Shown here: piece after piece, positions 1-33,222 of the stretch
Numbering within the stretch: the stretch's first letter is position 1
How the letters are laid out: every line of letters starts with the position of its first letter
Assembly: GCA_002170245.2 (NCBI GenBank)
Contig: NHFN02000017.1
Coordinates: forward strand, 1 to 33,222
Direction of reading: 5' to 3'
Origin: Gammaproteobacteria bacterium TMED112
GTDB lineage: Bacteria > Pseudomonadota > Gammaproteobacteria > Magnimaribacterales > TMED112
Length of the DNA stretch: 33,222 nucleotides
Made by a program: the position numbers and the translations under genes
Notes under the pieces: generated by a model
Databases searched by the model: none
Told to the model about the DNA's origin: nothing
The model's input: only the letters and a program-made list of their open reading frames with translations

Positions 1-1
1 A

Positions 2-205
2 ATGCAAAAAGGAGTCGTAAAGTTTTTTAACAATGCTAAAGGCTTTGGATTTATTGCGCCAGAAGACGGTGAAAAAGATGTATTTGTACACATCAGCGCT
101 TTACAAAAAAGCGGTCTTGAATCTTTGAATGAAAACGATAATGTTGAATTCACAGTTGAAGAGTACAAAGGCAGATTAGGCGTCGGTGAAATAAAACTAG
201 TCTAA
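2..205 (+). CDS. Cold-shock domain protein (CspA family)
   Basis: A 67-residue protein that is a single cold-shock domain, the usual size of CspA-family proteins. Both RNA-binding motifs are present: RNP1 as KGFGFI (residues 14-19) and RNP2 as VFVHI (27-31), with the KFFN start typical of the family. Known members bind single-stranded RNA/DNA and act as RNA chaperones that melt secondary structure; not all are cold-induced. The ATG is the second base of the window, so the ribosome binding site and the long 5' leader that often regulates csp genes are out of view. Transcribed towards the minus-strand pair that follows. Which paralogue it is (CspA, CspC, CspD...) cannot be told. Confidence 0.95.
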
Positions 206-224
206 GATAACCCAAAAACTAAAC

Positions 225-425
225 CTAGCCATGACCCATAGAATATAGGCTCATGAACAGTATGCCTGTGCCTATAGTTCCAACTATCAACACAAGATAA
301 TCTACTAAGCCAACTATAGTAATTTTTTGCCATGTCTGTTCAGCTTTTGATTTTCTAAAAGCAGATATTTTAAAAAATGTGAAGGCTACAATAAAGACTA
401 TCCCACCCAATGTAAAAATACTCAT
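225..425 (-). CDS. Small two-helix membrane protein, unknown function
   Basis: A 66-residue protein with two hydrophobic stretches (about residues 4-18 and 38-60) separated by a Lys/Arg-rich loop, which suggests two membrane helices with the loop in the cytoplasm. I do not recognise a family. It starts with ATG five bases after the stop of the CPXCG protein on the same strand, so the two are probably co-transcribed and possibly translationally coupled. There is only a weak purine-rich ribosome binding site. The operon position and clean hydrophobic pattern favour a real gene over a chance frame. Confidence 0.55.
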   Translation of the reverse strand: MSIFTLGGIVFIVAFTFFKISAFRKSKAEQTWQKITIVGLVDYLVLIVGTIGTGILFMSLYSMGHG

Positions 426-430
426 TCTAA

Positions 431-619
431 TTAAAATCCATCATCCTCTTTAGCTGTTTCTATATTAACTGCACTTCCAAATGAATTTACCCTTAACAAA
501 ATAGGATTACAACAAACATGGCAGTCCTCTACGTATTCTTGTTCAGAGACTGAAGTGTCAATTTCGAAATATATACTTTCCCAACAGTATGGACAAACTG
601 CTTTTTCTTCCACTATCAC
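431..619 (-). CDS. CPXCG-motif cysteine-rich zinc-ribbon-like protein
   Basis: Short protein with two cysteine pairs: a CPYC motif and, about 24 residues later, a CHVCC motif preceded by EYVEDC. This matches the CPXCG cysteine-rich family (Pfam CPXCG), small proteins of unknown role thought to bind a metal such as zinc. The open frame continues upstream to a TTG at 688, but family members begin shortly before the first CPXC, so I choose the GTG at 617-619, which gives a 62-residue protein of normal size. No good ribosome binding site precedes either start. The extra upstream part contains a TTGACA that may instead be promoter sequence. Followed after five bases by a small membrane protein. 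Function unknown. Confidence 0.7.
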   Translation of the reverse strand: MIVEEKAVCPYCWESIYFEIDTSVSEQEYVEDCHVCCNPILLRVNSFGSAVNIETAKEDDGF

Positions 620-681
620 ACTAATTAAATGGGTATTATCCAAAGAATTTAAATATAAGTAAGCTAATGTGTCTGCAATTC

Positions 682-710
682 TTGTCAAAAGTTTCTAATC
701 TTGCAATAGT
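682..710 (+). promoter_or_regulatory. Candidate sigma70 promoter for the duplicated-domain lipoprotein
   Basis: TTGTCA (682-687) and AATAGT (705-710) are separated by 17 bases, matching five of six and four of six consensus positions. They lie just upstream of the AGGAG ribosome binding site and the ATG at 731. On the other strand the same -35 hexamer reads TTGACA, but no convincing -10 follows it at the right distance. Predicted by eye only. Confidence 0.4.
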
Positions 711-730
711 TAAACACTTAGGAGTTTTTT

Positions 731-1558
731 ATGAATTATTTAAAATTTATGGCGCTTTTGTCTATTTTGTTTCTAGCAGCCTGTTCGAGTGAGAACGAAG
801 CTGTAGCTGAAACAACTGAAGCGGAAGCAGACAATACTGAAACTGAAGAACAAGGTCCTCCATATACTGAGTATATGACATGCATGCCTGGGGCTGATTA
901 TAGTAATGCAACTGTTGCAGCTATGATCGATGAATGGAATGACTTTGAGTTTGCTGAAGGATTTGCATATGCTGCAGGTCATGACCCTGTAGAAAGTGCT
1001 TCACTAGGTGGAGAGAATGTAGTTTACTGGCAACTATTCTGGGAAACTAAAGAAGCTGCTGAAGCTGGTTGGGCTGATTGGGCTACAAACACTGAAGCTG
1101 GTGCTTGGAGAGCAAAACATTCATCTGTAATGACATGTGATGGTGAGAACAGAAGGGCGTATGACTTTTACTGGCCTATGGGTGAAGAAGCAAATTGGAA
1201 TGGTCCAAATCAATGGGTTACCTATGCGCACTATTGCAAATTTAATGGCGAAGATGGAATTGAGCTGCTTAGATCTGCTGTTGGTGCTTTTAATGACTTT
1301 ACCTTAGCTGCAAATAACGCGGAACCATTTGCATACAGTGTAATCTTCCACAATGGTGAAAATCCAGAACCTTATATGGATTATGATTTTTTCTGGATGA
1401 ATTATTATGAAAGTCACACTGACGCAGAAACATCTTATGCAAGGTTTGCTGAGAACGGAACTGAAGTTCAGGCTATGTTTGATGCGTCTGCTACATGTGA
1501 AGGACCAAACGCTAGTAATTCTTATCAGTTTTATCCTGATCCGGATGACGAAGCATAA
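731..1558 (+). CDS. Secreted lipoprotein with tandemly duplicated domain, unknown function
   Basis: A 275-residue lipoprotein. A hydrophobic signal peptide ends in the lipobox LAAC with the lipidated Cys at residue 18; Ser at +2 suggests outer-membrane sorting by the Lol system. An acidic linker (about 20-42) leads into two copies of one domain, about residues 45-149 and 162-270. Aligned landmarks are Y-x2-C51 / Y-x3-C169, WNDF / FNDF, FAY / FAYS, LFWET / FFWMN, and CDGEN...YDFYWP / CEGPN...YQFYPD. Each copy holds one Cys at its start and one near its end (C51/C136 and C169/C256, spacings 85 and 87), consistent with one disulfide per domain. Very acidic and Trp/Tyr rich. A clear AGGAG ribosome binding site precedes the ATG, and a terminator hairpin follows, so it is probably a single-gene transcript. 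I know no function for it. Confidence 0.9.
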   Translation: MNYLKFMALLSILFLAACSSENEAVAETTEAEADNTETEEQGPPYTEYMTCMPGADYSNATVAAMIDEWNDFEFAEGFAYAAGHDPVESASLGGENVVYWQLFWETKEAAEAGWADWATNTEAGAWRAKHSSVMTCDGENRRAYDFYWPMGEEANWNGPNQWVTYAHYCKFNGEDGIELLRSAVGAFNDFTLAANNAEPFAYSVIFHNGENPEPYMDYDFFWMNYYESHTDAETSYARFAENGTEVQAMFDASATCEGPNASNSYQFYPDPDDEA

Positions 1559-1575
1559 AGTTTTTTTTGATTAGA

Positions 1576-1610
1576 AAAGGTCACATTTGTGTGGCTTTTT
1601 CTTTGCTTTT
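1576..1610 (+). terminator. Rho-independent terminator after the lipoprotein gene
   Basis: A ten-pair stem (1576-1585 with 1590-1599, including two G-U pairs) with the four-base loop TTTG, followed by a T-rich run to 1610. It lies 17 bases after the lipoprotein stop. Any longer frame for the downstream symporter would have to begin inside this hairpin, which is one reason to reject that start. Confidence 0.75.
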
Positions 1611-1637
1611 TTACTTTCTTTTTCTACGATTAAATCA

Positions 1638-2978
1638 ATGGAACTGATAGATAGTTTTTTTTCTGAATTTGTTGCGTACGCATGGGGTTGGCAAACAGCA
1701 GTTCTATTATTAGGTGCTGGAGTCTACTTTTCACTTAAAACTAAATTGAAACCTTTCAGTTATCTCGGTTACGCTTTCGAAATATTACAAGGCAAACATC
1801 CAAGTAAAGATGAAGTGGGTGAGGTTAGCCATTTTAGAGCTTTGACCGCAAGCCTGTCTGGAACAATTGGGCTTGGTAATATCGCTGGTGTTGCAGTAGC
1901 TATTCAGTTGGGTGGTCCTGGAGCTATATTTTGGATGTGGGTTACAGCTGTTTTTGGTATAGCTACTAAATTTTTTACAGCTACACTATCAGTGCTTTAT
2001 CGAGAGCAAGGATCAGACGGTAAACCAAACGCTGGCACAATGTACATTATTAAAAATGGATTACCAAAATTTATGCTGCCTTTGGCTTATTTCTTTGCTT
2101 TTTTTGGAGTTATCGCTGGATTACCAGCTTTTCAGGCAAATCAGGTCGTTCAGCTCACAAACGACCTTTATTTTCCAGAAGTTGAAAATTTTGTCTACTA
2201 CGCTGGCGCTCTTTTAGCAGTCATTACAGCTGCAGTCGTTCTGGGTGGGCTAAAACGTATAGCCAATGTTTCTGCGCTTTTAGTTCCACTAATGGGTGGT
2301 ATATATCTTCTAGCAGTTTTAGTTGCCGTACTAATGAATTATCAAATGTTTTTCCCTGCAATAGGATTGATTGTAACTGAAGCATTTGCTTTTGATTCTG
2401 CTGTTGCAGGAGGTCTAGTCGGCGTTATTTTGATAGGTATTAAAAGAGGGGCTTTCAGCAATGAAGCCGGCATAGGAACTGAAGCCTTGATACATGGAGC
2501 AGCAAAAACAAGTCACCCAGTTAAGCAAGGCTTAATTGCAATGACAGGACCAATATTTGACACACTAATTATGTGCACTCTAACAGCAGTAATAATTCTC
2601 ATTTCTGGGGTATATCAGACCTCTGACAGCTCAGGAGTAACACTCACTTCTGAAGCTTTTTTAACAACCCTTGGGCCAATTGGACCTGTTATCCTTTTTG
2701 TTTGTGTAATAAGTTTTGGCTTAAGTACTATATTTACGTATTCCTACTATGGCTCAGCTTGTTCAAAATTTTTGTTTGGCGAAAAAAGTGTAAAAATATA
2801 TCAGTATATTTTTATCGTTTTTGTGTTTATTTTTTCAATTACATCTTTGGACTTGGCTCTAAATGTTATTGATAGTGCATTTGCCATGATGGCTATTCCA
2901 ACGCTCATAGCATCTATTTGGTTGGCACCAAAAGTTATTGAACAATCAGACAAGTATTTTTCTTCAATTAAGAAATAA
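1638..2978 (+). CDS. Sodium:alanine/glycine symporter (AGCS family)
   Basis: A 446-residue polytopic membrane protein of the alanine or glycine:cation symporter family, which imports small neutral amino acids with Na+ (or H+). The family signature GGPGAIFWMWVTAVFG is at residues 92-107, preceded by GTIGLGNIAGV (75-85), which belongs to the conserved binding region; many further hydrophobic segments fill the rest. I start at the ATG at 1638. An in-frame TTG at 1587 would add 17 residues but sits inside the upstream terminator. No strong ribosome binding site is visible. The 3' end overlaps the converging DUF3445 gene by 11 bases. With Na+-NQR at the other end of the window, sodium coupling is plausible. 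The exact substrate cannot be read from the sequence. Confidence 0.93.
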   Translation: MELIDSFFSEFVAYAWGWQTAVLLLGAGVYFSLKTKLKPFSYLGYAFEILQGKHPSKDEVGEVSHFRALTASLSGTIGLGNIAGVAVAIQLGGPGAIFWMWVTAVFGIATKFFTATLSVLYREQGSDGKPNAGTMYIIKNGLPKFMLPLAYFFAFFGVIAGLPAFQANQVVQLTNDLYFPEVENFVYYAGALLAVITAAVVLGGLKRIANVSALLVPLMGGIYLLAVLVAVLMNYQMFFPAIGLIVTEAFAFDSAVAGGLVGVILIGIKRGAFSNEAGIGTEALIHGAAKTSHPVKQGLIAMTGPIFDTLIMCTLTAVIILISGVYQTSDSSGVTLTSEAFLTTLGPIGPVILFVCVISFGLSTIFTYSYYGSACSKFLFGEKSVKIYQYIFIVFVFIFSITSLDLALNVIDSAFAMMAIPTLIASIWLAPKVIEQSDKYFSSIKK

Positions 2979-3759
2979 TAAAATCAAAGATTTTTTGAAC
3001 TTTTTTATTGCCCCCAAAATAATCAATTTCTTTCTGGTCCATGCCTTCAAGGCTTCTTCTTAACCCTAAAATAGCATCTTCAAACATCAAAATTGACGAG
3101 AGTTTTTGAAATCTAACATTTATAGCAAATAGAGAATAATCCTCACTAAATTTACATAAAGTTTCTCTTTCTGATCTGACTATCCAGTCTTTGACATTTC
3201 CTCTGGGGAATCCTTCGGGTGTCAAATGCATACGTTGATCATCTCCGTGAATTAACCAATTTTCCCTTAAAAAAGGTTTATTGAGTGGGGCATTGTTAAT
3301 AAATTTTTCAATAGGGTTACCAATTTTTTCATTCAATGATTCAACGGGTTTGTGTATTTCTCTAAGTGATTTTCCAATTTTAGATTTAATATTCCAGTAA
3401 CTCGGAGAGCAAACCGATGCAGCGAGAAGCCTTTGTTTTTTATTGCACTCTATGATGCAAAGGTCATCAGGTACTGAAAGAGATATGTCTGCTATTAAAT
3501 CTGGATAAGTTTTGTTTTCGACTTTTAACTTTTTTGCCAGTAGATTTTGGGATGCTTCTGATTCTTCGGTAGTAGCAATCACATCTTCATACTGGGTAGC
3601 TAAGAGGTTTTTTTTGTGAGCTTTTAGGCTATCAGTGATCTTTACTTCGAACCACCGGATCTTTTCAATAGGTTTTAGGCCTAAACGATATTTTTCTTTG
3701 CCATTACCCCAAGGAGGATTTTCCCAAAAGTTGTGGTCAACAGATTTTATAGATGCCAT
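2968..3759 (-). CDS. DUF3445 / haem-dependent oxidative N-demethylase-like protein
   Basis: A 263-residue protein matching the DUF3445 family: an N-terminal GLKPIEKIRWFEV segment (about 27-39), a central DLCIIE followed by LLAASVCSPSYW (about 110-121), then IHKPV, a REN-W element and the conserved SERETLCKF. The characterised relative is the haem-binding alpha subunit of a Pseudomonas oxidative demethylase acting on dimethylamine, where the domain has a PAS-like fold. Length fits a stand-alone subunit; the flavin/NADPH partner subunits of that enzyme are not adjacent. It is divergent from a flavin monooxygenase 47 bases away, so the two may share a control region. Family assignment is fairly sure; the amine substrate is inference, and many DUF3445 proteins are uncharacterised. 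Confidence 0.8.
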   Translation of the reverse strand: MASIKSVDHNFWENPPWGNGKEKYRLGLKPIEKIRWFEVKITDSLKAHKKNLLATQYEDVIATTEESEASQNLLAKKLKVENKTYPDLIADISLSVPDDLCIIECNKKQRLLAASVCSPSYWNIKSKIGKSLREIHKPVESLNEKIGNPIEKFINNAPLNKPFLRENWLIHGDDQRMHLTPEGFPRGNVKDWIVRSERETLCKFSEDYSLFAINVRFQKLSSILMFEDAILGLRRSLEGMDQKEIDYFGGNKKVQKIFDFIIS

Positions 3760-3806
3760 AAATTATTTTATTATAGTGTGGACAGACGTAGTAATTACAA
3801 ATTGAT

Positions 3807-5093
3807 ATGAAAAAGGTAGCAGTCATAGGTGCAGGCCCATCGGGCATTACAGCAATTAAAAATTTTAAAGATCAAGGCTTCAGCGTTACTGCATATGAAA
3901 GATGCTCAGGAGTTGGTGGAAACTGGCGGTATAATGACCCTTCGGGGCACTCTAGCGTTTTTGAAACTACACATATCATAAGTTCAAAATACACATCTTA
4001 CTATGAGGATTTTCCTTTACCAGATGATGCCTCTGACTATCCATCACACCAAGAATTACTTCAATATTTTCAAGCATATACCAACCATTTTAAACTGAAT
4101 GGAAGTATCAAATTCAATACCGAAGTTATGCATTGCTCACAAAATAAAGAGGATAAATGGAAAGTTAAATGGAGAGATTTAAATACCAACGAAGTAGCTG
4201 AAACAGAATTTGATGCTTTAGTTGTTTGTAACGGTCATCATCACGCACCAAGATATCCTGAATATCCAGGAGAATTTTCTGGTGAATATTTACATTCTCA
4301 CCAGTACAAAAAAGCTTCGCCTTTTGCAGAAAAAAAAGTTTTGGTTATAGGTGGTGGAAATTCTGCTTGTGATGTTGCTGTGGAGACATCTCGTATCTCA
4401 AAAATAACCGCAATAAGTTGGCGAAGAGGTTATTACCTTATACCTAAGTTCATGTTTGGCTTAACCAGCGATATATTTGCGCTAAAAGCCAGATGGTTGC
4501 CTCGGTTTTTAAGACTTCCGTTCATGAAATTTATGCTTGAGTTGATTCAGGGAAAAAATGAAGACATTGGGCTTCCAAAAGTAACAAACCATATTTTAGC
4601 AACGCATCCTACAGTTAATTCAGATTTATATAATGCTGTAAGACACGGGAAAGTAAAACCAAAGTGTGACATTGAGCGGTTTGATGGACAAACTGTTTAT
4701 TTTCAAGACGGGTCACATGAGGAATTTGATGTTGTCATAGCTTGTACAGGCTATAAAATTAAACATACTTTTTTTGATAAAGAAGTAATAAATTTCGAAG
4801 AGGGTCCTGTAAATCTTTTACATAAAATGTTGCCAGTTGATGTTAAAAATCTTTATTTTATAGGACTATTTCAACCACTTGGCTGTATCTGGCCAGGTGC
4901 TGAATTGCAATCTAAATTAGCGGCAAAACATTTAAATGGAAAGTGGCAACCAAATGGTTTATTGAAAGATTTAGTTGAAAATGAGCTAGATAATCCAGAT
5001 GTCAAACAACTTGAAACTGCTAGACACACAATCACTGTAGATGATTTTTCATTTAGATATCGCTTAAAAAAAGAGCTGTCTAAAGCTAGTTGA
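3807..5093 (+). CDS. Flavin-containing monooxygenase (class B)
   Basis: A 428-residue FAD/NADPH enzyme. Visible motifs in order: FAD-binding GAGPSG (residues 8-13), GG-NW (37-40), the FMO fingerprint F157-x-G159-x3-H163-x3-Y167, the NADPH-binding GGGNSA (182-187), and a late CTGY element. Known family members oxygenate soft nucleophiles (N or S atoms) or carry out Baeyer-Villiger reactions. The fingerprint with a plain FxGxxxHxxxY favours the FMO type. The N-terminal region does not resemble bacterial trimethylamine monooxygenase closely enough for me to call it Tmm. It is followed one base later by the SixA-type phosphatase, so the two are probably co-transcribed. The divergent neighbour is a demethylase-like protein. 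Substrate unknown. Confidence 0.88.
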   Translation: MKKVAVIGAGPSGITAIKNFKDQGFSVTAYERCSGVGGNWRYNDPSGHSSVFETTHIISSKYTSYYEDFPLPDDASDYPSHQELLQYFQAYTNHFKLNGSIKFNTEVMHCSQNKEDKWKVKWRDLNTNEVAETEFDALVVCNGHHHAPRYPEYPGEFSGEYLHSHQYKKASPFAEKKVLVIGGGNSACDVAVETSRISKITAISWRRGYYLIPKFMFGLTSDIFALKARWLPRFLRLPFMKFMLELIQGKNEDIGLPKVTNHILATHPTVNSDLYNAVRHGKVKPKCDIERFDGQTVYFQDGSHEEFDVVIACTGYKIKHTFFDKEVINFEEGPVNLLHKMLPVDVKNLYFIGLFQPLGCIWPGAELQSKLAAKHLNGKWQPNGLLKDLVENELDNPDVKQLETARHTITVDDFSFRYRLKKELSKAS

Positions 5094-5094
5094 A

Positions 5095-5577
5095 ATGAAA
5101 AATATTTATTTTTTAAGACATGCAAAGTCAAGCTGGGATGACTTTGCTCTCAAAGACTTTGATAGGCCTTTATCAACAAGAGGCATTCAAGATGCAGATT
5201 TGATGGGCAATTATTTTAGGTCCAAAAAAATAAAATTAGATCTAGTTTTCTCAAGCCCTTCCAAAAGAACATCGGAAACATTAGAGCATTTTTTTCAGTT
5301 AGAGATGCCTAATATTGAATTTGAAGCATCTCTTTACCATGCTTCATTGGATGAGATACTAAGTGTAATTTTTGGAATACCAGAAGATTCTAAAAATGTC
5401 ATGGTGGTTGGACATAACCCATCAATGCATCAGATAACTGAATATCTGAGTAATAAATTTATAAATAAGTATCCAACTTGTTGTTTAGCTGCACTTACAG
5501 TTGATCAAGATTGGAGTGAGCTTTCTAATGGATCTGCAGATTTAGTCTTTATAAAAAAACCTAGCGAGCTTCGCTAG
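5095..5577 (+). CDS. sixA: SixA-type histidine phosphatase
   Basis: A 160-residue member of the histidine phosphatase (phosphoglycerate-mutase-like) superfamily. The catalytic LRHAKS motif is at residues 6-11, with the phosphate-binding arginine in SSPSKR-T and the second catalytic histidine in VVGHNPS. Size and the compact one-domain form match SixA, which in E. coli removes phosphate from histidine-phosphotransfer domains such as ArcB and the nitrogen PTS; several homologues have other substrates. It starts one base after the flavin monooxygenase stop and ends inside a hairpin shared with the converging gene. Family certain; the exact target is not. Confidence 0.87.
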   Translation: MKNIYFLRHAKSSWDDFALKDFDRPLSTRGIQDADLMGNYFRSKKIKLDLVFSSPSKRTSETLEHFFQLEMPNIEFEASLYHASLDEILSVIFGIPEDSKNVMVVGHNPSMHQITEYLSNKFINKYPTCCLAALTVDQDWSELSNGSADLVFIKKPSELR

Positions 5578-5578
5578 G
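5551..5578 (-). terminator. Minus-strand terminator hairpin carrying the stop codons of both converging genes
   Basis: A perfect eight-pair stem, CCTAGCGA (5560-5567) with TCGCTAGG (5571-5578) and a three-base loop. On the minus strand it is followed by a run of seven T (5559-5553), as expected of an intrinsic terminator for the sterol-desaturase-like gene. The minus-strand TAG (5561-5563) is in one arm and the plus-strand TAG of sixA (5575-5577) in the other. No T-run follows on the plus strand. Confidence 0.7.
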
Positions 5579-6796
5579 AGATAGAACTTTACCCCTCAGA
5601 ACTATAATAGCTGAAGCCGCTGCAGAAAAGAGGGTATAGCCAAGAATTATTTCTGGCAAAAAGTTAAAGTAACCAACACTAATAAGCATAAGTACAGATA
5701 ATGATCTTATGAGTTCTAAGTAGTAAACAAACGTTCTGTTTTCATACATTAAAGAGGCAAATACCATAAGAGTCACTATATTAAAGGAGATAAGCATTAA
5801 ATCTATATACCCGATTGTGGCAGAATTGAATAAGACACCTTGAGTGTAAATGCTAACAAAAACGAGATGGGTGAAGCCAAATATTTTTGCAAACAGAGTT
5901 GTTTTAGTATCAAACTTTTGGAATTGAGTTAAATCATTTTTTTTAATTGGATATTTTTCCGAAACATCTGCAGGTCTCCATTTTGGTGTGGAGAACCAGA
6001 GTGCAATTTTATCTCTCCATCTTTTAGTTCTCCAAGTATCTTTAATCATTTCGCTCCAAACCTCTAAGTTCGCCCAAAGGGGATTCCAGGAATTAAGCGG
6101 TTTTGAAGTTCCATAAACTGGTTTCAGATCTTCTCTTTCATCGATGAAGGTTCCAAACATTCTGTCCCAAAGAATAAAGACACCACCATAATTTGCATCA
6201 ATATACTCTTTATTTTGAGCATGATGAATTCTGTGATTAGAAGGCGTTACCAATATGTAATCTAAAATACCTAATCTCTTAATATGCTCTGTATGTACCC
6301 AAAATTGGTAGATTAAGTTAAGTGCAGCAACGGTAATAAAAATTTCTACTGGAATACCCAATAAAAGCATTGGGGTATAAAAAATCCACTTAAATAAGAA
6401 GTCTGTTCCAGTCTGTCTTAAAGCTGTAGATAAGTTGTATTCCTCACCATGGTGATGAACAACATGCGAAGCCCACAAGACTTTAATTTGATGATGTGAT
6501 CTATGCAACCAATAATAGCTTAAGTCATAAAGCACGAAGGCTATCACCCATACATACGGGTCGTATGACGCTAGTAGACCAAGGTTGAATTGCTTTGAAA
6601 TAAAGGCATACACAAGCCCTTGAACACCAAGACCAAGAAGAGCAGGATATCTGCTCATTAAGCCCAAGCCAATGCTTGTCACAGTATCATTCAATCTGTA
6701 GTTATTTTGTTTCTTGAGATAGCCATATAAAAACTCGCAAAAAATCATCAATGTAAAAACTGGCACGACGTAGGCAATTAAATTTGAAGTATGCAT
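5561..6796 (-). CDS. Sterol desaturase / fatty acid hydroxylase superfamily membrane protein
   Basis: A 411-residue integral membrane protein with the di-iron histidine clusters of the fatty acid hydroxylase superfamily: HRSHH (98-102), HVVHHH (111-116), HTEH (168-171) and NHRIHH (187-192), followed by NYGG and WDRMFGTF. Hydrophobic helices flank these, with further membrane segments in the C-terminal third (about 300-400), giving a protein longer than the minimal domain, as in the alkylglycerol-monooxygenase-like subgroup. Such enzymes use O2 and an electron donor to hydroxylate or desaturate lipids in the membrane. The substrate is unknown. It starts at an ATG with 109 bases to the divergent esterase, and its 3' end overlaps sixA by 17 bases at the shared hairpin. 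Confidence 0.88.
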   Translation of the reverse strand: MHTSNLIAYVVPVFTLMIFCEFLYGYLKKQNNYRLNDTVTSIGLGLMSRYPALLGLGVQGLVYAFISKQFNLGLLASYDPYVWVIAFVLYDLSYYWLHRSHHQIKVLWASHVVHHHGEEYNLSTALRQTGTDFLFKWIFYTPMLLLGIPVEIFITVAALNLIYQFWVHTEHIKRLGILDYILVTPSNHRIHHAQNKEYIDANYGGVFILWDRMFGTFIDEREDLKPVYGTSKPLNSWNPLWANLEVWSEMIKDTWRTKRWRDKIALWFSTPKWRPADVSEKYPIKKNDLTQFQKFDTKTTLFAKIFGFTHLVFVSIYTQGVLFNSATIGYIDLMLISFNIVTLMVFASLMYENRTFVYYLELIRSLSVLMLISVGYFNFLPEIILGYTLFSAAASAIIVLRGKVLSPSEAR

Positions 6797-6864
6797 TTTT
6801 TATTTCTGGCCCTATTTATTGAATTAGTTAAAGACTAAAAAATCTTTAAGTAACTTACCATGAA

Positions 6865-6870
6865 TATAAT
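6865..6870 (+). promoter_or_regulatory. Candidate -10 element for the HSL-type esterase
   Basis: A perfect TATAAT with its end 35 bases upstream of the esterase ATG, in the 109-base gap between divergent genes. No good -35 box sits 16-18 bases upstream, so this is weak evidence in such AT-rich DNA. The rest of the gap shows no other structure. Confidence 0.3.
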
Positions 6871-6905
6871 ATATTAGTTATTAATATTACTTCAAGAACA
6901 AAAGC

Positions 6906-7928
6906 ATGAAATATTTTTTTATTAATTTAGTTTTAAATCTATTTTTTTCTCTTCCGAATTGGCTTCTTGGAATATTGTTTAGAATAAAGCGTGTATTTAT
7001 AAGAAATCATTATTTAGATCAGCAAACAAAAATATTTTTAGGCCTTATCGATGTATTTGGTTACAAGCTTGATACTGAAAACTTCAACAACACAGAAAGA
7101 ATAAAATCCAATAGTGCAAGAATGAGCTTAAGCATAAATAAAAAGCCAAACAATAATATAACTTTCAACGACATTTACCTTAAAGAAAATAAAACAATTT
7201 TTATGAGAGAATATAATCCTTTTGATATTAAGACCGATAAAATTCTACTCTTCTTTCATGGAGGTGGTTATGCACTTGGAAGTGTTGAAACTCATCATAA
7301 TTTTGTAGCTTCAATGTCTATATCTTTAGGTATGAAAATATATTCACTTGAATATAGTCTTTCCCCTGAGAATAAATTTCCATATGCCTTGGAAGATGCA
7401 AAAAATGCGTACCTTCAAATAATGCAAGAATATGATAATGAAAAAATATTATTGTGCGGTGACAGTGCAGGTGCACATCTTGCCGCCTCATTATCTTATG
7501 ATCTTTATGAATTAAATCTCCCATCTCCATTTGCTCAGATTTTGATTTATCCAATGGTATCTCCATCACTTAATTTTGAATCAATGGAGTTGTTTAAAGA
7601 AAATTTCCTATTAACGAAAAATTCAATGCGGTGGTTTTGGGATCAACTTAAAGCATCTGAAATTGATAAGGAGAATCCTAGATTTGATTTATTAAAACAA
7701 GAAAAAATCACAGGGTTGCTTTCAAACACATTAATTATAACTGCTGGTTTTGATCCGCTACATGATGAAGGAATTGCTTATGCAGATTTGCTAGAAAAAA
7801 ATGGGAATAAAGTAAAAAGATTGCACTTTGAACAACTAATACATGGCTTTGTGAATTTAACAAACATCAGAAAAGCTAATGCTGGAACGATAAAAATATT
7901 TGAAAGTATTAGGGAATACTTAAAATAA
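6906..7928 (+). CDS. Alpha/beta-hydrolase, hormone-sensitive-lipase-type esterase
   Basis: A 340-residue serine hydrolase of the HSL (family IV esterase) group. The oxyanion-hole HGGG is at 118-121, the nucleophile elbow GDSAG at 185-189 (Ser187), and the other triad members fit Asp283 in GFDPLHDE and His313 in LIHGF. The N-terminal 30 residues are hydrophobic then basic (leading into FRIKR), so the protein may be membrane-anchored by an uncleaved segment. Family members hydrolyse short- to medium-chain esters in the cytoplasm or at the membrane. It stands alone, convergent with the DUF349 gene across a 14-base gap. The codon following the short AT-rich leader is an ordinary ATG with no strong ribosome binding site. 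Natural substrate unknown. Confidence 0.9.
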   Translation: MKYFFINLVLNLFFSLPNWLLGILFRIKRVFIRNHYLDQQTKIFLGLIDVFGYKLDTENFNNTERIKSNSARMSLSINKKPNNNITFNDIYLKENKTIFMREYNPFDIKTDKILLFFHGGGYALGSVETHHNFVASMSISLGMKIYSLEYSLSPENKFPYALEDAKNAYLQIMQEYDNEKILLCGDSAGAHLAASLSYDLYELNLPSPFAQILIYPMVSPSLNFESMELFKENFLLTKNSMRWFWDQLKASEIDKENPRFDLLKQEKITGLLSNTLIITAGFDPLHDEGIAYADLLEKNGNKVKRLHFEQLIHGFVNLTNIRKANAGTIKIFESIREYLK

Positions 7929-7942
7929 AGTGATTGGTTTTT

Positions 7943-9361
7943 TTAAGGTATAAGCTCTTCGACTTTCTTTAAAGCTTTAACCATAGCTTTTTTAACGTCA
8001 GCGGATTCTTTTTTGTCTGAAGTGCCTTTTGAATAAACTAAGTTTGTGAAATGTTCTTTTAGTTTTTCACTTAAATCTACTGATTTTTCAGAAAATCTAT
8101 TTTTTAATTCTTCGAATTTAACTCTAGAAACCATCTCTTTAGGACCAACAGGATCCAAGCCTGCAAACATTTGAAATCGTATTGCTGCTTCATTTAGATC
8201 CATCGATTCAGCTGGCTTGCCATTAACAAATTCTGGTATTAGGTCTTTAGTAATTTTTTCAGAACCATAGTCAATTAACTGCTCAAATAAATCCTGATAG
8301 GTCTTAAGTTTTTCTTGAGCTTTTTCATTTCTTTGTAACATAGCAAAATCTTTAATTGCCTTTTTAAATCTTTTCTCTTCTTGGGTGCCTTGAAGATTCT
8401 CAAGCTCAAGAAATTTTTGTTCTGCTTCACCAGGAGTAACATTTTTGTCCCTCAAGTCTTTGATAATTGCATCCATTAACCCTCTAGATTCGTCCAGTTC
8501 TTTATCCTTAATTTTTAGGATTGCATCGCACACAGTTTCAAATGTAAGGTTTACCTCTGGATCAAGTTTTTTACCTGCTGGACCCAAAGTTCTCCAATGG
8601 TCTTGAAGCTCTCTGATTCTTGCTACAGAAGCATCAATATCTTTTTTATCTAAAGCTTCAACCTCTGCTATAACTGCTTCTTTTTGATTCCTATTGTAGA
8701 TTTCAACTTCTTCTAAAAGTTTATTTACACCATCTCTTGATTGTTTAAATTTTTTATTCAAATCTTGAAAGTCTTGATCTGGCACAGGTGCATATAATTT
8801 CCATTTTTCATGAATACTTTTAAGAAACATTACAATTTGAATTACTGTTGTATTTTCAACAGTCTTACCTGCTGGAAATGTATCTATGTCTTTAAGAAGG
8901 TTTAACTTTTTATCTCTATTTTCTTCTTTCTTAGTCTCTAGTACTGCAAAATAATCTTTGCATGGTACCCAGGCTTTTTCGCAAGCTTCTTTAAAAGTTG
9001 ACCATTTATCTTTGCTTGCAGTTTTGCCATGCTGGTCTAAGTCTTGCCATTGTTTTTGGAATGAATTGATTTTGTTAGCTAAAGCCCTAGGTTCAAGTTT
9101 TTGAGCTTCAAGTTTTTGAACTTCTTTTATAAGTTCTGATCTTTTATCAGAGGTAGCAAATTCAGCCCAATCATCATATTCTTTCGCAGTGAAGTTTAAT
9201 CTTTGAAATTTATGCTTAAATTTCGAGGGGATAGGTTTATCTTTATTGAACTGAGAATTTAACTTACGTAGGTCTTTTTGGGCCTTTTTTATGTGGCCTG
9301 TAGAGAATAAACTCTCTATTTCATTTAATTGCTGATTAAGATTTATTGCTCTGTCTCCCAC
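7943..9361 (-). CDS. DUF349-domain coiled-coil protein
   Basis: A 472-residue, Lys/Glu-rich, largely helical protein with repeated DUF349 modules. One is around residues 110-160 (W-TFKEACEKAW...CKDYF) and another around 255-285 (WRTLGPAGKKLDPEVN...FETVCDAI). No signal peptide or membrane segment is evident. A short internal repeat (KLEAQKLE) appears near residue 85. Family function is unknown; members in other gammaproteobacteria are often considerably longer, so this looks like a shortened version. Translation starts at GTG (9359-9361), with trpS divergent 45 bases away. No stop or frameshift interrupts the frame. Confidence 0.8.
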   Translation of the reverse strand: MGDRAINLNQQLNEIESLFSTGHIKKAQKDLRKLNSQFNKDKPIPSKFKHKFQRLNFTAKEYDDWAEFATSDKRSELIKEVQKLEAQKLEPRALANKINSFQKQWQDLDQHGKTASKDKWSTFKEACEKAWVPCKDYFAVLETKKEENRDKKLNLLKDIDTFPAGKTVENTTVIQIVMFLKSIHEKWKLYAPVPDQDFQDLNKKFKQSRDGVNKLLEEVEIYNRNQKEAVIAEVEALDKKDIDASVARIRELQDHWRTLGPAGKKLDPEVNLTFETVCDAILKIKDKELDESRGLMDAIIKDLRDKNVTPGEAEQKFLELENLQGTQEEKRFKKAIKDFAMLQRNEKAQEKLKTYQDLFEQLIDYGSEKITKDLIPEFVNGKPAESMDLNEAAIRFQMFAGLDPVGPKEMVSRVKFEELKNRFSEKSVDLSEKLKEHFTNLVYSKGTSDKKESADVKKAMVKALKKVEELIP

Positions 9362-9380
9362 AAATTAGCTGAATATTATT

Positions 9381-9386
9381 TATAAT
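9381..9386 (+). promoter_or_regulatory. Candidate -10 element for trpS
   Basis: A perfect TATAAT 20 bases before the trpS ATG, in the 45-base gap between trpS and the divergent DUF349 gene. No matching -35 box lies at standard spacing, and the AT-rich context makes chance likely enough that confidence is low. Confidence 0.3.
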
Positions 9387-9406
9387 TTTAAACAAATAGT
9401 TATTGA

Positions 9407-10402
9407 ATGAAACGGATTTTAACAGGTATAACGCCAAGTGGCTATCCCCATTTAGGAAATTATATAGGTGCAATAAAACCTTCCCTAGATCTTTTAGATA
9501 AAAAATGTGACTCATTTTTGTTCATTGCAGACCTACATGCTTTGATTAAAATTTCTGAACCCACGAAATTAGATGAATTGAGTAATGCTATTGCGATGGC
9601 CTGGCTGGCATCAGGATTAGATCCAAATAAAACCAGCTTTTATCGTCAATCAGATGTGCCTGAGATAACAGAACTAGCTTGGCTACTTAGCTGTATTACC
9701 GAAAAGGGGCTCTTGAATAGAGCGCATGCTTACAAGGCTGCCGTAGATCAAAATAATGAAAGCGGAAAAAAAGAGATGGATGAGGGCATATCCTTGGGGC
9801 TTTTTTCATATCCATTGTTGATGGCGTCTGACATCTTGACACCTAATGCAACACATGTGCCTGTTGGAAAAGATCAACAACAACATCTTGAAATAACAAG
9901 AGATATTGCTGACAAATTCAATAATAAATACGGTAGATTCTTCAATATACCTGAAGCAGTTATTCAAAATGAAAAAACAGTACTTGGAACGGACGGAAGA
10001 AAAATGTCCAAGAGCTACAATAATATAATTCCTTTACTATCTACAGAAAAAGAACTGAAAAAGTCAGTGTTGAAGATAGTTACAAACTCTCAGGAACCTG
10101 GTGAGAAGAAAGAATGGAAAGACAATACATTATTTTCAATTTATGCAAGTTTTACTACAACTGCGAAACAAGAGGAAATGAAAAACCTTTTTGAAGATGG
10201 AATAGGTTGGGGAGATGCAAAACAAAAGGTATTCGAAGAACTTAATCTAATGCTTTTACCAATAAGAGAGAAATTTTTAGAACTAAGTAATAATAAGAAA
10301 TATATAGAGGAAGTTCTAAAATCAGGAGCTGAGAAAGTAAGAGTTCATACTATCCCAGCCCTTAGAGAAGTAAAAAAATTAGTAGGTATTAACAGACTTT
10401 AA
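9407..10402 (+). CDS. trpS: Tryptophanyl-tRNA synthetase
   Basis: A 331-residue class I aminoacyl-tRNA synthetase that charges tRNA-Trp in the cytoplasm. Both ATP-binding signatures are present: TPSGYPHLGN (residues 9-18, the HIGH motif in its TrpRS form) and KMSKS (199-203). The conserved GKDQQQHLE segment (154-162) that precedes KMSKS in TrpRS is also intact. Length is normal for the bacterial short form (about 330). It starts at an ATG with no obvious ribosome binding site. A 64-base gap separates it from hemH, so it may be a separate transcript. Confidence 0.97.
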   Translation: MKRILTGITPSGYPHLGNYIGAIKPSLDLLDKKCDSFLFIADLHALIKISEPTKLDELSNAIAMAWLASGLDPNKTSFYRQSDVPEITELAWLLSCITEKGLLNRAHAYKAAVDQNNESGKKEMDEGISLGLFSYPLLMASDILTPNATHVPVGKDQQQHLEITRDIADKFNNKYGRFFNIPEAVIQNEKTVLGTDGRKMSKSYNNIIPLLSTEKELKKSVLKIVTNSQEPGEKKEWKDNTLFSIYASFTTTAKQEEMKNLFEDGIGWGDAKQKVFEELNLMLLPIREKFLELSNNKKYIEEVLKSGAEKVRVHTIPALREVKKLVGINRL

Positions 10403-10428
10403 ATTATAATTACTTACTAATAAGTGAT

Positions 10429-10458
10429 TTGATTTAGCTTCATTCACCCGTATATATT
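10429..10458 (+). promoter_or_regulatory. Candidate promoter of the hemH-lol-msbA/lpxK-murB operon
   Basis: TTGATT (10429-10434) lies 16 bases before TATATA (10451-10456) or 18 before TATATT (10453-10458). The expected start point would be only a few bases from the hemH ATG at 10467, giving a leaderless or nearly leaderless message; indeed there is no ribosome binding site. Transcription from here could cover all nine genes to 20280. Visual prediction only. Confidence 0.4.
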
Positions 10459-10466
10459 TAATTCAA

Positions 10467-11480
10467 ATGAATACAAATAGAAAAGCCGTTTTGATGATTA
10501 GTCTAGGCACACCTGATAGTCCAGGTTGGTTTGATGTGGCAAGTTATCTTCGACAGTTCCTCAGTGATGCACGAATCGTAAATATACCTTCTTTTTTTAG
10601 ATTCCTACTGGTGAATTTTGTCATTGTGCCATTCAGGTCTTTTTCTTCTGCCAAAAGTTACAAAGAACTGTGGACCGAAAGAGGCTCTCCTCTAAAGTAT
10701 CATATGGAAGACCTGACTCTAAAGGTGCAAGAAAAACTCAAGGATACACATGACGTTTTCTATGCGATGCGATATAAAAACCCGTCAGTTAAGGATAAGT
10801 TAAAAGAGCTTGACAGCATTGGTTACGATGAAGTCATTTTATTTCCTGTCTTTCCCCAATATTCATCGGCAGCGAACGGTTCTTTCCTTGAATACTCATT
10901 AAAACAAATTGCTAAATGGAACGTTATTCCTTCAGTAAAAACTGTTGACCAGTTCTACGACAATGAAGATTTTTTAAATGCATTTGCAGAAAATATTATG
11001 AAGTTTGATCTCAATAATTACGACAAAATTATGTTTAGTTACCACGGTCTCCCAATGAGTCAATTAAATGACGTTTACAAAGATGGTATTTGTGATGATA
11101 GAGATTGTGAAAAAGGCGTTGAGGGTGATAATCATCATTGCTATAGAGCAACCTGCTATGAAACTACAAAACTTCTTATAGAAAAAATTAAGCTGGACCC
11201 AAACAAGGCAATCACTTCCTTTCAATCAAGATTAGACTCTAAATGGGTAAAACCCTTTAGTGATAAAGTTTTAGAACATTTTGCTGACGAAGGCGTTAAA
11301 AAGGTTTTAGTTATTTCTCCTTCTTTTACGGGGGATTGTCTTGAAACTATTATTGAAATTGGTGATGAATATGAGGAACTTTTTATTGAAAAAGGTGGTC
11401 AGAAACTTGATTATGTTCCTTCATTAAACTCGAATGATAGTTGGGTAAAATGTATAGTAAACATAGTTAGGGGTTTATAG
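10467..11480 (+). CDS. hemH: Ferrochelatase
   Basis: A 337-residue ferrochelatase, the last enzyme of protohaem synthesis, which inserts Fe2+ into protoporphyrin IX. Visible features: the N-terminal LMISLGTPDSP, the metal-site histidine in SYHGLP (His193), and the C-terminal TGDCLETIIEIGDEY with the conserved catalytic glutamate (Glu293). Four cysteines, C209, C214, C225 and C230, fall in one short internal segment (C-x4-C-x10-C-x4-C). Some bacterial ferrochelatases carry a [2Fe-2S] cluster held by four cysteines within the body of the protein, and this spacing fits that idea, which remains inference. Stop and the next ATG abut with no gap, making it the first gene of the long operon. Confidence 0.96.
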   Translation: MNTNRKAVLMISLGTPDSPGWFDVASYLRQFLSDARIVNIPSFFRFLLVNFVIVPFRSFSSAKSYKELWTERGSPLKYHMEDLTLKVQEKLKDTHDVFYAMRYKNPSVKDKLKELDSIGYDEVILFPVFPQYSSAANGSFLEYSLKQIAKWNVIPSVKTVDQFYDNEDFLNAFAENIMKFDLNNYDKIMFSYHGLPMSQLNDVYKDGICDDRDCEKGVEGDNHHCYRATCYETTKLLIEKIKLDPNKAITSFQSRLDSKWVKPFSDKVLEHFADEGVKKVLVISPSFTGDCLETIIEIGDEYEELFIEKGGQKLDYVPSLNSNDSWVKCIVNIVRGL

Positions 11481-12875
11481 ATGAGAGAAACACTTGAGTT
11501 ACAAAAAAAGGCATTTATTGAGAATGGCCAACCAACCTACAACCAAAGGGTTGATAGTCTCAAAAGATGTATTGCACTTCTAGAGACACATGATGTTCAA
11601 ATAGTTGAAGCACTTAACGAAGATTACAAGAACAGATCTGAGACAGAAATAATGACATCAGAAGTGATTCAATCAATTAGAAATCTAAATTTCACGATTA
11701 AAAACCTAAAAAAATGGATGAAGCCATCCAGAAGACCATCCTCATTTATGGCTGATTTATTAGGTTCAAAAGCATTTATGCAACCATCACCTCTAGGCAC
11801 TGTTGGCATTATAGCGCCTTGGAATTTTCCAATTGGAATGGTTTTTTACCCAACAGCATCTGTTTTAGCAGCAGGTAACAGGATAATGGTGAAGCCTTCA
11901 GAATTTACTCCAAATACCGCAAGCTTGATAAAAGAGGCTGTAGGCAAGTATTTTGATGAATCAGAATTTGCTGTTTTTCTTGGTGGGCCAGAGGTTGGTG
12001 CAGAATTTACAGCTCTTCCTCTTGATCACCTTTTATACACAGGAAGTGGAGCTGTAGCTAGAAAAGTTGTTGCAAATGCAGCAACAAATCTAGTGCCAAC
12101 AACCTTAGAGTTAGGTGGTAAGAGTCCAACAATAATTTCATCAGATGCTGATCTTAAGTTAGCGGCTAAGCGAATTATGTTTGTTAAAACTTTAAATGCA
12201 GGTCAAATATGTTTGTCACCGGACTACATAATGATTAAAAAAGGGCTTGAAGAAAAATTAGTTTCTGCCCTTCAAGAAGTATTTAAATCTTTTTACCCAG
12301 ATAGTAATGCCGGAGATTATACCTCCATAGTTAATGATCATCATCATCAAAGAATGCATGAGTACCTACAAGATGCAAAAGAGAAAGGGGCGAAAATTGT
12401 CAGTTTGGGTGAGTTTGATTCAAATGAAAAAAACATAGTAACGACCAAAGTTTTATTAAACGTCAACGACAATATGAGAGTAATGCAGGAAGAAATTTTT
12501 GGTCCATTGTTGCCTGTAATGGTTTACGAAAAATTGAGTGAGGCAGTCGATTATATTAATCGACATGATCACCCTTTGGGACTGTATTTCTTTGGAAATA
12601 AAAAATCTGAACAGACTTTTGTTATCAATAATACAAGATCAGGAGGTGTCACCATAAACGATGCAATGTTTCATCTTATGCAGTCTCGACTGCCTTTTGG
12701 TGGGGTTGGTCCATCTGGGTATGGTCATTATCATGGACATGAGGGGTTCTTAAATTTTTCTAACTTAAGAGCTATCTACTATCAGACTAATTCAGATAGT
12801 CTTTTTGGAGCATTAAGGCCGCCTAGAAGCAAGCCTTTTGAAATACTCTCAAAAGTAATGAAGAAACTCTCTTGA
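11481..12875 (+). CDS. Aldehyde dehydrogenase, coniferyl-aldehyde-dehydrogenase-like
   Basis: A 464-residue NAD(P)+-dependent aldehyde dehydrogenase. Key elements: APWNFP with Asn115, the coenzyme-binding Lys138 (MVKPSE), general base Glu210 in LELGGKSP, and nucleophile Cys244 in GQICLSP. The short length and the sequence style (MQPSPLGTVGIIAPWNFP...) match the coniferyl aldehyde dehydrogenase / class 3 membrane-type group that oxidises aromatic or fatty aldehydes. The C-terminal part is hydrophobic/aromatic. It starts directly after the hemH stop and its TGA overlaps the next gene's TTG by four bases. Why an aldehyde dehydrogenase sits between haem synthesis and lipoprotein export is not clear; detoxification of lipid-derived aldehydes is a guess. 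Confidence 0.9.
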   Translation: MRETLELQKKAFIENGQPTYNQRVDSLKRCIALLETHDVQIVEALNEDYKNRSETEIMTSEVIQSIRNLNFTIKNLKKWMKPSRRPSSFMADLLGSKAFMQPSPLGTVGIIAPWNFPIGMVFYPTASVLAAGNRIMVKPSEFTPNTASLIKEAVGKYFDESEFAVFLGGPEVGAEFTALPLDHLLYTGSGAVARKVVANAATNLVPTTLELGGKSPTIISSDADLKLAAKRIMFVKTLNAGQICLSPDYIMIKKGLEEKLVSALQEVFKSFYPDSNAGDYTSIVNDHHHQRMHEYLQDAKEKGAKIVSLGEFDSNEKNIVTTKVLLNVNDNMRVMQEEIFGPLLPVMVYEKLSEAVDYINRHDHPLGLYFFGNKKSEQTFVINNTRSGGVTINDAMFHLMQSRLPFGGVGPSGYGHYHGHEGFLNFSNLRAIYYQTNSDSLFGALRPPRSKPFEILSKVMKKLS

Positions 12876-14089
12876 ATCAGTTTTTAAGAAAAATTTCATT
12901 TAGATACCTTTATCACAAAGGTACAAAGTCACTTTCCTCACAAACACTACTTACCTCTCTTGGAGTAGGTTTAGGCACTGCTGTTCTAATTGTTGTTCTC
13001 TCTGTAATGAATGGGTTTGAGAATGAGCTCCAAAAAAGAATACTAGGTGTAATACCACATGTAACATTTGAAAGCAGTCGAGGTTTTGAAGACATAGAAG
13101 GGCTTTCGGAAATTATTTTAAAAGAGAATAATGTTCTGGCTGTTGCACCTTTTCTTTCATCTCAAGTTGTAATTAACAATAAAGATATCTCCAAAGGAGT
13201 AATCATTAAGGGTACATCTGCCAAAGATGAAATTTCTATAATTCCTGACAATATGCTCACAGGTGATATTGAATTCCTCGAAGGTGGTTCAAACATTGTG
13301 ATTGGTGATAGCTTGGCATACGAGCTAAATGTAGCTATTGGTGACTCAGTTAACTTGCTCAACATTAATCAATCTAACCCTTTGCTTGGTGTTCCGAGAG
13401 TGGTTGCTTTTAAAGTGGTAGGAATTTTTTCAGTTGGCTCGGAAGTTGATCAAAATTATGCTCTGATAAATCAAGATTCCTTCTTAAAGCTCATAAAACC
13501 TAAAAATGGTGTCGGTTTAGAGATTAAAGTAAAAAATGTCTTAGAAGCGCGAAATACTGGCAGGACGATAATACAAAAATTTGATTCAGGAAGTTACACA
13601 AAAATGACCAGCTGGGACCAATCCTACGGCGGTCTTTTTAGAGCAGTTCAACTTGAAAAAATCATGGTGGGATTGCTGATGTCATTAATTCTACTTGTTG
13701 CAATTTTGAGCCTCCTTATGTCTGTCAATAATTTAATAAAAACCAATGAGAAAGAGATTGCTATCCTAAGGACAATTGGCTTCTCTAAATGGCATGTACA
13801 GACTATTTTCATACAGTTGATTTTAACTATTGGAATTTTTGGAATCTTTTTTGGAAATTTACTCGGATTTTTTGTTGCATCAAATATAACTGAGTTTTTA
13901 AACTTTTTATCTCAAATATTTAATATTTCAATGCTTGATGTTTACTACTTGGATTATTTTCCTTCAATTGTCAGCCTTCAACAAATAGTTTGGATAAATA
14001 TTATTACATTTCTTCTTTTATTAATTTTTAGTTTTATGCCTTCAAATAAAGCTGCAAATACTAATCCAATAAATATTGTTAATAAATAA
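12872..14089 (+). CDS. Lipoprotein-releasing ABC transporter permease, LolC/LolE type
   Basis: A 405-residue inner-membrane permease of the FtsX/LolC-E family. Layout: one transmembrane helix near the N-terminus (about 26-46, with VVLSVMNGFENEL just after it), a large periplasmic domain (about 50-260), then three helices (about 262-290, 310-340, 370-395). This is the LolC/LolE topology. With LolD it would extract mature lipoproteins from the inner membrane and hand them to LolA. The start is TTG, sharing the TTGA overlap with the previous stop; no upstream ATG exists in frame before that stop. Only one such permease is present here, whereas E. coli has lolC and lolE flanking lolD. It may be a single-permease (LolF-like) system, or the second gene may be elsewhere. 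Confidence 0.9.
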   Translation: MNQFLRKISFRYLYHKGTKSLSSQTLLTSLGVGLGTAVLIVVLSVMNGFENELQKRILGVIPHVTFESSRGFEDIEGLSEIILKENNVLAVAPFLSSQVVINNKDISKGVIIKGTSAKDEISIIPDNMLTGDIEFLEGGSNIVIGDSLAYELNVAIGDSVNLLNINQSNPLLGVPRVVAFKVVGIFSVGSEVDQNYALINQDSFLKLIKPKNGVGLEIKVKNVLEARNTGRTIIQKFDSGSYTKMTSWDQSYGGLFRAVQLEKIMVGLLMSLILLVAILSLLMSVNNLIKTNEKEIAILRTIGFSKWHVQTIFIQLILTIGIFGIFFGNLLGFFVASNITEFLNFLSQIFNISMLDVYYLDYFPSIVSLQQIVWINIITFLLLLIFSFMPSNKAANTNPINIVNK

Positions 14090-14739
14090 TGATTACTATT
14101 AGAAAACTCTCAAAAAGTTATAAAGATAATTCTTGCAATCAGCCAGTTTTTCAGGGTTTATCTTATAAATTTAACAGTGAAGGTGTTTACAGTATTCTTG
14201 GATCTTCTGGTTCAGGCAAAACTACTTTACTTAATTTAATCTCAGGTTTAGATGATTATGAAAGTGGAACAATAAAAGTCTTCAACCAAGAACTTAGTAA
14301 ATTATCCATAGAAGGGAAGAGCGAGTTACGAAAAAAATATTTTGGATTTGGTTATCAATTTCACTATTTACTAGAGAACTTATCGATTTACGAAAATTGT
14401 CTTGCAGCTAATTTTGGTATTGATAATGGTAATATTGAACCAACTTTAAAAAAATTGGGCATAACAAACATAAAAAACAAACTACCATCTAAGGTTTCTG
14501 GAGGTGAAAAACAACGAGCTTCAATTGCTAGAGCTATATCAAAAAAACCTAACGTATTGATATTAGATGAGCCCACTGGAAATTTAGATCAACAAAATAG
14601 CTTGGTTGTGCAAGATTTTCTTCTAAATTATGCAAAAGAAAATAAATCCCTTGTAATCTACGCAACACACGATGTTGCATTTGCTAAAAAAGCAGATAAA
14701 TCTTTAAATATTATTGAACATAATATTGTAGAAGAATGA
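14089..14739 (+). CDS. lolD: Lipoprotein-releasing ABC transporter ATPase LolD
   Basis: A 216-residue ABC ATPase. Walker A LGSSGSGKTT (37-46), a Q-loop region FGYQFHYLLENLSI (87-100), the signature SGGEKQR (137-143), Walker B VLILDEPTGNLD (156-167) and the switch histidine in YATHD are all intact. The FGYQFH-LL-NLS region and size match the LolD/MacB/FtsE group. The preceding LolC/E permease, overlapped by one base (TAATG), identifies it as LolD rather than a MacB ATPase. It powers release of outer-membrane lipoproteins from the inner membrane. Its TGA overlaps the ATG of msbA-lpxK by four bases (ATGA). Confidence 0.92.
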   Translation: MITIRKLSKSYKDNSCNQPVFQGLSYKFNSEGVYSILGSSGSGKTTLLNLISGLDDYESGTIKVFNQELSKLSIEGKSELRKKYFGFGYQFHYLLENLSIYENCLAANFGIDNGNIEPTLKKLGITNIKNKLPSKVSGGEKQRASIARAISKKPNVLILDEPTGNLDQQNSLVVQDFLLNYAKENKSLVIYATHDVAFAKKADKSLNIIEHNIVEE

Positions 14740-17483
14740 ATAAATCTCTTTACACGAGGCTGTTAGGATACACCTTTAAGCATAAAGGTTTATTTTTTCT
14801 CAGCATTTTTGGTTTTTTTCTATTCTCAGCAGCGGATATATCAGCAGTAGAGTGGCTTAAACAAGTTATCTCATATATAAATGAAAATAATGATAATCCA
14901 CTTAACCCCACAAATTTAGCACTTTTTCTAGCATTTATTGCTGTTGTGAGGGGCATAGGTTTTTATGTCGGTAACTATTTCATGGCTAATATAGGTCAAA
15001 AAGTTGTTCACAGTCTAAGAAAAGATTTAATTTCGAGTCTTCTTTATCAGCCCATGAACCTCTTTGATCAAGCCTCGAAAGGCGAAATTGTAAATAGAAT
15101 TGTTTTCACTACGAATCAAATAACAGGTGCTGCAACCGATGCACTAAAAATTTTTTTTAAAGAAGGTTTTTTGCTAGTAGGTTTGTTCGTATATCTACTT
15201 TACTTAAGTTGGAAACTTACCCTAGTAATTTTAGTAATTGCTCCACTTATAGGCATAATTGTCTCAATTGCTGGGAAGAGATTAAGAAGAGTAGCAAAAA
15301 AAATTCAGGATGTTATGGGGGTAGTAACGCAAGTAAGTAGTGAAATTGCGTCTGGAGCAAGAGAAATCAAATCTTTTAATAATGAAAGTGGAGAAGAAGA
15401 AAGGTTCAAAAGAGCAAATGACGAAAACCTTAAACAAAATTTGAAGATGGAAAGTACTGGAAATATTGCAACTCCTTTAATACAAATTTTTGTGGCTTTT
15501 GCTCTCGCTGCAATGAGTTACTTAGCTTTAACAAATCTTGATGATTTAAATCTACCTTCGGAATCATTTGTAGCATTTTTTACAGCTGCAGGCCTAATGG
15601 CTAGACCAATTAGACAACTTTCAAATTTGAATGGAATTATTCAAAGAGGGCTGGCTGCAGCTGAAGATATTTTTACTACTATTGATAATTCACCTGAAAA
15701 ATACAATGAGGGTTTAGATATCAATAAGACTTTAGAAGGCGAAGTTCATATAGATAGCGTCTCCTTCTCTTATTCTCACGATTCAGTGCCAGTTTTAAAC
15801 AATATATCTATTAAAGCTTCTAAAGGAGAAACTATAGCTCTTGTAGGAAAATCTGGCAGTGGAAAGTCAACAATAGTGAATCTGTTAAATAGATTTTATG
15901 ACAACTATGAAGGCAAAATTACAATTGACGGGTATGACATAAAAAAAGTTAAATTGACCGATCTAAGAAACTCAATTTCTTATGTATCACAAAACCCTAC
16001 ATTATTTAATGATACGGTAAAAAATAATATTGCTTATGGCTTAGATGAAGTGTCAGATTCAGAAGTTTTTCAAGCTGCAAGAGAAGCAAATGCTTATGAA
16101 TTTATTATGGGTTTGTCTGAGGGTTTCAACACTATTATTGGTGATAAAGGAGTGACTTTATCAGGCGGTGAAAAGCAAAGAGTGGCAATAGCAAGAGCTT
16201 TGCTCAAGAAATCATCTATATTAATATTTGATGAAGCTACATCAGCATTAGACAATGAATCAGAAAAAGAGATTCAGTCAGCAATTGAAAAAGCATCTAA
16301 GAATAAAACAACTTTTATAATAGCTCATAGGTTGAGTACCGTTGAGAGAGCTGATCAGATTTGTGTCCTTGAAAATGGAGAAATTACTCAAAGCGGCACA
16401 CACAGCGAACTAATCAAAGAGGAGGGCCTCTACAACATTCTTCAAGGCAAGCCTGAACAAATTGAAGATGAAGAATCAATACACCTAGAAAAAGACTTCG
16501 TGCCAACCCTAATTAATGAAAAGATAAGTTTTTGGGATGAATTCAATTTTGGCAATATTGCATTAACTCCTCTGAGTTTTCTATACTGGTCTGTAAGTAC
16601 TTTTAAAAACTCTTTTTTAAAGCCTAAATCTTCTTCTATCGATGAAATACCTGTTGTCGTGGTGGGGAACGTAACTGTTGGTGGTAATGGTAAGACTCCA
16701 CTCGTAAGTCAAATAGCAACAGATCTTAAAAATATGGGCTACAAACCAGGAATAGTGCTGCGAGGCTACAAAGGCACGTTTACTGGTACTAGATTAGTTA
16801 ATAAGGATACAACAGCAAAAGAAGTTGGTGATGAAGCCATTTTTCATTTTAAGAGAGGTTTTGATGTTGTTGTTGATAGAGACAGAGCAAGAGCTCTCTC
16901 TTACATAGAGAGGCACGCAGATTGCGATATAGTGATTTCTGATGATGGTTTACAACATAGTTCTTTAAGAAGGGATTTCGAAATTATAGTTGAAGATGCA
17001 ACTAGAAATTTTGGCAATCGTTTTTTTCTTCCGGCTGGACCCTTGAGAGATAATATCTGGAGAACTAAAAATGTTGACCTCTTCATTTACAGCGGAAGAC
17101 GTGAATCAAATGATAACTTCTTTGAGCTAGAGCCAGAATCTTGGGTCAACTTAGAGACAGGCGAATCTTATCTTGTTGACGAATATCCTTTTGGAAGTAC
17201 AGCAAATGTAATATGTGCTATTGCAAATCCTAATAGATTTTTAAGAACACTTAATAATTTGAAAATCAATTTCGACTACAAGCTTTTCCCTGACCATCAC
17301 TATTTTAAGAAAAAAGACTTAGAATTTGGTTTTGAAAGACCAATACTCACAACAGAAAAAGATGCTGCCAGGATGGGAGAAAAATTTAATGCAAAAAATG
17401 TTTGGTACTTAAAAATGGGTGTGAAACTTAATACAAACATAAGCAAACTAATTACAGAAAAGTTACAACAAAAAAATGTTTAA
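14736..17483 (+). CDS. msbA-lpxK: MsbA-LpxK fusion: lipid A flippase joined to tetraacyldisaccharide 4'-kinase
   Basis: One uninterrupted 915-codon frame encodes two lipid A proteins. Residues 1-570 are a full ABC exporter: six membrane helices (about 18-310), Walker A GKSGSGKST (371-379), signature LSGGE (475-479), Walker B ILIFDE (495-500) and switch His531, as in MsbA, which flips lipid A-core across the inner membrane. After an acidic linker (about 571-598), residues 599-915 are a full LpxK: the N-terminal LTPLSFLYWSV membrane-associated helix, the P-loop VGNVTVGGNGKTP (643-655), DDGLQH (736-741) and FFLPAGPLR (763-771). LpxK phosphorylates lipid A at the 4' position on the cytoplasmic face. 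Elsewhere msbA and lpxK are separate adjacent genes. No stop or frameshift separates them; an in-frame GTG at 16500 could initiate a 327-residue LpxK. Overlaps lolD by 4 and kdsB by 8 bases. Confidence 0.95.
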   Translation: MNKSLYTRLLGYTFKHKGLFFLSIFGFFLFSAADISAVEWLKQVISYINENNDNPLNPTNLALFLAFIAVVRGIGFYVGNYFMANIGQKVVHSLRKDLISSLLYQPMNLFDQASKGEIVNRIVFTTNQITGAATDALKIFFKEGFLLVGLFVYLLYLSWKLTLVILVIAPLIGIIVSIAGKRLRRVAKKIQDVMGVVTQVSSEIASGAREIKSFNNESGEEERFKRANDENLKQNLKMESTGNIATPLIQIFVAFALAAMSYLALTNLDDLNLPSESFVAFFTAAGLMARPIRQLSNLNGIIQRGLAAAEDIFTTIDNSPEKYNEGLDINKTLEGEVHIDSVSFSYSHDSVPVLNNISIKASKGETIALVGKSGSGKSTIVNLLNRFYDNYEGKITIDGYDIKKVKLTDLRNSISYVSQNPTLFNDTVKNNIAYGLDEVSDSEVFQAAREANAYEFIMGLSEGFNTIIGDKGVTLSGGEKQRVAIARALLKKSSILIFDEATSALDNESEKEIQSAIEKASKNKTTFIIAHRLSTVERADQICVLENGEITQSGTHSELIKEEGLYNILQGKPEQIEDEESIHLEKDFVPTLINEKISFWDEFNFGNIALTPLSFLYWSVSTFKNSFLKPKSSSIDEIPVVVVGNVTVGGNGKTPLVSQIATDLKNMGYKPGIVLRGYKGTFTGTRLVNKDTTAKEVGDEAIFHFKRGFDVVVDRDRARALSYIERHADCDIVISDDGLQHSSLRRDFEIIVEDATRNFGNRFFLPAGPLRDNIWRTKNVDLFIYSGRRESNDNFFELEPESWVNLETGESYLVDEYPFGSTANVICAIANPNRFLRTLNNLKINFDYKLFPDHHYFKKKDLEFGFERPILTTEKDAARMGEKFNAKNVWYLKMGVKLNTNISKLITEKLQQKNV

Positions 17484-18195
17484 AATTCTAATTCCGGCAA
17501 GACTTAACTCACAAAGATTAAAAAGAAAATTATTAGAAAAAGTTGATTATAAAACCATAATTCAGATGACTTGGGAAGCTTGTCTTAGGACTGATGCAAA
17601 CGAAGTCATTGTCGTAACAGACTCAGATGAAATATTTAATTTAATTAGTCAGCTTGGCGGCAATGCCTTTAAGTCAAAAAAAGATCATTCATCAGGGACT
17701 GATCGGATACAGGAGTACGTTGAAGAACTAAAATTAAGTAAAGATGAGTTAATTGTAAATGTTCAAGGCGATGAACCCATGATAGAAACTGATGCTATAA
17801 ATCAATTAGGGTCTTTTATGACAGAAAACCAGTTTCAGTATGGGACTTTAGCTCAGAATTTTGATGATGAGTATCATCTAAGTGATACGAATAAAGTTAA
17901 GGTATTGGTTAATGGAAATAATGGTTTAGATTTTTATAGAGAGGGCCCCAACAGCTCTCATAGTAATTGTAAGATTCTTCACCACATAGGAGTTTATGCC
18001 TTTACAGCAGGGTTCTTAAACATTTTCGCTAAAATGCCTCCAACTCCGAATGAAGAAAAACTTAAGTTAGAACAACTTCGTGCAATTGATAACGGTTTCC
18101 CAATCAATGTGCTCGAAGTAGAGCTTAAAACCTCTTGGGGTATTGACACAGAAGAAGATTTAAAAAAATTAAAGGATTACCTCAAATCAAATTAA
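17476..18195 (+). CDS. kdsB: 3-deoxy-manno-octulosonate (Kdo) cytidylyltransferase
   Basis: A 239-residue nucleotidyltransferase that activates Kdo with CTP to give CMP-Kdo, the donor for the LPS inner core; cytoplasmic. The N-terminal IPARLNSQRLKRK nucleotide-binding motif (6-18), SGTDRI (72-77) and VNVQGDEP (metal/CTP site, about 93-100) are all recognisable, and length is close to the usual 245-250. The start ATG lies eight bases inside the msbA-lpxK frame and the TAA overlaps murB's ATG by one base, so it is embedded in the envelope operon. The order msbA-lpxK-kdsB is the same as in enteric bacteria, which supports the assignments on both sides. Confidence 0.95.
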   Translation: MFKILIPARLNSQRLKRKLLEKVDYKTIIQMTWEACLRTDANEVIVVTDSDEIFNLISQLGGNAFKSKKDHSSGTDRIQEYVEELKLSKDELIVNVQGDEPMIETDAINQLGSFMTENQFQYGTLAQNFDDEYHLSDTNKVKVLVNGNNGLDFYREGPNSSHSNCKILHHIGVYAFTAGFLNIFAKMPPTPNEEKLKLEQLRAIDNGFPINVLEVELKTSWGIDTEEDLKKLKDYLKSN

Positions 18196-19166
18196 TGATG
18201 GATTTAACTAAAGATAATAACTTAAATTTAAAATCTGAAGCATCAGAATTTTTTTTATTTGAGAGTGAAGACGACCTACTTAAACTTTTCGATCACGCCG
18301 AGTCAAATGGAAAGAATATTCAAGTCATTGGTTCTGGAACAAATACAATTTTCCCAAGATATTTTTCTAGTATTGTAATTAAGTCGACTAATAATAACTT
18401 TACATTATCAAAAGAGGATGGAGTAACGAAGCTTGAGGTTGGCGCAGCTGTAACATGGGATGATCTTATAGATTTTTGTTGTAGCAAGAATCTTTATGGA
18501 CTAGAAAATTTAGCTGGTATACCTGGCACAGTAGGTGCTGCACCAGTCCAAAACATTGGTGCATATGGTGTTGAGATTTCAAATTTAATTGATTACGTTG
18601 AGTGTTTTGACTCAGAACTCAAGATAATAAAAAAGATCAAAAATGAATGCTGTGACTTTGCGTATCGAAAAAGTATCTTTCAAGCAAATACAAATCTGAT
18701 TGTTACTGCTGTAGGCCTGAAATTACAAAAAGAATTTAATCCTGTTCTAGATCATGAAAGCATACAAAATAAGCTCTTTAGTAATGCTGATGAGATGATT
18801 GAAGAGATAAGAAAGGTAAGAAATTCTAAGATTCCAGATCCATCGGATTTTCCCAACTTAGGAAGTTTCTTCAAAAATCCGATAATAACTAAAAAAGAGA
18901 CTGAAAAAAACCAAAGGCTAACCGCTCTTAAGCAATATGAAATGCCAAATGAAATGGTAAAGCTTTCAGCAGGTGAAATGTTAGATAAATTGTCCCTAAA
19001 AGGTATGAAAATTAGGAATGTGGGTTTATCAACCAAACATGCTTTAGTTCTCACAAGTAACGGCATTACAGCAGCAAAAGATATCAAATACGTTGAAGAT
19101 ATACTAAAGACTTTAGTGCAACACCATTATGGCGTAGAGCTTGAAAGAGAACCAATATATTTATGA
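18195..19166 (+). CDS. murB: UDP-N-acetylenolpyruvoylglucosamine reductase
   Basis: A 323-residue FAD/NADPH enzyme reducing UDP-GlcNAc-enolpyruvate to UDP-MurNAc in peptidoglycan precursor synthesis. The FAD-binding part (about 20-175) shows IGSGTN (45-50), GLENLAGIPGTVGAAPVQNIGAYG in two conserved blocks (102-125), and Tyr157-Arg158. The C-terminal domain carries the catalytic Ser224 in GSFFKNP and Glu318 near the end (EREPIYL). These correspond to the E. coli type I MurB catalytic residues. Starts in a TAATG overlap with kdsB; a second ATG follows immediately (18198), so the exact start is ambiguous by one codon. The TGA overlaps the LysE-type gene by four bases. Confidence 0.96.
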   Translation: MMDLTKDNNLNLKSEASEFFLFESEDDLLKLFDHAESNGKNIQVIGSGTNTIFPRYFSSIVIKSTNNNFTLSKEDGVTKLEVGAAVTWDDLIDFCCSKNLYGLENLAGIPGTVGAAPVQNIGAYGVEISNLIDYVECFDSELKIIKKIKNECCDFAYRKSIFQANTNLIVTAVGLKLQKEFNPVLDHESIQNKLFSNADEMIEEIRKVRNSKIPDPSDFPNLGSFFKNPIITKKETEKNQRLTALKQYEMPNEMVKLSAGEMLDKLSLKGMKIRNVGLSTKHALVLTSNGITAAKDIKYVEDILKTLVQHHYGVELEREPIYL

Positions 19167-19783
19167 ATATATCCTTATTTTTCTCACTTGCCTTTGCGCA
19201 TCTGGTTGCTGTCACTTCACCAGGCCCTGATTTCTTTTACATAGTAAAAAGTAGTTTTGAAAAGGGTTTAAGAAGTTCGGTTATTTCATCTATTGGCATT
19301 GGCTTTGGAGTTTTTTTACATTGTTTATTCGCAATAGTAGGTTTAGATTTTTTATACCAAAAAATACCTAGTCTTTATGCAATAATAGGTACGGTTGGGG
19401 CAGGGTACCTTATTTATTTGGGCATTGGTGGAATATTTGCTGATAGCGAAATAAAGGATTTAGCGATTAAAGAAAAACAAGAAATTAACGTCTGGCAAAG
19501 TTTCACAGGTGGTTTAATGGTAAATATTTTTAATGTAAAGGCATTTATCTTTTTCGTTTCATTATTCAGCACTGTAGTTCTTGGTACCTCAAATTTTTTT
19601 CAAATTAGTATTTCGATATACTTTTTTATAGCTACGGCAGCCTGGTTTGTAATTTTAAGTTTCATTCTTAATAGAGGCTTTAAGTCATTACTTAATCATT
19701 CTGTCCAAAGAGCAATTTCTAAAATATCTTCATGCTTTCTTATCGCTATTGGTTTTGGTTTAGGAGTTTACGTATGGACTTAA
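19163..19783 (+). CDS. LysE/RhtB-family amino acid exporter
   Basis: A 206-residue membrane protein with about six hydrophobic helices and the family motif SPGPD (19-23), followed by a GLRSSVISSIGIGFG segment (35-49) typical of LysE/RhtB proteins. Known members export basic amino acids, homoserine, threonine, leucine or other small metabolites. The substrate cannot be deduced. It begins within the ATGA shared with the murB stop, and its end overlaps the DUF1285 start by ten bases. In this context it may be a passenger in the envelope operon rather than part of cell-wall synthesis. Confidence 0.88.
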   Translation: MNISLFFSLAFAHLVAVTSPGPDFFYIVKSSFEKGLRSSVISSIGIGFGVFLHCLFAIVGLDFLYQKIPSLYAIIGTVGAGYLIYLGIGGIFADSEIKDLAIKEKQEINVWQSFTGGLMVNIFNVKAFIFFVSLFSTVVLGTSNFFQISISIYFFIATAAWFVILSFILNRGFKSLLNHSVQRAISKISSCFLIAIGFGLGVYVWT

Positions 19784-20280
19784 AAGAATTAGAAAAAAGC
19801 ATTTTATCTTTGGATGATTATCCAATCGATGATTGGAACCCAAAAATTTGTGAGGGTGTTGAATTTTACATAGATTCAAACGCAAACTGGTTTTTTAATA
19901 GTTCGAAAATTGACCGACTAGCAATGGTAAAACTTTTCTCAAAATTGGTTAAATATGAGGAGGGCCAATACTTCGCGATCACACCTGTTGAGAAAATACC
20001 TATAAAAGTTGAAAAGGAGATATTTAGCATAATTGATTACAAACAAGAGGGTAATGATTATTTCTTTCAAACTAATACCGAGGAATGGGTTAAATTAAGT
20101 GCAAAAAACGAATTAACCGTTCTGATGAAAGATAATCAGCCATATCCGAAAATTAAGCTAAAAAACGAAATCTATGGCTTACTGAGTAGAAATGTTTTCT
20201 ATAAGGTTATTGCTGAGTCCAAGCAAGACGGTATGTCAATGTATCTTGAATCTGACGGAAGGTACTTTTACCTGAACTAA
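19774..20280 (+). CDS. DUF1285 protein
   Basis: A 168-residue soluble protein matching DUF1285: WNPKICEGVEFYID near the start, a W-F--SSKIDRLAMVKLFSKL segment, then ITPVEKIPIKVE and a late RNVFYKVIAE. The family is widespread in proteobacteria; a structure is known for a member but the cellular role is not. I start at the ATG at 19774, which has an AGGAG ribosome binding site seven bases upstream. The frame is open back to 19732, but that ATG lies deep in the LysE-type gene and would add residues (LSYRYWFWFRS) foreign to the family. It is the last gene of the nine-gene run. Confidence 0.83.
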   Translation: MDLKELEKSILSLDDYPIDDWNPKICEGVEFYIDSNANWFFNSSKIDRLAMVKLFSKLVKYEEGQYFAITPVEKIPIKVEKEIFSIIDYKQEGNDYFFQTNTEEWVKLSAKNELTVLMKDNQPYPKIKLKNEIYGLLSRNVFYKVIAESKQDGMSMYLESDGRYFYLN

Positions 20281-20283
20281 ATT

Positions 20284-20466
20284 TTACAAGTTTGGGGGCT
20301 TTTTTGTGAAATTCTTAAAAGATTCGTACGTAATAAGTATGCCAAATACCAAATGAATAATAGCCCATAACCAATCACGGTCCTCTACTACAAGAAAGAC
20401 AGCAAATACCACAGATGAAACTCCAATAATAATAGCTACTGAATTTAAAAATTTTACACAAAACAT
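20284..20466 (-). CDS. Small two-helix membrane protein, unknown function
   Basis: A 60-residue protein with two hydrophobic segments (about 8-26 and 32-48) joined by the short acidic/basic turn VEDRDW, ending in a basic, proline-containing tail (FTKKPPNL). It starts at an ATG on the minus strand and converges on DUF1285 with a three-base gap. I know no family. The clear hairpin topology and positive-inside tail favour a real membrane protein, but no homology can be claimed. Confidence 0.5.
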   Translation of the reverse strand: MFCVKFLNSVAIIIGVSSVVFAVFLVVEDRDWLWAIIHLVFGILITYESFKNFTKKPPNL

Positions 20467-20591
20467 AACGGTTAATGCGAACGAAGATAGTTCTTCAAAT
20501 TTGCAGCATACAGATTAATAAGCATAAAATTCATTCGCTTCTAGCCTCAATAAATTCATCATCTTTCTGTTCGTAAATACTTTTACTTGAA

Positions 20592-20867
20592 TTAATCCTT
20601 ATGAACATGGCTGCGTGGAAATTTGTTGTATAGCACACAAGTAAATGAAGTTTTATCTCTTTCAACGTTTCTATCAAACCTACAAAAATCTGAAATATAA
20701 AAAATCTGATTTTCATATGGTGCAGATGTGTAAACTAAGACATTATTTCTTTGGCAGCTCTTAGCTATATATTCATAGGGTGCATTATTTTCATCGACAT
20801 AGCACACATAATCCATATCAGCTTTTGCAAAGAAACAAAAAGGTAAAAGCAGTAAAATGAGTCTCAT
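20592..20867 (-). CDS. Small secreted disulfide-rich protein, unknown function
   Basis: A 91-residue protein with a clear signal peptide: Arg2, a leucine-rich core, and a probable cleavage site after AKA (residue 16). The mature part of about 75 residues contains four cysteines, C22, C38, C62 and C77, consistent with two disulfides in the periplasm. Its ATG overlaps the TGA of the DUF885 gene by four bases (ATGA), so it is translationally coupled and perhaps functionally linked to that protein. I do not recognise the family. About 125 bases downstream to the next gene hold nothing I can name. Confidence 0.7.
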   Translation of the reverse strand: MRLILLLLPFCFFAKADMDYVCYVDENNAPYEYIAKSCQRNNVLVYTSAPYENQIFYISDFCRFDRNVERDKTSFTCVLYNKFPRSHVHKD

Positions 20868-22642
20868 TTTCTTTTTGATTCAATAAATTCATCAACCTTT
20901 TCTTCAAGAATATTCAAAGGTATCGAGCCAAAACTTAACATATGATCATGAAAATCTTTGATATCAAAGTCTTCACCTAAAGCTTCTTTTGATTTGTCTC
21001 TCAGCTCCATTATTTTCAGTTGTCCGATTTTATAAGCCAGAGCCTGTCCGGGCCAAGCTATATATCTATCAACTTCGTTGTTAATATCTTGTTCAGTTTT
21101 AGCAGTATTATTCAAGAACAGGTTAACAGCATCTTCTCTAGACCAGTCTTTATAGTGCATTCCAGTATCAACTACTAATCTCACTGCTCTCCACATATCG
21201 TAAGTTAATTGGCCAAATTTGTCGTATGGATCATCGTAAATCCCCATACTTTCGCCAAGCTGTTCACTATAAAGCCCCCAACCTTCAACAAAGGCTGTGA
21301 TACTCAAATATTTCCTAAAATTTGGAACATCTTCCATTTCTTGAGCAAGCGAAATTTGATGATGGTGGCCTGGTACTGCTTCATGCACAGAGAGTACCGG
21401 AATTTCATACTTAGGCCTAACTTCAGGCATATAAAGATTTGCGTAATAATATCCGGGCCTACCTTCACTAGGAGCATTGTAATAAGCAGTAGTTGTGAAT
21501 GGTGCTGATTCCATTGGTATTGGGATCACCCCATAAGGAGCTCTAGGCAGCTTATTAAAGAGACTAGGCATGTAGGCATCAATTTCTTTGGACATTGCTC
21601 TGTAAGCTTGTAAGAGCTCTTCACCAGTTTCATAGTAAAACCTTGAATCTGTTCTTAAGTATTGTAAGAAAGAATTAAAATCTCCCTCCCAGCCAACCTG
21701 TTCAATGATACCCTCCATTTCAGCTCTAATTTTGGCAACTTCTTTTAAACCTATCTCGTGTATTTCATCTGGAGTAAGATTTGTAGTTGTATGGTACCTA
21801 GCTAGGTATTCATACCATTCTTTGCCATCAGGAACATCGCTGATACCTATACTATCTCTGGATTGGGGCAAGTATTCATCCATAAGAAAATCATATAATT
21901 CTTGATAAGCAGGATTTAAGACATTTTTGATAAAATCTTTGACTTCGTTTTGCAAGGCCTGAGCATCTTCTGGAGATGCAACATCGTCAACATTTTTGAA
22001 GATTTTGAAGTAGGGATGGTTATCAATATCTTTCTCAAGCATAGCTCCAATTTGAGCCGAAACCCCTCGAGTAACTAATTTAGGCTGGGTGTATCCAAGC
22101 TCTAAACCTTCTTTATTAATTTCTAGTGAATTTTTTACATTTTGAGTATAGCCTTTTACTCGTTCAAACCAGTTTTTATAACTTTGCAGATCGGTAAAAT
22201 TTAACCTATTACCATATAAATAATAATCCTGAACGCCACCCCTCTGGTTTAAACGCATGTAATAGCCTGGATATTCTCTGCCTTCCAAACTAATTTCGTA
22301 ATCTGATTTTAGAAGTCGAAAATTAAGTTGATCTTCCTCACTGAGATTATTGGGATCAATCTGACTTAATACATCTAGCACATAACTTTCGTACTCTTTT
22401 TCGGTAAAAAAATCTTCAATCGAATTGCTGGAAACTTTATCATCGTACCTTTTGTCACCTAAAAGAGACGCAAATAATGGGCTTTTCTCCAAAGAATCTT
22501 GCCAATTTTCATCTAAAAATTCTTTGAATTTCTTTTGATCTGGATGTGGTTTCTCTGTTGTAAAGTATTCATACCCTACATTAGTTGCTATACCTACAAT
22601 ACCAGCAATAAGTACTACGCTTAATAATTGTCCAAATTTCAT
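20864..22642 (-). CDS. DUF885 metalloprotease-like protein, membrane-anchored or periplasmic
   Basis: A 592-residue DUF885 protein. An N-terminal hydrophobic segment (about 5-24) without a lipobox suggests export with either a signal peptide or an anchor. The diagnostic zinc-site-like motif HEAVPGHH is at 420-427, followed by FVEGWGLYSE (451-460), giving two histidines and a glutamate as likely metal ligands plus Glu421 as the base. DUF885 proteins are often annotated as putative dipeptidases or metallocarboxypeptidase-like enzymes; few are tested. It lies 27 bases downstream of ETF-QO on the same strand with an odd repeat in the gap, and overlaps the small secreted protein by four bases. Family assignment is firm; substrate unknown. 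Confidence 0.9.
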   Translation of the reverse strand: MKFGQLLSVVLIAGIVGIATNVGYEYFTTEKPHPDQKKFKEFLDENWQDSLEKSPLFASLLGDKRYDDKVSSNSIEDFFTEKEYESYVLDVLSQIDPNNLSEEDQLNFRLLKSDYEISLEGREYPGYYMRLNQRGGVQDYYLYGNRLNFTDLQSYKNWFERVKGYTQNVKNSLEINKEGLELGYTQPKLVTRGVSAQIGAMLEKDIDNHPYFKIFKNVDDVASPEDAQALQNEVKDFIKNVLNPAYQELYDFLMDEYLPQSRDSIGISDVPDGKEWYEYLARYHTTTNLTPDEIHEIGLKEVAKIRAEMEGIIEQVGWEGDFNSFLQYLRTDSRFYYETGEELLQAYRAMSKEIDAYMPSLFNKLPRAPYGVIPIPMESAPFTTTAYYNAPSEGRPGYYYANLYMPEVRPKYEIPVLSVHEAVPGHHHQISLAQEMEDVPNFRKYLSITAFVEGWGLYSEQLGESMGIYDDPYDKFGQLTYDMWRAVRLVVDTGMHYKDWSREDAVNLFLNNTAKTEQDINNEVDRYIAWPGQALAYKIGQLKIMELRDKSKEALGEDFDIKDFHDHMLSFGSIPLNILEEKVDEFIESKRK

Positions 22643-22643
22643 A

Positions 22644-22677
22644 GTAGTAATAGATTACTACATATATTACTACATAT
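22644..22677. repeat. Tandem 12-bp direct repeat with inverted copy at the ETF-QO / DUF885 junction
   Basis: ATTACTACATAT occurs twice back to back (22654-22665 and 22666-22677), and GTAGTAAT (22644-22651) is the exact reverse complement of its first eight bases, two bases away. On the minus strand this makes two direct copies and one inverted arm that can form a hairpin just ahead of the DUF885 ATG. The second copy includes the ETF-QO stop codon (22670-22672). Confidence 0.85.
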
Positions 22678-24298
22678 TTGGATAATTAGGACCACCACCA
22701 CCTTCTGGTGAAACCCAATCAATATTTTGCGATGGTTCTTTTATATCGCATGTTTTGCAATGAATGCAGTTTTGGGAATTGATTTGAAATCTTTTATTGC
22801 CATCTTCTTCAACTATTTCATAAACTCCGGCAGGACAATATTTTTGCGCAGGCTCATCATAAAGTTCAAGGGTTTTGGCAATAGGTAAGTCTGGATCCTT
22901 AAGCACAAGATGGCAAGGCTGTTCTTCTTCATGATAGGTGTTTGATAGATAAACTGAACTTAATTTATCGAAAGTAATTTCATTGTCATATTTTGGATAA
23001 TCAATTTTCTTACAATCCTTAGCAAGTTTTAAGGATTCATGATCAGGCGTAGGGTGGTTCAGTGTAAAAGGTAAATTGCCTCTGAAAACTAATTGATCTA
23101 TTACATTCATCGCTGCACCAATGAGACCTCCGAATTTATGAAAGAATGGATTAAAATTTCTTGACTTATAAAGCTCGGTATAAAGCCAGGTTTTTTTGAC
23201 TTCTTCATCTAAGCTTTTCATATTTCCGTCTATATTCGAAGCTATGACTTTCGCTGCCTCAATTCCTGATTTCATCGCGGTATGGGAGCCTTTGATCTTT
23301 GAAAAATTTAAAGTTCCAGCATTACAACCCACAAGATAACCGCCTGGAAACTCCATGCTTGGCAAACTTTGTAATCCACCTTTTATTAATGCTCTGGCAC
23401 CATAAGATATTCTCTTACCATTTTTGAGATATTTTTTAATAGCTGGGTGTGATTTCCATCTCTGGAATTCATCATATGGGCTTAAATGAGGATTTTTATA
23501 ATCCAGAGGTATAACAAGTCCTAATAGGACTTGTTTTTTTTCAGTGTGGTACATGTAGGAACCACCAGGAGTATCATCTGGAAGTGGCCACCCATTAGTG
23601 TGCATGACTAGACCTTCTTCGTGTAGTTCATTATCAACTTCCCATATTTCTTTAAAACCAATACCGTAGTGTTGTGGATCTTTACCTTTATCTAGTTGAA
23701 ATTTTTTGATGAGCTGTTTACCTAAATGGCCCCTGCATCCTTCTGCGAAAACTGTTGCCTCATTAGCTATTATTTCCATTCCCGGCTGAAATGAATCTTT
23801 TGGGTTTCCATCAGCATCAACGCCCATATCCCCTGTTATGACTCCATTAACCTTACCATCTTTGAATATTATTTCAGCTGCAGGAAAACCAGGAAAAACG
23901 TCTACACCTAATGTCTCTGCCTGTTCTGCAAGCCACCTACACAAGTTTCCTAAACTAAGGATGTAATTACCATGATTCTGCATTGTTGGCATAACAAAAG
24001 ATGGCACAGGTAAGCTGTATTTATCATTGATCAGAAACTTAATTGAATCTCTTTTGACCTTTACATCCAAAGGTGCTCCTTTTTCTTTCCAGTCTGGTAT
24101 TAGCTCGTCTAAAGCAGTTGTCTCAAATACATTTCCTGAGAGGATATGGCCACCAATTTCAGCACTTTTTTCAAGCAAGCAGATGGTTTTGTCTAAATTC
24201 TTTTCTTTAAAGATTTGTGCAAGCTTTATAGCTGTTGCAAGACCAGAAGGACCTCCGCCAATTATGACGACATCATAATCCATTGATTCTCTTTCCAT
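22670..24298 (-). CDS. Electron transfer flavoprotein-ubiquinone oxidoreductase
   Basis: A 542-residue ETF-QO, which takes electrons from reduced EtfAB and passes them to ubiquinone at the inner membrane. The N-terminal FAD site GGGPSG (14-19), GGHILSGNVF after it, and the C-terminal [4Fe-4S] ligands C488, C511, C514 and C517 (in CPAGVYEI and CIHCKTC) are present, ending in GGGGPNYPNM as usual. I start at the second possible ATG (24298), which gives the MERES start typical of bacterial homologues and has a TAGAG ribosome binding site; ATGs at 24310 and 24283 are alternatives. It is divergent from etfB across a short AT-rich gap that should hold promoters for both. Confidence 0.96.
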   Translation of the reverse strand: MERESMDYDVVIIGGGPSGLATAIKLAQIFKEKNLDKTICLLEKSAEIGGHILSGNVFETTALDELIPDWKEKGAPLDVKVKRDSIKFLINDKYSLPVPSFVMPTMQNHGNYILSLGNLCRWLAEQAETLGVDVFPGFPAAEIIFKDGKVNGVITGDMGVDADGNPKDSFQPGMEIIANEATVFAEGCRGHLGKQLIKKFQLDKGKDPQHYGIGFKEIWEVDNELHEEGLVMHTNGWPLPDDTPGGSYMYHTEKKQVLLGLVIPLDYKNPHLSPYDEFQRWKSHPAIKKYLKNGKRISYGARALIKGGLQSLPSMEFPGGYLVGCNAGTLNFSKIKGSHTAMKSGIEAAKVIASNIDGNMKSLDEEVKKTWLYTELYKSRNFNPFFHKFGGLIGAAMNVIDQLVFRGNLPFTLNHPTPDHESLKLAKDCKKIDYPKYDNEITFDKLSSVYLSNTYHEEEQPCHLVLKDPDLPIAKTLELYDEPAQKYCPAGVYEIVEEDGNKRFQINSQNCIHCKTCDIKEPSQNIDWVSPEGGGGPNYPNM

Positions 24299-24365
24299 AT
24301 TCTCTACCATGGTGTTTAATTTTTATCTATTTCCTATATATTACTAATTGACGAGATTTAAATAT

Positions 24366-25115
24366 ATGAAAATTCTGATTCCCATTAAAAGAGTAAATGA
24401 CTACAACGTCAAGGTAAGGCCAAATCAAACAAATACAGATGTTGATCTCAGCAATGTAAAAATGGCAATGAATCCATTCTGTGAAATAGCTGTTGAGGAA
24501 GCCATCAGATTAAAAGAAGCCGGAAAAGCTGAGGAAATAGTTGTTGTAACAATTGGTGATGACAAACATCAAGAACAACTTAGAACAGCTTTAGCGTTAG
24601 GTGCAGATAGAGCTCTGCTTGTAAAAACAGATAACGTACTACAGCCATTAGATATCGCTAAAACTTTGGCTAAGGTTTTCGAAAAAGAGTCAGCAGATCT
24701 AATAATAATGGGAAAAGTTGGAATTGACGGTGACAATAATCAAACTGGCCAAATGTTTGCTGCATTAACGAATTTACCGCAAGTGACATTTGCTTCTGAA
24801 GTTGAAATTAATGGAAATAGTGTACATGTTACTAGGGAGATCGATGGTGGACTTGAAACTTTGACTGCTGAAATGCCCGCCGTTATAACGACCGATCTTA
24901 GGCTGAATGAGCCTAGATATGCTTCTTTGCCAAACATTATGAAAGCTAAAAGAAAGCCGCTTGAGGAGCTCTCCCTTGAAGAACTTGGTATAAATATTGA
25001 AACCAAAATTACTACTTTGAAGGTTGAATCGCCTCCTGAAAGACAAGAAGGGGTAAAAGTAGAGACTGTAGATCAATTGGTTGATAAATTAAGAAACGAG
25101 GCAAAAGTAATATGA
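24366..25115 (+). CDS. etfB: Electron transfer flavoprotein beta subunit
   Basis: A 249-residue EtfB, the AMP-binding subunit of the soluble ETF that accepts electrons from acyl-CoA and related dehydrogenases. It shows the classic N-terminus [29 protein letters not shown], the [12 protein letters not shown] segment and a central [15 protein letters not shown] element (the AMP/domain-interface region). The frame is open six codons further upstream to a TTG, but the ATG at 24366 gives the canonical length. It overlaps etfA by four bases (ATGA). Partners in this window are ETF-QO, divergent next door, and the acyl-CoA dehydrogenase pair at 27.7-30.0 kb. Confidence 0.96.
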
Positions 25116-26044
25116 AAACATTAGTGATAGCTGAGCATAATGGAGAAAATTTATCAGCAGCAACTTTAAGCGTAGTTGATGCTGCAAAGAAACTTGGAAG
25201 GGATATAGATTTACTTGTTGCGAGTAATTCAGCTTCAAATGTTCTTAAAGAAGCAAAAGCAGTTGAAGGTGTGAGCACAGTATTAGATTTCAGCGACGAA
25301 AAATTTGCGAATGAAATAGCAGAAGATCTTGCGGCTTGTATTGTTTCAGTAAGAGAAAATTATGACTTTTTCTTAGCTAGTTCAAGCACATCAGGAAAAA
25401 ATAATCTTCCAAGAGCTGCAGCATTATTAGATATACAACAAATTTCTGAAGTTACTGAAATTATTGACGATAAAACTTTTAAAAAGCCAATTTATGCTGG
25501 CTCTTGCATTGCAACTGTTCAATCCTCACAAGAAAAGAATGCTCTGACAATTAGAACAACATCATTTGAAAAGACTGGTGCGTCTGGAGGTTCAGCAAAA
25601 ATTGAAACAAAGGATGTTCCGGACACTGTCTCAAGAAAGTCTGGATTTGTTAAAAATGAGCTTACTGTTTCTGACAGGCCAGAATTAACAGCAGCAGATA
25701 TAATTGTTTCAGGTGGAAGAGGGATGCAAAATGGGGAGAATTTTGCTCTTCTTGAAGCTGTTGCGACAAAACTTAATGCTGCAGTAGGCGCGTCTAGAGC
25801 TGCAGTTGACTCTGGTTTTGTACCTAATGATTATCAAGTTGGTCAAACTGGAAAATCTGTTGCACCAAACCTTTATATTGCGGTAGGTATATCAGGAGCA
25901 ATACAACATTTAGCAGGCATGAAAGACTCAAAAACAATCGTAGCTATTAACAAAGACGAGGAAGCACCTATCTTCAAAGTTGCCGATTATGGTCTTGTTG
26001 CAGATCTATTTGAGGCCCTACCAGACTTAGAATCAAAACTCTAA
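25112..26044 (+). CDS. etfA: Electron transfer flavoprotein alpha subunit
   Basis: A 310-residue EtfA, which holds the redox-active FAD. The N-terminal domain begins [10 protein letters not shown]; the C-terminal FAD domain shows [13 protein letters not shown] (about 196-208), [13 protein letters not shown] (about 226-238), the [22 protein letters not shown] region, and a terminal [20 protein letters not shown]. All are standard for EtfA. It is translationally coupled to etfB. The stop codon overlaps, on the opposite strand, the stop of a 54-codon membrane protein gene (26041). Confidence 0.96.
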
Positions 26045-26205
26045 ATAATAGTCGCAACAATTACACCTACCAAGGTAAGAAAAACAACTAACAGGCTTAT
26101 TAGAGCTACAATTACTCTCAGTGGATTATCTTCAATCATATCCTCTAAATTATCTTGCTTCCCTGTTCCTGAAATCAGAGAAAATAAATCATTTAATAAT
26201 TTCAT
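26041..26205 (-). CDS. 54-residue single-helix membrane protein
   Basis: A short gene on the minus strand between etfA and nfuA. Translation gives 54 residues: an N-terminal soluble part with hydrophobic positions spaced as in an amphipathic helix (MKLLNDLFSLISG), an acidic stretch (NLEDMIEDNP), then one strongly hydrophobic helix (about 31-54) running to the C-terminus. It fills the whole 181-base gap except about 20 bases before nfuA, converges on etfA with overlapping stop codons, and is divergent from nfuA. The shape is similar to small tail-anchored DUF2970-like proteins, but I cannot claim that family. Real-gene evidence is the frame filling the gap and the sharp hydrophobic pattern. 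Confidence 0.6.
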   Translation of the reverse strand: MKLLNDLFSLISGTGKQDNLEDMIEDNPLRVIVALISLLVVFLTLVGVIVATII

Positions 26206-26225
26206 AGTAAACTTACATAATAATT

Positions 26226-26804
26226 ATGATAAATGTAACTGCAACAGCTGAAGAATACCTCTCGGAACTCATTAGCAAAAAAGATTTTAAATGCGATATT
26301 AGAATTTTTGTGTCAGATCCAGGCACACCCAGAGCAGAAACTTGTCTGGCTTTTTGTAAAGAAGATGAGTCTGAGCCAACAGATCATAAAATTAAATATA
26401 AAAATTTCATTTTATTTATTGAAGAAAAAAGTTTAGCGTTTCTTGATGACGCTGAGGTAAATTACGATAAAGACAATTTTGGCGGTCAACTTACCATAAA
26501 AGCACCTAGTTCCAGGGTTCCCAATATTGGAGAAAACTCTACACTTGAAGATAAAGTCAACTACATTCTATATGATGAGATTAATCCACAATTAGCCTCT
26601 CATGGTGGAAATGTTCACTTAGACTGCATTACAAAAGATAATTTTGTTGTGCTTCAGTTTGGAGGTGGTTGTCAAGGTTGTGGCATGGTAGACGTCACGC
26701 TCAAAGAGGGCATTGAAAAAACACTTCTAGAAAAAGTACCAGAGCTCAAAGGTGTAAAAGACATCACTGATCACTCTGAAAACGAAAACGCTTATTACAA
26801 ATAA
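26226..26804 (+). CDS. nfuA: Fe-S cluster carrier NfuA
   Basis: A 192-residue NfuA-type scaffold/carrier that delivers [4Fe-4S] clusters to apoproteins in the cytoplasm. The N-terminal half (about 1-95) is a degenerate A-type (IscA-like) domain; the C-terminal Nfu domain (about 108-185) has the cluster-ligating CxxC as GGGCQGCGM, with cysteines at 149 and 152, the same positions as in E. coli NfuA. Length is also the same as in E. coli. It is single on its strand, divergent from the 54-residue gene and convergent with csiV across two bases. Possible clients nearby are ETF-QO and perhaps ferrochelatase. Confidence 0.95.
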   Translation: MINVTATAEEYLSELISKKDFKCDIRIFVSDPGTPRAETCLAFCKEDESEPTDHKIKYKNFILFIEEKSLAFLDDAEVNYDKDNFGGQLTIKAPSSRVPNIGENSTLEDKVNYILYDEINPQLASHGGNVHLDCITKDNFVVLQFGGGCQGCGMVDVTLKEGIEKTLLEKVPELKGVKDITDHSENENAYYK

Positions 26805-26826
26805 TCCTAATTTTCTTCTTTAGGAT
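26804..26826. terminator. Possible weak hairpin between converging nfuA and csiV
   Basis: ATCCTAA (26804-26810) can pair with TTAGGAT (26820-26826) around a nine-base T-rich loop, right at the junction where nfuA and csiV converge. There is no clean T-run after either arm, so it is at best a weak bidirectional terminator. Confidence 0.25.
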
Positions 26827-27586
26827 AATCATAAACGCCCACAAGCAATCCTATTTTTGGGTGATCAAAATAGTGAAACTCATCTAAAGAGATTCGTCTT
26901 TGCTCATCAAGTATAAATATTTCAGTCTCGATATTATTTTCATCTTCATTGGTTTTCTCTGTCTTAAAACTACCAATTAGTGGTTTCACATTAAATTCAG
27001 ATTTGCTCATTAAATAAGAGTTTTTTAGGACATCAGTACCAATTGCACATTTCGCATGTATTCTGGGATATCTAGATTGAAAAACTTTTACAATGCACTG
27101 GTTTTCATTATCAGATACTAGGATAAAAGGTGTATTTTCTTCATTATCTAGTGGCTGGAACCAGGACTTATGATTTGACAATTCTAGGTCTTTAATTTGT
27201 GATATTCTTCGCATTGTTCCATTGAGTTCATGATCATTTACATCTATTAATCTGTAAACTTTGGGAGGCACAAAAGTCTCTTCTTGAATTAGTACTTCTC
27301 CCTCAGTATCCACAAATATCTCATCTACAAATTCAAAATCAATTTTGACTTGGCCCTCAGTAAGCTCAATAGTATCAAGGTTAATCTCAGGCATTTTTGG
27401 AATTTCAGGAACAAGAATTTCATTGGCTAGAGAAAAATTCTCAACTTTTGGGAACGATTCATTTGTACTTTGATTTTTCCAAATTAATGAAGCAACTTCA
27501 ACTTTTACGTACTTAGTCTCCTCTTGAGAAAAAATTTGCAAAGACAGGGCTAGAAAAACCGCTATATACTTGAAAAATAGACGCAT
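26807..27586 (-). CDS. csiV: CsiV-like periplasmic protein
   Basis: A 259-residue exported protein. A signal peptide covers about residues 1-20 (basic start, LALSLQIF core). The body is acidic with little obvious motif until the end, where RRISLDEFHYFDHPKIGLLVGVY matches the conserved C-terminus of CsiV (peptidoglycan-binding protein studied in Vibrio, linked to the periplasmic response to certain D-amino acids and peptidoglycan). An internal W-P-D segment (LELSNHKSWFQPL) also fits. In other gammaproteobacteria csiV lies next to mfd; mfd is not seen here. Divergent from the acyl-CoA dehydrogenase run across 84 bases. Family call rests mainly on the C-terminal motif. Confidence 0.75.
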   Translation of the reverse strand: MRLFFKYIAVFLALSLQIFSQEETKYVKVEVASLIWKNQSTNESFPKVENFSLANEILVPEIPKMPEINLDTIELTEGQVKIDFEFVDEIFVDTEGEVLIQEETFVPPKVYRLIDVNDHELNGTMRRISQIKDLELSNHKSWFQPLDNEENTPFILVSDNENQCIVKVFQSRYPRIHAKCAIGTDVLKNSYLMSKSEFNVKPLIGSFKTEKTNEDENNIETEIFILDEQRRISLDEFHYFDHPKIGLLVGVYDYPKEEN

Positions 27587-27670
27587 AAAGTTTTTAATAC
27601 CAAAAGAGTTTAATCATTAACTTACTAAGATAATACAAGATTTTATTTAACGAATGGAAGAGGGTAAATT

Positions 27671-28861
27671 ATGGATCTAAATTTTTCGAAAGAAGACTTA
27701 GAATTTCGCGATGAAGTAAGAGAGTTCTTGGATAAAGAATATCCAAAACATATCAAGGAAAAAATGAATAATGGGGATGAGCTCTCCAGAGAAGAGATTG
27801 TTGAATGGCATAAAGCAGTTGCTAAGAAAGGCTGGATGGGGCACTCTTGGCCTGTAGAACATGGTGGCACCGGATGGGATGCTACAAAAGTTTATTTATA
27901 CCTCAGAGAGCTAGCTCTCGCAGGATGTCCAACATTTGTACCTTTTGGTTTGCAAATGGTTGCGCCTGTAATATGGACTTTTGGTTCAGAAGAACAAAAA
28001 AAGAAATTCCTTCCTAGAATTTTAAATTTTGATGACTGGTGGTGCCAAGGTTATTCAGAACCAGGCTCAGGTTCTGATCTTGCTTCTTTGAAATGCAAAG
28101 CTGTCAAAGAAGGTGATGAGTATGTTCTGAATGGTCAAAAAACATGGACGACTTTAGGACAACATGCAGATTGGATTTTTGTTTTAGTAAGAACAAATGA
28201 TTCTGGCAAGAAACAAGAAGGCATTACTTTTATTCTTGTTGATATGAAAACACCAGGCATCGAAGTTAAACCTATTATCACCATAGATGGTGATCATGAA
28301 GTTAATGAAATTTGGTTTGACAACGTCAGGGTGCCTGCAGAAAATGTTGTTGGCGAGGAAGGCCAAGGCTGGACTTACGCCAAATTTCTTCTTTTCCATG
28401 AAAGAAGCTCAATTGCAGGTGCACCAAACATGAGAAGAGTGCTTAATAGTTTAAAAATTAAGGCTAAAAATACTTATCATACTGATAAACCTTTATCCGA
28501 AGACAAGAATTTTCAATCTAAAGTTGCACAATTCGAATTAGACCTTGACGCGCTAGAAATGACGGAATTGAGAGGTTTAGCAGCCATGAGAGAAGGTAAG
28601 AGCCCAGGAGCTGAATCTTCACTGTTGAAGATTAAAGGTACTGAGTTACAACAAAGAATTACAACTCTTGCTGTTGAGATGGCTGGCCATGAAGGCATGC
28701 CATACGGTGGCCCTTATGGATTCTCCGATGTTGAAGTTGCTGCGACGAAATCTGATCAAATTTCTGCGCCAAAATACCTTAATTTTAGAAAAGTAACAAT
28801 TTATGGTGGTACAAATGAAATTCAAAAAAATATCATTGCCAAAGCTGTTCTGGGTATATAA
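27671..28861 (+). CDS. Acyl-CoA dehydrogenase, larger subunit of a probable heteromeric pair
   Basis: A 396-residue FAD-dependent acyl-CoA dehydrogenase. It carries the family signature YSEPGSGSDLAS (about 133-144), NGQKTW for substrate/FAD contacts, and a C-terminal IYGGTNEIQKNIIAK motif. WPVEHGGTGW near residue 60 and FHERSSIAGAPNMRRV resemble pimeloyl-CoA dehydrogenase large subunits and the alpha subunits of steroid-degrading alpha2beta2 dehydrogenases. The next gene is the matching smaller subunit, nine bases away. Such enzymes oxidise CoA esters of dicarboxylic, branched or polycyclic acids and pass electrons to ETF. The start has an AGAGGG ribosome binding site seven bases upstream. 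Substrate not determinable. Confidence 0.92.
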   Translation: MDLNFSKEDLEFRDEVREFLDKEYPKHIKEKMNNGDELSREEIVEWHKAVAKKGWMGHSWPVEHGGTGWDATKVYLYLRELALAGCPTFVPFGLQMVAPVIWTFGSEEQKKKFLPRILNFDDWWCQGYSEPGSGSDLASLKCKAVKEGDEYVLNGQKTWTTLGQHADWIFVLVRTNDSGKKQEGITFILVDMKTPGIEVKPIITIDGDHEVNEIWFDNVRVPAENVVGEEGQGWTYAKFLLFHERSSIAGAPNMRRVLNSLKIKAKNTYHTDKPLSEDKNFQSKVAQFELDLDALEMTELRGLAAMREGKSPGAESSLLKIKGTELQQRITTLAVEMAGHEGMPYGGPYGFSDVEVAATKSDQISAPKYLNFRKVTIYGGTNEIQKNIIAKAVLGI

Positions 28862-28870
28862 GAGGTTCAA

Positions 28871-29953
28871 ATGAACTTAAGTTACACTGACGAGCAAAAC
28901 CTTTTAAGGGACAGTGTCTCTAAATTCTGCGGTTCAGATTATGACTTCGAAACACGAATGAAAAGTGTTAATTCAGATCATGGTTATAATCCTGAGCATT
29001 GGAAATTATTTGCAGAACTAGGCTGGCTAGCTATCCCTTTTTCAGAGGATTTAGGCGGTCTTGATGGTGGAGATGTAGATTTAAGTCTGATGTTCGAAGA
29101 GTTCGGTAAATCTATAGTTGTAGAACCATATTTAGCAAACGTTGTACTCTCAGGAGGCGTTCTTAAAAGAAGTGATTCAGAAAATAAATCACAAATTATT
29201 GAACATATTATTACTGGGGAAAAACAAGTGTCTCTTGCAAATTATGAACCACAAAAAGGTTTTAACCTTGATAATGTAGATTGTGAAATCTTAGAAGATG
29301 GTAGCGTAAGTGGCTTGAAAACAACAGTTCTAAATGCCCCAAATGCAGATTTCTTCTTAGTTTTTGGGAAACTGGGTTCAGGCCATGCTTTTGCACTTGT
29401 TCCAAAAGATGCTGAAGGTTTAAACCTTACTTCTTATAAAACTTATGACGGTTTTGTATCAGGTGATCTGCATATGGAAAATTGCAAAGCAAATGAAGTG
29501 TTCTCAAAATCTGATGCACTGGAAATTTTAAATAAGGCTATTCTGGAGGGAATAGTTTGTGTAAGTTCTGAAGCCATTGGAGCAATGGAAACTTGCTATA
29601 AACTTACTATTGAATACACTCAACAGAGAGAACAGTTTGGTCAGTCTCTTTCGAAGTTTCAAGCATTGCAACATAGAATGGTTGACATGTTTATGGAGAC
29701 GGAATTTAGTAAGTCCTTTTTATTGAAGGTTTTAGCAACAAATGATGAAAATGAGAGAAAAAAGTTAGTGTATGGTCTTAAGAATCAGGTAGCTAAAGCA
29801 GGCAAATATGTGGGAGAAGAAGCTGTTCAACTTCACGGTGGAATGGGCGTTACTGAGGAGATGTCAGTAGGCCATTATCTGAAAAGACTACTGGTAATTA
29901 CAAACCTTTTTGGTAGTTCAGACTACTTTCTAGATAAATACATCGACAGTTAA
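28871..29953 (+). CDS. Acyl-CoA dehydrogenase, smaller subunit of the pair
   Basis: A 360-residue acyl-CoA dehydrogenase homologue. The N-terminal helical domain (SYTDEQNLLRDSV) and the C-terminal domain (REQFGQSLSKFQALQHRMVDM, then VQLHGGMGVTEE) are well conserved. The middle beta-domain has lost the usual SEP-GSGSD signature, reading ITGEKQVSLANYEP instead. This asymmetry with the preceding complete subunit is typical of heteromeric dehydrogenases such as PimC/PimD or the FadE pairs of sterol degradation, where only one subunit contributes a full FAD/active site. An AGAGG ribosome binding site lies just before the ATG. The next gene (GAPDH) starts one base after its stop. Confidence 0.9.
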   Translation: MNLSYTDEQNLLRDSVSKFCGSDYDFETRMKSVNSDHGYNPEHWKLFAELGWLAIPFSEDLGGLDGGDVDLSLMFEEFGKSIVVEPYLANVVLSGGVLKRSDSENKSQIIEHIITGEKQVSLANYEPQKGFNLDNVDCEILEDGSVSGLKTTVLNAPNADFFLVFGKLGSGHAFALVPKDAEGLNLTSYKTYDGFVSGDLHMENCKANEVFSKSDALEILNKAILEGIVCVSSEAIGAMETCYKLTIEYTQQREQFGQSLSKFQALQHRMVDMFMETEFSKSFLLKVLATNDENERKKLVYGLKNQVAKAGKYVGEEAVQLHGGMGVTEEMSVGHYLKRLLVITNLFGSSDYFLDKYIDS

Positions 29954-29954
29954 A

Positions 29955-31427
29955 TTGGTCAAGAGATTCAACCCTGATAAGCGGAGAAGACCCAAGGTCC
30001 AAGATTATTTTGGTGACTGGAAATGGCGTGAAGCACTTTCAGAATCAATGGTACCTATAATAGGTAAACTCTTTAGGAGTGGTGTGCATCTTTTAATGTA
30101 TGGTAGGCCGCTTGTAAATTGTTCTGCAATTGAAATTATGAAACTTCATAGATTTGTCAGAGAGGCGGAAGGTAATGAGCTAAGCGAGCTTGAAACTTAT
30201 CCAATAATAGAACAAATTTCAAAAATGAAACTTATGCCTTGTGAGATTGATATAGGTGAGATAGTTGTGCATTTATTGGATAATAAAGACTTAGATGCTG
30301 AGCATTACGTTAAGGGGATGCTAGAAGATCAACAAAGGACAAAGAGATCTTACCCTCTAAGACCAAAGGATGTAGTTTTATATGGTTTTGGCAGAATCGG
30401 TAGATTATTAGCTAGAATATTGGTTTCTGATACAGGAGCAGGAACTAAGTGGCGTTTGAGAGCAGTAGTTGTAAGAGATACTGATCATGAAGATGATTTA
30501 ATAAAAAGAGCAAGTTTACTTAGAAATGATAGCGTGCATGGCACATTTCCAGGCACAATCAGGGTCAATAAAAATAACAACTCTTTAATAGTAAATGGTA
30601 ATGAAATATTTATTATTTATTCAAATGATCCTAGAAAAGTTAATTACAAACAATATGGCATCAAAAAAGCCACTATAGTTGACAATACCGGAGCCTGGAC
30701 TGACGAAGAGAGCCTAAATCAACATATTAAAAACCCTTCAGCCGAGAGAGTTATTTTAACAGCACCAGGACAAGGCAAAATTAAGAACATTGTTTATGGC
30801 ATAAACGATGAGAAGCTAAAAGGAGATGAAAATATAGTTGCAGCAGCGTCATGTACAACTAATGCTATCACTCCACCACTTAGACTTATTGACGATGCTT
30901 TTAAAATCCAAAATGGCCATATTGAAACCATCCATGCCTATACAAATGATCAAAACCTAGTCGACAATTACCATAAATCTGATAGAAGAGGTAGGGGAGC
31001 AGCATTAAACCTCGTTATAACTGATACTGGAGCAGCCAAAGCTGTTTCCGATATAATTCCAGAGCTGAAAGGCAAGTTAACAGCCAATGCTATTAGAGTT
31101 CCTACTCCAAATGTGAGTCTCGCAATTATGAATCTAAGCCTTAAAAAAAGTGTAGGAGTTGAAGAGCTAAATAATCTTTTTAAACAAGCTGCTTTCAATT
31201 CGTATTTAAGAACAATTATTGATTATTCTAATAATATCGATGGTGTTTCTTCTGATTTTTACAGTAACGAATTTGCTTGTGTTTATGATGCACAAGCAAC
31301 AATTACCAATTTTAACTGTGTAACTATTTACGTCTGGTACGATAACGAGTATGGTTACTCCAAGCAAGTTGTAAGGCTTTTGAAAAAAGTTCTTGGTGTT
31401 AATTTAATTAGATACCCAAAACAGTAA
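29955..31427 (+). CDS. Long-form glyceraldehyde-3-phosphate dehydrogenase
   Basis: A 490-residue GAPDH with a 135-residue N-terminal extension. The enzyme part shows the NAD-binding GFGRIGR (144-150), NDSVHGTF (191-198), catalytic Cys300 in ASCTTN, and His327 in IHAYTNDQ, plus WYDNEYGYS near the end. The extension contains the block MVPIIGKLFR...YGRPLVN...LHRFVREAEG, which is characteristic of a long GAPDH-like paralogue found beside the nqr operon in pseudomonads and other gammaproteobacteria. Normal GAPDH is about 330 residues. The start is a TTG one base after the preceding stop, with no ribosome binding site visible. The stop abuts the nqrA ATG. The role of the extension and whether the enzyme works in the gluconeogenic direction are unknown. 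Confidence 0.93.
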   Translation: MVKRFNPDKRRRPKVQDYFGDWKWREALSESMVPIIGKLFRSGVHLLMYGRPLVNCSAIEIMKLHRFVREAEGNELSELETYPIIEQISKMKLMPCEIDIGEIVVHLLDNKDLDAEHYVKGMLEDQQRTKRSYPLRPKDVVLYGFGRIGRLLARILVSDTGAGTKWRLRAVVVRDTDHEDDLIKRASLLRNDSVHGTFPGTIRVNKNNNSLIVNGNEIFIIYSNDPRKVNYKQYGIKKATIVDNTGAWTDEESLNQHIKNPSAERVILTAPGQGKIKNIVYGINDEKLKGDENIVAAASCTTNAITPPLRLIDDAFKIQNGHIETIHAYTNDQNLVDNYHKSDRRGRGAALNLVITDTGAAKAVSDIIPELKGKLTANAIRVPTPNVSLAIMNLSLKKSVGVEELNNLFKQAAFNSYLRTIIDYSNNIDGVSSDFYSNEFACVYDAQATITNFNCVTIYVWYDNEYGYSKQVVRLLKKVLGVNLIRYPKQ

Positions 31428-32741
31428 ATGAAAAAAATAAAAATGAAAGGGGGCCTGGATGTGCCTCTTCACGGCTCTGTAAAAAATAATAATCTTGATA
31501 AAACCTACACGAAATTTTCGGCAGTTCTCGCGGATGATTACTTCGGTTTTAAACCAAAAATTCTTGTTCGAGAGGGAGATCTAGTTTCCAAAGGTGCTCC
31601 ATTATTAGAAGATAAAACTAATCCAGGATTCACTATTAATTCTCCAATAAATGGAGAAATTCACGAAATAAATCGAGGTGAAAAAAGAGCATTAGTTTCA
31701 ATTGTGATTAAAAAAACTAATGACGATTCGATAGCATTCGATCAAGCAAGCGATAAAATCGAAAATTTAAAAAATGCCAGCTTGTGGGACAGTTTTAGAG
31801 AGAGGCCTTTCAATAGAGTTCCATATCTAAATACAAAGCCCGATTTTCTATTTATAAATGCTTGTAAAGCTGATGGTTTAGAAGTTAGCCCTAATCAAAT
31901 TTTAGAAGGTGAAAATGAGAATTTTCTTGCAGGAATTAAATATTTAATTGATGCATTTGAATGTGAAGTCAACCTTTGTTCATATTCAAATATTTATGTC
32001 GGTAATTTAGCTGTTAATCAATATGTTGTCGAAGGAAAATATCCCGCTGGAAATAGTTCAATTCACATTCAAAAAATTAAACCACTGACAAAAAACACTA
32101 AAACGTGGACCATGAATTGGCAAGATGTTGTGAGGATAGGAAGCTCTGTAAAAAGTGGAAATTTTTGTTTTGATAAATATGTTAGTATTTGTGGTCCAGC
32201 ATGCGATGAGCCAAAGGTAGTAAAAACAAACCTTGGGGCTAATATGGAAGAACTTACAGCTGGCATGCTTTCATCTAATTTAAGAAAAGTGTCAGGTAGT
32301 CTGCTTTTTGGCAGAAGCGGCGACAGTTACTCAGATTATTTGACAAGATACTCAAATCAGATATCCCTTGTATCAGATGAAAGAGAAGCAACCTTTTTTA
32401 ATTGGCTAAAGCCAGGGTTAGAAAATCACAGCAATTCTAATGTTTTTTTATCAAGCTTTTTGAAACCTGAAAAGTTTAATTTTGATACCAATATTAATGG
32501 TGGTTACAGAGCGATTGTACCAATAGGTGTATTTGATGAAGTTAACCCATTTGATATAGATTCCACGTTATTTTTAAAATCTTTAGCTATTGCGGATTTA
32601 GTAGCTTTAAGAGAGTTGGGAATCTTTGACCTTGCTGAAGAAGATATGGGCATTTTTTCTTACGTTTGCCCTAGTAAATATGACTATGTGGCACTATTTA
32701 ATGACTGTATGGAAATGATCTGGAAAGAAGAAACATCATGA
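31428..32741 (+). CDS. nqrA: Na+-translocating NADH:quinone oxidoreductase subunit A
   Basis: A 437-residue NqrA, the cytoplasmic quinone-associated subunit of the sodium-pumping NADH dehydrogenase. Recognisable from its N-terminus (MKKIKMKGGLDVPLHG), VREGDLVSKGAPLLEDK with INSPINGEIHEI (a biotinyl-lipoyl-like fold), and the C-terminal region with the acidic EEDMGIFSYVCPSKYDY. Length is near the usual 446. It starts directly after the GAPDH stop and its TGA overlaps nqrB by four bases (ATGA). The complex oxidises NADH, reduces ubiquinone and exports Na+. Confidence 0.95.
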   Translation: MKKIKMKGGLDVPLHGSVKNNNLDKTYTKFSAVLADDYFGFKPKILVREGDLVSKGAPLLEDKTNPGFTINSPINGEIHEINRGEKRALVSIVIKKTNDDSIAFDQASDKIENLKNASLWDSFRERPFNRVPYLNTKPDFLFINACKADGLEVSPNQILEGENENFLAGIKYLIDAFECEVNLCSYSNIYVGNLAVNQYVVEGKYPAGNSSIHIQKIKPLTKNTKTWTMNWQDVVRIGSSVKSGNFCFDKYVSICGPACDEPKVVKTNLGANMEELTAGMLSSNLRKVSGSLLFGRSGDSYSDYLTRYSNQISLVSDEREATFFNWLKPGLENHSNSNVFLSSFLKPEKFNFDTNINGGYRAIVPIGVFDEVNPFDIDSTLFLKSLAIADLVALRELGIFDLAEEDMGIFSYVCPSKYDYVALFNDCMEMIWKEETS

Positions 32742-33222
32742 AATTTTTAGAAAGATTCTTTGATAAAAACAGGCCTTCAAAGGACGATAGTTATTTTTAC
32801 TTGTTTGAAGTAGTACAAAACTTCTTTTTTTCATCAAAGGTTGCCACGACTGGCAAAACTCATATTAGAGATAAATTAGACATTCAAAGAGTAATGGTTG
32901 TTGTTTGGCTTGCAACATTTCCTGCGATGTTTTGGGGCATGTACAACATGGGTTTCTGGGGCCTTGATTATATGCAACGAGGTGGGTTTAGTTCGACGGG
33001 AGATTGGCACAATGGCCTTATCCAAATAGTAGGAACAGATCCAGGAAATCACCTTCATAGAATCTGGTTTGGCCTAGTATATTTTGTGCCGATTTATTTA
33101 ACTGTTTTCATTGTAGGCATAGCTTGTGAGGCGATTTTTGCAACCATCAGACGACATGAAATAAACGAAGGCGCTTTTGTATCAACTGTTTTATTCTCAC
33201 TAAGCTGTCCTCCTGATATTCC
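32738..33222 (+). CDS. nqrB: Na+-NQR subunit B (N-terminal part, cut by window edge)
   Basis: The frame opens at the ATG overlapping the nqrA stop and runs to the end of the window without a stop (161 codons and two bases). The start MKFLERFFDKNRPSK, the segment VATTGKTHIRDKLDIQRVM, and the following membrane helices (about residues 52-70 and 110-130, with FWGMYNMG just after the first) are typical of NqrB, a membrane subunit carrying covalent FMN and riboflavin. About 40% of the expected length of roughly 400 residues is visible; the covalent-flavin threonine lies beyond the edge. nqrC-F are expected downstream. Confidence 0.93.
   Translation, partial: MKFLERFFDKNRPSKDDSYFYLFEVVQNFFFSSKVATTGKTHIRDKLDIQRVMVVVWLATFPAMFWGMYNMGFWGLDYMQRGGFSSTGDWHNGLIQIVGTDPGNHLHRIWFGLVYFVPIYLTVFIVGIACEAIFATIRRHEINEGAFVSTVLFSLSCPPDI

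Follow-up and report, generated by a model that had tools for sequence, protein, structure and literature searches.

The protein encoded at positions 731 to 1,558 of the window (the whole stretch of 33,222 nucleotides from Gammaproteobacteria bacterium TMED112 analysed here) is a genuine internal duplication, whose two halves very probably fold, according to structure modelling, as a tandem ferredoxin-like alpha+beta barrel. It is an exported lipoprotein with a predicted lipid anchor. The family to which it belongs (family A) is a new lineage-restricted branch within a known fold superfamily, and among the genomes searched here it appears to be limited to SAR86 and one sister family of Gammaproteobacteria, f164. 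SAR86 is an abundant lineage of the ocean surface with very small genomes (the one carrying the window measures 1.02 Mb). A family that is kept and multiplied in such genomes with a conserved, putative disulfide architecture offers an entry point to the surface biology of SAR86, and the fold assignment turns a "hypothetical protein" into a ligand-binding barrel hypothesis open to test.

The initial annotation had credited this gene with a secretion signal, a good ribosome binding site and a terminator of its own, and each of these elements was recovered (Table 1). The signal peptide ends in a lipobox, a GGAG sequence precedes the start codon, and a hairpin with a T tail follows the gene, one such element being found against 0.7 expected in shuffled sequences. 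Promoter-like sites near the gene, 3 in number, were not above the 2.9 expected by chance. Contig C12 begins where the window does (G000:C12:1), which limits the sequence upstream of the gene to 730 bases.

Table 1. Features of the family A gene in the window, with predicted secondary structure elements (E, strand; H, helix), and copies of family B discussed in the text.
Feature	Position	Strand	Description	Basis
Ribosome binding site	721..724	+	GGAG, 6 bases 5' of ATG	sequence reading
Tandem-domain lipoprotein gene (family A)	731..1558	+	275 aa, ATG start, stop included	
Predicted lipoprotein signal peptide	731..784	+	lipobox LAAC, Cys18 (codon 782-784), Ser at +2	
Tether	785..859	+	residues 19-43, acidic, Glu/Thr/Ala-rich, variable length	
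First ferredoxin-like domain	860..1180	+	residues 44-150	model and domain profiles
Domain 1 elements			E45-53 H59-69 E78-84 E98-104 H107-119 H121-129 E134-136 E142-147	model
Cys51	881..883	+	strand 1 of domain 1	
Cys136	1136..1138	+	last strand of domain 1; predicted partner Cys51	
Second ferredoxin-like domain	1202..1540	+	residues 158-270	model and domain profiles
Domain 2 elements			E161-171 H176-192 E201-208 E220-226 H229-242 H244-253 E254-266	model
Cys169	1235..1237	+	strand 1 of domain 2	
Cys256	1496..1498	+	last strand of domain 2; predicted partner Cys169	
Intrinsic-terminator-like hairpin	1573..1602	+	followed by T run	
Family B copy	L039:3614-4321	-		
Family B copy	L102:5545-6249	-		
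Family B copy, window's own genome	L160:5420-6142	+		

The claim that the protein is made of two copies of one domain has been confirmed by several lines of evidence. The local alignment of its halves scores 75-78 against a mean of 30-32 for shuffled sequences (z about 8), and none of 2000 shuffles reached that score. Among the 73 non-identical members of family A that were gathered (51 from SAR86 and 22 from f164), exactly two matches to the domain profile were obtained in 71; one further member shows three, the third being a weak overlap, and a very divergent one shows none. The profiles of the N- and C-terminal halves also match each other, both in SAR86 (E 4e-7) and in f164 (E 1e-14, 98.3% probability). 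As for the landmarks proposed to be shared by the two halves, NDF, FAY and C-(D/E)-G-x-N...Y-x-FY are in register, but FW is not: F103-W104 is displaced with respect to F221-W222, and it is W100 that pairs with W222. The only observation in favour of a chance or compositional resemblance within one non-repetitive fold comes from single sequences, since the halves exceed their shuffles (no more than 15 of 300 as high) in 17 of 19 f164 members but in 13 of 21 from SAR86, the observed score being reached more than 15 times in the other eight. Against the shuffles of the window protein, the domain counts, the f164 profile match and a structural model in which the fold appears twice, this explanation is extremely improbable. 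The duplication is old. In a tree of 62 domains, the N-terminal domains of f164 join those of some SAR86 paralogues, and C-terminal domains likewise join C-terminal ones, which argues that it predates these splits, with many forks of the tree unsettled owing to the shortness of the domains.

The fold was predicted with AlphaFold2 from 11 sequences, yielding a model with a pLDDT of 70.9 and a pTM of 0.67, while two of the five models reached only 32-43 in pLDDT. Residues 1-41 are modelled with a pLDDT below 50, and each half adopts the same beta-alpha-beta-beta-alpha-alpha-beta arrangement, which agrees with the earlier guess of a dimeric alpha-beta-barrel-like unit and argues against a single non-repetitive fold. 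A Foldseek search of the PDB returned 35 matches with E ≤ 0.001, headed by chain 2PGC (E 1.5e-7); tandem monooxygenase-like proteins came after it, along with sulfur oxygenase reductase, chlorite dismutase, and coproheme decarboxylase. The fold matches obtained with VIA-align span residues 41-272, and the model places two beta-alpha-beta-beta-alpha-beta domains on one chain, as in tandem-fused ferredoxin-like barrels. The superfamily is described as barrels built from a pair of ferredoxin-like domains, which are joined as a dimer or lie fused in a single chain (PMC4835899). The domain had been presented as unrecognised. This holds at the sequence level, as no Pfam, NCBIfam or PDB-sequence match was obtained, but not at the level of the fold, which belongs to a known superfamily. 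The observation in the initial annotation is confirmed, and its interpretation is partly supported: the two copies of one domain with matched cysteines are borne out, and the high expression and surface location suggested there are only possible.

The closest structural match is 2PGC (JCVI_PEP_1096685590403), whose structure was solved for a novel family of marine metagenome proteins from the GOS survey (PMC2557142). In VIA-align, the whole mature window protein aligns best with this structure (Z 16.3, rmsd 3.1, 200 residues aligned). Both proteins hold their two domains in a single chain, about 205 residues long in the marine and uncharacterised 2PGC. However, the identity in the fold alignments is only 6-11%, and sequence profile searches at E ≤ 10 did not retrieve 2PGC. 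Sulfur oxygenase reductases come next (Z 14.8-15.3 over 212-218 residues). The tandem folds related to antibiotic biosynthesis monooxygenases (3F44, 3MCS, and PenE, 9KDP) and the anthrone-oxidase-like 5F9P, all built from two fused ferredoxin-like domains, align over both halves with Z 11-13. Unlike these proteins, family A gives no match above cut-off to the Pfam ABM model, nor to other barrel models, in 21 SAR86 members, 19 f164 members or single halves, and we know of no export signal, lipid anchor or paired cysteines in the tandem monooxygenase-like group. Lower values (Z 8-9) were obtained for chlorite dismutase, coproheme decarboxylase, HmoB, and DyP. Tandem duplicated alpha+beta barrels are also attributed to chlorite dismutase, HemQ, and DyP (PMC4835899).

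The window protein contains five cysteines, at positions 18, 51, 136, 169, and 256. The last four form the two matched pairs already pointed out in the initial annotation, 51/136 and 169/256, with spacings of 85 and 87 residues. All four are kept, within two alignment columns, in 65 of the 73 members (43/51 from SAR86 and 22/22 from f164). A cysteine within two columns of Cys18 is found in 46 of the 51 SAR86 members and in only 2 of the 22 from f164. These counts indicate that the lipid anchor is mainly a trait of SAR86, and that what stays constant is the double domain with its putative disulfides. In the ferredoxin-like fold, the sheet order is 4-1-3-2, and strand 1 and the last strand are adjacent. 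A disulfide within each domain is plausible because its cysteines sit on these neighbouring strands, and the strand positions in the model are consistent with the disulfides predicted earlier; the two cysteines of each domain would most likely be bonded to each other. Besides the four cysteines, G54, W100, W104, and D137 are invariant among 21 SAR86 relatives, and W69, W114, W126, and W222 are nearly so. All of the 19 f164 members compared keep the four cysteines, together with W60. No histidine is invariant or nearly so in these 21 SAR86 or 19 f164 relatives, and H84, H167, and H207 are fixed only among the close relatives of the window protein.

With these data, the best explanation as a whole, which we put forward tentatively, is that the protein is a disulfide-stapled, membrane-tethered barrel that binds a small molecule. 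The signal peptide would be cleaved ahead of Cys18, which would then be lipidated. In Escherichia coli, a Ser at position +2 of a lipoprotein leads to the outer membrane by the Lol rule, and the Ser found here may direct the protein to the same place. A flexible acidic tether would hold one compact alpha+beta barrel, a single-chain pseudo-dimer of two fused ferredoxin-like domains, in which the 51/136 and 169/256 disulfides would staple the domains for life outside the cytoplasm. The cleft between the helices and the sheet, where the conserved tryptophans are probably located, would receive a small ligand of hydrophobic or aromatic nature, and neither heme nor a metal held by histidines would be involved. 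This proposed function is derived from the fold and the type of residues and can be considered possible, though somewhat doubtful, given that other proteins with the same fold are enzymes or parts of oligomers.

Two of the enzyme types sharing the fold suggest other functions. The protein might be an enzyme working with heme, or a carrier of it, in the manner of IsdG/HmoB, chlorite dismutase/HemQ or DyP, as these proteins have the same double-barrel fold and several of them were retrieved in the structural comparison. In IsdG and OxdA, a histidine holds the heme iron (PMC4835899). A conserved ligand histidine of the kind used by chlorite dismutase, HemQ, DyP or IsdG was not found in the 21 SAR86 and 19 f164 members, and a heme function is consequently improbable. 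The second-best fold match, together with the conservation of the cysteines, would fit a non-heme iron sulfur enzyme in which the cysteines are catalytic instead of bonded. Sulfur oxygenase reductase is a non-heme iron enzyme whose iron site consists of two histidines and one glutamate, and the known ones are, to our knowledge, cytoplasmic. No conserved histidine from which to build such a site was found in the same SAR86 and f164 members, and the grouping of the cysteines into two equivalent pairs suits disulfides better, making this the even less credible of the two. Either type of enzyme is unlikely because family A lacks a histidine conserved throughout.

A different proposal is that the barrel is part of an exported multi-protein assembly, in which it pairs with a second exported family (family B) in a structural or regulatory role and does not act as a ligand binder. 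Family B is present in 68 of 101 SAR86-group genomes and in 6 of 61 from f164. Its two halves are also similar by profile (95.8%, E 8e-9). His80 and His186 occupy equivalent places in that comparison of the halves and are invariant in 12 of 12 aligned members. The profiles of families A and B show no significant sequence relation (26.5% and 5.8% probability), and a structure prediction for family B made from two near-identical sequences reached a pLDDT of 41.8, too low for a fold to be read from it. In favour of an assembly, the A and B genes lie no more than 2.5 kb apart in 17 of the 57 genomes with both, where random placement expects 0.67 pairs. These comprise 11 pairs in genus g7 (one strand, 26-51 bp apart), two in genus g1 (divergent, 0.69 kb), and four in genus g8 (divergent, 1.5-2.3 kb). 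A fourth genus is added by two f164 genomes (L102 and L164), in which the genes are adjacent on one strand and separated by about 20 bp. On the other hand, the genomes are related, so the 17 cases count as three SAR86 genera and not as 17 events, the 11 of g7 being probably a single inherited arrangement. Moreover, the two genes are not close in the remaining 40 genomes, the window's own included, where family B is on another contig (E 4e-7), and tandem copying inside one superfamily also yields adjacency. For these reasons, an assembly with family B seems unlikely, but clearly less so than the two enzymatic alternatives. The family B copy of the window's own genome adjoins a gene whose sequence suggests an MsrA-like methionine sulfoxide reductase.

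In relatives, family A clusters with two other exported families, and this is the lead of greatest interest to emerge from the analysis. The third family (family C, L162:5176-5871), which has two domains in our own reading of its sequence, occurs in 42 of 101 SAR86-group genomes. It lies within 2.5 kb of family B in 30 of its 65 places, distributed over 19 genomes, and gives one weak match to DUF1330 (E 0.018). In genome G029, a segment of about 4 kb (L162:2963-6766) contains five exported genes, of the types A3, B, C, C, and A. It may be speculated that SAR86 and its sister family carry an exported toolkit of at least three tandem-barrel families (A, B, and C), unrelated or barely related in sequence, present in several copies in many small genomes and often clustered, which would act jointly at the envelope as an undescribed heteromeric ligand-binding or enzyme system. 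This broader proposal is doubtful at present. In the window, the family A gene is found alone among housekeeping genes, with no clustering with exported families.

Regarding its distribution, relatives of the window protein were found in 82 of the 101 SAR86-group genomes searched (same genus and order), covering 16 of 18 genera, and named relatives are mostly from SAR86. Several of these genomes gave two to four matches; many carry one to four copies of family A and often one to five of family B. In a sample of 369 genomes from the class, the SAR86 profile (A1) retrieved four SAR86 genomes and one other, G266. A profile made for the family of the latter (A3) retrieved 4 of the 369, with no additional group. 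In f164, the gammaproteobacterial family of G266, 29 of 61 genomes contain a match, and the full-length profiles of SAR86 and f164 members match each other with 98.5% probability over 246 columns. The A3 profile found nothing in 398 genomes sampled from the phylum, an answer that is weak because the same profile misses the window's own genome, so that distant members have perhaps been overlooked. No Pfam family covers the 21 SAR86 members, the 19 f164 members or the single halves. Searches of Pfam, NCBIfam, and PHROGs gave stray matches below the cut-off, which for the window protein fall mostly in the signal peptide, and a sequence search of the PDB gave no credible match for SAR86 or f164 members. 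No relative was found among the viral contigs and plasmids searched, and no description of family A in the literature covered, most subscription papers being outside its scope.

Some loci of family A deserve mention. In genome G025, three divergent family A genes lie abreast (L065:4903-7365). Similar clusters are found in L068 and L078, the copies in L078 being near-identical. Two loci filed under Holosporaceae (L034) and Halobacteriovoraceae (L038) are probably mis-binned SAR86 DNA, as the gene and its neighbours equal those of SAR86. An aminotransferase-like cluster (c6) was considered as a clue to function and rejected; it is present in 11 of 20 f164 loci and absent beside the SAR86 genes.

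The neighbours of the gene in the window include products of the alanine-symporter, HODM-like, flavin-monooxygenase, SixA-like, and sterol-desaturase-like types, named, except for HODM, by reading their sequences. These genes are conserved together inside the genus and differ elsewhere, and for this reason no function has been drawn from them. Divergent from the lipoprotein gene is a small CPXCG cysteine-rich protein (431-688, minus strand; PF14255, E 1e-17). Two genes downstream of the lipoprotein gene lies one similar to the alpha subunit of the heme-dependent oxidative N-demethylase (2968-3759, minus strand; PF11927, E 1e-23). Further downstream, an open reading frame of 915 amino acids (14736-17483, plus strand) can be read as joining, in one frame, an ABC transporter of the MsbA-like lipid A flippase type and an LpxK-like lipid A kinase.
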